A stretch of DNA of 53,378 nt from NCBI GenBank assembly GCA_026394715.1, contig JAPKXR010000219.1:1-53378 (forward strand), read 5' to 3'. The position numbers and the translations under genes were made by a program. Below the pieces are notes generated by a model. That model had not been told where the DNA came from. It saw only the letters and a list, made by a program, of their open reading frames with translations, and did no database searches. This document shows, one piece after another, positions 1 to 53,378 of the stretch. The DNA comes from Methanomicrobiales archaeon. GTDB lineage: Archaea > Halobacteriota > Methanomicrobia > Methanomicrobiales > Methanospirillaceae. Numbering within the stretch: position 1 is the stretch's first letter; every line of letters begins with the position of its first letter.

Positions 1-1655
1 TCTTTTATCATGAAACCAAGCCGGTCACCTGGATAATCAATATCTGATGAAGGAAATTCTGCACGAACGGTCACGAATCCACGATTGGTCTCTTTCGTAT
101 CGCGGACCGTGACCTGTTGCCCCCCGATACCGGCCATGTCCTCGAGAATGCTTACAATGAAATCTTTTAATCGTTCCCGGTCAGCAACCACGCTGAATGG
201 ATAATCTGCCGGGATAAACGAGACAGGGGTGTCCTCAAAAACCGGTACATAGACGAGCCGTTTCACAAGCGCCTGCCGGTACATGGCTTCATCATCGGCA
301 AGTGTGATGAGATCCTCATCGCTGCACGGGGATGAAACAAGCGTTTCAATGCACTGGCCCACGAGGAGATCCAGCTCGAATTCTTCCCTCTCAATTGTCG
401 GCCTAAAACCACGGAATAATGTCATATAATCTGATAGAAGTCTCCCTGCACGTTTTAAGAGGTGTGGATCGATGACCAGGTCAAGCTGGCCGGTCCTGTA
501 CACCGCTTCGAGTTTTGCCGTGATCTGGCCGGCTTTCCGGGCGAGGTGGACATCCCGCTGATTTCCCGCACGGTAGTCCTCGTTGAACCGGTGAAAATCA
601 TTAAGTATCGAATCAATGGCATCCAGGCAGACCAGGCCGGAAAGGTTACCGGCTTCCCCCGTCTCCTCGAGTTCTTCGAGAATATGGGCTGCACGGTAAC
701 ATCTCCCTGCCATGATAGTGAAGGTCTCAGCCACACGGTTCATCAGGTCATTTGCATAACGGGCAGTCTGTTTAGCCCACTCGGGATTGATCTCCTGGAT
801 CTCCGAAAGGAAATAGGTCTCCTTCTCCATATTCGCAAAGACTGCTACAGCACTCACAGAAGATATCAGGCGTCCGTGTCCCGGGCAGCAGATCCTGATG
901 TCTTCGTTATCCAGGATCCAGTGGACTTTTATCAGCGATTCCAGGAGATCCTGCTGGCTCCAGCCACGAAGACCGGCAATCCCCGGGCTCGCTGCGAACA
1001 ACAGGTCGCCTATGAAGAGCAGACCACCTACCCGGATACAGATGCTGTCACTGCTGTGGCCTGGGAGAGAATAGACCTCGATCCTGTCATGTGGCCCGGA
1101 AACCACGACCTGGCGTTTCAGGACAAGGTGATCATCTATCTCCAGGTCACTTTCCTGGACACGAACACAGGGAGCAACAAGAGGACATATATCAAAAAAT
1201 TCAGTCTCCTCTTCGAGGTTCGGAGCGAACAGCTGCATTGGTACGTGCAGGGGACTGAGCCTGATCTGGAACAGGTCAGCCTGGGTAGTGGCGGTATCAG
1301 CAATCTCAAGATTTGCGGCCCCCGCAGCATGGGCAGCAATAATGGGCCTCTCCGGTCCCCTAAAGAACGGGTGAGACTGTATCACCACAAAATGGTCGAC
1401 ATGAGTATGGGTCAGGTAAACAAACACAGGCCTTGGATTTGCGGTTCGGACCCTCTCTATTACAGTCGCAAGCAGGTCCATCTGTTCCATTAAACCGCCG
1501 GGATCGATCAGGATGATCTGGGACGGGGTGGAAATAATATACGAATTTGAGGAGTTTGTATCTACTTTCCTGATATAGGGAAAGATTTCTGCATGTTCAT
1601 AACCCGGAACCGGCTGCCAGCGCTGGTTTTCGAGCAGGTCACTTCCATGCGTCAA
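1..1655 (-). CDS. Metallo-beta-lactamase-fold protein with histidine-kinase-like C-terminal region (partial)
   Basis: One open minus-strand frame runs without a stop from about 1655 off the left edge, so the C-terminus is missing and about 551 residues are visible. The N-terminal ~250 residues are a metallo-beta-lactamase fold: a HTHVDH metal motif, then LPGHSSDS, GDLLF and CPGHG, the expected order of metal ligands. The following ~300 residues are helical; a stretch reading VADRERLKDF followed by a beta-rich segment resembles the dimerisation and ATPase region of a sensor kinase, but no clear phosphoacceptor His or G-box is visible. No ATG fits the frame start. A TTG at 1655 preceded by GAGG six bases upstream is my choice; it overlaps the STAS gene end by 17 bases, suggesting translational coupling. 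Neighbours are STAS, SpoIIE-type phosphatase and RsbW-type kinase, so it probably feeds a signal into a partner-switching circuit. Fold is firm; the kinase-like reading is inference. Confidence 0.75.
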   Translation of the reverse strand, partial: MTHGSDLLENQRWQPVPGYEHAEIFPYIRKVDTNSSNSYIISTPSQIILIDPGGLMEQMDLLATVIERVRTANPRPVFVYLTHTHVDHFVVIQSHPFFRGPERPIIAAHAAGAANLEIADTATTQADLFQIRLSPLHVPMQLFAPNLEEETEFFDICPLVAPCVRVQESDLEIDDHLVLKRQVVVSGPHDRIEVYSLPGHSSDSICIRVGGLLFIGDLLFAASPGIAGLRGWSQQDLLESLIKVHWILDNEDIRICCPGHGRLISSVSAVAVFANMEKETYFLSEIQEINPEWAKQTARYANDLMNRVAETFTIMAGRCYRAAHILEELEETGEAGNLSGLVCLDAIDSILNDFHRFNEDYRAGNQRDVHLARKAGQITAKLEAVYRTGQLDLVIDPHLLKRAGRLLSDYMTLFRGFRPTIEREEFELDLLVGQCIETLVSSPCSDEDLITLADDEAMYRQALVKRLVYVPVFEDTPVSFIPADYPFSVVADRERLKDFIVSILEDMAGIGGQQVTVRDTKETNRGFVTVRAEFPSSDIDYPGDRLGFMIK

Positions 1656-1974
1656 GCGCATCCTCTTCTGACGGGAATATGGTGAAAATTGTGGTGAACC
1701 CGGCAAGTTTCAGGATTTTATTCACCTCCTGGGCAAGAGAGCAGAGTCCAAACTTATCTTCCGGGCTCCTGAGTTTTTTTGCCGTTGATAGGAGTACCCG
1801 AAGCCCGCCACTGCTAATATAGGTCACATTTGAGAAATTCAGGAGAATTTTGCGTTTCCCATCTCCCATCAGGGTATTTAATTCCTTCTCCAGCTGCGGT
1901 GCGGCAGTAGTATCGATCCGGCCAAAGAGTGCAATGATGGCCACACCCTCCTTGTGGCTTGTGGTGGTGTCCAT
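1639..1974 (-). CDS. STAS-domain anti-sigma-factor antagonist-like protein
   Basis: A 111-residue single-domain STAS protein of the SpoIIAA/RsbV type. The signature around Tyr52-Leu58 reads YISSGGL, where Ser55 aligns with the phosphorylated serine of SpoIIAA; the usual preceding Asp is Ser. In bacteria such a protein, when dephosphorylated, binds an RsbW-type kinase and releases that kinase's client. Here the matching phosphatase and kinase are encoded divergently at 2242-4090. I chose the ATG at 1974 rather than the one nine bases upstream, because AAAGGAG sits directly against the upstream ATG and at a normal distance from this one. Archaea lack sigma factors, so the client must be something else. 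Confidence 0.88.
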   Translation of the reverse strand: MDTTTSHKEGVAIIALFGRIDTTAAPQLEKELNTLMGDGKRKILLNFSNVTYISSGGLRVLLSTAKKLRSPEDKFGLCSLAQEVNKILKLAGFTTIFTIFPSEEDALDAWK

Positions 1975-2213
1975 ATGTCCCATCTCCTTTCGTGAATATA
2001 CATTTGATCCAGTTACTTATAAGCACACCATAATGGATCCAGGGAAGGATCGTTCCTTTCTGCGATGGACATAAATCAGGTCAGTTCACCATTCGTAATT
2101 GCTGCATATCACCAGGTCTCTGTTAGCAGACAACGACTCCTGAAGGGAACTCACAGCCCCTCGGCGGGAAATGACGAAACATTACAAGGACGTGTACTAT
2201 TTGTGCATTTACA

Positions 2214-2234
2214 GACTACCCTTTCATGGTAGTC
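2214..2234 (+). promoter_or_regulatory. Stem-loop just upstream of the SpoIIE-like start codon
   Basis: GACTACC and GGTAGTC form a perfect 7-bp stem with a 7-nt loop, ending seven bases before the ATG at 2242. No Shine-Dalgarno sequence is visible there. The element could be an operator or an mRNA structure gating translation; chance is possible for a stem of this size. Confidence 0.35.
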
Positions 2235-2241
2235 CTTCACT

Positions 2242-3630
2242 ATGGCGCTCTTGATATTCGATGACATGCTGGTCCTGCTCCAGATGATCTGTGTCATCGT
2301 CGTGGCCGCTTACCTCCTTACCCGGTGTCGTATCTTTACCGATGTACTTGAAGGTCATCCGACCGTAAAAGCCCAGGTCCTGCTGACACTGGTATTTGGT
2401 GCACTTTCAATATACGGGACCATGTCCGGTATCACGGTCCTCGGTGCCCCGGTCAACGTCCGTGACCTCGGGCCGATGGTTGCAGGTCTCACGTGTGGTC
2501 CCTTTGTCGGCCTTGGAGCCGGCCTTATCGGTGCAGCCTATCGCATGATGCTCGAAGGTTTTACCGTCTATGCATGTTCGCTTGCCACGGTACTCGCGGG
2601 GCTGTTCGGAGGCCTGATCTGGCTTTTAAATAATAAAAAATTTCCCGGGATCCGCATTTCGGTTGAATTTGCGGTCATGATGGAGGGACTCCATTTGCTC
2701 CTCGTACTTGTTATCGCCACCCCGTTTGCCATGGCCCTTGCATTGGTATCCGCCGTGGCGGTCCCGATGATCGTTGCCAATGCGTTAGGGATGTTCATCT
2801 TCTCATTTATTATCACAAATCTCCAGGAGGAGCGAAAGACCAGGGGAGAACGCGATAATTATCTTCGTGATATCGAGCGAAAAAATACAGAACTTGCCAT
2901 TGCCGCTGATATACAGAAGAGTTTCCTGCCATCGGAGATTGAACCACTTATCGGTTTTGACATTGCGGCAATGAGCATCCCTGCAAAAGAGGTCGGAGGA
3001 GATTTCTTTGACGTGATCCCATTTGCCGTGGTACCTGCAAAAAACCACAGGGCAGGTATTATGATTGCGGATGTCTCGGGAAAAGGGATCCCCGCTGCCC
3101 TGTTCATGGCGCTATCACTGGTTATTATGAGGGTTAATTCACTCTGGCACCCTCATCCGGCAGATGTGCTCCGGGGCGCAAACGATATCATCGCCGAGGA
3201 TTCAAAGACCGGGATGTTTGTTACACTCTTCTACGCGGTGATCGATTGTGAACTCCGCCAGGTTACCTATGCCAACGCCGGCCATAACCCCCCGATGGTG
3301 TACCGTGCCGGGACCGGGGTGATCGAGGAGCTCGGGACAACGGGGGTTGCGCTTGGTATTATGGACCTGGCAACGTACACTGAACAGGTGTGTGTACTTT
3401 CCCCTGGAGATATTTTACTTCTATATACTGACGGTATTACCGAGGCAGATAACGAAGCGAATGACATGTTTGGAGAAGAACGACTGCGTGAAGGTTTAAT
3501 CCGGTACCATGAACTTTCATCCTGCCTGATAATGGATTCAGTCCTGCGTGATGTGCGGGCTTTTGCAGCTGGTTACCCCCAGTCGGATGACATCACGCTG
3601 ATGGTGCTCAAGGCAGTGGAAGACAAATGA
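2242..3630 (+). CDS. Membrane-bound SpoIIE/PP2C-type serine phosphatase with 5TM-LytS-like sensor domain
   Basis: A 462-residue protein. Residues ~8-195 are a multi-helix membrane domain whose NVRDLGPMVAGL and GPFVGLGAGLIGAAYR stretches match the 5TM-5TMR_LYT receptor type. Residues ~195-225 are a charged helical linker. Residues ~235-460 are a SpoIIE-family PP2C phosphatase with metal-ligand motifs VGGDFFD (251-257), DVSGKG (277-282), YTDGITEA near 393 and SDDIT near the end. It should dephosphorylate the STAS protein encoded divergently at 1639-1974 in response to a membrane signal. The RsbW-like kinase gene follows after 34 bases. The start has no obvious ribosome-binding site but lies next to a stem-loop. 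Confidence 0.9.
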   Translation: MALLIFDDMLVLLQMICVIVVAAYLLTRCRIFTDVLEGHPTVKAQVLLTLVFGALSIYGTMSGITVLGAPVNVRDLGPMVAGLTCGPFVGLGAGLIGAAYRMMLEGFTVYACSLATVLAGLFGGLIWLLNNKKFPGIRISVEFAVMMEGLHLLLVLVIATPFAMALALVSAVAVPMIVANALGMFIFSFIITNLQEERKTRGERDNYLRDIERKNTELAIAADIQKSFLPSEIEPLIGFDIAAMSIPAKEVGGDFFDVIPFAVVPAKNHRAGIMIADVSGKGIPAALFMALSLVIMRVNSLWHPHPADVLRGANDIIAEDSKTGMFVTLFYAVIDCELRQVTYANAGHNPPMVYRAGTGVIEELGTTGVALGIMDLATYTEQVCVLSPGDILLLYTDGITEADNEANDMFGEERLREGLIRYHELSSCLIMDSVLRDVRAFAAGYPQSDDITLMVLKAVEDK

Positions 3631-3664
3631 GAAATGTGATAAGGGTCTGAACCATGGTTTTGTT

Positions 3665-4090
3665 ATGAAAGGCCGGATTGACCTGACAATCCCCGCTGAT
3701 ATGTCAGGTCTGAAGGAAATCCTTGACGGGGTCGCGATACTGCTTGAGGAGCAGGGGTTTCCATTCGAATTGATCAGCGATGTACAACTGGCGACGGACG
3801 AGGCGGTGACAAATGCAATCCTCCACGGCTATGATGGAAAAGAGGGGGAGGTGCATGTTATCGCCGAGGCCGATGACCAGGAGGTAATGGTCATCGTTGA
3901 GGATGGGGCCTCTGCCTTTGACCCGGTTACCTTCGTATCGCGGGACGTCTCGTTAGACGGGGATGACCGGCCAATTGGCGGCCTCGGCCTGATACTGATC
4001 AGGAACGTCATGGACGAGGTCAGGTACCGCCACGAAGACGGAAAAAATATCTTTACGATGGTAAAGCGGCGAGGTAGTAACATCCTTTAG
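3665..4090 (+). CDS. RsbW/SpoIIAB-type serine kinase (HATPase_c_2)
   Basis: A 141-residue GHKL ATPase of the anti-sigma kinase group. The N-box reads DEAVTN with a following His (Asp45, Glu46, Asn50, His54), the G1 box is VEDGA around Asp80, and the G2 box is GGLGLI at 105-110; the lid is short, as usual for RsbW. The expected role is phosphorylation of the STAS serine and sequestration of an unknown client. It lies 34 bases after the phosphatase gene and is probably co-transcribed. It ends in TAG, showing that UAG serves as a normal stop in this genome. Confidence 0.88.
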   Translation: MKGRIDLTIPADMSGLKEILDGVAILLEEQGFPFELISDVQLATDEAVTNAILHGYDGKEGEVHVIAEADDQEVMVIVEDGASAFDPVTFVSRDVSLDGDDRPIGGLGLILIRNVMDEVRYRHEDGKNIFTMVKRRGSNIL

Positions 4091-4516
4091 GGATAAGAGA
4101 TGATTGCCGCGGATGATTCCAGGGTATCAGTATTTTTGGTTTTTCGTAATTTTTCCAGGTCCCACGTCACCTGTCGAACCCTGCAGGGACATTTTTTTGG
4201 TGGATCCGGAAACCAGCACCCGCTGGTTACATTGGCCCATAACCGTTATTGGTGAAAATATGGCCGTTTAGAGGGCACGATAATATTTTCTACCCTGTAC
4301 CCCGGGGTATCGGGGATCTCGTCTTTGATGTTGGGAATTGATTACGATACGTAGACAGAGGAGCTTTTCCGGCCATGAAAATATTCATCAAATATATTTA
4401 TTATACAACCCCTGATAATAGGTGAGGCGTCACGGGTATTCGTCGGTCTCGACCTGATCCATTGAATGTTTACATGATTTTTTTATGAGTTAGTTCAGTA
4501 TCCATACGAGGTCTTT

Positions 4517-4541
4517 CCCTGCAATTTTCACCATTGCAGGG
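4517..4541 (+). promoter_or_regulatory. Perfect 9-bp inverted repeat upstream of cooS
   Basis: CCCTGCAAT and ATTGCAGGG are exact reverse complements around a 7-nt loop, about 190 bases before the cooS start. It lies upstream of the likely TATA box, a position compatible with an activator site, or with a terminator for upstream transcription. Confidence 0.4.
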
Positions 4542-4672
4542 CATCGTTGTCTCCCGTGTTCCTGAGTTCGCTGCAGTAACACCTGAATTGATGTGGCATC
4601 ATATGGGTTTATTTCCATCACTTACATCATCCCTCTTACAACCCATTTTCAACGTTAAAATACCCTTCCCGG

Positions 4673-4685
4673 ACAGATATATATA
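4673..4685 (+). promoter_or_regulatory. Candidate TATA box for cooS
   Basis: The alternating run agatatatatatc lies about 50 bases before the ATG at 4735. It would place transcription start near 4705-4710 with a leader of about 25-30 bases carrying the GGAG ribosome-binding site. Confidence 0.45.
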
Positions 4686-4734
4686 TCATGTAATGTGCCT
4701 ACAGACTTGTCAGATAACAGCGGAGTGATGCAAT

Positions 4735-6693
4735 ATGACAGAAGAACCCAAACCAACCCTGGTCCGGGAACGGCTCGATGTCTGTGAGCTTGACAGGGCG
4801 CGAATGTCGCTTTTAAACCCGGCTTTAATTGTGCAGAAAAAGGAAGAGCGGACAACAGATGAGAATGCCAAACCGATCCTTGAACTGATGATGCGGGAGG
4901 GCATGGAGACCGTCTGGGACCGGTTCGAGATGCAGCAGCCACCTTGCAAATACTGTGAAGCTGGTACCTCCTGTTCACGGTGTACCATGGGGCCCTGCCG
5001 GATCATCCCGCCCCACCGTATTCGTGGGGTTTGCGGTGCTGATGCGGACCTGATAGTTTCCCGTAACCTGCTGGACATGATCGCAACGGGTGCGGCAGCC
5101 CACTCGGACCATGGTCGTGATATTGCCGAGACATTGTATCTCCTCGGCATCGGAAAGGCAACGGATTATGCAATCACCGATCCAGAAAAGCTAGAAAGAA
5201 TCTGCAAGGAATATTCGATCAAAACTGAAGGGAAGAAACCGGAGCAGCTTGCCGCTGAACTGGGCGGCGCCATGCTTGACGAGTATGGCATGAGAAAGAA
5301 TACCCTCCAGTTCCTCAACCGAGCCCCGAAGGCAACCCGGGAGATCTGGAGCAACCTGGGTATTACCCCGAGGGGGATTGACCGCGAAGTGGTGGACTCA
5401 ATGCACCGTGTGCAGATGGGTGTGGGTGCGGATTATGTGAATATGCTGCTCCAGGGGTTGCGCACTTCACTCTCTGATGGCTGGGGCGGATCGATGATCG
5501 GCACCGAAGTATCAGATATCCTGTTTGGCACTCCCACGATCACCAGTTCTAAAATGAACCTGGCAGTGCTGAAAGAGGACCACGTGAACATCTCGGTGCA
5601 TGGCCACAACCCGGTGCTCTCTGAAGTGATTGTAAAAGCAGTTGAGGACCCTGAACTGAAAGCACTCTCGCTGAAGTACGGTGCAAAGGGGATCAACCTT
5701 GTGGGGATGTGCTGTACAGGGAATGAACTACTCATGAGAAAGGGCATCCCAATGACTGGGAACCATCTCAACCAGGAACTGATCATCGCAACCGGTGCCC
5801 TTGAAGCGATGGTCGTGGACTACCAGTGCATCTTCCCCTCACTCCCCCGGACTGCCAGCTGTTACCATACCCAGATCATTTCCACGAGTTCGAAAGCCAC
5901 GATCCCGGGCTCTTACTTCTTTGACTTCCATGCGGAAGACGCATATCTTACCGAAAAGGCGATTGTGCGGATGGCAGTGGAGAACTACAAGAACCGGAAC
6001 CATCAGCGGGTCCTGATCCCCGGAGAGCCTATGCCGGTGATGGCAGGATTTTCCAACGAGGCGATCAAGAACGCACTCGGTGGCACGTTCAAACCACTCA
6101 TCGACCTGATCGCTGCCGGGAAGATCAGGGGAGCTGTCGGAATTGTCGGATGTAACAACCCGCACGTGAAGCATGACTTCGGACATGTGACGCTGGCCAA
6201 GGAACTGATCAAGAGAAATATTCTCTGTGTCGAGACAGGTTGTGCAGCAATCGCATCAGGTAAAGCAGGCCTCCTCCGCCCTGAAGCGGCCGCACTGGCA
6301 GGGAATGACCTCCGGGCCGTGTGTGAGTCATTAAAGATCCCACCGGTGCTCCACATGGGCTCCTGCGTTGACAACTCCCGTATCCTTGTGCTCGCAGCGG
6401 AACTCGGCAACGCGCTCAACGTACCGATCCACAAACTACCCATCGCCGGTGCAGCTCCCGAATGGTACTCGCAGAAGGCAGTCTCAATCGGGGCATACTT
6501 CGTTGCATCCGGTGTCTACACGGTGCTCGGGGTTATGCCACATATAACGGGGAGCCCTGCTACTGTTTCGCTGCTTACCGAGGGGCTGAAAGGAGTAGTG
6601 AATGCAAGTTTCTCAGTTGAACCTGACCCGGCAAAGGCAGCAGTACTGATATCAGATCACATTGAGAGGAAACGGATAGAGCTTGGGATCTGA
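4735..6693 (+). CDS. cooS: Ni-dependent carbon monoxide dehydrogenase, catalytic subunit
   Basis: A 652-residue CooS-type monofunctional CODH, close to the usual ~640. Metal-cluster ligands are visible: Cys80, Cys83, Cys88 and Cys100 for the B-cluster; the HGH motif (289-291), Cys326/327, Cys365, Cys473, Cys503 and Cys544 for the Ni-Fe-S C-cluster. The D-cluster cysteines are Cys71 and Cys74, a CX2C spacing rather than the CX7C seen in Carboxydothermus CODH-II. The enzyme interconverts CO and CO2. No electron-carrier gene (CooF), maturation gene or acetyl-CoA synthase subunit lies nearby, so its partner is unknown; ferredoxin is the likely carrier. The start follows GGAGTG eight to nine bases upstream. 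A T-rich tract follows the gene. Confidence 0.95.
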   Translation: MTEEPKPTLVRERLDVCELDRARMSLLNPALIVQKKEERTTDENAKPILELMMREGMETVWDRFEMQQPPCKYCEAGTSCSRCTMGPCRIIPPHRIRGVCGADADLIVSRNLLDMIATGAAAHSDHGRDIAETLYLLGIGKATDYAITDPEKLERICKEYSIKTEGKKPEQLAAELGGAMLDEYGMRKNTLQFLNRAPKATREIWSNLGITPRGIDREVVDSMHRVQMGVGADYVNMLLQGLRTSLSDGWGGSMIGTEVSDILFGTPTITSSKMNLAVLKEDHVNISVHGHNPVLSEVIVKAVEDPELKALSLKYGAKGINLVGMCCTGNELLMRKGIPMTGNHLNQELIIATGALEAMVVDYQCIFPSLPRTASCYHTQIISTSSKATIPGSYFFDFHAEDAYLTEKAIVRMAVENYKNRNHQRVLIPGEPMPVMAGFSNEAIKNALGGTFKPLIDLIAAGKIRGAVGIVGCNNPHVKHDFGHVTLAKELIKRNILCVETGCAAIASGKAGLLRPEAAALAGNDLRAVCESLKIPPVLHMGSCVDNSRILVLAAELGNALNVPIHKLPIAGAAPEWYSQKAVSIGAYFVASGVYTVLGVMPHITGSPATVSLLTEGLKGVVNASFSVEPDPAKAAVLISDHIERKRIELGI

Positions 6694-6738
6694 CCCGATC
6701 CCACTTATGCGGTTGTAAGAAATAGAATCCCGCCAGAC

Positions 6739-6754
6739 TTTTTCCTCTTTTTTT
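6739..6754 (+). terminator. T-rich terminator after cooS
   Basis: Two T-runs (five and about seven T) on the coding strand begin 45 bases after the cooS stop, typical of archaeal T-tract termination. Confidence 0.5.
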
Positions 6755-6947
6755 CTATCCCGATAACTACAAGCGGGCTAATGAAAACACCAGATTCACC
6801 CGGAAGGTCCCATGATATTTTTTAGAACTGGAAAAAAAGACCTCTCCAGACCGGGGCCCCCAAAGCTGCGTTCTGGAACCCCGGCTGCATGAGTAAATTT
6901 CAGGGGATGGGCACAGTTTTCGTCAATATTTCCAATAACCTGGGATT

Positions 6948-7286
6948 TCAGAGCAATTTTGTCTCTTTATCAGGTCTTGGGACTTTGACTACAAGGACAC
7001 GGAATACATGCCTGCTTTCATTTACCCAGCGGTGAGGAATCCCTGCGGGGCTCTCGACGAGCATGTCTTTTTGTATGGTCTCCCGTTCATCGCCGATCTC
7101 AATATCTGCCCTGCCTTCAAGGACATAAAAGAATACGTCGACAGGTGTGACATGTTTCCTCAGCGATTCTCCCGGGTGAAGCGTAATTACAACTGCAACA
7201 GCGTTGGGTGAATCATATATTTTTCTGGCATCAACATTGTGCGGGTTCGGTCCCGACACGACCTGGCTTACATCAGTTATCTGCAT
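6948..7286 (-). CDS. Small cupin-domain protein
   Basis: A 112-residue single-domain cupin. The motif-1 region HPGESLRKHVTPVDVFFYVLEG and the motif-2 region ESPAGIPHRWVNES give the conserved jelly-roll pattern; the visible candidate metal ligands are a His in motif 1 and the PHRW His in motif 2. No substrate can be inferred. An in-frame TTG at 7322 would add 12 residues, but the ATG at 7286 follows GGGAGG eleven bases upstream and begins at a natural N-terminus. It lies 45 bases beyond the atwA start-distal end and on the same strand as atwA, but it is upstream of no other gene and is probably monocistronic. Confidence 0.8.
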   Translation of the reverse strand: MQITDVSQVVSGPNPHNVDARKIYDSPNAVAVVITLHPGESLRKHVTPVDVFFYVLEGRADIEIGDERETIQKDMLVESPAGIPHRWVNESRHVFRVLVVKVPRPDKETKLL

Positions 7287-7367
7287 TTTCCCTATATCCT
7301 CCCTGATTATTGAAACAGCCAAATATCAGGAATAATGATTAAAATAGTTTTCCTAATAACCTTTCAT

Positions 7368-8942
7368 TCACTCATTAAACCCGGCTTCGGCAAGTACCTC
7401 GGCTGTTGGGCCCATCCGCACAATCCTGCCACCCCTGACCAGTGCAACCCGGTCACACACATCCCTGACAAATTCCATGTCATGCGAGACAAGGATGAAT
7501 GTCTCATCCATCTCGTCCCGGGCATGAAGAATGGAATGTTTCACATCAATTTTTGTAATCGGGTCCATCGTCCCGGTCGGCTCATCGAGGATCACGATAC
7601 GGGGCTCCCGGATCAAGACCTGTGCAAGCGCAACCCTGTGACGCTCTCCGTCCGACAGTTCACCGGGATAATGGTTGAGTACCTCCATTGCTTTCGTTTC
7701 AGAGAAACCTGCCATGGCAAGGGTAATGAGGGCTTTCCGAATGGCAAGTTCTTTTGGAAATTCGAGGCCAATCGAATCGGTCAGGTTGTCAAGGACAGTA
7801 CGGTGCGGGAACAGGTCGTATTCCTGGTGCAGGAGGCCGATGTATCCCTTTGCCCTTCCCCGCTGTTCAATTCCCGGGGTTGTCATATCGACCCAGTCAT
7901 CGCCAATAAGAATATTCATCTCACCGCTTGTGGGTTCTATGATGCCGGCAATAATCTGTGAGAGGGTTGTTTTGCCTGCCCCACTCTTTCCAATAATGCC
8001 AAAAATCTCCTTTCTTGAGACCTCAAACGACACCATGTTTACCGCTTTGACGACACCGCGGTCAACCGAGATATAACGCTTCGTCACGTCCCGGGCGGAA
8101 AGGATTTTTTCGCCGATTTCCGGGACCTCGGTCTGCCCGGTGTCATCGTAATCTTTTGTGAAGGTCCGGATTACCGATGCAGGCGATCCGATCTCTGCAA
8201 TCTTACCGTCAACGAGGAGCAGGGCCCTGCCTGCCATGTCCTCGATCACGCGGGGAAAATGTGATGTGACCACCATGCCCATATTATTCGTTTTTGCTGC
8301 ATTGATAAGCATTTCATGGACGATCTTCGCCGTTTCGGGGTCTAGAGTCCCGGTCGGTTCATCCGCAAACAACATCGCAGGGTCCTTTGCAAGTTGCCGG
8401 GCAAGGACAACGCGCTGTTTTTCCCCACCTGACAGGTCACGGGCAATATGCATCATCCGGTGAGAGAGCCGCACCTGATCGATCAGGTCGGCAGCCCTGT
8501 TGATTGCCTTATCCTGCGGGTAATTGATATCATCGAGCGCATGGAGCACGTTCTCAATCACCCGGTCATCCCCATACAGGGCAAATGTGCGCTAGAACAT
8601 GATGGCCGTGCGGTGCATCACGCGGGATTTCAGTCCGTTACTCCTTTCATCCCACAGATCAACATCCATTGCTGCCAGTTCACCGCTGCACAAGGGGCAG
8701 CAGTTACCCGCAACACTCTGCACATCGGTGAATTCACATGTGTTACAGGCCGCAATATGGTAGACAACGGAACCCCGTGTCGGTGGTTGTTCAACTCCCC
8801 GAAGGAGATGCATCAGTACGCTCTTTCCTGCACCACTCCTCCCGATGATCCCGATGATCTCTCCTTCTGGGATATCAAATGTTACATTATCAAGAACCAG
8901 CTTACCATCGAAGTCCATGCAAAGGTCTTTTACCGTAATCAT
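7368..8942 (-). pseudogene. atwA: Methyl-coenzyme M reductase component A2 (twin ABC ATPase), interrupted by one in-frame TAG
   Basis: Over 524 codons this frame encodes a twin ABC ATPase of the A2 type, the ATP-dependent factor that activates methyl-coenzyme M reductase. First half: Walker A GRSGAGKS (34-41), a Cys-rich insert with C66, C69, C81, C82 and C85 typical of A2, signature LSGGE (170-174), Walker B FADEP. Second half: Walker A GKSGAGKT (318-325), LSDGE (429-433), ILDEP. Codon 117 is TAG (8592-8594). Both sides share one reading frame, and alignment to the second half (LLHQEYDL) shows that the TAG replaces the Q-loop glutamine, one C-to-T change from CAG. It may be a sequencing error, a real nonsense mutation or a read-through site. 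The ATG at 8942 was chosen; an in-frame TTG lies seven codons upstream. A palindromic site at 9151-9167 lies upstream. Confidence 0.88.
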
Positions 8943-9150
8943 TGGCAATGTCAATTGTCTCACCCAGGCTGATGTTCAATTATTGGTTTTTCTTTTCTTC
9001 CGGTAGCCCGGGACTTTTAACTTTATATCCGCTACAGGTTTGATTGTCCCGACGGGAGTCAGGACCCGATCCTATTGAGTGTCCCTCTTTCAATGGACCG
9101 ATCCCGTCAAAATATGGCACATCCACCACCGACAGAAATTATTTAATAGT

Positions 9151-9167
9151 AACTCATATGCGCATAA
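9151..9167. promoter_or_regulatory. Palindromic operator-like site, copy 1 (upstream of atwA)
   Basis: The 17-base sequence aactcatatgcgcataa contains the perfect palindrome TATGCGCATA. The identical 17-mer recurs at 9994-10010. On the minus strand each copy is immediately preceded by an AT-rich TATA-like stretch, placing the palindrome between TATA box and expected transcription start, a repressor position. This copy lies about 210 bases upstream of the atwA start. Confidence 0.6.
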
Positions 9168-9234
9168 ATACTTAAAATTAGTGGAACGTGCCGGCACCTC
9201 GCCCAGGTTACACGGGACCCCGGCATTCCAGATA

Positions 9235-9954
9235 TTATTTCTTTGAGCCTGCAGCCCCTACAATCACTTCAATTGACTGGGCGAACTCGGGAATCATCTC
9301 GACCGGGATTCCGATGACCATCTCGTCATCGGCAATGCCTGAGAATTTCCTTGATCCATCACACCCAAGTGAAAAATTGGGTTTCCCTGACAAATAGGGT
9401 AATGCAGCTGCATCTGAACAGACTGACTGAATACCTGCGCAGGAACCAAGAACCCGCCCACCAAGCCTGAACAATGAACTTTGGGCAAGTTTCAGCATGG
9501 CCCAGGGGCTTGCCATGATAATTACCACATGAGGTGTGAATGGTGTTTTCTCAAGCGGGGCGTACATCGTGGCGTACGTTTCTCCCGACTGCAAGTGAGG
9601 AATCTGGTCAATAGTCCTTTTACATGCAGCGGCGCTGTTGAACTTTCCGAGTTTGAAATAGAACTCCCCGGTTTTCAGTGTCGGGGTGATTCCCCGAAGA
9701 CCCAGAGCCCATGCACCGCCGTTACATTCATGTTTTGATACCGGCGAATAGAAAATACGTCCTTCCTTTCTGGCAAGGTTCACCATCATGCAATGCCGTA
9801 TCGTCTTGTCGAGCTCTTCAATCCCGGATGGGATATCCTCCTTGGTCGCGGCAAATTTGACAGCTACCGGAGAACCTGTTAGTTTCAGGGCTTTTTTCAG
9901 GATTTCAGATACCTCAACATAATTAATTGGAATTTTCAATTGATTGTCAGTCAT
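9235..9954 (-). CDS. DUF169 family protein
   Basis: A 239-residue protein of the DUF169 type common in methanogens and other anaerobes, with no established function. Recognisable conserved stretches include GSPVAVKF near residue 30, HCMMVNLARKEGRIFY, ECNGGAWALGL and GSCAGIQSVCSDAAALPYLSG. Three to five cysteines in these conserved stretches could hold a metal or cofactor. A palindromic site at 9994-10010 lies about 40 bases upstream, directly after an AT-rich TATA-like element. It sits between atwA and a DUF134 regulator-like gene on the same strand. Confidence 0.8.
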   Translation of the reverse strand: MTDNQLKIPINYVEVSEILKKALKLTGSPVAVKFAATKEDIPSGIEELDKTIRHCMMVNLARKEGRIFYSPVSKHECNGGAWALGLRGITPTLKTGEFYFKLGKFNSAAACKRTIDQIPHLQSGETYATMYAPLEKTPFTPHVVIIMASPWAMLKLAQSSLFRLGGRVLGSCAGIQSVCSDAAALPYLSGKPNFSLGCDGSRKFSGIADDEMVIGIPVEMIPEFAQSIEVIVGAAGSKK

Positions 9955-9993
9955 TATTACCAGGCTCCTTGACCCTTTTCTACGGATCCTAAC

Positions 9994-10010
9994 AACTCAT
10001 ATGCGCATAA
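9994..10010. promoter_or_regulatory. Palindromic operator-like site, copy 2 (upstream of DUF169 gene)
   Basis: An exact second copy of the 17-mer at 9151-9167, again preceded on the minus strand by a TATA-like run (ttttttaataatt-type, 10008-10020). It lies 40 bases before the DUF169 start codon and 25 bases after the stop of the DUF134 gene, the most obvious nearby candidate regulator. Confidence 0.65.
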
Positions 10011-10034
10011 TTATTAAAAAGAGTAGCATCGTAC

Positions 10035-10445
10035 TCACACGGATTGATCGGTATCGATTGTGTACTGTCCCGGCTTTCTGGTATCACCAGTACAGTTACA
10101 TGGGCACATCCCGCGGGCAGCTTTCTGGCATCCTGCTATTTCAATTCCTTTTCCATTGACGAGTGCATCGGCAATTTTCTGTCGCACCTTCTGGAGGTCA
10201 CGCCAGGCCGTCTTCCGTGAGACTCCGAGTTTTTGTGCAGCTTCTTCCTGCTCCAGCCCATCGAGATCAATAAGCCGGACCAGTTCAATTTCCTCGGGAC
10301 TGAGTGAAATCACCGCCTGGTTTTCGTCCAGAGAGCACCGAGGCTGGAAACACCGTGATTCAGGACTGCCCGATATCATCCGGCGAACCCGGGGTCTCCC
10401 GCGGCGGTGACATCCCTCCTCCGGAATTATATGATTATCAGTCAT
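10035..10445 (-). CDS. DUF134 family helix-turn-helix DNA-binding protein
   Basis: A 136-residue predicted DNA-binding protein. The N-terminal GRPRVRR motif, the LSPEEIELVRLIDLDGLEQ stretch and a sigma-70 region-4-like helix-turn-helix at about 64-85 (EEAAQKLGVSRKTAWRDL) match DUF134. Cys12, Cys32 and Cys37 precede the HTH; Cys106, Cys114, Cys116 and Cys118 form a CPCNC-type tail that could bind a metal or Fe-S cluster. AGGA lies eight to ten bases before the ATG. Its position next to two copies of a palindrome makes it the best local candidate for their binder, but this is inference. Confidence 0.83.
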   Translation of the reverse strand: MTDNHIIPEEGCHRRGRPRVRRMISGSPESRCFQPRCSLDENQAVISLSPEEIELVRLIDLDGLEQEEAAQKLGVSRKTAWRDLQKVRQKIADALVNGKGIEIAGCQKAARGMCPCNCTGDTRKPGQYTIDTDQSV

Positions 10446-10842
10446 GATTTTTTCCTGTTCTGTCCTATGAATATTTGTGATCGCGGGTATATTTTGCCAG
10501 TTGGTGACATGAGGCTTTCTGACTGCCGGACATCAGGTTAAAATAATCTCACTTTCCTTCGCGGATTCCTGTTTCAGCTCTTAATTATCCACAAAGCAGA
10601 TAAGAGCCAGGCACCCTTACCCCGGGTCTGTCATAACCTTTTTTCTCCCACAAATTCAAGGATAAGACCCGACAGAATGAAAGAGAAAGGAAGAGCTGTA
10701 TCATTCACGGTCCTTTCGGGCATATATTATTGCCATCCGGTTTCTGCACTTTTATATCCGATCTGATCTATCACGAGTTAGCTACCCGGTGAAGGGAGTG
10801 ACCAAACGCAGTGAATCTTTAAATTACCCCACGATGATCCAC
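10446..10842. other. Intergenic region between DUF134 and DUF2124 genes
   Basis: No gene or strong structure seen. A weak 6-bp inverted repeat (GGGTCT/AGACCC) near 10622-10670 is the only item noted. Confidence 0.5.
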
Positions 10843-11400
10843 CTATTCACCTTCTTTTTTGCTTAAACGGTCATATGAGGAGATTAAATATTTTGAGCGT
10901 TCCGATAAGGTCCTCGTCTGTTCAGAGACACGGACCGGGTCTATTATTGCGTCAATCAGGATGTCAAAACTGATCTCGTTCATCCAGTCGGCCTTCTCGA
11001 ACATACTATTGAAACAGATCCCAATCAATGCGGAATCCTTGTGGCGGGCAAGCATACGTTTTGCATCTCCAACGGTCACCGGAACGTTTGGCATGGCGAG
11101 CCCACCCATAATGACCTGTGCCCCGGGCATGAGCACCATATGGTCCGGTGAGATCTGCATCCCGACGCCTTCCACGAATATAATTTTTTTCGCTTTTTCT
11201 TCCTTAAAGAAAGGAACAAAAACCTGTTCAAGCCCAAGTCCACGGACGGCAAACGCTAAGAGTTCTATAAACGGGGTACAGGTACCGGGTACACCATAAT
11301 ACACCACCTGGTCTCCTTTTCCAAATTTATTCGTTTCAAGGTATTGCCTGAAAGGGCGGAGTATACCAGGTACTCCTTTATGAGGACTTTGATCACTCAT
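10843..11400 (-). CDS. DUF2124 family protein
   Basis: A 185-residue archaeal protein of unknown function. The stretches YYGVPGTCTPFIELLAFAVR, VIMGGLAMPNVPV and IGICFNSMFEKADW match my recollection of the DUF2124 pattern in methanogens. It looks like a Rossmann-type soluble protein with conserved Cys residues. An in-frame GTG at 11409 is possible, but the ATG at 11400 is favoured because an A-box-like sequence at about 11432-11445 would start transcription close to it, with no ribosome-binding site. Likely leaderless and monocistronic. Confidence 0.68.
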   Translation of the reverse strand: MSDQSPHKGVPGILRPFRQYLETNKFGKGDQVVYYGVPGTCTPFIELLAFAVRGLGLEQVFVPFFKEEKAKKIIFVEGVGMQISPDHMVLMPGAQVIMGGLAMPNVPVTVGDAKRMLARHKDSALIGICFNSMFEKADWMNEISFDILIDAIIDPVRVSEQTRTLSERSKYLISSYDRLSKKEGE

Positions 11401-12355
11401 CTTCGTCACACAAAAGAGAATCGCACTTGTTGTTACTTAATAATGATGGTTGTAAAATGAACCTGATATAACATCTTAACTAGTGCCATAACAACATCGG
11501 TTTCCTTAACAGGCCATTATTACGATAGGAAGTTTTTTAATAACTTCGAGGCGCAATGGCAGAGCTTACCGGACGTTTAACCGGAAAAAAAGCAATTAAT
11601 CAAGAGTTTTTTCCTTTACAGGCTAATTGAAAGTACGGATGTGGAGCCCACACAAAATGTCAACCAACCGTTATTCGTGGCATATCACTCGCGCTGTCTC
11701 TACAATGGTGCAGGTCACGGATATCGGAGTAGCAGGTAATGATAACCAGGTCTCACCCGGGTTTCAACGCAAGTCCCGAGTAATCCCGGTATGGTCTCGG
11801 ATGGACGCGGGGTAGTCCCCAGGATAGTCGATATACACGTCTGATATGAAAATCATGTCACATTACAGGGAGACGGGCCTTAATGTTACCGGCATTCGCG
11901 AAGGATCAGATCAGATTTGCCGGTATCAAAAAAGATATTCTTTCCGGCAATCTGAATGAAAAATGAAAGACCAGAATGGCCTGAAAAATACGGGTCGGTA
12001 AGGAAACTGTCGCATGAACCATAATCGTTCTCCAAATGGATAATTTCAAGTTTAAATATGCCAAAAGGAACCCTAGGTCTAGATTTTTGCAGATATTTTT
12101 ATTAATATTCACCTTATTCTGGAATGAAAACCATTCGTACGACAGGCTCTAATAGTGTAACATTCGTCTGCCAGAACGGTAAGAGATGCCTGCATTGTCA
12201 TGTATCCGGACTAATAAGCCATCGATTAGACGTTAGGTTTTTGCGTTAATCGCCCCACAGGAAAGATCAACACTGCCTATCAGGCTCAATTGTTCCTGTC
12301 GAACAGATGATATACCAGGGGTGACAGAGAGTGGTACCTGAAGGTGTGAAAAGAA
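11401..12355. other. Long intergenic region without a convincing gene
   Basis: About 950 bases in which I see no reliable coding frame. There is a strong A-box-like tttaaatat on the plus strand at 12051-12059 with nothing obvious to express downstream within 100 bases. It could hold a small RNA, but I cannot support one. Confidence 0.5.
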
Positions 12356-12496
12356 ATGGCTATTGATCCGATCTGCAAGATGGTAGTGGATGAAAAAACC
12401 GCGAAACTCGTCAGCGAGTACAAGGGTAAGAACTATTTTTTCTGTGCCCCGGGCTGCAAGAAGAAGTTTGACACAGACCCTGAAAAATATGCCTGA
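12356..12496 (+). CDS. YHS-domain mini-protein
   Basis: A 46-residue YHS protein. The N-terminal DPICKMVVD, a central YKGKNYFFC and CAPGCKKKFDTDPEKY carry the classic YHS/TRASH pattern, with Cys7 and the FFCAPGC cysteines as likely metal ligands. GGTG precedes the ATG by about 10 bases. Such domains accompany metal or sulfur handling systems. The split YeeE/YedE transporter starts about 95 bases downstream on the same strand, so the three probably form a unit. Confidence 0.85.
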   Translation: MAIDPICKMVVDEKTAKLVSEYKGKNYFFCAPGCKKKFDTDPEKYA

Positions 12497-12589
12497 AGTG
12501 GAAATGGTCAACCCCGGTTGACCGGAAATAATTTTTCCTTTTATCGGCGAGTCCGTATACTTAATTATGCAGTCATTCTGCGGAACGAG

Positions 12590-13126
12590 GTGATCATCAT
12601 ACTTGAATTGCTAACCCAGGCGACGTGGTCGCCATACGTGGCAGGGGCCGGTATTGGTGTCCTTGTCTGTCTTGCATTCCTTCTCTCGAACAGGCCGATA
12701 GGCTGTTCATCGGGTTTTGTCAAGGCCGATGGACTGATCGAAAAAACTATCCGTCCATCACATGTCGAAAAAGAGGAGTATTACCGCGAGATTGTCCCTG
12801 AAGTGGACTGGGCGTTCATGATAATCCCGGGTATTGTTATCGGGGCATTCATCTCGTCAATGCTTTCCGGGCAGTTCCACTTCATTCTCGTCCCCACAAC
12901 ATGGAGTGCGACGTTTGGCAACACCCCGGTACTCCGGGTTATCATTGCAATTCTTGGAGGGGCCTTCCTGGGCTTCGGTGCCCGCTGGGCCGGTGGGTGC
13001 ACGAGCGGTCACGGTATAAGCGGGTCTATCCAGCTCTCGCTTGCCAGCATGATCACAGCAGCATGTTTCTTTGCCGGTGGAATCGCGACGGCTATGTTCC
13101 TTTTTTACGTGATCGGGAGTGCTTAA
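12590..13126 (+). CDS. YeeE/YedE (TsuA-like) sulfur-compound transporter, first half
   Basis: A membrane protein of about 178 residues with four to five predicted helices. It carries the YeeE/YedE hallmarks RPIGCSSGF and GGCTSGHGISG, whose cysteines in TsuA conduct thiosulfate; related YedE proteins accompany selenium metabolism. In this family two such halves form one channel, here split into two genes. The start is uncertain: GTG at 12590, TTG at 12608 (after a good GAGGTGATC) and TTG at 12518 are all in frame. The stop overlaps the leader of the second half. Confidence 0.82.
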   Translation: MIIILELLTQATWSPYVAGAGIGVLVCLAFLLSNRPIGCSSGFVKADGLIEKTIRPSHVEKEEYYREIVPEVDWAFMIIPGIVIGAFISSMLSGQFHFILVPTTWSATFGNTPVLRVIIAILGGAFLGFGARWAGGCTSGHGISGSIQLSLASMITAACFFAGGIATAMFLFYVIGSA

Positions 13127-13127
13127 C

Positions 13128-13694
13128 ATGGGTGCATTATTTTCCGGACTTCATAAGGACAAAGGTCTTCAGATCATTCTGGGTCTCCTTTTTGGAGTCG
13201 TTTTCGGGTTCCTGCTACAGAAAGGTGGGGTGACCAGTTACAACGTGATTATTGCTCAACTACTTCTCACCGATTTCACCGTGATGAAAGTGATGCTCTC
13301 CGCCGTCATTGTGGGGATGATTGGCCTTGCACTTCTGAAACATTTTGGTTATGTCCAGCCTCACCCGGCATCCGGGACCATCGGCTCTAACGTAATCGGA
13401 GGGCTTATCTTTGGATTTGGGTTCGCCCTGCTCGGTTACTGCCCGGGAACGGTGGCAGGTGCGGTCGGGGCGGGAGCCCTTGATGCCCTTATCGGTGGTG
13501 TGGTGGGAATCCTGGTTGGTACTGCCATCTTTGCAGAGCTATATCCGGTAATAAAGAACCGTCTCCTTATCAAAGGCCCACTCCCTGCGATTACGGTGCA
13601 GGAATTACTCAGGCTCAATATTTGGCTCACCATCATCATCATGGAAGCCGCGATGATCGGATTCCTGTTGTTGCTTGAATACGTCGGATATTAA
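13128..13694 (+). CDS. YeeE/YedE (TsuA-like) sulfur-compound transporter, second half
   Basis: A 188-residue membrane protein with about five helices and the second-half hallmark LLGYCPGT with a conserved Cys. The ATG at 13128 begins one base after the stop of the first half and follows GGAG eight bases upstream, so the two are translationally coupled. A GTG at 13119 is in frame but has no usable ribosome-binding site. Thiosulfate, selenite-derived sulfur or another small sulfur species are possible substrates; the sequence cannot decide. Confidence 0.82.
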   Translation: MGALFSGLHKDKGLQIILGLLFGVVFGFLLQKGGVTSYNVIIAQLLLTDFTVMKVMLSAVIVGMIGLALLKHFGYVQPHPASGTIGSNVIGGLIFGFGFALLGYCPGTVAGAVGAGALDALIGGVVGILVGTAIFAELYPVIKNRLLIKGPLPAITVQELLRLNIWLTIIIMEAAMIGFLLLLEYVGY

Positions 13695-13785
13695 AGATCA
13701 GGAAGAGCAGGTGGATAAATAACCTCCTGTAACCGCTTTTTGAAGATCTCATATTAAAACACAGGTTTCACATTAGCGAGTGAAC

Positions 13786-13855
13786 GGACCAGTTTCTTGA
13801 GTTTCTTCAGGGGCCCGGTTGTATTTACAAGGAAAAGTTCGTTTAAAACTGGTCC
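13786..13855. repeat. Inverted repeat next to an IS relic
   Basis: GGACCAGTTT (13786-13795) and AAACTGGTCC (13846-13855) are exact 10-bp inverted repeats 50 bases apart. They lie about 60 bases before an IS21 transposase fragment and may be the end of that element or a small structured remnant. Confidence 0.45.
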
Positions 13856-13913
13856 GCCCCAAAAAAATCCTTTCCGAACTATCACAATTGGGATAAAAGA
13901 CAAGGTGAACAAA

Positions 13914-14046
13914 ATGAGCGATACTATGCGAGTTATCAAACGGTATGAACTTTATGGTTCAATCCGGAAAGTCTCAAAAGGAACTCAACATCTCCAGAAA
14001 CACGGTGAAAACGCATGTTGATCTCTTTAAAACGGTCAGAAAATGA
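13914..14046 (+). pseudogene. IS21-type transposase (IstA) N-terminal relic, frameshifted
   Basis: The first frame reads as a start, then VIKRYELYGSIRKVSK; after a one-base shift the other frame continues as ELNISRNTVKTHVD and stops at 14046. Joined, this is the helix-turn-helix start of an IstA-like IS21 transposase. Nothing of the catalytic domain or of IstB follows, so this is a decayed fragment. Confidence 0.6.
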
Positions 14047-14299
14047 ATTGGGAGATATTTAGAACCCTGAATATTTTTTGGTGACAAAAAATTCTTTCGT
14101 CCGCCGTGCATTGAACTGATACTATCAGACCATTTTTAATAGAAATGGGCTCAAAAGACTGCTGTAGCGCCGGAGGGATGGGCTAAGTAGCACCCATGAA
14201 CCGTTCCCGCGTTACCAAAAAAAGACCCGGACCAGACGATAACATATCCATCGGATAGGTGGAGTAACGTTTGTTTTCGGGGAAAAAGGAGGAGAATTT

Positions 14300-14608
14300 A
14301 TGAATATACTAGAACTACCGGGCCGCCGTATCCTGCTCATAGCCGTGATCGTGATGGGGCTTTTCCTTTCACCCGTTGCTGTGGCAGATGTGCCGGTGGC
14401 ATTGTTGTATGGTATGGAAGTACTCCCGGGAGCCGCACCAGCACAACCAGCATGGGACACGGTTTTGGAACCGTATGCATTGGGATCAGTCTCTGCGTAT
14501 GGGGGTGCAAGTAGCCAGACTCCATCATCGGATCTCACGTTTTCAGAGACGGTGTCAGCCAGTGGCAAGATAACAAGCTTTTCCTACTCATTCCATTATG
14601 GGGGATAA
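14300..14608 (+). CDS. Small secreted protein
   Basis: A 102-residue protein with an N-terminal signal peptide: basic GRR, a hydrophobic core of about 16 residues, then a small-residue cleavage region AVAD near residue 30. The mature part is about 72 residues, rich in Ser, Gly, Ala and Tyr, without cysteine. A strong AGGAGG lies seven to eight bases before the ATG. I do not recognise the family. A hairpin at 14653-14670 follows. Probably a surface or secreted protein. Confidence 0.7.
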   Translation: MNILELPGRRILLIAVIVMGLFLSPVAVADVPVALLYGMEVLPGAAPAQPAWDTVLEPYALGSVSAYGGASSQTPSSDLTFSETVSASGKITSFSYSFHYGG

Positions 14609-14652
14609 GCCGAAATCCAAAAATCCATACGGGTACAACAGACTGTAGAAAA

Positions 14653-14670
14653 AGACCCCGGATGGGGTCT
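14653..14670. terminator. Hairpin with T-tract on the minus strand
   Basis: AGACCCC and GGGGTCT pair perfectly (7 bp, 4-nt loop). Read on the minus strand it is followed by TTTTTC, so it could end transcription of the PAS-cyclase gene; on the plus strand it lies 45 bases after the small secreted gene. Confidence 0.4.
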
Positions 14671-15056
14671 CCTTACTCAACATCATCCCTGTTTTTCATG
14701 TACTCCCTTGGTTATTACAAAAAATAACGGGATATCCATTCTCCGCAGCCACAAAGATCATGTCATGAAAGATCCATCAAAAGAAGCCAACCAGACGCCA
14801 GTAAAACATGAATTCAGGCGTTAAGATAACCCTTTTTCGCAAGCACAAATGACTTATTACCTGGCAATGGGTTCAAAGTGCATCATTCATCAAATCATTC
14901 TCACAGAAACCGGGTACCCGGGAATTATAACCGCCATCGTTGTTGGGATGGACCTTCAATCAGGTCTTGTCAATGATCAGCGGGCAAAACACTGGCATCA
15001 TATCGCATCCCACGTTAATGAAGCGAAAGCCCTAACCTTGAACGTCCGGAAATTGT
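14671..15056. other. Intergenic region
   Basis: No convincing gene. A plus-strand open frame from 14849 runs into the antisense of the cyclase gene, lacks a ribosome-binding site and has no recognisable features. Confidence 0.5.
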
Positions 15057-16748
15057 TCATACGACAAATACTTTTTTTATCAGGCCGTCTTTCATGATCG
15101 AGATCTTTCCACCACTTTGCGAGACAACAAATCCGATCGCACTTGTCATCTGGCTGATCCCTGCCACTGATGAGTGCCGTGTACCATAACCTTCCGGAAT
15201 TTTCAATTTCAGGTTATCGATGATGAAATGTCGCCCGGATGCCACGATAAATCCATCTTCCCTGATTACGAACGCCCCGTCCATCGTGGCCAGCCCCTTG
15301 ATTATCTCAGTATTATTTGGATTCGTGATAAGCCGCTTCTCTGCATCCTGGCCTGCAAATGAGTTGATGGTGCATTCCCTTGAATGGGCCATGACAGAAT
15401 CCGTATCTCCGATTACAAATGAGGTGCCAATCCGGCGCCCTTCATGTCCATCCCGGGAGATCTCCACGCAGAGGTGGAACACCGAGTCAAACACATCTTC
15501 GTTCACCCGGGTACCCTTCAGTACTGAATACTTCCAGGGGTCAGAACGGATCTGCCCCGATTCCCGTGGCTCCTGCCCGGTTATATCCTCGCCAAGACAG
15601 AGCATTCCCGATAGTTTTCGTTCCGCATCAATGAGCGGGAGAATTTTCCATGCAACCCAGAACTTCTCCCCCGATTTTTTCGTATTCTCAAATGCATGAA
15701 CGGTATAGCCGTCCATGCAAAAGACCGGGTCGTTGATCATTGCGATCATTTCTCCCGCATACCGGGAATGTTCGGGGACGATGGTGCCGACCAGGTTTTT
15801 CCCGGTTATCTCCCCGACCCGGTACCCAAATACTTCCGTGGCACGGGAGTTGGCGTGGGTAATTATCCCTTCGTCATCTGTTGTAATGACAATCCCCGCG
15901 ACCCTGGCAATGGCATCATCAAATGACCCGGAAAGAACCCACTCTGATGGAAAGATCGGCCCTGCGTCATTGCAGTCCCTGCCCGGGTCATCTTTTCGTT
16001 CAACAATCATGAGGTGGCCTTTCATCGGGTCGAAACCATCGAGTCTTCTAACCCTGATCGTGCAAAGGACACCTTTACCTTCTTTCGTAGCGAGGTGGTG
16101 AACTGCACAATGCCACCCTGCCTCTTTCTTACCTTTGAATATTGTGCGTGAAAACTTCGCATATTCCTCCGGTGAACAAAAGAGGTCAGGTAACTCCATC
16201 GCCCTTGCAGCCCCCCCGGAATATCCAAGGAGTTGTGCGAGGTGCGGGTTTATTTTCAGAATTTCACGCCCGGAAAAAAGAGCGATCCCTATCTGGCTCC
16301 CATCGAGTACATCGAATATCTCCATGTTTTCCAGTTCATGTTCCCGGTTCAGGAAATGTTCCCGGATGTACCGGGTGATATATCCGGATGCAGCAGAATA
16401 AAGGTCATTCCTATTCCGGAAACCTGAAAGGTTATACTCAGTCGAGCTTTCATTGGTTTCCATCACGAGTGTTACATCCCGGAGATATCCCTGCCGGTTT
16501 TTTTGGGCGTCCACAGGAATAAGGTCCACGTAGAGCAGTGATGCACCAGTTGTTTTCGCCGTGTCCCGAACGTTGCAGGTCACCGGTTCCCTTCCACAGA
16601 CTAAAATGAGGTGGTAGATACGGTCTGTCATTTTATTGACCGCATTCACGGAAGAAAAAGCCCTGTCAACCTGTATCCCGGGTAACCTGACCAGCGATGA
16701 TAACAACACCTTGTGGAACGCCTGGGAATTTTCGATGAAGAGGACCAT
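15057..16748 (-). CDS. PAS-domain sensor with C-terminal DisA_N-type diadenylate cyclase domain
   Basis: A 563-residue soluble protein. Residues 1-125 form an alpha/beta region (start MVLFIENSQAF) reminiscent of a degenerate receiver. Two PAS domains follow at about 130-245 and 265-380; the second has GIITHANSRATEVFGY and a final LGEDITG. The C-terminal ~155 residues match the DisA_N diadenylate cyclase fold: MDGAFVI (DGA at 490-492), then GTRHSSVAGIS (RHS at 524-526 in place of the canonical RHR) and VVSQSGGKIS. The domain makes c-di-AMP from two ATP in bacteria and in archaeal DacZ. The architecture suggests PAS-controlled c-di-AMP synthesis. The replaced third residue of the RHR motif leaves activity uncertain. 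An in-frame TTG at 16787 would add 13 residues. Confidence 0.82.
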   Translation of the reverse strand: MVLFIENSQAFHKVLLSSLVRLPGIQVDRAFSSVNAVNKMTDRIYHLILVCGREPVTCNVRDTAKTTGASLLYVDLIPVDAQKNRQGYLRDVTLVMETNESSTEYNLSGFRNRNDLYSAASGYITRYIREHFLNREHELENMEIFDVLDGSQIGIALFSGREILKINPHLAQLLGYSGGAARAMELPDLFCSPEEYAKFSRTIFKGKKEAGWHCAVHHLATKEGKGVLCTIRVRRLDGFDPMKGHLMIVERKDDPGRDCNDAGPIFPSEWVLSGSFDDAIARVAGIVITTDDEGIITHANSRATEVFGYRVGEITGKNLVGTIVPEHSRYAGEMIAMINDPVFCMDGYTVHAFENTKKSGEKFWVAWKILPLIDAERKLSGMLCLGEDITGQEPRESGQIRSDPWKYSVLKGTRVNEDVFDSVFHLCVEISRDGHEGRRIGTSFVIGDTDSVMAHSRECTINSFAGQDAEKRLITNPNNTEIIKGLATMDGAFVIREDGFIVASGRHFIIDNLKLKIPEGYGTRHSSVAGISQMTSAIGFVVSQSGGKISIMKDGLIKKVFVV

Positions 16749-16895
16749 TGACAAGTACGATTCACAACCTTTGCTCAACAAACGCAAATATCTGATAGAT
16801 TGTCAGACAGATAAAAATGTATTAGATTTACCGGGACAGGATGGCAGACCGGCGTCATACGGGTGTCAGATACATTTTCTGAAGGTAATTGCAGT

Positions 16896-17105
16896 TCAAC
16901 CCTGCAAGGTCAAATGAGTGATAATAACCGGAAACCGGGGGTTAGTACCCTGGAAAACCCTGGTTTTTATTACCGGGAAAAGGCCATATTCCTCACGCCT
17001 TGAATAGACCAGTCGCCGTACGTAATCAGAATAACCACGGTTATTCACTCCAGGCCGGATATGCCGCACGTGGCTCACCACAAGTTCTGCATGAATATTT
17101 TTCAT
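16896..17105 (-). CDS. Possible small protein, RHH-like
   Basis: A 69-residue frame with codon use like its neighbours. GAGAGATGC precedes the ATG. The stretch GYSDYVRRLVYSRR resembles the second part of a ribbon-helix-helix protein (SxYVRxLV), while the remainder is unrecognised. It lies alone between the PAS-cyclase gene and a small membrane protein gene. It may be a real orphan regulator or a chance frame. Confidence 0.4.
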   Translation of the reverse strand: MKNIHAELVVSHVRHIRPGVNNRGYSDYVRRLVYSRREEYGLFPVIKTRVFQGTNPRFPVIITHLTLQG

Positions 17106-17225
17106 GCATCTCTCAAATCAGGATCGACAGGTACCAGACAATAGGATATCGTAGTGGTTCTATCCTGGGCTGATCAAACCGGTGCCTTTTATGCTTGAGA
17201 TGCGCACTATCTTCAAACAGTAACT

Positions 17226-17447
17226 ATGATTGCAAATCCTGGTCTGATCATTATCTTCGGACTCCCCCTGTACTTTTACTTGGGGATTCTCACCTTTATG
17301 GCTCTTATTTCGACCGCAGTACTTGGCATGCTGTTCATGAAAGGAAAGTATGGCGTTAAGTTTTCCCATCATATGAACCTTGCAAAGATTACTATCGTCA
17401 TTGCAGTGACCCACGGGGTCCTTGTTGCATGGGGATACTTATTCTGA
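17226..17447 (+). CDS. Small two-helix membrane protein
   Basis: A 73-residue protein with a hydrophobic N-terminal segment (about 7-40, long enough for one or two helices) and another at about 53-72, separated by a basic stretch KGKYGVKFSHHMN. No ribosome-binding site is visible. A TATA-like cttttatgc about 35 bases upstream would give a very short leader. The family is not recognised; the His-containing loop could hold a cofactor, but this is speculative. Confidence 0.65.
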   Translation: MIANPGLIIIFGLPLYFYLGILTFMALISTAVLGMLFMKGKYGVKFSHHMNLAKITIVIAVTHGVLVAWGYLF

Positions 17448-17553
17448 TAAGGGAGAATTTTTTTTAACCCCCCATGCATAAACGTTTCAGCAAACGTGAT
17501 GGATCGGGTGAGAACAGACCATTGACTCCGGTCTGCCAGGTCCCACGCCTTTT

Positions 17554-18348
17554 TCAGTACCCGGTAGCGTAATAATATCCGTCATCCTTCCGGATACAGA
17601 CCGGGACAGCAAAGAGGTTGCAGATATTAGTATCTGTCAGAATCTCGTTTTTTGGGCCGTCCATGCAAAAGCGACCGTCTTTCATCAGGACAACCCGGGT
17701 AATTTCAGGGATAATATCGTGGAGATTATGTGTTATGAGAAGTATCCCCGTCCCGGCCCGTGATATTTTCCGGCACGTGGTCCGGAATGTATGGAGAGCG
17801 TGCAAATCCAGGCTATTGGTAGGCTCGTCGAGGATCAAGGTTTTCGGGCGGTGCACCAGTGCCCTGCCAATGAGTACACGGCGTGCTTCCCCCGATGACA
17901 TTTCCGTCATTTTTCTCTCGATCAAGTGCGTGACCTCCAGGAATTTTAGAATTTCAATTGTTTTCCTCTCCATCTCACCGGTGATGTGGTGCCGGAATAA
18001 CCCGATGCTGCTGAAAAATCCTGATAGCACCACTTCCCGGGCCGTCATCTCCCTGGAAAATGCATATGCCAGGTCATTGGACACGATCCCGAACATTGAC
18101 CGGAGGTCAAAGACATCCCACGTTTCCCTGCCCCCGATACGGAATATTACTTCGGTATCTTGTAACAGGGGATAATACTCCCGGGTAATAGTCTTTATAA
18201 AAGATGATTTCCCTGAACCGTTTGGACCAAGAATAGCAATGTTTTCTCCCTCTTCCAGTTTCAGGGACAAGGAATCAAGAATTTTCTTCTGACCGTTCAT
18301 CACGGTAATATTTTTAAATTCCAGGAGCGGGATATTGTTCCGGGTCAT
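17554..18348 (-). CDS. Stand-alone ABC ATPase (ModF/YlmA-like)
   Basis: A 264-residue single ABC ATPase: Walker A GPNGSGKS (41-48), signature SSGEA (151-155), Walker B LILDEP (171-176) and switch His in LITHNLHD. The Q-loop region reads GIVSND, as in ModF/YlmA-type ATPases that lack the usual Gln. No permease or binding-protein gene is adjacent, so it may serve an unlinked transporter or a soluble role. The ATG at 18348 was chosen because GAGGTGATA precedes it; a TTG seven codons upstream is less likely. Confidence 0.85.
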   Translation of the reverse strand: MTRNNIPLLEFKNITVMNGQKKILDSLSLKLEEGENIAILGPNGSGKSSFIKTITREYYPLLQDTEVIFRIGGRETWDVFDLRSMFGIVSNDLAYAFSREMTAREVVLSGFFSSIGLFRHHITGEMERKTIEILKFLEVTHLIERKMTEMSSGEARRVLIGRALVHRPKTLILDEPTNSLDLHALHTFRTTCRKISRAGTGILLITHNLHDIIPEITRVVLMKDGRFCMDGPKNEILTDTNICNLFAVPVCIRKDDGYYYATGY

Positions 18349-18465
18349 TATCACCTCAGGTGGCTCCAACGGTAACTCAAACCGGGAGATTTCGTTCGCA
18401 AGTACACATAGAACTCCAAAAGTAAAAATTCCCTGGTAAAAAAAAAGGTACGATTTTTTTTTGTC

Positions 18466-18624
18466 TTATCTTCTTCTTTTATTTTTCTGATTGGCGGAAA
18501 TTTTTTCCTTCGCCGTCAATGGTGCCACCTTGCTACCCGTAACCGGGGTCTCTACAGCCGCTGCTTTTCCATCGACAACTTCAGGTTTTTTACCTTTGCC
18601 TTTCTGACTACCCGAATCTTTCAT
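18466..18624 (-). CDS. Tiny lysine-rich disordered protein 1
   Basis: A 52-residue basic protein: a Lys-rich start (MKDSGSQKGKGKK), a central Val/Ala/Pro/Thr section with TPV, then KEKI and a KNKRRR end. There is no hydrophobic core, so it is probably disordered. No ribosome-binding site is present, but a long TATA-like ataatatatatatatt lies at about 18641-18656, placing transcription start at or near the ATG: a leaderless gene. A similarly built gene follows upstream at 18856-19011 on the same strand. Nucleic-acid binding is plausible from composition only. Confidence 0.6.
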   Translation of the reverse strand: MKDSGSQKGKGKKPEVVDGKAAAVETPVTGSKVAPLTAKEKISANQKNKRRR

Positions 18625-18855
18625 AAAAGATCATACGGTTCAGGAATATATATATATTATCTGGAAATATCATTTTTATCGCCTTTTTAAGGAGCTAATT
18701 TAACAATACGCGGCGATGCTCTAAAATTAACCAACCCGGCTTAGCTGTTCCTGTTGGATTGACAGCCTGTTTCTCCAGTTGACTGTCTTCCCGTATGTCC
18801 GGACCAATAAAAAGAATAATAACATAAAATTACGTGAGACCACACAAGAAAAATT

Positions 18856-19011
18856 TTAGTGTTTACCTCGTTTCGTCTTTGCAGCATTTTTATCTTTCAT
18901 TGAGTTAATTTTTTGTTTATCTATCGGATTTGCATCTTTCACCGGGGCTGTTATTACGGGATTATCTGTTGCCTTGTGCCCCTTGGTCTTTTGTTCGGCC
19001 TGCTTTTTCAT
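18856..19011 (-). CDS. Tiny lysine-rich disordered protein 2
   Basis: A 51-residue basic protein with the same plan as the one at 18466-18624: Lys-rich start (MKKQAEQKTKGHK), a central PVITAPV section, a KQKI motif and a KTKRGKH end. No ribosome-binding site, but a TATA-like tatctatatacc at about 19036-19047 lies 25-35 bases upstream of the ATG, again fitting a leaderless transcript. The two proteins look like diverged copies, each with its own promoter. Confidence 0.6.
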   Translation of the reverse strand: MKKQAEQKTKGHKATDNPVITAPVKDANPIDKQKINSMKDKNAAKTKRGKH

Positions 19012-20149
19012 AGCGGTACTTTGATGGCAGGCGGTATATAGATACCCGAATTGATCATCGGGATCATTACCGGGTTTTCCCGGTAAAAACGATACAATAC
19101 TTGATATCCTGCCCCCTGGTAAGCTGAATACTCCCGTTGAGTTATTCTCTCGAGAGAAAACTGACCCGTTTCATGCGCAGGCTTCCGGTATTATTCAGCT
19201 CAATTCCGTCCGGAATACCCAACCCCGTTATCTGCGGTGGACAAAAGTATAATCTGGACCTGACGGGTGGAACTCTATGGTTCTTGTACCTGTCCGTTAA
19301 TCGGAAAATACATACTTTAATGCGTTAAATATCCGTTAATCCACAATTTAAACCCCGATGGATCGCTGTGTTTCCATCGGGCAGGAAGAAATTAACCCAA
19401 AAAATCAAATTAGTGGTACTTTTATCATTTGAATTTGTATCAAAAATTGGATTACAAGTTTTTTAATGTAAACATGGAATTCCACCTTTGGCAAGGTGAT
19501 GTGAACGGCACAACGTCTCGTGGACCAAGTACCTGCGGATACGGTTAGGGTTGCCCCGCAACGCATTAATGCGGCCCTGGTCTTTCATATTCTTTAAATG
19601 GGAGTTATAGTAAGGCCGATCTGGCCTGGATGTCGTTGTTCACTCGGCGATGGATATCCTGTAACCTGACTTCGACTGAACATAATTGAAAAGATGTTTC
19701 CGCACCTGGAAATGGGGCAATGACCAAATACGTAACCGTTGAATCAGAAAGCCCGGCATGGCCCGGTCACATCAGGTCCTGCCAGGACACCCAGGTTACG
19801 GCTGTTTTGTTTACATAATGCAGTATTTACGGGACCGTCTCTTTTTCCAAGGGCATGACCGGTGTAGGACGCAAGGAGTAACAGCCGATGAAGGACAATT
19901 ACCAGAAATACTATCGCAAAAGTAAGATAACCCTGAAGAGACCATTGCACAAATCTAATTTCTAGTACTTAATAATAGTAAAACGTTTTTAACTATATTT
20001 CCCATCCAGGACCCCTAATTTCAAGTAGCAATAATTTTGACCATGCCAAATATACACCATGACTGCTTCCTTCCGGTGGTTACCTGGTGGATGGAAAAGG
20101 GTTCGTCCAGGCACGATCACACCACTATTTATCACACTCCGGCGAAACA
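19012..20149. other. Long intergenic region (1.1 kb)
   Basis: No convincing protein gene on either strand. It holds a perfect hairpin at 19354-19381 (annotated separately) and, just before the next gene, a TATA-like actatttatc at about 20123-20132. Decayed or RNA-coding DNA is possible. Confidence 0.5.
19354..19381. repeat. Perfect 9-bp hairpin in the 1.1-kb gap
   Basis: CCCGATGGA and TCCATCGGG pair exactly around a 10-nt loop. No gene is within 340 bases on the minus-strand side or 760 bases on the plus-strand side, so it may mark a small RNA or terminator. Confidence 0.4.
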
Positions 20150-21547
20150 ATGGTTATGGATGTTGAGGAGTTTGTCCGGCGCCAGATGGAGACTGGTAGT
20201 TGCGACGACGATATCAGTCAAAAACTTGCCCGTCACATTCAGAGGATCAAAGATGCCTCACCTGCTTATAGTGAGTCATTCGCACGTGCAGTTATCCAGG
20301 AAGTAAGAAATACCCGGGGTCTTACGGGGGATTTTTTTGTCTTTGAGCACTCCGGTGTTAAGATGGGTGATTTTGGTGTCGGATCGAGGGGTACCGGTGA
20401 TTTCTTTGCGCACCGGGAGATCGCCAGGATCATCGGGCATACAACTGCATCTGTCGGTGTTGATGAAATGGATGATGCAGGAGCCGTGCTTCTGGGACCA
20501 CGGGGAAAAACGATAACCCGCCACCAGAAGGCAGGGGGGTCACCGGAGCCTGGGGATGAGGGGCCGTATGTTATCTGTACTGTCGACGGGATGCACTCAC
20601 GCCTGTCAGATTTTCCATTCCTTGCAGGCTTTCACGTGACCCGTGCCACGCTTCGGGATGTGTATGTAATGGGTGCACATCCCGTCCTGCTGTTCTCTGA
20701 TATTCATGTGGCAGATGATGGCGATGTCGCAAAAATCTTTGACTACACAGCAGGTATCACGGCGGTAGGCGAAGTAACAGGTGTGCCACTGGTGACCGGG
20801 TCAACGCTCCGTATAGGTGGGGACATGGTACTCGGAAGCCGCATGACCGGGTGTGTCGGAGCAGTGGGTATCGCCCGCCACCTCACCGCGAGGAAAAATA
20901 CAAGGCCTGGGGATGTCATCCTGATGACTGAAGGGGCCGGGGGCGGCACGATTGCAACTGCAGCGCTCTATTCCGGGTTCCCTGATGTAGTCGAAGCGAC
21001 AATTAACCTCAATTTCCTCCTCGCATCAGAAGCCCTGCTTAACAGTGATGCTCTCCAAAAAATTCATTCAATGACCGACGTAACAAATGGCGGTCTCCGC
21101 GGGGATGTGTACGAAATGGCGGAGACAGCAGGGTGCCGGATCGTGATCGAAGAGAACAAGGTCGGGCCCCTGGTGCAGTCCGATGTCGCCAAGATGCTGT
21201 TGGACCTTTCGATAGACTATCTTGGCGTCTCTCTGGATGCATTGCTGGTCACAGCACCCCGGTCTGCAGTGCCGGCAATTACCGATGTAATCCACGGCAC
21301 AGGTGTTACCATAAGGGAGATCGGAAGGGTCGAAGCGGGTAAGTCGGAAGCGGTCCTGGTTGTTGACGGCAGGGAGCAGGACTTCACCCCAAGGTTCAGG
21401 GAGGCAGCCTACACACCCCTGAAAAAAGTTGTTGAATCACAACGCTGCGACTTTGAAGAGTTGAAGGAAAAAGTCCGGCGCGCAGCGGACGCAGCGATTG
21501 AGAAGAAGGAACGCATTATTGAACGGATAAGGCCAAAGTCCTCTTGA
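20150..21547 (+). CDS. AIR synthase / selenophosphate synthetase-related protein
   Basis: A 465-residue protein of the PurM/HypE/SelD ATP-binding superfamily. After an N-terminal extension of about 80 residues come a DFGVGSRGTGD stretch, an N-terminal PurM-like core with GVDEMDDAGAV and TVDGMHSRLSDF, and a C-terminal core with GDVILMTEGAGGGT and MTDVTNGGLRGDVYE. The tail from about 425 is a charged helix. These enzymes activate a substrate with ATP to an acyl- or iminophosphate; the reaction here is unknown. The ATG at 20150 is chosen because a TATA-like sequence lies 20-27 bases upstream (leaderless); an ATG at 20087 gives an atypical N-terminus. Convergent with the methyltransferase gene, 12 bases apart. 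Confidence 0.78.
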   Translation: MVMDVEEFVRRQMETGSCDDDISQKLARHIQRIKDASPAYSESFARAVIQEVRNTRGLTGDFFVFEHSGVKMGDFGVGSRGTGDFFAHREIARIIGHTTASVGVDEMDDAGAVLLGPRGKTITRHQKAGGSPEPGDEGPYVICTVDGMHSRLSDFPFLAGFHVTRATLRDVYVMGAHPVLLFSDIHVADDGDVAKIFDYTAGITAVGEVTGVPLVTGSTLRIGGDMVLGSRMTGCVGAVGIARHLTARKNTRPGDVILMTEGAGGGTIATAALYSGFPDVVEATINLNFLLASEALLNSDALQKIHSMTDVTNGGLRGDVYEMAETAGCRIVIEENKVGPLVQSDVAKMLLDLSIDYLGVSLDALLVTAPRSAVPAITDVIHGTGVTIREIGRVEAGKSEAVLVVDGREQDFTPRFREAAYTPLKKVVESQRCDFEELKEKVRRAADAAIEKKERIIERIRPKSS

Positions 21548-21559
21548 GCTATCACTTTT

Positions 21560-22306
21560 TTATAATAATTCTATCTCATTGTCATATGGTTTTCTGCCAC
21601 TCGCGCATATATTGTAGGCAAGGTAGGGGATATTCCGTTCAACGAAGGGTTCAATTTTCTTCGCAAGAACATATATCGGGCGTGCAAGGTTATAGTGCGC
21701 AAACGAGCACCGCTTTACCCGCACATCGATAAAACCTGCACCATAAAAGAGCTGTTCCATCTCCTCGACAGAGTAATACCGTTCTCCGAATGCCCCAAAA
21801 CAGGCCTTTTTAAGGTTCATTGCCTCGCTGATATGGTACAGTGCCGGAAGCCCGCGTGTAAACAGGTTCCTTCCAAGTGTGCAGACGGCAATTGGACTCC
21901 CGGGCCTGAGTACCCGAAAAGTCTCGGCAAGGGCTTTTTCCGGTTGATTCAGGTAGGAAAATGAAAGCAGGCTTGAAACAGCATCAAATGAACCGTCGCA
22001 AAAGGGGAGTACTTCGGCTGTCCCAATGGTAAAATCGCTTGAGGCACATTTATCAGAGGCTTTCCCGATCATCCCGCGGCTGATATCAATACCAACAGCC
22101 ACTCCACCCTCGTTCACGTAATGCCTGACAAAAAGCCCTGTTCCACACCCAAGGTCAAGGAGCCTGCCATCCTTTGGGAACCGTTCCATTACATGCCGGC
22201 TGATGTCGTTATAATAGAATTTACCAAAATTTGCATCGTAACGGTAGTCATAGCTATCAGCTACTTCATCATAATGACTGCTGACCTTGTTTACTGCCGC
22301 GTTCAC
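21560..22306 (-). CDS. Class I SAM-dependent methyltransferase
   Basis: A 248-residue Methyltransf_11-type enzyme. Motif I is LLDLGCGTGLF (about 48-58), motif II follows at VGIDISRGMI, and motif IV at SFDAVSSLLSFSYL. Substrate unknown. Starts at GTG 22306 overlapping the stop of the RFC-like gene by four bases (GTGA) and is preceded by GAGG, so it is the last gene of the long cluster. Confidence 0.85.
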   Translation of the reverse strand: MNAAVNKVSSHYDEVADSYDYRYDANFGKFYYNDISRHVMERFPKDGRLLDLGCGTGLFVRHYVNEGGVAVGIDISRGMIGKASDKCASSDFTIGTAEVLPFCDGSFDAVSSLLSFSYLNQPEKALAETFRVLRPGSPIAVCTLGRNLFTRGLPALYHISEAMNLKKACFGAFGERYYSVEEMEQLFYGAGFIDVRVKRCSFAHYNLARPIYVLAKKIEPFVERNIPYLAYNICASGRKPYDNEIELL

Positions 22307-23298
22307 CTGAAAACCTCGTTCATTATTCTTGCTGCAAAAGCATTGAGCTGAATGTATTCATTGTTGCAGTGACCTATCAAGTAGTCGGTATCGGCGAGTG
22401 CGCAGGCGATCCTGGGATCATTATACTCCCGTTTCAGCACGTTCCTGAGTTCGGCAAGTACCTCACCTGCCGTAAGGCCGTATTCAATGATGAGTGATTC
22501 GATACGCCGGTTCGCCGAAGCCCCGTCACCAGATGCAATGGCCAGGTATATGGCTGATGCCACCATGGAAGTCTCGGTCTCCCTGAATTTTACGAGGTCG
22601 AATGGTTCTCCGGATTCGGCGGCAACCTGGAGGAGCATGACCGATTTCCTGAGGTCACCACCAGAGGCCTGCACTATTAAGTCTATCTCGTCATCGGTGC
22701 AACATCCATCCGGCCTTTCTTTTGCAAGTATCCCCCTTAAGTGGGCTTGCGCAAGGTCAGGAGCGACAGGCCCGAAAAAGAAGGGGATACAGCGGGATGC
22801 AATCGCAGGGATGATTGCAGCCGGCTGGGTGGTGCAAAAGACAAAACGGCAGGTCTGGCTATACCGTTCCATCGTCCGCCGGAGTGATGACTGGGCATCA
22901 CGGGTGAGTGCTGAGGCATCATCAATGACTACCATTTTAAACGGTGCATCGAGGGGACGAAGCGAGGCATACCAACGAATAATATGTTTGAAATTGTTGA
23001 TCAGGCTTTCATCTTTCCGGTAAATATGTGCATATCGATCATCGTCTTCAAGATACTTTTTTCCAAGAAGGAACAGGTCGGATGCGTGCATCATGGTGCA
23101 GTTCCCAACCCAGTTCTCGCCGTAGAGTTTTCGTGCCACGCACTCCACAGCAGCACTTTTACCCGTGCCATGCGGTCCGCTGATCAGGAGGTGGGGGAGT
23201 AACCCCCTGGAAGCGAATGACCGGAGGTGTTGTACCACGCGTTCATGCCCGATAATTTCTTCAAATACAACAGGGCGGTATTTTTCAATCCAGAGCAT
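22303..23298 (-). CDS. Divergent second replication factor C small subunit-like AAA+ protein
   Basis: A 331-residue RFC-type clamp-loader subunit. It keeps the WIEKYRP start, Walker A GPHGTGKS (41-48) and the SRC arginine-finger motif (168-170). Walker B reads VVIDDAS (123-129) instead of the DEAD-type box, losing the catalytic Glu, and the usual ASDERG element is replaced by an insertion of about 20 residues (ASDLFLLGKKYL and following). It resembles the second small subunit (RFC2) reported in Methanosarcina-type three-subunit clamp loaders. It likely binds but hydrolyses ATP poorly. The ATG lies inside the end of the upstream gene (14-base overlap) after GGAG. Confidence 0.82.
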   Translation of the reverse strand: MLWIEKYRPVVFEEIIGHERVVQHLRSFASRGLLPHLLISGPHGTGKSAAVECVARKLYGENWVGNCTMMHASDLFLLGKKYLEDDDRYAHIYRKDESLINNFKHIIRWYASLRPLDAPFKMVVIDDASALTRDAQSSLRRTMERYSQTCRFVFCTTQPAAIIPAIASRCIPFFFGPVAPDLAQAHLRGILAKERPDGCCTDDEIDLIVQASGGDLRKSVMLLQVAAESGEPFDLVKFRETETSMVASAIYLAIASGDGASANRRIESLIIEYGLTAGEVLAELRNVLKREYNDPRIACALADTDYLIGHCNNEYIQLNAFAARIMNEVFR

Positions 23299-24019
23299 GG
23301 GCGAGTCTCCTATCCATCTCTTTCATTGCCTCTGTGAGGAAATAATTGTTGTCCGGGGTCCTGGATAGTAAAACAATATCCTGTTCCTGAAGTGTCATAA
23401 GGAACCCTGTTATCATGGGGAGTGCCCGGGTCACCTCGTCTACAATGGTAAGACTGGCCATCCGGGCGGTGCGCGACAACGGGTTTAGATCAATGGCAAT
23501 TACTGCCTTCCCCATCTTTAAGAGTGCCTCGCAACGGTCCCCGTCTTCAAGGGGAACGAGGATGACATCTGCTTTCCCGGTCCCTTCAGGGTAACTTAAC
23601 GCCCGGTCGTGGGAGAGTGGTACAATCCTTTCAGCCTTGCCGGAGAGCACGGTTACCCCGTTTGATTCAAGAAGCTGCGAGATTTTCCGGATTCGTTCCT
23701 CCGTCCGGTGAAAGAGGTTTATTTCGACAATTGCACCGGAAGCCTGTTGCAACAGGGCGATCTCGCGTGCGGCCAACGCCGCGGTGTTTCCGTTGACAGA
23801 TATGACCGGGTGTCGTGCTGAACGGATCATTGCAGCAGCTGTTCTTTCCGCAAGTAATGCACTATCAGTAGTTCTTTCCCCGATCAGGTAGTCAAATGCC
23901 TCCCCTCTTCCGTGGGCAACCAGGCCTTCTAGTGAAACAATACCGTCCCGTACAGAGCCTGCGAGCCGTTCACGCACAATGAGGGACTGGTACCGGGGAT
24001 GGTCTGCTGGAATGGTCAT
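23285..24019 (-). CDS. 4-phosphopantoate--beta-alanine ligase (archaeal PPS)
   Basis: A 244-residue enzyme of the archaeal DUF137/PF02006 family, which joins 4-phosphopantoate and beta-alanine using ATP in archaeal CoA synthesis. Recognisable features: IPADHPRYQSL start, RERLAGSVRDGIVSLEGL, HGRGEAFDYLIGERT, VNGNTAALA, EINLFHRTEERI, IVPLSHDRA and AIDLNPLSRTARMA. It lies just downstream of pantoate kinase and CoaBC, so three steps of the pathway are clustered. The ATG at 24019 is chosen over the GTG directly before it. Confidence 0.9.
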   Translation of the reverse strand: MTIPADHPRYQSLIVRERLAGSVRDGIVSLEGLVAHGRGEAFDYLIGERTTDSALLAERTAAAMIRSARHPVISVNGNTAALAAREIALLQQASGAIVEINLFHRTEERIRKISQLLESNGVTVLSGKAERIVPLSHDRALSYPEGTGKADVILVPLEDGDRCEALLKMGKAVIAIDLNPLSRTARMASLTIVDEVTRALPMITGFLMTLQEQDIVLLSRTPDNNYFLTEAMKEMDRRLAHALD

Positions 24020-24108
24020 CACGTTCAGGGACCTTTACTAATCACTAGTATTGGCCCGGCAGGGTAAAAATTGCCTGCCCCGGGGTACGGGGTCAGGGAA
24101 TGGAATTA

Positions 24109-24975
24109 TTACCATGAGTCTACCGGAAGGAGGCGTGGCCCGGCGGTTGCGACCTGGAGAGAAAACACTGGAGAAATGCCAGATAATACGTGGAATGCAT
24201 TACTACCGATGGCAAAAATGCCGTTCCCGAGCATGGTCATGCTTGCCGGCACGCCGGCGGTATCGCAGAGGTCCAGTGCATGACGGACATCAGGCGTAAT
24301 AAGCCCGCTTTTTTCAGCAAATGCACGTGAAAGGGTAAGCAACTCTTCAATTGATCCCGGGCAGGTACAAGGGAATGCCCGTGTAACCTGTTCCATGACC
24401 GCAGCAGACCCTAACACACCCGGAGATGGGAGCGGCCCGAACGTTACTGCGTGAACCGGTGGAAAAGGTCCTGGCAACCGAACGATATCGGCGTCGATAC
24501 CCGGACCGTTCCTGCAGTCGAGACCGCCGCCCTGGCAGGCAGCGATATCCCCAAGCCCTGTTTTATGGAGTATCTCAGCTTCGTGGGCAAAATGGGAACA
24601 TTCAGTCAGGCTGAGTCCGAGAGAGAAAACCTGGTTCGCAGCCATTGCAGAAGCGGTCAGTGCAGCCGCAGAAAGACCGAAACCCGCACTGATCGGAAGG
24701 CGGCAGCGGGTGCAGACAATTGCAGTTACCCCAAGGGCCCCCATCAGGTATTCGACCGGTGGAGAACTTAGTACCCGTTCAATAACAGATCCCTGCCAGT
24801 CAGTCCTGCTAATTTCCACACACGTCCAGGAGGCCGGTTTAACCAGTACTGTTACACCTTCAGAAATGACGATACCGGCACCGGTGCTCCCGGTTTTTTC
24901 TACTGAATCTCCACGCACGGGCCGGAAATACCCCGATATGTGGCCCGGGCAGAAGGCTACAGAAGCCGCTTCCAT
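24109..24975 (-). CDS. Pantoate kinase (archaeal PoK, GHMP family)
   Basis: A 288-residue GHMP kinase that phosphorylates pantoate in the archaeal CoA pathway. The ATP-binding motif reads LPISAGFGLSAAAL; the start has AFCPGHISGYF, and a third motif lies near ASMTMLGNGIFAIG. The ATG at 24975 is embedded in the 3' end of the CoaBC gene (19-base overlap) with AGAGG four bases upstream, showing coupling. The ligase gene follows after 89 bases. Confidence 0.88.
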   Translation of the reverse strand: MEAASVAFCPGHISGYFRPVRGDSVEKTGSTGAGIVISEGVTVLVKPASWTCVEISRTDWQGSVIERVLSSPPVEYLMGALGVTAIVCTRCRLPISAGFGLSAAALTASAMAANQVFSLGLSLTECSHFAHEAEILHKTGLGDIAACQGGGLDCRNGPGIDADIVRLPGPFPPVHAVTFGPLPSPGVLGSAAVMEQVTRAFPCTCPGSIEELLTLSRAFAEKSGLITPDVRHALDLCDTAGVPASMTMLGNGIFAIGSNAFHVLSGISPVFSLQVATAGPRLLPVDSW

Positions 24976-26093
24976 AGTTCCTCTGCAAGTTCTTCCTTTG
25001 TGCACCGTAACTCCTCCCGGTTATCCCCGGTGAGGAGGACAAAGTCCCCACTTGTTGAACCCATCACGCCGGGGGAATTAATAACGACAATCCTGGCCCC
25101 TTCGTTCAGCATTGAGCGGGCCTGTGCATCACCTTCTGCCCCCATCTTGAACGCAACGGTAACCGGACGTTCTCCCCCTTTCTTACAGACCTGCGGGAGC
25201 AGCTTCGGGAGTGGGCAGAGGTGTAGTGTCACGGGTTTTCCACTCGGGATCTTGCCCGCCACTTTATCGGGAGCGAAATCTGAGATTGCGCTTGCACTCA
25301 GGTAGTAGTCCACAGCCCCCGTATCACACTCGGCCAGAACGGCACACCTCATTTCGTCTGCCGTCGATATTGGAATATTTTTTACGCAGGGGAACCGGTC
25401 CTGGTGGACGACCGTCACTTCCGCACCAAGCCTGAACGCCTCGAGTGCCAGTGCCTTCCCCATCATACCGGTTGAACGGGTGGTCAGCACCCGGACATCA
25501 TCGACGGGCTCCCTGCATGCACCACTGGTAATAAGGACGTGTTTCCCAGCCAGTGCAAATCCCCCGAGAGCCCGCCTTACATGGAGAACGATCTCTTCAA
25601 TAGTCGCAATTTTTGCCCGCCCCTCTTCAATTCTTGGCGAAATTACCGTGATCCCCCAACGATTAAGTGTGTCAAGGTTCTCCTCCACCGCAGGGTGCCG
25701 GTACATGCTTTCATGCATGGCAGGTGCAATGAGAACAGGTATACCCCGGCCAACCGCGGTAGTTGCAAACGTAGTGACGGGTGTATCGTCTATACCACAG
25801 GCGATCTTACCGAGGGTATTTGCAGTACAGGGAGCTACGAGAAAAAGGTCCGCTCTCCCACCCTCCCCGCAGTATTCCACGTGTTCGACCATACCCGTAC
25901 ACCGTGTAATCGTCTCTCTCCCGGTGGCGTAGGTGAGTGCGTCGGGGCTGATTATGCCACATGCCGCCTGGCTCATTACCCCCTGCACCACGGCCCCATC
26001 CCTCCGGAGCTGGTGGCAGAGCCGGACGACTTCGGTGGCCGCGATGCTGCCGGTGACACCAAGCACGATACATTTCCCCTTCAGTACTGTCAT
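24957..26093 (-). CDS. coaBC: Bifunctional phosphopantothenoylcysteine decarboxylase / phosphopantothenate-cysteine ligase
   Basis: A 378-residue CoaBC. The N-terminal flavoprotein half (1-175) has VTGSIAA, the APCTANTLGK motif and IAPAMHESMY with the conserved catalytic-type His region; the C-terminal ligase half has ITSGACREPVDDVR, SASAISDF and GKIPSGKP (the CoaB Lys motif). It converts 4'-phosphopantothenate to 4'-phosphopantetheine. The start overlaps the stop of the Taw2-like gene by four bases. Confidence 0.93.
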   Translation of the reverse strand: MTVLKGKCIVLGVTGSIAATEVVRLCHQLRRDGAVVQGVMSQAACGIISPDALTYATGRETITRCTGMVEHVEYCGEGGRADLFLVAPCTANTLGKIACGIDDTPVTTFATTAVGRGIPVLIAPAMHESMYRHPAVEENLDTLNRWGITVISPRIEEGRAKIATIEEIVLHVRRALGGFALAGKHVLITSGACREPVDDVRVLTTRSTGMMGKALALEAFRLGAEVTVVHQDRFPCVKNIPISTADEMRCAVLAECDTGAVDYYLSASAISDFAPDKVAGKIPSGKPVTLHLCPLPKLLPQVCKKGGERPVTVAFKMGAEGDAQARSMLNEGARIVVINSPGVMGSTSGDFVLLTGDNREELRCTKEELAEELWKRLL

Positions 26094-26965
26094 GCCAGTG
26101 TCACATCCTGGACGAAATGCCAGCAGTGAGGACCGGTTTTCTTCACTTTCCTGGCTGAAATTTCGGCCTCAAAGCCCGCGGCTTTCAACTGCCCGGTGAT
26201 ATCCGATGGTTGGTGTCCTGATGAATGGACGTGGATAACAGAACCCGGGTGGACATGGGAAAGGGCCTGGTAAAGTATAGTGGCTGAATCGAAATGACCC
26301 ATGATAACCCGGTCATACACTCCTGACAGGAGGTCGCGGCAATCGCCGCACCTGGCCTCTATTCTGTCAGAAAGCTGGTTCAACACGATATTTTTCTGCA
26401 GGTACCCAAATGCGACCGGGTTAATCTCCATCGCATGCACTATCCCCCCTGCCCTGGCTACCGGCAATGTAAAATAACCGATCCCGGCATACAAATCTGC
26501 CACACGCTCCCCCTCCCGGGTAAGCGCCGCCACCCTCATCTTTTCGGTCCTGTTCCCCTGCGAAAACATCACCTTCGAGGGATCGATGCAGAATGAGATC
26601 CCAAATTCCCTGTGAATGACATCGCCTGTGCTGCCATACAGGACTTCTGTTGCTGGGATCCGGCAGACACCGGAATGTGAGCTGACCCATAGTACACCTT
26701 TCGGGTGTTGCCAGTCAACAATCTGCATCACTTCTCCTGGTGCAGGCCGCGCCCCCCGTACCACTGCAATCGAACCGATCATGTAGTAGCCCCGGCCACT
26801 GTACCGGCGGCGCGGATGGTTAGTTCCTGATGCAATAATCCCTTCACAGACCGGTTCATCGGCGGTTTCACCGGCTACACACGGTTTTCTACCTTTATCT
26901 GTCCCATCACGGTCCCAAGCCAAAGACCGATCTTCCCATGGCACATCCCGTATGTGTATGGCCAT
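26090..26965 (-). CDS. tRNA wybutosine-synthesising protein Taw2-like (Trm5/TYW2 family)
   Basis: A 291-residue Trm5/TYW2-type SAM enzyme. The N-terminal part (to ~150) includes SKVMFSQGNRTEKMR; SAM motifs are VADLYAGIGYFTLP and AMEINPVAFGYLQKNI. The position that is NLP in Trm5 methyltransferases reads DRVIMGHF, as in TYW2/Taw2, which transfers an aminocarboxypropyl group to the tRNA-Phe wyosine precursor. The ATG at 26965 follows the NMD3 stop by a single base with GGTTGG upstream. Cys29/Cys40-type cysteines occur in an N-terminal extension of low similarity. Confidence 0.75.
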   Translation of the reverse strand: MAIHIRDVPWEDRSLAWDRDGTDKGRKPCVAGETADEPVCEGIIASGTNHPRRRYSGRGYYMIGSIAVVRGARPAPGEVMQIVDWQHPKGVLWVSSHSGVCRIPATEVLYGSTGDVIHREFGISFCIDPSKVMFSQGNRTEKMRVAALTREGERVADLYAGIGYFTLPVARAGGIVHAMEINPVAFGYLQKNIVLNQLSDRIEARCGDCRDLLSGVYDRVIMGHFDSATILYQALSHVHPGSVIHVHSSGHQPSDITGQLKAAGFEAEISARKVKKTGPHCWHFVQDVTLA

Positions 26966-26966
26966 G

Positions 26967-28007
26967 TTATCCAACCGGTATCATCGTGTCCTGGTCTTTT
27001 AACACCCTGATATGCTGGCCCGAATCGGCATCTCTCCATGGACCAACCGGGCAGTCCCGGGTTACCCCTGAACCGGGGTCAATGAGCCCCATGGTATCCC
27101 CGTCAACATACGCGATAAGCGCGTCGACTGCATCCCGGACGTTCCCGATTAGTGCACCAAAATCATCTTCTTTTGCTGAACGTGCCTGCCCGTTCGAAAG
27201 GTCTAAATACTTTATATAATGCCCCTCTATCTGCATTATCTGCCCGTAACCTCTGCCAATCCGAACTACGTCACCGCGGATATATCGCGGGAGCCTGACC
27301 GAATAGGTTACCCTGAACAGTTTTTTTCCTGCCTTTTCACCGATCAGCTTGGGGTGCGAGGTATACCTCCCCCCGAGTCGCTGCACGATTGCCTGGGAAA
27401 TTGCGAGCCCGATCTGCTGGGAGCCGATGGTGATGTCCAGTCCCTCCCGTGTCTCTTCCATTTCAGAGATGTAGGAGAGCCGATCACCACCTGCCTGCAT
27501 CCCATTCTCCACTTCAAATGCAATCTGCTGGGCAATGAGGGTTTCATGTGCCAGGAGCTTTCTATTCTGGGCCCTGACCTGCACGAGCCCCTCGTAATAA
27601 CTCCCGCTAATCCGGTTGCAACGGTTACATTGCTCCTTCTGCCACGCGATCTCAATGAAACCGTGCGCTGAAACCTCTTCCCCATACAGGAGCCCGGTAA
27701 CAGTGACCTCGGCATATGACCTGTTCAATGTCCTGTCACGGATCACCATACTGATGGAAGGGGACTTAAGGTCCGGATGAAAATGAACGGCAGTCCTTAC
27801 AATTTCAGGTCCGATTTCATCCCTGCCCCGTTCAGTATCGGTCCAGGTACTTCCATTTTTCTGGGAGTTACACGTAGGACAGTGCACACTTGTCACTCTT
27901 GGATCAAAGGAGACCCAGGTAGTGGAAGAGCCCCTGCAACGACCGCATAATCCTTCTCCTCCAACCGGCCCCCCACAACGGGGGCAAATACATTCCTGAA
28001 TATTCAT
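26967..28007 (-). CDS. NMD3-related protein
   Basis: A 346-residue archaeal homologue of the 60S subunit adaptor NMD3. The N-terminal zinc region has CPRCGG, CGRCRG and CPTCN; a further CNRC pair lies near residue 133. The following IGSQQIGLAISQAIVQRLGG and KKLFRVTYSVRLPRY stretches are NMD3 hallmarks. The archaeal role is unproven; it probably acts in large-subunit maturation. It starts one base after the DUF424 stop. Confidence 0.88.
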   Translation of the reverse strand: MNIQECICPRCGGPVGGEGLCGRCRGSSTTWVSFDPRVTSVHCPTCNSQKNGSTWTDTERGRDEIGPEIVRTAVHFHPDLKSPSISMVIRDRTLNRSYAEVTVTGLLYGEEVSAHGFIEIAWQKEQCNRCNRISGSYYEGLVQVRAQNRKLLAHETLIAQQIAFEVENGMQAGGDRLSYISEMEETREGLDITIGSQQIGLAISQAIVQRLGGRYTSHPKLIGEKAGKKLFRVTYSVRLPRYIRGDVVRIGRGYGQIMQIEGHYIKYLDLSNGQARSAKEDDFGALIGNVRDAVDALIAYVDGDTMGLIDPGSGVTRDCPVGPWRDADSGQHIRVLKDQDTMIPVG

Positions 28008-28008
28008 G

Positions 28009-28302
28009 TCACACCCTTACTATCTGTACGTGGGGGACACCCTCAACCATCATGCACCCGGAACGCTCGATTAAACCAAGACCAATTGCAATCCCAATTA
28101 CACGTTCACCAATCAGGTTGAAATTGTTTCCATCCCGTAGTGCCCGTGTCACATCCCCCTCGTCTGCTGGCGTTGTACCATAGAAATATTCGCTGACATG
28201 GAGCACCAGGTCACCTTGCCTGAGCTTCCGATCGAGCAGCTCAGCGTCACAGACCGCAACCACGGTTGAACCATCTGAAGCCCGATGAACTTTTAAATAC
28301 AT
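28009..28302 (-). CDS. DUF424 family protein
   Basis: A 97-residue archaeal DUF424 protein. Features: MYLKVH start, VVAVCDAELLDRKL, VSEYFYG and the FNLIGERVIGIAIGLGLI stretch. The family is often found near translation and NMD3 genes; its function is unknown. A TATA-like stretch at about 28330-28340 lies 25-35 bases before the ATG, and no ribosome-binding site is visible, so an internal leaderless promoter is possible. Confidence 0.85.
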   Translation of the reverse strand: MYLKVHRASDGSTVVAVCDAELLDRKLRQGDLVLHVSEYFYGTTPADEGDVTRALRDGNNFNLIGERVIGIAIGLGLIERSGCMMVEGVPHVQIVRV

Positions 28303-28351
28303 TGATCAGATATGGGCGGAGGCGTGTATTAAAAATATTATCTGTGGCAGT

Positions 28352-29176
28352 TCAAAGAACGATCTCCACACCATAAACCTGTTCAGGGGTATCCACATGG
28401 ATCCGGTGGACGTCCTCCGTGGTAATGAGGCCTTCTGACAGGAGACGGTTCGTAAACCGCGGGACAGACTTTGGCCCGATAACCGCTCCCGGTCTGCTGT
28501 TTTCATCCATGTAGTCGCTCTCCATGGTAAACCTTCGCCCCTCCCTGCAAAGTGCAGGTATTGCCTCATGTTTGGCCATCATGGAAGGGATTAGGGGGGT
28601 TTCGGGGGAAGCGTAATGTTTTATAACCCGTGTAGGGTCCATACCTGCAGCGCTGGCCATCAGGACCATGTCATCACACGGGCCGGTCTCCGCGTGTACC
28701 TGCACCGCGCACCTGCAGTCCCTCCCAAGGGAAAAAGCAAATGACAACACCTCGTTGGATAATGCCAGCACTTCCGGGGTGACCTCGTAATGGGGCCGCC
28801 CGCTTTTCAGTGCGAATGCAGTCCCTTCAGCGACATACTGTGCGGCAACGTCCAGCCCCTCCATCATAATGACCGAGGCCTCTTCATACGTCATCGTTTC
28901 CGAAAGCCGGGTAATCTCTGCCGGGTGGACCCCAAGTACCGGGAAGACTACAAGACCGGTCTCCCGTATTTTATCGGCAATACGGAGTGTCTCGTCAAAA
29001 ACTGCGCAGTAATCGGACCCCCGCCCCGGAAAAACACCGAGAGAAAAGGAGGGCTTTGAAACAAGGAACATGTGGGTGCCCCCGGCCCTCATGAAGTCCT
29101 TTGCTGCTTCAATGCCCCTCCCGTTCACCGGGTCAATATGGATATGGTCGTCAGTCAGGGGAGTTTTTTCCATCAT
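28352..29176 (-). CDS. TatD-related metal-dependent hydrolase
   Basis: A 274-residue amidohydrolase-fold protein of the archaeal TatD-like group. The metal motif DDHIHID is at the N-terminus; further ligands probably lie in VLGVHPAEIT, VQVHAETG and IKHYAS, and a late Asp in MESDYMDEN. Nuclease activity is typical of TatD but not certain here. It overlaps the end of the MptD gene by 26 bases, with GGAG seven bases before the first of two ATG codons. Confidence 0.85.
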   Translation of the reverse strand: MMEKTPLTDDHIHIDPVNGRGIEAAKDFMRAGGTHMFLVSKPSFSLGVFPGRGSDYCAVFDETLRIADKIRETGLVVFPVLGVHPAEITRLSETMTYEEASVIMMEGLDVAAQYVAEGTAFALKSGRPHYEVTPEVLALSNEVLSFAFSLGRDCRCAVQVHAETGPCDDMVLMASAAGMDPTRVIKHYASPETPLIPSMMAKHEAIPALCREGRRFTMESDYMDENSRPGAVIGPKSVPRFTNRLLSEGLITTEDVHRIHVDTPEQVYGVEIVL

Positions 29177-29504
29177 CGATGCACTCCACTATCTCCATGT
29201 AAGGGTAGTCGTCCTTCGGGCTGAGCCTTGCCCGGCAATAGGAGAATCCCACCCTTGTGATGATTTCGACATGAAACATCAGGCCCCGGACCTCGCTGTA
29301 CCCGTGCTCGTTCGGTGTCATAAGTGAGCGGTCGAGCCTGACCGATATTTCATCAACATACGGCTGAAGAATTACGCTTTTTTCGATTGCTTTCTCGAGC
29401 GATTCGGCCGATGCACGCGAAACAGGGGCCCCCACCCACTGGTGATACAATGCACCAAGTTTTATTGCTGCTTCAAATATTGCCAGTTCACGATCGTTCG
29501 TCAT
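29151..29504 (-). CDS. mptD: Archaeal dihydroneopterin aldolase
   Basis: A 117-residue protein matching the archaeal MptD type (PF04038): IFEAAIKLGALYHQWVGAPVS, EKAIEKSVILQPYV and a C-terminal YPYMEIVE. It makes 6-hydroxymethyl-7,8-dihydropterin for tetrahydromethanopterin synthesis. It lies 52 bases downstream of MCM and overlaps the TatD-like gene. Confidence 0.9.
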   Translation of the reverse strand: MTNDRELAIFEAAIKLGALYHQWVGAPVSRASAESLEKAIEKSVILQPYVDEISVRLDRSLMTPNEHGYSEVRGLMFHVEIITRVGFSYCRARLSPKDDYPYMEIVECIDDGKNSPD

Positions 29505-29556
29505 ATTTCTCCCTTCAAATCCGCTTGTACTATCGTTCTCATTTCTATGGCTCTTT

Positions 29557-31665
29557 TCAGATTAACTTGATAATTCCAGCTTTCGGCTCCATCATTTCGC
29601 CTGATGTGAGCAACATCTCGAGCTGTTTCTGTGCATCATCGCGGTTCACTCCCTTCTGGACGAGGAGGTCAATTACATGCTCGCGGGATGCCCGGCCGTT
29701 ATCATCTGCGAGAGTTTTTACTACCTCCTTGATCATCCGTATCATGTCCCGCTTTCCTTTTGAAAAACCGGTCATCATTTTGTCGATATCATAACCCCCG
29801 CTCTTTGCATCGTATGCTACCTGCCTGAGGCAGGCATCCACAATCTTGATCACTCGTTCCGCATCGGCCTGTTCGATCTTCGTTGAGAGGCGGACCCGTG
29901 CGCTTGCTTCTGCCAGGCGAACAAGTGCCTCGAGCTGCCTCGCCGTAACCGGTACCGGTTTACTTGCATCAGCGACATCACGGAGGTTCATGTAATAGGC
30001 GATCAGCGCGGATTTTGCTTCCTCGGAAAGGATCGGGTAGCAGGTACGCTTTGCATAGGCGACATATTTCCGGAACAATACCGGATCAATTGCCGGGGTC
30101 ACCGGTTTTAACTGCTCGGTGATGTAGGCGTCATCCACACCTTCGATCGGGTTTTTCCGGTGCTGCTGAATGAGTTCCCCGATGCTGTGAGCTTTAAGGA
30201 TATGGTTAGCTATTGCATTGTCCCTCTTTTTGTCAGGCTTGTCGGTCATGACAAATATCAGATCAAAACGTGAGAGCAGCGAGGCTGGCATATTTATCTG
30301 GTCTGATATGGGGGCAAAGTCATCAAACCTGCCGTATTTCGGATTGGCTGCACCAAGGAGTGCGCACCTTGACTTGAGGGTCGCCGTGATCCCGGCCTTC
30401 GCAACACTGATAGTCTGTTGTTCCATCGCCTCGTGGAGGGCACTGCGGTCCTCCTTCTGCATCTTGTCCATCTCGTCTACTGCGGCAACACCCATATCAG
30501 CAAGCACGAGGGCCCCCGCCTCGAGCGTCCATCTCCCGTCGCCAAATTCATCTTTTACGGCGGTTGCGGTGAGCCCCGCTGACGTAGAAGACTGGCCGCT
30601 CGTGTAGATACCACGTGGTGAGAGCTTGATCACATACCGCAGGAGCTGACTCTTTGCAATACCCGGATCACCGATGAGGAGGACATGGATATCTCCGCGG
30701 AGGTGGCTCCCGTCGGGCATCTCCTTCATAATGCCGCCAAAAAGCTGGAGGGCAATTGCCTCTTTTACATCGTCATTCCCATAAATTGTCGGGGCGATCG
30801 AGTTGACGATATTCCGGTAGACCTGTGGGTCTTTACTGATAGTGATAATCTCTTCCTCGGCCTTCTCATCGATCTCAACTTCTTCAAATTCTTTCTCTGC
30901 GACTTCAATCGAGTTGCATTCGAGGTAGATATCAAAAATTGTGTGCTTGCTCCCGTGCGTGATACGCTGCATCGACCGGAGTATCCCATTCATCACCACG
31001 CGGTCCCCTGGAGCTACCACACCCGTAAGGTCGTCGGTAACGTCCAAATCGAGAGTCTGCGGTTGTTCACCCCCGCGGAGACCTTCCGGCTGTTCCTGTA
31101 TCCTGATCTTCTGGGAGTCAACAAACCACGACCGTTTGGGTATAAGTTCGAGTTTCTTGAAGGTACATCCATCAGTTGCACACCCGTCCGGCTCGATGAA
31201 TTGCCCGTACCCCTGTTTTTTCTCCGTGATGTGACCACCAGGGCAGCGGAAAACCGCATTAACGATCCTCGGTCTGACCTCCGTAATTTTACGGAGGATC
31301 CCTTCGACTGTGATGAATTTATTGATGTCATCGGAACGTATATGCCGGATACCAGTCTTTTTAGGGAGGTTTACGAACCTGATATTGATATGCTCAGCAA
31401 ACCGCCCGTCCTTTGTCTTGATGAGCTGGTGGTTCTTAATCGCATCTTTTACATCTGCCAGGACTTTCCCGGGGTTATCAAGCAGTTCGTCGGCAAGCCT
31501 GATACCAGTTTTTCCGAAACTTTCCACCTCGCGGTAATCAATCTGGAGCGAGCGACGGTACGGGTACTCGCGGGTTAACTCTGCAAGTTGCTTTTTGTAC
31601 CGGTTTTTTAAGAACCTTGACCATTCTGCATCCCGGCTGGTAATCTCGGCCTCAAGTTCCTCCAT
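29557..31665 (-). CDS. mcm: Replicative minichromosome maintenance helicase
   Basis: A 702-residue archaeal MCM. The N-terminal half has zinc ligands Cys141, His145, Cys162 and Cys167; the AAA+ core has Walker A GDPGIAKSQ (332-340), Walker B VDEM (396-399) and an arginine finger in LSRFD near 466; a winged helix closes the protein. It forms the replicative hexamer. Its ATG overlaps the 65-residue upstream gene by 14 bases with GGGGTG as ribosome-binding site, linking it to the RFC small subunit gene. Confidence 0.97.
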   Translation of the reverse strand: MEELEAEITSRDAEWSRFLKNRYKKQLAELTREYPYRRSLQIDYREVESFGKTGIRLADELLDNPGKVLADVKDAIKNHQLIKTKDGRFAEHINIRFVNLPKKTGIRHIRSDDINKFITVEGILRKITEVRPRIVNAVFRCPGGHITEKKQGYGQFIEPDGCATDGCTFKKLELIPKRSWFVDSQKIRIQEQPEGLRGGEQPQTLDLDVTDDLTGVVAPGDRVVMNGILRSMQRITHGSKHTIFDIYLECNSIEVAEKEFEEVEIDEKAEEEIITISKDPQVYRNIVNSIAPTIYGNDDVKEAIALQLFGGIMKEMPDGSHLRGDIHVLLIGDPGIAKSQLLRYVIKLSPRGIYTSGQSSTSAGLTATAVKDEFGDGRWTLEAGALVLADMGVAAVDEMDKMQKEDRSALHEAMEQQTISVAKAGITATLKSRCALLGAANPKYGRFDDFAPISDQINMPASLLSRFDLIFVMTDKPDKKRDNAIANHILKAHSIGELIQQHRKNPIEGVDDAYITEQLKPVTPAIDPVLFRKYVAYAKRTCYPILSEEAKSALIAYYMNLRDVADASKPVPVTARQLEALVRLAEASARVRLSTKIEQADAERVIKIVDACLRQVAYDAKSGGYDIDKMMTGFSKGKRDMIRMIKEVVKTLADDNGRASREHVIDLLVQKGVNRDDAQKQLEMLLTSGEMMEPKAGIIKLI

Positions 31666-31849
31666 GGTTCACCCCATAAACAACCTGGTCGACCCCGGGA
31701 CCATTTCCGGATACCGTTAGAGAGTGAAGGATCTCCCTCCTCCGGTCAGCACCGTCCGTTGTGCCAAATAATTTATATTTCCACCCATCCCCTTGCGGAC
31801 GGACGGTAACAAGGGCCATCCTGTCAAATTCCGTGGTCTTCCCTGTCAT
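31652..31849 (-). CDS. Small conserved-looking protein between RfcS and MCM
   Basis: A 65-residue soluble protein that I do not recognise. The ATG lies 10 bases after the RfcS stop, with AAGGAAC nearby, and the end overlaps the MCM start by 14 bases, so position argues for a real translated gene. The core VTVRPQGDGWKYKLFGTTDGADRRREIL looks like a small beta-rich fold. It may be a partner of the helicase or a translational coupler. Confidence 0.62.
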   Translation of the reverse strand: MTGKTTEFDRMALVTVRPQGDGWKYKLFGTTDGADRRREILHSLTVSGNGPGVDQVVYGVNHGGT

Positions 31850-31859
31850 GACCTGTTCC

Positions 31860-32831
31860 TTACAGATGTTTTTTTGTGGAGGTCATCACAAATTTCGCGA
31901 TCAGTGCTTCCATCTGGATATCGCTGTCAGCCCCTTCAGAGATCCGAAAATCTATCTCACCGATGTGATCAATTAATGATACTTTCAGCATCGGGTCTAT
32001 AGGCCTGTTGAGCAGTGTCCGGTAGCACTGGTTCAGGAGTTCATTCGGGGCAATGCCCCGTTCATGAAGGAGTTGTGAAAGCGCATTCTCAGCCGCCTCA
32101 AAATCTCCTGCCAGCGAGAGGTCCAGGAGCTGGTCAATCTCGTCAGGGCGTGCTGTTGCAGTTATTGCATAGACCATCTGCCCGGTAATCGACGGGCTGA
32201 TAATCGCGGCACCCTGGAGGGCGTTGATTGCCTTTCTCATGTCCCCCTGTGCAACGTAGACAATCGCGTTGATGGCATCCTCTGTCACGGCGACCCCTTC
32301 GATGTTGGCAATTTTCTGGATCTCTTCTGAAATCGCTGCTTTTCCAAGGGGCTTAAAACGATAGATTGCACACCTGCTCTGTATTGGATCGATGATTTTC
32401 GAAGAGTAGTTGCACGAAAGGATGAAACGGCAGGTCTGTGCATAGCTTTCCATAGTACGCCTGAGTGCGGCCTGTGCATCATTTGTCAGGGCATCCGCCT
32501 CGTCAAGGAAAAGTACCTTGAAAGTGGCCCCGCCAAGTGGGGAAGTCCGTGCAAACTGCTTGATCTGGTTTCGGACCACATCTATTCCACGTTCATCTGA
32601 TGCATTCAGTTCCCTGAAATTCATATGCCACGATTCACCAAAGAATTCGCGTGCAAGGGATACGGCGGCAGTTGTTTTGCCTACCCCGGCACTCCCGGTG
32701 AAAAGGAGGTGGGGTAGGTTGCCGTTCCTGACATACGATTCAAGCCGCTCGATAATCTCGTTCTGGCCTACGATATCTGCAAGCCGTACAGGTCGGTATT
32801 TTTCTATCCATATCGTATTGTTCTCCTCCAT
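31860..32831 (-). CDS. rfcS: Replication factor C small subunit
   Basis: A 323-residue canonical RFC small subunit: WIEKYRPV start, Walker [20 protein letters not shown], Walker B FLDEADAL and the SRC finger, followed by the clamp-loader collar domain. It loads the PCNA clamp. It begins the minus-strand cluster; the ATG follows GGGAG about nine bases upstream. Confidence 0.96.
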
Positions 32832-32885
32832 TCGCCGTCTCTCCCTTTAGTGACTACCTGTCAACTTGTTTGTATGTCTTTGTTT

Positions 32886-32898
32886 TTGTATATTGTCT
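32886..32898 (-). promoter_or_regulatory. Candidate TATA box for the rfcS-mcm cluster
   Basis: Read on the minus strand, gacaatatacaaa lies about 60 bases before the rfcS ATG and would give a leader of about 35 bases carrying the GGGAG site. Confidence 0.35.
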
Positions 32899-33038
32899 AA
32901 AAAAGCGTTTACACCAGTCGTGCCCCATGGGTGAAAATATTGGGATAGAAAGCCGTTTTCTTATCCGGAACCAGATAATGTGGACCACTAAATCGGGTAT
33001 TTAGAAAAGTACGGAAAAAAGAGAAAGCATTTTTATAA

Positions 33039-36000
33039 TTATTTCTGATCGAAGAACTGGTCCTGGGCCTTCCGCCGTTTGTAGAGATAGTACCCGACAA
33101 TACCAATCACCACGATGATCAGGATGATCACAGCCATCAGGAGCAGGTTCATCGGGACCTTTGACCATATAGGAGCCGGTCCTGAGGGTGGTTTTGTAAC
33201 AACCGCCGGGCTCGTGGTCACCTGGGTTACTGGTAGTCGTGTAAGTGTCGGTGTTACCGTGCTGGTAATGACGTTTGAACTACCAGACAGGGTAGTACCA
33301 GAGGCCTCTGTTCCAGATTTTTGGACCTCCACCCCATATATGGTTGTGGGAATGGTTGTAGGTACCGTGGTAGGCGCTGATGTAGTAGCTTCGGGTGCAA
33401 TGAAGCCGCCACCACCACCTCCGCCACCACCTCCTCCTCCGCCGCCACCGCCACCTGATGAGGCGAAGGCTGCAGCGATGGTGTGGGATGCCTGGATATC
33501 TTCGAATTTATACGAAACAACTGCACCGACTGAGGTACCGTCAACCACAACATCACTGATATAATACCCGTTTGCAGGCCGTATCTCGAAAATCTTGCTT
33601 GACCCAGGAAGTACCCGGATGATTCCACCCGGGGTTACTGACCCGGAACCAAACCACGTGGCAGTCAGATAATACACATCTTCCGTAAAGGACCCGTAAA
33701 TTGTGTGGTTATCCTGGACATTGGCGAACTGGTAGGTGGGCTGTGCCCCTATTGAGACCGAATCGACCAGCACATCATCAACCCTGTAACCCGATTCCGG
33801 AGTAAGCGTATAGTTCTTTGTACCGCCAAATGCAACGACCGTTGTCCCGCCTGGCTGAATAGTTCCGTTAATACCTGCCGTAGATACAATCTGGTAGGAG
33901 TCCCTTGCAAAGGATGCAATGATTGTATGGTCCGTTGTAACATTGACGAACGTGTAACTGGTTCTTTGTTCCACGGGTTGCGAGTCCACGAGGACGTTGG
34001 ACACAAGGTACCCGGTACTGGGCGTGAAGGTAAATGTTCTGTCTGCCCCTTCCGTTACCGGGACGATCCCCGCAGGCGAGATAATTCCATTCGCCCAGGC
34101 TGAAGCCGTGATATTATAGGCCTTACCTGCAGTGCTCCTGAATGTCGCTTCTATCCTGTGGTTATCCTTAACATTTGTGAATGTGTAACTGGTGACGGGG
34201 CCATTGGATTCACCATCGACACGGACATCCATTACGGTGTAACTGGTATCAGGAATGATACTGAATGCCAGGCTTTCCCCCTCCCTGACAGTCTGACTTC
34301 CTGACGGGTTGATACTGCCATTGGGGCCTGCCGTTGCATCGATGGTGAAGAGGAGTGGTTCCACATGTACGTTGATAAGGTCCGGTTTCACTACCTGGTC
34401 GCTGCCATACGCATTGGAAACTACTAGTGAGACCGTGTAGTTACCGGGCAATTCGTAGGTATGCACCGGATTTTGTTCAGATGAACTTGAATTACCCCCG
34501 AAATTCCAGTGCCACGAAGCCGGGGACCCTGTCGAGGTATCAGTGAACATGACCGTGAGAGGCACAAGCCCCGAGGTCGTATTCGTGGTGAAACCTGCAA
34601 CCGGACCCACCTGTTTTGAGACCGTGATGTAACCCGGACGCGTCCATACCATGCTTCCTGCACTGTTCTGAACATACAGGCTGACATTAAACCGCCCTGT
34701 GGTTGTGTAGAAATGTACCGGGTTTTGTTCCGTCGATAGTGGTGACCCGTCCCCGAAATTCCATTCCCTTACTTGCACATATCCGATTGACTGGTCCGTA
34801 AACTGTACTGAAAGTGGTGTAAACCCACTCGTTACATTTGAAGTAAAGTCTGCAATTGGCGGGGGTGTCGGGCCGCCGGATGTATCAATATAGTTCCAGA
34901 TCTCAATCGTATCGTTCCCGGCCTCGTTTGAAACCGTCAGTGAAATGTTGTAACTGCCCTGGTTGTAGTATGAGTAGGTCGGGTTTTGCTTCGTCGAGGT
35001 GCTGCCATCCCCGAACGTCCAGTACCACATGGCCGGGTTGCCCGTCGAAAGGTCGGTGAACTGGACTGTTAACGGTGGACCACCTGTCCGGGGTTGTGCA
35101 TTAAACATCGCGACCGGCGGGACTGGTACATCAGTTACGGTGATGTAGCCTGTTTTGACCCTCGTGTTGTTCTGGCAGGCGGTGTTTGTTACATACAGGC
35201 TGACATTGTAGGCCCCTGCAGCTGTGTATTCATGGACTGGATCCTGCTCTTCAGAGTACATTCCGTCGCCAAAGCTCCAGTTCCAGGTCTCCGGGACGCC
35301 AATGCTGTGATCAGTAAACCCGACAACCAGCGGGGCAGTCCCCGATGTTATATTCCCGATGAAGTCTGCAATCAGGGGTTCTTCCGGGGCGGTAAGGTTC
35401 GCGTACAGGTCGACGGTCTCATCCTTTGCCGGGTACCTGGTATTGTTCTGGGTCAGCGTGAAGTACCCGCATTTTTTAACGGTGAATGACCAGACGGGCG
35501 TACAGGAAGTGCATGTTTTTACCAGCAGCGTGCCGTTCTCAATTTTACCCTCGTACCAGTCGTTGTTGAAATAGACCTCTGCTCCATCAACGTTTGAATG
35601 TATCCTGAAGTATGCACTGTCAATAACGATACCCCGTTCTACTAGAATGTAATCCGGTTTAACGAGTGTACCGGTACCTGTACTATTACTTACGGTCAGA
35701 GTGACCGTAAAAAACCCATAGGAATTATAGGTGTGGACAGGGTCCTGGTCATTTGATGTTGTTGTATCTCCGAAGTCCCAGCTCCAGTTTGTAGGGGACT
35801 CTGTTGACAGATCCGTGAACTGCACCGTTAAGGGTTTCATCCCCCGCGTCTCGTTTACGGTGAAGTTTGCGACGGGTGGGACCCCAACAGGGGTAAGGTT
35901 GGCATATATATCAATAGTCTGGCCTTTTTCCGGGTACTGTGTAATGTTCTGCACGAGCGGGTAGTAACCCGTGTTATCAACAGTTATTGCGGAGAAATGC

Positions 36001-39000
36001 GGCGTCGTAATGCAAACTTCCGAACGGAGTGTCCCGTTGATAACGGCACCTTCGTAAGTCTGGTCAAACCATACAGCAGCCCCGTCAACATTCGAGTGGA
36101 CAAGGAAGTAACCTTTGTCTGAACAGGGCGGGTTTACAGTCACATTAATGAAATCGTAGGCAGATTTTGTGCTGTTACCTGCTGCGTTCGACACAGTCAG
36201 GGAGACCGTATAGAGACCGGGTGTTTCATATGAATAGGCCGGGTCCTTTTCCGTGGAGATATTGCCGTCTCCAAAGGTCCAGTTCCATGTAGTCGGGGGA
36301 CCGGTGGAGGTATCCGTAAACTGCACAAGCAGGGGGGCCGGGCCCTTTGTCTGGGTTGCGGAAAAATTCGACACTGGCTGGAGGGGTGCATCTGTAACGG
36401 TAATATAATTGGTTTTAACCATCGTATTGTTGTAACAGGCGCTGTTTGTAACATACAGGCTGACATTGTAGGTTCCGCGAGTTGAATAGGAATGGACAGG
36501 ATTTTCTTCGGTAGAGAAAATGCCATCGCCAAAGGACCAGTCCCAGGTATCTGCATGCCCGATACTAAGATCGGTAAACCCGACCTTCAGAGGTGCAGTC
36601 CCCGATGTCGTATTTCCGAGGAAATCTGCAATCAGCGGTTCTTTCGGAGCTGTAAGGTTCGCGTACAGGTCAACCGTCTCACCTTTGCCCGGGTAGCCCG
36701 TGATATTCTGTGTCAGCGGGAAGTACCCACATTTTTGAACGGTGAACCTCCTGTACGGTGACCCGGTTACGTATACCTCGACCAGAAGTGTCCCGTTGGT
36801 GATTGTCCCTTTTTCCCTGCTGTCAAATAGAACCGTTGCTCCCTCAACATTACTATGGATACGGTAGAACCCCTTGTCACCACCGATAGCCCCGATAACG
36901 GTGATATATCCATTTTTCACATTTGTGTCGGTCCCATATGCGTTACCGGCAGTCAGGCTTACGGTATAGGTACCTGGGCTTGTGTAGGTATGGACCGGGT
37001 CCTGTACTGTTGACGTCACACCGTCACCGAAGTTCCAGCTCCAGGAGGCCGGGTGCCCGGTGGAGAGATCCGTGAACCTGATGGTAGCTTCCCTGAACCC
37101 GGACGTGGTATTCGCCGAGAAATCAGCAACCGGCGGCCCGGGTGGAATGAACTGGTCACTTAAGACAACAACATATCCACCAAGCACTCCCGGTGGCATC
37201 GGGAACGGGTTGACCATTGGGAAATTGGTTGAACTCGTGTCACCCGCAATATAGGCATTTCCCTTGTTATCAGCAGCGATTGCATAACCCGGATCGCGAC
37301 CATTACCTCCCAGGTAGGTCACATAATCGAATGCCTGCCCGGTAGTCCCAAGTTTCGCCACGAACGCGTCTGATGTGCCACCACCGTACCTGGGCTGGTA
37401 GGGGTTCACGACCGGAAAGGCCAGTGAGTAGGTCCAACCGGTAATATAGGCATCACCGTTGCTGTTCAGAGCAATACCTGTGCCCCTGTCAACCCCTGTT
37501 CCCCCAAGGTACGTTGAATAGAATAACTGTGAACAGTCCTGATTTATTTTTAATACGAATGCGTCAAGTGCACCACCAAGGTGTGACTGTGCAGCGTTTT
37601 TTATTGGAAAATTGGGGGAACCCGTGGCGCCTGTGATATAGGCATTTCCGGCGGGGTCGATAGCCACAGAAGCGCCACTATCATACCCGGACCCACCGAT
37701 ATAGGTTGAATAAACAGCTGAACCTCCGTTGGGTGCAATTTTAATTAGATATGCGTCCCCATTCCCCCCATTTTTAGTCTGGTAGGCATTAATGACGGGG
37801 AAACCTTTTACAGAATACGTCTCGCCGGTGACAAATGCATTGCCAACGCTGTCCACGGCAATTCCGGCACCCGTGGTTGGCCCTCCATTTCCACAGAGGT
37901 ACCCAGAGTAGACGAGTTTCGATCCCGAGGACTCAATCTTTGAAACAAATGCGGCCTGGGATCCGATCAACCCTGATGGATGAAATTCGTCAATGGTCGG
38001 AAAATCAGGAGACGACGTTGTTCCTGTGATATATGCGTTATTTTGCGGATCGATTGCAATTGCGTTTCCGTTATCGGTCCCTGACCCTCCAATATAAGTT
38101 GAGTAAAGAATCGTATCGCCTGAAGGACCCAGTTCAAGGACAAACGCATTGGTGGCCCCTCTCAGGTATCCCTGTAGTGGCTGGACTGTCGGGAAGTCGG
38201 ATGAACTGGTTGAACCGGTGAGGAATGCATTGCGATTTTGATCGAGGACTATTCCTGCAGCACTGTCGTCCCCGCTACCGCCAAGGTAGGCAATATATAC
38301 GGGAGCAGAACCATCGGGGTTAATTTTTACAACAATCGCATCTGTTCCCGCACTATCGGCCGCTTCACCTGAACCCAGAAGCGTAAACCCGGTATAGGTC
38401 TTTCCGGCAACGTATGCATTTCCATCCGAATCCTTTGTAATGGCATTCGCATCGGCCACACCAATTCCTGCAAGGTATATCCCGTATTTCATTACCGGGT
38501 CTATTACGAGTGGCTGACTTCTGTCATAACCCGACACATCGAACCCGACTTCATTTACTGACAATAATTTGTAGTTGATGATAACCGGCACTTTCCGGCC
38601 ACTGATCATCTGATATGCATCTGGTGCAAGTTCCGTGAATGGACCTGAACGGGTGGAAACAATCAGGGACCCGCCATTTCCTTTGGCAATACTGGCAACA
38701 CCATCATATTGTATCCGTATGTTGGCGGGGTCACCTTGTGATCCAATTACAAATTCACTTTTCAGATCCCCGTTGGTCCCCTCATAGGTCAGGTCAATGC
38801 CCGGATAGAGGTCATGATACGTGATTCCCTGGTAGGTATCGACATTGGTAATCCAGTTATTCCGGTTATTGCCAATAAAGAAATTAACCTTCCCTAAGAG
38901 GGGTTTTATCCCCTCAACTACCGGTGCAGCACTCGCCCCGACAAACTGGTGGGAGAATACTATTGTGCTTCCCCCAGGGACATCAGGCTGAGAGAGCACA

Positions 39001-39368
39001 AACACGGTTTTTTGATTGGTGAAGAAAATAGACCCGCTTTCCGAGACGATCTCGAACCGTACCCCTTCACCGGCCTGCCCCGCATTCCTGATAAACTGCA
39101 CAGGCATTGGCTTTATCCAGCTGCTGGATGGAGCCTTGACATTATCCACATCTGAAACCAGTATTTCTGATTCGTCACCGATCCCGGTTATTGACTGGAC
39201 CGGTAGATTAAACGGTGAAGATATGTTTATCCCCCCGCTTTCAGTCCCTTTCGTAATGAAGGGGTAATTCGTAGCCTTCACATCGTCTGCTGCCGCTGCT
39301 GACAGTGAGAGGATGCCAATGACCAGGACTACCGCAAGAAACGCAATCTTTAGCCCTTTCGTTCGCAT
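33039..39368 (-). CDS. Giant cell-surface protein: SBBP propeller, 8 PKD domains, InlB-type repeats, C-terminal membrane anchor
   Basis: A 2109-residue secreted, membrane-anchored protein. A signal peptide ends near residue 27 (LSAAAADD). Residues ~75-290 match the domain that precedes SBBP propellers; ~293-740 hold about eight SBBP repeats (YLGGSG...NAYITG). Residues ~743-1668 contain eight PKD domains (W-x-FGDG motifs), with three PEGA-like inserts (HSNVDGA) between them. Four divergent InlB-B repeats follow (~1672-1965), then 17 glycines (1972-1988), a Thr/Pro stalk, one membrane helix and a basic KRRK tail. Many NxT/S sites suggest glycosylation. The ATG at 39368 is chosen because the signal peptide starts there and a TATA-like ttaaatact lies at 39401-39409, giving a leader of about ten bases. 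Probably an S-layer-associated adhesin. Confidence 0.9.
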   Translation of the reverse strand: MRTKGLKIAFLAVVLVIGILSLSAAAADDVKATNYPFITKGTESGGINISSPFNLPVQSITGIGDESEILVSDVDNVKAPSSSWIKPMPVQFIRNAGQAGEGVRFEIVSESGSIFFTNQKTVFVLSQPDVPGGSTIVFSHQFVGASAAPVVEGIKPLLGKVNFFIGNNRNNWITNVDTYQGITYHDLYPGIDLTYEGTNGDLKSEFVIGSQGDPANIRIQYDGVASIAKGNGGSLIVSTRSGPFTELAPDAYQMISGRKVPVIINYKLLSVNEVGFDVSGYDRSQPLVIDPVMKYGIYLAGIGVADANAITKDSDGNAYVAGKTYTGFTLLGSGEAADSAGTDAIVVKINPDGSAPVYIAYLGGSGDDSAAGIVLDQNRNAFLTGSTSSSDFPTVQPLQGYLRGATNAFVLELGPSGDTILYSTYIGGSGTDNGNAIAIDPQNNAYITGTTSSPDFPTIDEFHPSGLIGSQAAFVSKIESSGSKLVYSGYLCGNGGPTTGAGIAVDSVGNAFVTGETYSVKGFPVINAYQTKNGGNGDAYLIKIAPNGGSAVYSTYIGGSGYDSGASVAIDPAGNAYITGATGSPNFPIKNAAQSHLGGALDAFVLKINQDCSQLFYSTYLGGTGVDRGTGIALNSNGDAYITGWTYSLAFPVVNPYQPRYGGGTSDAFVAKLGTTGQAFDYVTYLGGNGRDPGYAIAADNKGNAYIAGDTSSTNFPMVNPFPMPPGVLGGYVVVLSDQFIPPGPPVADFSANTTSGFREATIRFTDLSTGHPASWSWNFGDGVTSTVQDPVHTYTSPGTYTVSLTAGNAYGTDTNVKNGYITVIGAIGGDKGFYRIHSNVEGATVLFDSREKGTITNGTLLVEVYVTGSPYRRFTVQKCGYFPLTQNITGYPGKGETVDLYANLTAPKEPLIADFLGNTTSGTAPLKVGFTDLSIGHADTWDWSFGDGIFSTEENPVHSYSTRGTYNVSLYVTNSACYNNTMVKTNYITVTDAPLQPVSNFSATQTKGPAPLLVQFTDTSTGPPTTWNWTFGDGNISTEKDPAYSYETPGLYTVSLTVSNAAGNSTKSAYDFINVTVNPPCSDKGYFLVHSNVDGAAVWFDQTYEGAVINGTLRSEVCITTPHFSAITVDNTGYYPLVQNITQYPEKGQTIDIYANLTPVGVPPVANFTVNETRGMKPLTVQFTDLSTESPTNWSWDFGDTTTSNDQDPVHTYNSYGFFTVTLTVSNSTGTGTLVKPDYILVERGIVIDSAYFRIHSNVDGAEVYFNNDWYEGKIENGTLLVKTCTSCTPVWSFTVKKCGYFTLTQNNTRYPAKDETVDLYANLTAPEEPLIADFIGNITSGTAPLVVGFTDHSIGVPETWNWSFGDGMYSEEQDPVHEYTAAGAYNVSLYVTNTACQNNTRVKTGYITVTDVPVPPVAMFNAQPRTGGPPLTVQFTDLSTGNPAMWYWTFGDGSTSTKQNPTYSYYNQGSYNISLTVSNEAGNDTIEIWNYIDTSGGPTPPPIADFTSNVTSGFTPLSVQFTDQSIGYVQVREWNFGDGSPLSTEQNPVHFYTTTGRFNVSLYVQNSAGSMVWTRPGYITVSKQVGPVAGFTTNTTSGLVPLTVMFTDTSTGSPASWHWNFGGNSSSSEQNPVHTYELPGNYTVSLVVSNAYGSDQVVKPDLINVHVEPLLFTIDATAGPNGSINPSGSQTVREGESLAFSIIPDTSYTVMDVRVDGESNGPVTSYTFTNVKDNHRIEATFRSTAGKAYNITASAWANGIISPAGIVPVTEGADRTFTFTPSTGYLVSNVLVDSQPVEQRTSYTFVNVTTDHTIIASFARDSYQIVSTAGINGTIQPGGTTVVAFGGTKNYTLTPESGYRVDDVLVDSVSIGAQPTYQFANVQDNHTIYGSFTEDVYYLTATWFGSGSVTPGGIIRVLPGSSKIFEIRPANGYYISDVVVDGTSVGAVVSYKFEDIQASHTIAAAFASSGGGGGGGGGGGGGGGGGFIAPEATTSAPTTVPTTIPTTIYGVEVQKSGTEASGTTLSGSSNVITSTVTPTLTRLPVTQVTTSPAVVTKPPSGPAPIWSKVPMNLLLMAVIILIIVVIGIVGYYLYKRRKAQDQFFDQK

Positions 39369-39890
39369 AAAAACCACAGTGCTTTGAGATTGAATAGGAA
39401 AGTATTTAAGGGTAATGTCGAGTCTACGATTCCAGGGTTCATCGTTCACCTCCAAATCCCCGGAATCGTAATTAACCACCATGCAGGAGAGATGCAATAT
39501 CCTGGCCAATTTCGCCTTAGGTATCCTTGAAAATCTAAATTAAACGGTAATATCCGGCAATAATCATGGAAATAATGTATTTGTAATAAATTATATAATA
39601 TGATTATTAATAATGCTGCAATTATTCTCATCAGGGATACCATTCTGCAGGGACCGGTAAAGAACTTGCATCACGCGGGTATCCGGGTAACAGGGCCCTG
39701 ATAGTTGCCTTCAGCATAATGGATATCACCTGACACCGAAGATAGTACACCAAGCAATGAACGGAATGAACAGTAAGGTCCACCCTGCAGATCAACGGCT
39801 ACGTCATTGTTCCTTTACGATAGGTACACGGATTGCCCGTTCCACTCCGTGTGCGTACTGCAACAATGCATACCCCGGGAGACCACGGAC
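39369..39890. other. Divergent promoter region between surface protein and Rpap genes
   Basis: The left end carries the promoter of the giant surface protein. An AT-rich tract at about 39575-39620 (aattatataatatg-type) may serve rightward transcription. No gene seen. Confidence 0.5.
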
Positions 39891-40661
39891 ATGACGGCAC
39901 TTACCCGGGTTTTTGCGGGTGAATTGTCAGGGACTACCCTGCAACAGCCTTCCGGATCAAAACAGTTTCCGCAACGAATGATTACACCTACCGGTGCGTG
40001 TGGTCCCTACCTGTTCCTGGCTGGTGCATTGACCCGCGTAGAAAAAGTTCAGGGAGAAGTCCTGCTGGCCTGGGTGGCTGACCCCACCGGGACCTTCAAG
40101 CTTTCCGCAGGTAAGCAGGAAGAGGAAGTAGTTGAAGTCCTTGAACAGGCAGAACCACCAGTTTTTGTCCTGGTTACGGGGGAGGCACAGGTTTCACGTA
40201 GCCCTAAAAAAGGAGTTATTATCAGGCCGCTGACAATCAGGACTGTTGACCGGGTGACCCGCGACTCCTGGATTATCGTCACGGCCGGACAAACACTGGC
40301 ACGTCTTGAGATTCTGGAGAAGGCAATTCGGAATGGGTCGGAGGACCAGGTAATCAGGCAGGCGATCAATCATTACCACGTGGACACCTCCCAAATCAGG
40401 TCGCTTGTCGTCATGGTTGAAGGGGCCCTGTCAAAAGTTGAACGTGTCCCCGGAGGTGCAATCAAAGCCCCGGACCCACGGGAAGTTCTGCTTGATCTAA
40501 TACAGACCCACAGCGGACCGAAGGGTGTCAGTATATCGGAACTGCTCCCCCTTGCAGCCAGGAAGGGGATCCGCGAGGAACAGGTCATTATCACCATCAG
40601 GCAACTCGTGGAAGAGGATGAATGCTACCAGCCTGCTGCAGGTGCGGTAAAACTGTTATGA
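39891..40661 (+). CDS. RPA-associated protein (Rpap, COG3390-type)
   Basis: A 256-residue protein. Residues ~10-120 are an OB fold (RVFAGELSG, ITPTGACGPYLFLAGALTRVE, VADPTGTFKL); the C-terminal ~70 residues form a winged-helix-like region ending in VKLL. This matches the RPA-associated proteins that haloarchaea encode next to RPA and a calcineurin-type phosphoesterase. Here the phosphoesterase follows with an ATGA overlap, but no RPA gene is adjacent. The ATG at 39891 has GGGAG nine bases upstream; a more upstream start gives a Cys-rich unlikely extension. Confidence 0.8.
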   Translation: MTALTRVFAGELSGTTLQQPSGSKQFPQRMITPTGACGPYLFLAGALTRVEKVQGEVLLAWVADPTGTFKLSAGKQEEEVVEVLEQAEPPVFVLVTGEAQVSRSPKKGVIIRPLTIRTVDRVTRDSWIIVTAGQTLARLEILEKAIRNGSEDQVIRQAINHYHVDTSQIRSLVVMVEGALSKVERVPGGAIKAPDPREVLLDLIQTHSGPKGVSISELLPLAARKGIREEQVIITIRQLVEEDECYQPAAGAVKLL

Positions 40662-41632
40662 ACCTTGAATTTATTGAGTCCGGCCCAGCCCTTCTTGTTC
40701 GCAACACAAAAGATGTGCTGGTCATCGCGGACCTCCACCTGGGGATTGAGTCAGACCTTGCACGTCATGGTATCCATTTTAAAAGTCGAAGCCGCCAGCG
40801 ACAGCAAAAAGTTATCGCGTGCATCCGGGAGACAGACCCGGATATCGTCCTTCTCCTGGGGGATGTAAAACACAGTATACCACAGACGACACGGCAGGAA
40901 TATCGTGAGTTACCTGACCTGCTTCATTCACTCCGGGCATTATCCCAGCTCATGCTGATGCCGGGGAACCATGATCCCGGGATAGAACGGTTCCTTGACA
41001 AAGGGGAACTGTTGCCAAAAGAGGGGGCACTGGTAGACGGTACCGGTTACCTGCATGGTCATACCTACCCGGATCCTTCCCTTGAGGGGCGCCTGATCAT
41101 CTGCGGCCACCACCACCCTCTTGTATGCCTCCGGGACGATGTCGGGTGCTCACTCCGTGCGCCAGCCTACCTTTTTGCAAAAATCGGGGAGGAATGTTTC
41201 ACGAGAGGGGCGTCTTCGGACCGCACGGGGCAGGGTTGCCATCCTCCTGTATCTGAACAAAACCGATCTCACGCCCTGCCTTTTGAAGACCCAGAAATCA
41301 GGGCCCCGCGGAGAAAAAAGAAGGCCCCACAATCATCTCCTGCACGAACCGGTCTTCCGAACAGGATGGGTCCTGGCCAGCCTCACCATGAAGGTATGGC
41401 CTGGCCCGAACCTCCGGAGGGAGCCGTACCGGGAGAACATATACGTTCCGGAACAAGGGCCCTGTTTATGCCGGCATTCAATGAATTGTCCGGGTTCGAT
41501 GTACTGAAGATTGCCGGTTCACCAACCTCCCCGTTATCGCGGTACATGGACAGGGAATCATGCGAAATCTACCTGGCTGATGGGACATATATCGGGCCCC
41601 TCTCGTCGGTGGAGGAATATGACTCCGGCTGA
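40658..41632 (+). CDS. Calcineurin-like phosphoesterase (RPE/COG1407-type)
   Basis: A 324-residue metallophosphoesterase with ADLHLG, LLGD, GNHD and CGHHHP metal motifs, and the C-terminal FMPAFNELSGFDV ... YLADGTYIGPL typical of the COG1407 group. Between the core and this tail is an insertion of about 65-80 residues rich in Pro, Arg and Lys (from about 190 to 270), making it longer than usual family members. It starts inside the Rpap stop (ATGA) and overlaps the helicase start by 14 bases. DNA repair or processing with Rpap is likely by context. Confidence 0.83.
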   Translation: MNLEFIESGPALLVRNTKDVLVIADLHLGIESDLARHGIHFKSRSRQRQQKVIACIRETDPDIVLLLGDVKHSIPQTTRQEYRELPDLLHSLRALSQLMLMPGNHDPGIERFLDKGELLPKEGALVDGTGYLHGHTYPDPSLEGRLIICGHHHPLVCLRDDVGCSLRAPAYLFAKIGEECFTRGASSDRTGQGCHPPVSEQNRSHALPFEDPEIRAPRRKKKAPQSSPARTGLPNRMGPGQPHHEGMAWPEPPEGAVPGEHIRSGTRALFMPAFNELSGFDVLKIAGSPTSPLSRYMDRESCEIYLADGTYIGPLSSVEEYDSG

Positions 41633-44312
41633 CCTCCTCGACCAGCGCATCAGGGAATGCATCCGGAAACGGGGTTTCTCAGATCTTTCCGAGGTGCAGA
41701 CCCAGGCCATCCCACGTGTCCTTTCAGGGGAACACGTGGTCCTCATCGCGCCAACCGGGACCGGGAAAACTGAGAGTGCGATGCTCCCCGTATTCAACAG
41801 TATGCTGTCCCTGCCCGGGGGTGGTTTTAAGGTACTCTACATTACCCCGCTCCGGGCGCTGAACAGGGACATGCTCCAGCGGCTCGAATGGTGGTGTCAT
41901 GAGCTTGGTTTTTCTGTGGGGGTGCGCCACGGGGATACTACCACCACAGACCGGAGAAAACAGGCCCTTTCACCCCCGGACCTATTAATTACCACGCCTG
42001 AGACCATCCAGGCACTATTTATGGGGAAAATTCTCAGAAACCACTTAAAAAATATCCGTTTTGTCGTCGTTGATGAAATCCACGAGCTGGCCGGGAGTAA
42101 ACGGGGAATACAACTCGCGGTGGCTCTTGAACGGCTGGTGGAGTATGCAGGGGAATTCCAGCGACTGGGACTATCTGCGACGGTCGGCAACCCCCGGGAT
42201 GTTGGCCGTTACCTTTGCGGACAGCGCCCGTTCTCACTTGTACAGGTCCCGGTCGCGAAACACCTTGAGATCGGGGTAGAGTATATTGGTGATAAATTTG
42301 ATAACCAGGCAGAATCTGTAGGCAGATCAATCGGTTCCCATAAATCTACCCTTGTTTTCACCAATACCCGTGTCACGGCAGAAGCACTGGGCCACGCCCT
42401 GTATGCCAGAGGTGATGTGGAAGTGCATCACGGCTCACTTTCACGGGAGATACGGATCGAGGCCGAGGAAAAGTTCAAAGAAGGCCGGATAAAGGCGCTG
42501 ATCTGCACATCTTCGATGGAACTCGGGATTGATATCGGGCATGTTGATCACGTCATTCAATTCGGCTCACCCCGTGAAGTCGCACGGCTGGTCCAGAGAG
42601 TTGGACGGGCCGGGCACCAGTTGAACACTGTTTCCCGGGGCACAGTCTTTGCAACCGGGTTTGATGACCTGCTCGAGTCACTCGTTATCTCCCGGAAGGC
42701 CAAGGCAAACGAGATAGAGCCGATTCGCATCCCGAAAGACGCTGCGGATGTCCTCGCAAACCAGGTGGCTGCGATGGCAGTAGAATATGGGGAAATCCAG
42801 AAATCGAGAATCGGAACGATTATCGGGAGGAGTTCCGTTTTTTCCGGGGGGTCTGACTTCCTTTCACGGGTATGCGACCAGATGGAAGACCACCGGTTGA
42901 TCAGGCTCGATGGTGACCGGGTAATTACAACGTCCCGTGCCCGGCGCTACCTGTCCGGTAACCTCTCGATGATCCATGACGAGCGGAAGATGCCGGTCTT
43001 TGACATGGTCTCGCGGAAGACTGTCGGCACGCTGGATGAGTCTTTTGTCGTCGGATGGATCTACACAGGGGCGGTATTTATTACAAAGGGCCAGCTCTGG
43101 CGGGTCCTTGATATTGAAGACGGAAGGATTACCGTGGAACCTGCGAAGTTTTCCAAAGGAGAATTGCCTTCGTGGGAGGGAGAGCAGATACCCGTCCCCT
43201 TTGAGGTTGCCCGTGAACAGGGGCGTCTCCGGAGGACACGTGATATTTGCTCATATTCAGGTGACCCAAATGTCTGCCGCTATGTTACGTGGTTCCTTTC
43301 AGAGATGGACAAAAACAGGTCTGTTGTACCGACTGACGAGTGCATTACCCTTGAAAACGCCCCGGAAGGTGTAGTGTTGAACCTCTGTGCAGGCCATAAA
43401 GCAAATGAGGCACTTGCGCGCGTCCTGTCCATTCTCATTTCTGCCCGGTATGGCACAACAGTAGGAATTGAAATCGATGCCTACCGGGCACTAATCAGGT
43501 TACCCTTGACAATCAGGGCCGCCGATGTGAAAGAGGTCCTCATGACACTTGAGCCTGCACACATCAGGGGAATACTTGGGATCGCTCTCAAACGCACGGC
43601 TCTTTTCAAGTGGAAACTGGTACAGATAGCGAAAAAATTCGGGGCAATCGACCCGGACGCAGACTATGAAAGGCTCTCAATTCATCGTCTTACCGGGATG
43701 TTTGAAGATACCGTCATCCAGGATGAGGCCTACCGCGAACTATTCTCGGTATACATGGACGTGGACAGTGCCGCCACTATTGTTGAAGACGTCCATTCCG
43801 GAAAAATTCAGGTGCATACGGGACCGATAAGCATACTTGGGGCGGAGGCCATGTTCACCTCCTCAAAAGACCAGATCCCACCCCCAACAGCAGACCAGGC
43901 CGTCATATCCACTCTCAAACGCCGTCTCATGCAGCAGGATGTGTTTCTTGCATGTATGAACTGCCGAAAATGGAAAAGTAAGACAACCGTCGAAAGGGTG
44001 GCAGACAAACCTCTATGCCCGCTCTGCAATGCCCGCCTTATCGCTGTGCTCAAACCCTGGGATGAACAACTCTATGCCGTAGCTAATAAGCAGAAAAAAA
44101 CTGATGAGGAACGAGCGGTCGAAATACGGCTGCTCCGGAACGCTAATATCGTCCTTTCAAGCGGGAAAAAGGCAGTCATCGCACTTGCAGGTAAAGGTGT
44201 CGGCCCTGAACATGCATCGAGGATCCTCTCGACGCTGTCTGAAGATGATGCATTCTACCGGGAAATACTGAAAGCCGAAAGAAATTTCATCAGGACTCAC
44301 CGCTACTGGTAA
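41619..44312 (+). CDS. Lhr-type superfamily 2 DNA/RNA helicase
   Basis: An 897-residue large helicase-related protein: Q-motif region FSDLSEVQTQAIP, Walker A APTGTGKT (about 44-51), DEIH box in VVDEIHELAG, motif VI QRVGRAGH, followed by the Lhr winged-helix and core region. Near residue 775-800 lie CMNC and CPLC, a zinc-binding pair. Lhr-type helicases act in DNA repair or RNA metabolism. The ATG at 41619 follows GGAGGAAT inside the phosphoesterase gene, so Rpap, phosphoesterase and helicase form one operon. Confidence 0.9.
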   Translation: MTPADLLDQRIRECIRKRGFSDLSEVQTQAIPRVLSGEHVVLIAPTGTGKTESAMLPVFNSMLSLPGGGFKVLYITPLRALNRDMLQRLEWWCHELGFSVGVRHGDTTTTDRRKQALSPPDLLITTPETIQALFMGKILRNHLKNIRFVVVDEIHELAGSKRGIQLAVALERLVEYAGEFQRLGLSATVGNPRDVGRYLCGQRPFSLVQVPVAKHLEIGVEYIGDKFDNQAESVGRSIGSHKSTLVFTNTRVTAEALGHALYARGDVEVHHGSLSREIRIEAEEKFKEGRIKALICTSSMELGIDIGHVDHVIQFGSPREVARLVQRVGRAGHQLNTVSRGTVFATGFDDLLESLVISRKAKANEIEPIRIPKDAADVLANQVAAMAVEYGEIQKSRIGTIIGRSSVFSGGSDFLSRVCDQMEDHRLIRLDGDRVITTSRARRYLSGNLSMIHDERKMPVFDMVSRKTVGTLDESFVVGWIYTGAVFITKGQLWRVLDIEDGRITVEPAKFSKGELPSWEGEQIPVPFEVAREQGRLRRTRDICSYSGDPNVCRYVTWFLSEMDKNRSVVPTDECITLENAPEGVVLNLCAGHKANEALARVLSILISARYGTTVGIEIDAYRALIRLPLTIRAADVKEVLMTLEPAHIRGILGIALKRTALFKWKLVQIAKKFGAIDPDADYERLSIHRLTGMFEDTVIQDEAYRELFSVYMDVDSAATIVEDVHSGKIQVHTGPISILGAEAMFTSSKDQIPPPTADQAVISTLKRRLMQQDVFLACMNCRKWKSKTTVERVADKPLCPLCNARLIAVLKPWDEQLYAVANKQKKTDEERAVEIRLLRNANIVLSSGKKAVIALAGKGVGPEHASRILSTLSEDDAFYREILKAERNFIRTHRYW

Positions 44313-44392
44313 ATTGTTCCCGGCACTGCTGTTCCTATCCACGTGTTTAAATTTCCCGGCATGGAATAACAGTCAGGAACATCCGCGAAGTA

Positions 44393-45733
44393 ATGATGGG
44401 TACCGATGCAACCTCCTGGAAGGAGAAAGGGAACGAATATTACAAGCAAAAACGCTATGAAGAAGCGTTGCGCTGCTATTCTGAAGCGGTAACGGTTGAC
44501 CCCCTGTATGCCGACGCATGGCATAACCTGGGTAAGACCTGCAGGGCTCTTGGCTACACGGATGAAGCAGTCACCTGTTTTGAAAGGGCAAAAAATTACA
44601 GCCAGATAAGGAGCAGCGGCTATACTACACCTTCATTGGGTTCTTCGCAATTATCCACTGATGGCCAGCGCCTCACCCGGCAGGGCTCACCGGATACCGG
44701 AAAATTTGGTCCTGTCCGCACGGTGACCACCGGGGAGAGAAAGCGGTCCCGAAAGATCTGGGTACCTTTGATTATCCTGCTCCTGGTTTCAGTTATTGCA
44801 ATGCTTGCATTCCTTCCGGTTATTACCGGGACGAACGGGACCGATGTATTTCCATTTCCAGTCAGCGCGGGGACAGATACCAGGCCTTCGTCAGGTCAGG
44901 TGGGGCAGGCCGTCTCAAAGATTCCGGTAACCGGACCTGCCAGTTCACTCACCGCAAACCCGGATTCGGATGGTATCCCCAGGCAATACCTGGTGATGAA
45001 AACGGGGGCGGTTTCAAAATCGTTTCCCTATGTACTGCGGGGAGAGCATGGTACCGTGAACTTCACCCTGTACAACGGTGTCGCCCGTGAGATAGCGAAA
45101 GAGGACCCTTACAGCTATGTTGGGGAAAAAGACCGGTACCAGAAATTTATCGACCTGCCTGTGCAGGAGATGTTTCTTGCCTCACTGGTTGATGCCATCC
45201 GGAAAAAAACAGGCAACCCGGATGACCAGGCCAGGATAGCCGTAAGCCTTGTGCAGCAGATCCCCTATGACCAGGAGATGCTCGATAAAGGGACGCTGGA
45301 GATCAGGTATCCGTACCAGACGTTGCTCGATAACAAAGGTGTTTGTTGTGAGAAATCAGTGCTGCTCGCCTATATTCTTCATGAACTGGGCTATGGTGTG
45401 GCTTTACTTGACTTTGACTACGAGAAACACACGGCGGTTGGGATTATGGCTGCCCCGGAATACGCCTATAAAAATACCGGATATGCATTTATCGAAACAA
45501 CTACGCCCTTAATTATTTCTGATGGGGACGGGGAGTACCCTGCATTCGGAAGGATCAGGTCCCTCCCGGAAGTGTTGCCAGCAGGGGACGGGAAATCTTT
45601 TGTTTCTGTAAGCGAAGAATGGAAGGACGCCCGCGAATGGGGCCGCCTGAATTCAATGGGCCCTGTTCTCGGGAGGTCCGACTATACCGCATGGCAGTCG
45701 CTCTGCCGAAAGTACGGGATTGTTCCGGGATGA
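44393..45733 (+). CDS. TPR-membrane-transglutaminase-like protein
   Basis: A 446-residue protein. Residues 5-70 are two TPR repeats (cytoplasmic), a basic linker (GERKRSRK) leads to one membrane helix at 122-144, and the remaining part is outside the cell with a Ser/Thr-rich linker. Residues ~210-400 carry a transglutaminase-like fold: NKGVCCEKS (Cys318/319), His346 in KHTAVGI and YAFIETT where Glu368 takes the place of the usual Asp. Such proteins may cleave or cross-link surface proteins; nothing fixes the substrate. It probably starts at the first or second of two adjacent ATG codons. Confidence 0.75.
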   Translation: MMGTDATSWKEKGNEYYKQKRYEEALRCYSEAVTVDPLYADAWHNLGKTCRALGYTDEAVTCFERAKNYSQIRSSGYTTPSLGSSQLSTDGQRLTRQGSPDTGKFGPVRTVTTGERKRSRKIWVPLIILLLVSVIAMLAFLPVITGTNGTDVFPFPVSAGTDTRPSSGQVGQAVSKIPVTGPASSLTANPDSDGIPRQYLVMKTGAVSKSFPYVLRGEHGTVNFTLYNGVAREIAKEDPYSYVGEKDRYQKFIDLPVQEMFLASLVDAIRKKTGNPDDQARIAVSLVQQIPYDQEMLDKGTLEIRYPYQTLLDNKGVCCEKSVLLAYILHELGYGVALLDFDYEKHTAVGIMAAPEYAYKNTGYAFIETTTPLIISDGDGEYPAFGRIRSLPEVLPAGDGKSFVSVSEEWKDAREWGRLNSMGPVLGRSDYTAWQSLCRKYGIVPG

Positions 45734-45908
45734 TCCAGTAAGGTCTGGAAAGAGACTTCACTTAAATCACGGGAAGTTACTGCAGCACGACCAATAAATC
45801 AAGAGCATGGGTTAATTGTGCATCGCCATATAAGCCAGGGTTAGCACGGTGTTCCACTACAACAAGGTTAATTATGAAATTTGCGAAAAAATTGCTAATT
45901 TACCTGGC

Positions 45909-46463
45909 TTACATGATGCTGCCAAGTTTCTGCTCGAGGAAATCAAGACCCCGCTTGATGTCCTCAAGATTTTTTCCTCCAGTCAGAATGATCTTTCCTG
46001 ATGAAAAAAGCAAGGCTACAATTTTCGGGTCCTTGATCCGGTAGACAAGTCCGGGGAATTGCTCAGGTTCGTATTCAATATTCTCAAGGTTTAACGTAAT
46101 GACGACTTTATTGAGGTTGATATATTTCCCGATATCGTACGAGCAAACAATATTCGTAATCGCCACCCGCGGTTCATCATAGGTTTTAACCCCGGCCTCG
46201 TTCATGGACTTGATTATCAGTGCAAGGCCGTCGTGGAGTGCCTGTTTATCCCGGATACCGGTGAGTACCACTTTTCCGGAGGAGAAAATCAAGGAAGCGA
46301 TCTTCGGCTTTTCAATCCGAAAAACAGCCCCGGGGAACCGCTTGGTATTGAGTTCACAATTCTCAATTTTCTTAGAGATCTCTGCAAGATCTATGGAATC
46401 GGCAATTGCCCCTGAAGCAACGATATTCTCAATTTTTAATGAAGCGTACTGCTTATCGGCCAT
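45909..46463 (-). CDS. tbp: TATA-box-binding protein
   Basis: A 184-residue archaeal TBP built of two direct repeats of about 90 residues: FPGAVFRIEKPKIASLIFSSGK and FPGLVYRIKDPKIVALLFSSGK. It nucleates transcription at archaeal promoters. No acidic tail. Divergent from the acyl-CoA synthetase gene across a 128-base promoter region. Confidence 0.97.
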   Translation of the reverse strand: MADKQYASLKIENIVASGAIADSIDLAEISKKIENCELNTKRFPGAVFRIEKPKIASLIFSSGKVVLTGIRDKQALHDGLALIIKSMNEAGVKTYDEPRVAITNIVCSYDIGKYINLNKVVITLNLENIEYEPEQFPGLVYRIKDPKIVALLFSSGKIILTGGKNLEDIKRGLDFLEQKLGSIM

Positions 46464-46591
46464 TGATTACTATATGCTTGCTTTTGCATCATAATACTAA
46501 TGGAGAACCTTTATGTCCTCCAAAATGTGGTCCCACCACGGAGAAAAAGATCATTTAAAAGTCAAAAACGACATATTTTAATCTGATTCTT

Positions 46592-48259
46592 ATGGCTGAT
46601 TCGAGGAGCAACCTATCCAGTTACACGGAAGAATATGCACGTTTTTCCATTCCAGTCCCTGAACATTATAATTTTGGGTTTGATGTCATCGATGAGTGGG
46701 CAAAAAAAGACCGTAATAAGCTGGCAATGATCTGGGTTTCACAGAAGGGTGAAGAGAAGAAATACACCTTCCAGGACCTGAAAAATCACTCGAACCAGGC
46801 TGCCAACATTCTCCTCAAATACGGGATCAACAAGGGAGACCGGGTCCTTATCATGCTCCCGAGAATTCCGGAATGGTGGATTTTTTCGATTGCCTTGATC
46901 AAGCTCGGTGCTGTAATCTGTCCCTGTACGACCATGCTCACTCCAAAGGATATCAAGTACCGTATCAATATCGGGAAATTCCGGATGGTCATTACGAATC
47001 TGGAAAACTCATCAAAAATTGAAGAGATATGCGATCAGTGCCCGACTCTTACTGCAAGGTTCCTGGTGGATGGAGAACTTGAGGGGTGGGCAGGTTACCC
47101 ATATGAACTTCTCTACCCTGCCCCGGTTTCCCATCATACGGTAAGTATGCCCGAGCTGAAGCGTACCAGGCGCACAGACCCGCTCCTGATTTATTTTACG
47201 TCAGGGACTACGGGAGAACCGAAAATGGTCCTCCATGACCATAGTTACCCGCTCGGTCACATTGTTACCGCACGGTTCTGGCAGGACCTGCAGCACAATG
47301 ACCTTCATTTCACACTTGCTGACACCGGTTGGGCCAAATGCGCGTGGGGCAAGATCTTTGGACAATGGATTGAAGGGGCTTGTATCTTCGTTTACCATTT
47401 TACCGGGAAATTCGCTGCAACTGAACTGCTCCCGCTCCTCGAGAGATATGAGATTACGACGTTCTGCTGCCCTCCTACGATCTACCGGATGCTAATCCTT
47501 GCCGACCTTGGCAGGTTCGACCTTTCTGCGCTTCGGCACTGCTGCAGTGCGGGTGAACCCTTAAACCCTGAGGTAATCAGGGTCTGGAAAGAAGGGACGG
47601 GACTTCCGATCTATGAAGGGTACGGGCAGACTGAAACGGCATGTTGTATCGGCATGTTCCCCTGTATGGAACCAAAATTCGGGTCCATGGGGAAACCTTC
47701 GCCCGGGTGGATCGTACAACTCCATGATGATTGCGGGAACCCGGTAACTGCGGGAGATGAGGGACGTATTGCGATTAAACTCGACCCGCGTCCTGTGGGA
47801 CTTTTTGTAGAATACCTCGATAACCCTGATGAAAATAATAAGTCATTCATCAATGGCTACTATTACACCGGCGATAAGGCCTACTGTGATGAGGATGGAT
47901 TTTTTTGGTTTGTCGGACGTGACGATGATGTCATTAAGAGTTCCGGTTACAGGATTGGGCCTTTTGAAGTGGAGAGCGCGCTCATTGAACATCCAGCTGT
48001 ACATGAAGCCGCGGTTGTCGGTTCTCCTGACCGGATCAGGGGATTGATTGTAAAGGCGTTTGTTATCCTCAATAGCGGGTATGAACCATCAGAAACACTG
48101 GTGAAAGAGTTGAAATCCTACGTGAAGCGGACCACGGCACCATACAAATATCCTCGTGAGATTGAATTCGTAACTGATCTGCCAAAGACAATATCAGGAA
48201 AAATCAAGCGAAATGAGCTCCGTGATGCAGAACAGAGAAAATACCTCGGAGAGACCTGA
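46592..48259 (+). CDS. AMP-forming acyl-CoA synthetase (medium-chain type)
   Basis: A 555-residue acyl-adenylate-forming enzyme: P-loop YFTSGTTGEPKMV, YEGYGQTET, the hinge region YTGDKAYCDEDGFFWFVGRDDDVIKSSGYRIGP and the catalytic Lys in PKTISGKIK. It resembles the medium-chain synthetases of methanogens such as that of Methanosarcina acetivorans. It activates a short or medium acid to acyl-CoA. A TATA-like cattttaaaag-type sequence lies 30-45 bases upstream and no ribosome-binding site is obvious. A closely related copy with an extra N-terminal domain is at 50741-52618. Confidence 0.93.
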   Translation: MADSRSNLSSYTEEYARFSIPVPEHYNFGFDVIDEWAKKDRNKLAMIWVSQKGEEKKYTFQDLKNHSNQAANILLKYGINKGDRVLIMLPRIPEWWIFSIALIKLGAVICPCTTMLTPKDIKYRINIGKFRMVITNLENSSKIEEICDQCPTLTARFLVDGELEGWAGYPYELLYPAPVSHHTVSMPELKRTRRTDPLLIYFTSGTTGEPKMVLHDHSYPLGHIVTARFWQDLQHNDLHFTLADTGWAKCAWGKIFGQWIEGACIFVYHFTGKFAATELLPLLERYEITTFCCPPTIYRMLILADLGRFDLSALRHCCSAGEPLNPEVIRVWKEGTGLPIYEGYGQTETACCIGMFPCMEPKFGSMGKPSPGWIVQLHDDCGNPVTAGDEGRIAIKLDPRPVGLFVEYLDNPDENNKSFINGYYYTGDKAYCDEDGFFWFVGRDDDVIKSSGYRIGPFEVESALIEHPAVHEAAVVGSPDRIRGLIVKAFVILNSGYEPSETLVKELKSYVKRTTAPYKYPREIEFVTDLPKTISGKIKRNELRDAEQRKYLGET

Positions 48260-48671
48260 AGGTTTACCTTATTTTTTTCCAATTTAGCGGCCTGCTGAAA
48301 TTTTCTGAAATTTTCGTATCTTTTACAGAACGCCAGTATGTCGATCTCCCAGATCCCACCTGATTTTTGAAAAAGTTACATGGGTCCGACACCTTTCGGA
48401 GATATAAATAACAGCGCAACTTTCAGGCACTTGAAAGTGAACGAGACAAATAGAATCGTTTTTCATGTAGGGTGTGTATTCAAAAAATGGCTAGCTTCAA
48501 GGGGTTTTTGCCCTTTCGCAGCAAGAACACGATAGGCCTGAACATGCAGCAGGGACTCCCCATTACAGCCAAGGTCCGAAAAAGAACACCCTGCCATTGA
48601 CCTGACTCTAAAGTTAATAGAAGAATAAAAACCGGAGAACCTCTAGAAAAAACAAAAAATGGTGAATTAAA
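48260..48671. other. Intergenic region with a promoter-like and hairpin signal
   Basis: A strong A-box gatataaata (48401-48410) is followed by a 7-bp hairpin (ACTTTCA/TGAAAGT, 48419-48438) and then a 37-residue open frame at 48487-48600. Something small may be expressed here. Confidence 0.5.
48487..48600 (+). CDS. Possible 37-residue basic micro-protein
   Basis: A short basic frame starting MASFKGFLPFRSKNT and ending KVRKRTPCH. It lies about 75 bases downstream of a good A-box and hairpin but has no clear ribosome-binding site. Not recognised; could equally be part of a non-coding RNA. Confidence 0.3.
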   Translation: MASFKGFLPFRSKNTIGLNMQQGLPITAKVRKRTPCH

Positions 48672-50147
48672 TCAGAGGTCCCTGCCACGACGAGGAGGTC
48701 TGGACTGTTCGGATTCGGGTTCAGATTTCATCGATTCATCTGGGTGGCTGCCCATGTGTGCCTGATGCGAACCACCTTTTCTCTTCATAACGAAGAGTCC
48801 GACTACAATGATGATCACAATGATGATCCCGATAACGAAAACCACGTCCATGGGAAACGGGGCTGATACTGATGAAACAACGATATAGCTCTCCTTGACT
48901 TTGGTAGCAGGGGCGCCTCCGGAGGGGGCTGTCTTTAAGGCCACCGAATAATTACCTGTCTTTTGATAGCAATGTACCGGGTCTTTCACGGTTGCATTTG
49001 TCCCATCCCCGAAATCCCAGGACCATGTGATTGCAGCGGTACCGGTTGAACTCTCGGTAAACTGGACACATAAAGGGGCGGGTCCTGTTGTCAGGTTCGC
49101 AGCAAAATTAGGGACGATAACCGGAACCGGGGTTGGTACAGGTACCGGGGTTGCTACCGGGTAAGGGACAGGTGTGACTGGTGGCAGGACGTGGATGAAA
49201 CCGTTGAGGGTTTTTGTGCTGTTGTTATTATACGCATTGATCACCAGCAATGTAACATTATAGGTGCCGGGTTCGGCATAGGTCATCACCGGATCGCGCA
49301 TGGTAGTAATACCCGGATTTACCGGCGATCCGAAGTCCCACTGCCAGGCCACGGGTGGGGCACATGACGAGTTGTCAGAGAACATGACCCTGAGGGGTGC
49401 AGGCCCTTCGATGGGTGTTGCTGTAATATCTGCTTTTGTTATATTCGGATAAAAACAAGGGGAATTGTTCGCAGACGCATTTTGCGTGGCTCCCATTACT
49501 ACTGCAGGCATGGTCGCATTAACGACCGTTGCATTCTGGACCGGGGCCGTAGTGATAACAGGTGTAACCAATACAGTCAGGGTTGCGTTTGGGGCCGTAG
49601 TTGGTATGACAGTGGGCAGCGCGCTTGTTACAGCTATAGGAATTCGTACGCTTACCGGACTCTGCAAAGTTTCCACGTTGCTACCCCCTGCATTTACGGA
49701 TGTAAGTGTAATCGTATAGTTCCCGGCTATTGGATACGTATGCTCATAACTGGTTTTCAGGGTATCGTTCGACTGCTGACCATCACCAAAGTCAAGCACG
49801 ATGAATTGCGGGGCACCCCCGCTTGCGTTAAATATTGGGTATATAGTCACCGTATGTGGCGCGATACCATCAGTTGGCGTAACAGTGAACTCAATTTTTG
49901 GGGCCTTTACTGCGAGTGTTGCTACGACCACCGGGGCGGTAGTTACGGGGGGGATATTTTGAGCGACCTGTTGTATCGGTAGCCGTGTTGTTGGTGGCAG
50001 CGAAGTAACCGCAGGCAATGTATTTGTGCCATTGGAGAACGTCCCACTGGCATTTTCCGCCAGGGCCGCAGGAAGGAATAAAGATAGGATCACGAGCAGG
50101 GTTGCAAGAATTGTGATGAATCCCCTGCGTTTCTTGTCGTGGCCCAT
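48672..50147 (-). CDS. PKD-domain cell-surface protein
   Basis: A 491-residue secreted protein anchored in the membrane. A signal peptide ends at about residue 30 (PAALAEN). Then comes a Thr/Pro/Val-rich stretch, three PKD-type domains (FGDGQQS, WQWDFGSP, WSWDFGDG) separated by low-complexity Pro/Val/Thr linkers, a membrane helix (VVFVIGIIIVIIIVVGLFV) and a basic-then-acidic tail. It is built like the giant protein at 33039-39368. The ATG at 50147 has AAAGG close by; an ATG at 50177 is possible. Confidence 0.85.
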   Translation of the reverse strand: MGHDKKRRGFITILATLLVILSLFLPAALAENASGTFSNGTNTLPAVTSLPPTTRLPIQQVAQNIPPVTTAPVVVATLAVKAPKIEFTVTPTDGIAPHTVTIYPIFNASGGAPQFIVLDFGDGQQSNDTLKTSYEHTYPIAGNYTITLTSVNAGGSNVETLQSPVSVRIPIAVTSALPTVIPTTAPNATLTVLVTPVITTAPVQNATVVNATMPAVVMGATQNASANNSPCFYPNITKADITATPIEGPAPLRVMFSDNSSCAPPVAWQWDFGSPVNPGITTMRDPVMTYAEPGTYNVTLLVINAYNNNSTKTLNGFIHVLPPVTPVPYPVATPVPVPTPVPVIVPNFAANLTTGPAPLCVQFTESSTGTAAITWSWDFGDGTNATVKDPVHCYQKTGNYSVALKTAPSGGAPATKVKESYIVVSSVSAPFPMDVVFVIGIIIVIIIVVGLFVMKRKGGSHQAHMGSHPDESMKSEPESEQSRPPRRGRDL

Positions 50148-50740
50148 AATCCTTTTATGAGATGAAGATGAGAACATGATCTTCTCTTGAAAATGTATTA
50201 ATATTAATTTACTGAAACGTTCCCGCGACCTGATGAACCACGTCCTGGAATAGCAGGATATGGTTGAGGGGCCGGCATGAAAAATTCCACGGTGCGGTAT
50301 ATTCGGATTATCGGGAAATATTCAGGCGTTTGTAATTTTATTCGGATTAAATACGGCAGAATTGCCCTTTTCCAGAAAAGTTCCCGGCTGACATTCTTGT
50401 CACTCTTTTGTTTGCTGAACATTCTGTTGAAAAATGAAACCGTCTGATCAGATTAACCGGAGTGTTACAATCGAAGAGCATATTCCCCGGTAACCGTATG
50501 TTGGTTCCTCTTACTCTCTGACAGGGGTGTTATGGTGCTGATCTGAAGATACTCCTGCAAAAAGTTTTTAGTCAATTTGAGGCGTGAAAACTCCACAACT
50601 TTCATTCGTTGTGCCTGATACGGACCCTATAGAGATTTTATCTTTTCTACTTCAGGTTCACTGCAACGGTAGTCAGACCACTCTTATTGCCGCAAGAGTC
50701 TACCGAAAGGCTCTTTTAGTGCACCACGAAACGATTCAGT
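50148..50740. other. Intergenic region between surface protein and RHH-acyl-CoA synthetase
   Basis: No convincing gene; a GTG-started frame overlapping the synthetase start has no recognisable features. TATA-like candidates lie near 50565, 50630-50640 and 50711-50720; which one drives the synthetase gene is unclear. Confidence 0.5.
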
Positions 50741-52618
50741 ATGGTGCGCTACTCAGTCACGATGGATGACCAGCTCACGGAAAAAATAGATGCTTCATCA
50801 GAAGATCAGGGCATTTCTCGTTCTGAATGGATTGGTGAGGCATGCACCACGTATCTGAAACATGGTGGTAACCAGGACATCTGGGTTCATCCGTCCGGAG
50901 AACATGCAAAAGGTGAAAAACATGATAATCAGAATTTGCATAGTATTTTAGATTATGATAAGACCTATGAAGATTTCAGGATAAAAGTCCCGGAATTCTT
51001 TAATTTTGGGTTTGATGTTGTCGATGAATGGGCTAAGAAAGACCGGAACAAGATAGCGATGATCTGGGTAAACCAGAACGGGGAAGAAAAAAAATTTACA
51101 TTCTGGGATATGTCGCGGCTCTCGAACCAGGTCGCCAACATGTTCATCAAGTACGGTATATCGAAGGGTGACCGCGTCCTCATCATGCTCCCAAGAGTCC
51201 CGGAATGGTGGATATTCACCCTGGCGCTCATTAAACGTGGTGTTGTGTATTGCCCTGCACCGACAATGCTTACCTCGAAGGATCTGAAGTACCGCGTTCA
51301 AACTGCCGATATCAAGATGATTATTACCAGCATGGAGCATGCCGACAAAGTGGACGAAATTTTCGATGAATGCTCGTCGCTTTGTGCCCGCATGGTAGTT
51401 GACGGTAAACGGGACGGTTGGATCAGTTACCCGGTAGAACTCAACTATCCTGCACCAGTCTCGACCAAACTCATTGCACTTCCCGGTATGAAAAAGACGA
51501 AGTCTACAGACCCACTTGTAATTTTTTTCACATCAGGTACAACGGGAGAGGCCAAGATGGTAGTACACGATCACAGTTATCCACTCGGCCATATTGTTAC
51601 CGCAAGGTTCTGGCATGATGTCCATTCAACAGATGTTCACTTCACGCTGTCCGACACAGGATGGGCCAAAAGTGCATGGGGTAAACTTTATGGACAATGG
51701 CTTGAAGGGGCCTGTATTTTTGTATATGATATCCGGAGCCGCTTTAATGCTACTGAGATCCTCCCATTAATCGAAAAATACGGCATCACAACTTTCTGTT
51801 GCCCTCCAACCATCTATCGGATGTTGATCCTTGCCGACCTTGATAAATTCGATTTCTCAGAGCTCCGCCACTGCGTCAGTGCCGGTGAACCCCTGAACCC
51901 TGAAGTGATCAAGGCATGGAAAGACTCTACCGGGCTCACTATTTATGAAGGTTACGGGCAGACTGAAACGGTACTCTGTATCGGTACATTCCCGTCGATG
52001 AAACCAAAATTCGGTTCCATGGGAAAACCGTCCCCTGGTTGGCATATCGAGCTCCACGATGACGATGGAAAACCAGTCGCCATCCATCAGGAAGGCAGGA
52101 TAGCAATTAAAACAGACCCGAAACCTGTTGGGATGTTCGATGGATACCTGTACAATGATGAAGAGAACAAAAAGGTATTTGTTAACGGTTTTTACTACAC
52201 TGGCGATAAGGCCTACATGGATGAGGATGGCTATTACTGGTTCATTGGAAGGGATGACGATGTAATAAAGGCATCAGGGTACCGTATCGGTCCGTTTGAG
52301 GTGGAGAGTGCCCTAATCGAACATCCGGCAGTTCAGGAAGCAGCTGTTGTCGGAGTCCCTGATGATGTCAGGGGAATGATTGTCAAGGCGTTTATTGTGC
52401 TGGCCCCCGGGCATAATCCATCCGATACGCTGGTCAAAGAATTACAAAACCACGTCAAGCACGTCACAGCACCCTACAAATACCCACGACTGATAGAATT
52501 CACCGTGACACTGCCAAAGACCATATCCGGGAAAATCAGGAGAAAAGAATTGCGGGAAGCTGAATTGAAAAAATATCAGGATGGGCAGGGCGGCCAGGAG
52601 TCTTATCTGCAACAATGA
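50741..52618 (+). CDS. Acyl-CoA synthetase with N-terminal ribbon-helix-helix DNA-binding domain
   Basis: A 625-residue fusion. Residues 1-42 read as a CopG/MetJ-type ribbon-helix-helix: beta strand MVRYSVTMDDQL, helix with ISRSEWIGEACTTYL. A polar linker (43-68) follows, then a full AMP-forming acyl-CoA synthetase from ~70, collinear and highly similar to the protein at 46592-48259 (FNFGFDV-DEWAKKDRNK shared). Catalytic motifs are intact: FFTSGTTGEAKMV, YEGYGQTET, GRDDDVIKASGYRIGP and the Lys in PKTISGKIR. The likely role is acyl activation by an enzyme that can also bind DNA, perhaps autoregulating or sensing acyl-CoA. No ribosome-binding site; possibly leaderless. Confidence 0.9.
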   Translation: MVRYSVTMDDQLTEKIDASSEDQGISRSEWIGEACTTYLKHGGNQDIWVHPSGEHAKGEKHDNQNLHSILDYDKTYEDFRIKVPEFFNFGFDVVDEWAKKDRNKIAMIWVNQNGEEKKFTFWDMSRLSNQVANMFIKYGISKGDRVLIMLPRVPEWWIFTLALIKRGVVYCPAPTMLTSKDLKYRVQTADIKMIITSMEHADKVDEIFDECSSLCARMVVDGKRDGWISYPVELNYPAPVSTKLIALPGMKKTKSTDPLVIFFTSGTTGEAKMVVHDHSYPLGHIVTARFWHDVHSTDVHFTLSDTGWAKSAWGKLYGQWLEGACIFVYDIRSRFNATEILPLIEKYGITTFCCPPTIYRMLILADLDKFDFSELRHCVSAGEPLNPEVIKAWKDSTGLTIYEGYGQTETVLCIGTFPSMKPKFGSMGKPSPGWHIELHDDDGKPVAIHQEGRIAIKTDPKPVGMFDGYLYNDEENKKVFVNGFYYTGDKAYMDEDGYYWFIGRDDDVIKASGYRIGPFEVESALIEHPAVQEAAVVGVPDDVRGMIVKAFIVLAPGHNPSDTLVKELQNHVKHVTAPYKYPRLIEFTVTLPKTISGKIRRKELREAELKKYQDGQGGQESYLQQ

Positions 52619-52710
52619 AAGATCTCTCCGGTAGAACACGCGATAATGCAAGTGGTGAAATTGAATAGAACTACTACATTTATTTTCTCGGACGTTTTAC
52701 TATATCAGGC

Positions 52711-52753
52711 GCGAAGGTAGCCTAACCGGGTAAACTGGGATCGTTTCAGTGCC
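52711..52753 (+). pseudogene. Degenerate 5' half of a tRNA-Leu gene
   Basis: Aligned without gaps to the intact tRNA-Leu at 52810-52852, 32 of 43 bases match (offset 99). Similarity stops just after the anticodon-loop region. It looks like a decayed partial duplicate. Confidence 0.5.
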
Positions 52754-52809
52754 AAATAAAAGGATCCGGCATAAGGCGATGTCGTACTCAGCGCAATTCG
52801 TATAGGTGA

Positions 52810-52894
52810 GCGAGGGTAGCCAAGCCTGGCCAACGGCGATAGGTTCAGGGCCTATTCTCTTAGGAGTTCTTGGGTTCGAATCCCATCCCTCGCA
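52810..52894 (+). tRNA. tRNA-Leu(CAG)
   Basis: An 85-nt class II tRNA. Acceptor GCGAGGG/CCCTCGC pairs fully; the anticodon stem ATAGG/CCTAT holds loop TTCAGGG with anticodon CAG at 52846-52848; a long variable arm follows; the T loop is TTCGAAT with one T-T mismatch at the stem base. CCA is not encoded. No intron. The antisense strand opens a false reading frame. Confidence 0.96.
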
Positions 52895-52904
52895 TTGCGT
52901 ATAA

Positions 52905-52911
52905 TTTTTTT
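52905..52911 (+). terminator. T-tract terminator of tRNA-Leu
   Basis: Seven consecutive T about ten bases after the tRNA 3' end on the coding strand, typical for archaeal tRNA genes. Confidence 0.55.
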
Positions 52912-53241
52912 CCTTCTTAAAAATCCATTGTTTTAGATATTTCAGGACACGCGCTTTCATTTCGGTTGTTCTATTAACCTTGGTTACTACCTGCCTCCGC
53001 TCATGCCGCAAGGAAACACCGATGAGGCCTGGCCTCATGCTTAACCAATGAAAAACCAGATAATTTTCGCCCCCCAATACCTAAATGGGTAGTGCAGATT
53101 GTCATTATTTTGGAGTTTAACTCCGTTAAGAAAACTAACCATTGAATTGCCATCGAAGGCTGAACTGCAACCGGGATCGCGTATGGAAAAGAGACCTTCA
53201 AGGAAATTCATCTACCCATATCATTCAGGAAGGGATCAGAA
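52912..53241 (+). other. Probable left end of an IS110-type element
   Basis: Non-coding DNA before the transposase start. It contains small hairpins: ATGAGGC/GCCTCAT at 53022-53038 (3-nt loop) and GGAGT/ACTCC at 53112-53124. In IS110 elements the non-coding end can encode a bridge RNA. The left boundary cannot be set. Confidence 0.4.
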
Positions 53242-53378
53242 ATGAGAACAAACCATCAGGTTGCCGCTGGTCTTGATGTTCATAAGAAGTTCATCCAAGC
53301 CACTATTCTTTGGATCAACGAAACCCAAGAAACAGCGACAGTTTCCAAGAACTCATACGGGGTTACTTGGACTGAAAG
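53242..53378 (+). CDS. IS110-family transposase, N-terminal part (cut by window edge)
   Basis: The first 45 residues of an IS110-type DEDD recombinase: VAAGLDVHKKFIQATIL carries the first catalytic Asp in the GLDVHK motif. GGAAGGG precedes the ATG by seven to nine bases. The rest lies outside the window. Confidence 0.8.
   Translation, partial: MRTNHQVAAGLDVHKKFIQATILWINETQETATVSKNSYGVTWTE

Follow-up and report, generated by a model that had tools for sequence, protein, structure and literature searches.

A predicted sensor-regulated diadenylate cyclase of pseudo-receiver–PAS–PAS–DAC layout in a methanogen of the family Methanospirillaceae

The gene described here, located in a 53,378-nt stretch of archaeal DNA (the window), probably encodes an active, soluble, sensor-regulated diadenylate cyclase, as judged from its sequence and from structural models. 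The predicted protein consists of an N-terminal pseudo-receiver, two PAS domains and a C-terminal diadenylate cyclase (DAC, DisA_N) domain. Cyclase activity is made probable by a DAC domain that scores above its cut-off, by the fold matches of this domain, its retained ATP-binding side chains and its strong constraint, by a genome devoid of DacZ, and by relatives in which a protein of this layout is the sole DAC. In the following, the host family is that of the source genome (Methanospirillaceae), and the order is Methanomicrobiales. The features of the gene are listed below.

15057..16754, minus strand: pseudo-receiver–PAS–PAS–DAC gene, starting at ATG 16748 (563 aa) or, more likely, at the conserved TTG 16754 (565 aa)
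16344..16748, minus strand: predicted N-terminal pseudo-receiver, residues 1-135, without the phospho-acceptor Asp (Response_reg matches of homologues; family profile)
15993..16331, minus strand: predicted PAS domain 1, about residues 140-252 (PAS_8, best stretch 147-197; PAS elements in the model)
15573..15902, minus strand: predicted PAS domain 2, about residues 283-392 (PAS_9, 2.9e-16, residues 285-390; TIGR00229, 9.4e-16)
15072..15530, minus strand: predicted DAC (DisA_N) catalytic domain, about residues 407-559 (PF02457; AlphaFold model; PDB fold matches)
15273..15281, minus strand: DGA motif with the catalytic Asp490
15171..15185, minus strand: GTRHS motif, residues 522-526, with Ser526 aligned to the third residue of RHR in bacteria
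15114..15122, minus strand: SQS, residues 543-545, counterpart of the bacterial (V/I)SEE
16791..16807, minus strand: inverted repeat TCTGACAATCTATCAGA, possible operator, upstream of the start; together with an adjoining TATA-like stretch it spans 16791-16820

The interval originally predicted for the gene, 15057-16748, corresponds exactly to an intact ORF of 563 aa on the minus strand (ATG at 16748, stop codon ending at 15057, no internal stops), although its 5' end probably lies slightly further upstream. A TTG two codons before the ATG, at 16754, is conserved in all four orthologues compared (the window copy, L004, L005 and L006), and two of the last three lack the ATG at 16748, so that translation probably starts at TTG 16754. 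Full-length orthologues with 79-85% identity to the window protein occur in three related genomes, which places the gene far beyond chance. Among the four orthologues, dN/dS was 0.05-0.10 for the DAC domain, 0.10-0.15 for PAS2, 0.13-0.21 for the pseudo-receiver and 0.14-0.27 for PAS1; the DAC is thus the most constrained domain and PAS1 the least.

Just downstream of the T-rich TATA-like stretch, the inverted repeat TCTGACAATCTATCAGA is kept in the four orthologues, in contrast to the diverged sequence farther upstream. It has a single match within the window and is possibly the binding site of a regulator. A response regulator and a histidine kinase upstream of the gene in two orthologous loci (L004, L006) were considered as a functional clue and dropped, as they have no counterpart upstream in the window. 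Elsewhere in the window, two adjacent half-length sulphur transport genes (YeeE/YedE-type, PF04143; 12518-13126 and 13119-13694) overlap by a few bases, and a further signalling protein (2242-3630) carries a 5TM-5TMR_LYT membrane domain fused to a SpoIIE-type phosphatase.

The original prediction placed the DisA_N motifs DGA (residues 490-492) and GTRH (522-525) behind two PAS domains; both motifs and both PAS domains (PAS_8 and PAS_9 matches) were recovered, but a third, receiver-like domain at the N-terminus had been overlooked. In a Pfam search of the protein, residues 1-135 of the window copy gave no match. Homologues of the same layout do match Response_reg (L001, 7.4e-11; L014, 2.2e-12; L086, 8.6e-9), and a profile built from 38 family members aligns this region with the receivers of NtrC1, CheY and DrrD. 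Residues 1-135 therefore read as a conserved pseudo-receiver, with a receiver fold supported through the family. At the phospho-acceptor position of the alignment, 25 of the 44 members have Tyr, and none has Asp. A phosphorylation-driven response regulator was ruled out on these grounds, and the sequences indicate that the domain cannot take phosphate in the usual way.

In a fold search with the full-length model, PAS matches dominated, and the PAS region matched DosP, FixL and PpsR. The solved PAS sequences nearest to the two domains are those of Aer and DosP, a likeness taken as a lead only, with neither haem nor flavin assigned. The full-length model is weak in domain arrangement (pTM 0.41), so PAS gating lacks structural support. 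The N-terminal domains of an active cyclase might serve only for assembly or partner binding, with no PAS ligand, the c-di-AMP level being set by the amount of protein or by its partners. We regard this as rather unlikely. It fits a pseudo-receiver without a phosphate site, a PAS1 that is the least constrained domain and PAS domains with no evident cofactor; however, the core residues of PAS2 are conserved family-wide and PAS2 is more constrained than PAS1. Moreover, the same cyclase has repeatedly been joined to differing input modules (PAS, PKD–TM and TPR–TM), which favours sensing.

The DAC domain itself was readily recognized by Pfam (PF02457, residues 433-555, E = 4e-18), with 65.6 bits against a curated cut-off of 27. 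An AlphaFold model of the domain, built with 86 archaeal DACs, had a mean pLDDT of 92.6. Among the best 50 PDB matches listed for this model, all 50 were diadenylate cyclases (TM about 0.5-0.65), including CdaM, CdaA/DacA, DacM, DisA and the Bacillus cereus protein 2FB5. A structural mismatch to DisA_N, which would have told against the original prediction, was thus not encountered, and the DAC fold is borne out.

The ATP site of Listeria CdaA comprises ten residues, of which Leu31, Asp71, Thr102, Arg103, His104, Ser122 and Glu124 contact ATP by their side chains, and Leu88, Gly101 and Glu123 by the main chain; the third RHR residue is not among the ten (PMC7288161). The window protein retains the ATP-holding side chains in Asp490, Thr523, Arg524, His525 and Ser543. 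Among these, Asp490, Arg524, His525 and the phosphate-binding Ser543 are invariant across the 86 DACs. At the remaining positions compared, the equivalent of Glu124 is Ser545, as in 82 of the 86 archaeal DACs (Haloferax DacZ included), that of Glu123 in the SEE motif is Gln544 (Gln in 43/86), and Leu31 of the GALI segment is replaced by Ser.

The presence of Ser526 in place of the bacterial-type RHR Arg had suggested a tuned cyclase, a nucleotide sensor or a dead receptor. This doubt proved unfounded, since Arg at this position does not define archaeal DACs. The 86 sequences carry Ser (26), Ala (12), Met (11), Arg (9), Leu (9), Val (8), Asn (6), Ile (2) and a few others. The Haloferax dacZ was located by means of published H. 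volcanii primers (PMC6741144), and the genomes with an exact primer match were read; the encoded motifs are DGAF and GARHM, i.e., with Met at the third position, and H. volcanii DacZ produces c-di-AMP with Mn2+ (PMC6741144). In Mycoplasma bovis CdaM, replacement of all three RHR residues by Ala abolishes activity (PMC13022847), but as they were changed together, the result says nothing about the third residue alone. Given the archaeal variability, the Met of Haloferax and the absence of this residue from the CdaA ATP site, Ser526 cannot be taken as a sign that the enzyme is dead or tuned, and this interpretation was excluded.

The source genome (98% complete) contains three DACs: the window gene, a paralogue (L001) that is a second pseudo-receiver–PAS–PAS–DAC, and a signal-peptide–PKD–PKD–TM–DAC protein (L003). 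The sensor domain DacZ_A (PF21754) was found neither in the window protein nor in the whole genome, which is thus without a canonical DacZ. The original prediction had contrasted the protein with simple archaeal DacZ and had proposed a look for a separate canonical dacZ; the contrast holds, and all three DACs lack DacZ_A. Directly upstream of the PKD–PKD–TM–DAC gene lies a frame (L153:7809-9353, contig C141) whose sequence looks like that of a polyphosphate:AMP phosphotransferase with two domains.

Across the order, PF21754 was detected in 77 of 119 genomes, 76 of them from other families and one (G003) from the host family. Among the genomes listed without it, 20 of 20 belong to the host family, including that of the window; the other 22 without it fall outside this listing. 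A DAC is present in 75 of the 81 host-family genomes and in all 49 of the good ones. In a tree of 121 DAC domains, made by a quick method from few columns, the sensor-fused forms branch apart from DacZ (SH-aLRT 99). Over most of the host family, the sensor-fused group apparently took the place of the enzyme usual in archaea, although the loss of DacZ is incomplete, since two genera (g4 and g6; L077, L096) retain a DacZ-like DAC. In nine relatives (94-99% complete) whose layout was checked (G004, G011, G021, G023, G025, G035, G041, G059 and G072), a pseudo-receiver–PAS–PAS–DAC is the only PF02457 protein. As dacZ is essential in H. volcanii (PMC6741144), such a sole DAC is, by analogy, likely to be active.

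Other DAC-related observations were made in the course of this comparison. Long open frames around DacZ in L121, L122 and L125 were rejected as architectures, the real start lying far downstream and the rest not being protein-like. One very divergent DAC (L085; G013:C1:716525-716872), with GARHIFAA in a 339-aa frame and an extremely long tree branch, was possibly transferred from elsewhere. A second, weaker-scoring DAC type, in frames of 212-227 aa, occurs in other families of the phylum (G086, G089, G097, G102, G105, G112 and G144), in several of these genomes beside a DacZ-like DAC. In each of five genomes from four genera (L152, L157, L158, L159 and L160), a gene for a DEAD-box RNA helicase, named by its motifs, immediately precedes the main pseudo-receiver–PAS–PAS–DAC gene on the same strand.

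Two observations could speak against activity of the window copy, namely the changes Glu123 to Gln and Leu31 to Ser. In addition, the window paralogue does not represent the main form in the family and could have become inactive, with activity retained in L001. Its DAC might then be catalytically dead and act as an ATP or c-di-AMP receptor, or as a regulatory partner of the active L001. With three DACs, the genome could afford such a non-enzymatic copy, and the receiver-like domain of the window protein is more diverged than that of L001. Nevertheless, every invariant residue is retained, half of the archaeal DACs in the comparison have this Gln, sole-DAC members included, and in CdaA Glu123 works by its main chain (PMC7288161). 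Constraint also peaks in the DAC domain, though that of a receptor would be constrained too. On these grounds a dead DAC appears unlikely. That the product of the subfamily is some nucleotide other than c-di-AMP is very improbable: the Ser at the adenine-side Leu31 position and the separate branching from DacZ might suggest it, but Leu is missing from this position in the DacZ proteins of the order as well, and the host family seems to use the subfamily in place of DacZ.

The preferred reading, an active cyclase under sensory control, can be viewed against the other input modules with which this DAC is combined. A signal-peptide–TPR–TM–DAC protein occurs in a genus of the host family (g13; L008), and PAS–PAS–DAC proteins extend beyond it to families f4 and f6 (L166, L170, L184). 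DAC domains of the same subfamily also form the C-terminus of TrkH K+ transport proteins from two genera of f4, another family within the order. Three such fusions are given below.

L112, 151-2211 (G128): TrkH–DAC; TrkH 1.3e-47, DAC 4.6e-16
L179, 368-2410 (G533): TrkH–DAC; TrkH 2.4e-45, DAC 7.7e-18
L180, 112-2079 (G317): TrkH–DAC; TrkH 3.2e-48, DAC 2.3e-9; the retrieved sequence stops within the DAC

These proteins share 61-67% identity over the junction and the DAC part, and the genome of L112 additionally has DacZ. No TrkH was found in the source genome, so the TrkH link rests on relatives. We lean, without strong conviction, towards a scenario in which DacZ, near-universal in the order, was mostly lost in the host family and c-di-AMP synthesis was handed to sensor-fused cyclases, either cytoplasmic (pseudo-receiver–PAS–PAS) or with extracytoplasmic PKD or TPR modules, while a sister family fused the cyclase to TrkH. 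The messenger would then be made by sensors and, in one case, by a transporter.

Among named families, DacZ/CdaZ (NF041371; Pfam DacZ_A plus DAC; Haloferax volcanii DacZ) is the nearest to the window DAC (2e-24, model positions 114-259). The score of 86.4 bits covers the DAC part only and does not reach the equivalog threshold of 430 bits. The two share the catalytic residues and a variable third motif residue, but the window protein has a pseudo-receiver–PAS–PAS region in place of the DacZ_A (PK_C-like) sensor domain, and its DAC branches apart. The bacterial enzymes CdaA/DacA, CdaM, CdaS and DisA have the same DAC fold and the DGA and GxRH motifs; in contrast, their partners are TM helices or a DNA-binding domain, the third motif position is Arg, and Glu-Glu follows the Ser. 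Bacterial PAS-GGDEF and REC-PAS-GGDEF diguanylate cyclases also place receiver and PAS inputs before a dinucleotide cyclase that is active only as a pair. They are alike in principle, but their catalytic domain and product are unrelated, and the receiver of the window protein lacks the phospho-acceptor.

PAS pairs commonly dimerise, and the simplest model would be a dimer in which the state of the PAS domains sets the pairing of the DACs. DAC domains act as face-to-face pairs (PMC7288161). The chains would pair through their N-terminal domains, and the two PAS domains, on sensing a ligand or a redox state, would change how the two DAC domains face each other, and hence the rate at which two ATP are converted to c-di-AMP. 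The product may then act on RCK_C-type ion transport proteins. Since the genome has two further DACs and no DacZ, the window protein probably adjusts the c-di-AMP pool together with L001 and the membrane-anchored L003. The rest of the pathway in this genome possibly includes an RCK_C ion channel with TrkA_N and TrkA_C (L141), a TrkA_N–TrkA_C protein (L140), a TrkA_C frame adjacent to a Na/H exchanger (L139) and a TrkA_N–DHH–DHHA1 protein (L145:663-2270, contig C307). The last may be a phosphodiesterase acting on c-di-AMP or pApA, equipped with a nucleotide-binding sensor domain of its own.

No description of PAS–DAC or TrkH–DAC proteins in methanogens was found in the literature searched, which did not extend to Galperin's 2023 survey. 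The latter reportedly covers DAC domain architectures and may already list that of the window protein; the Pfam name DacZ_A likewise implies that archaeal DACs have been surveyed before. The new archaeal sensory route originally proposed is better cast more broadly: rather than one odd gene, it concerns a family-wide subfamily of possibly catalogued architecture.

We know of no established input to archaeal diadenylate cyclases. Even in bacteria, the signals that set c-di-AMP levels are largely unknown (PMC11323494). The union of sensors and cyclase on one chain, apparently as the sole DAC of several near-complete methanogen genomes, makes the question of input directly testable. K+ uptake, which c-di-AMP is well known to target, is linked to this subfamily by the TrkH–DAC fusions. 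If the proposed function is correct, these methanogens could tie c-di-AMP directly to a sensed cue.
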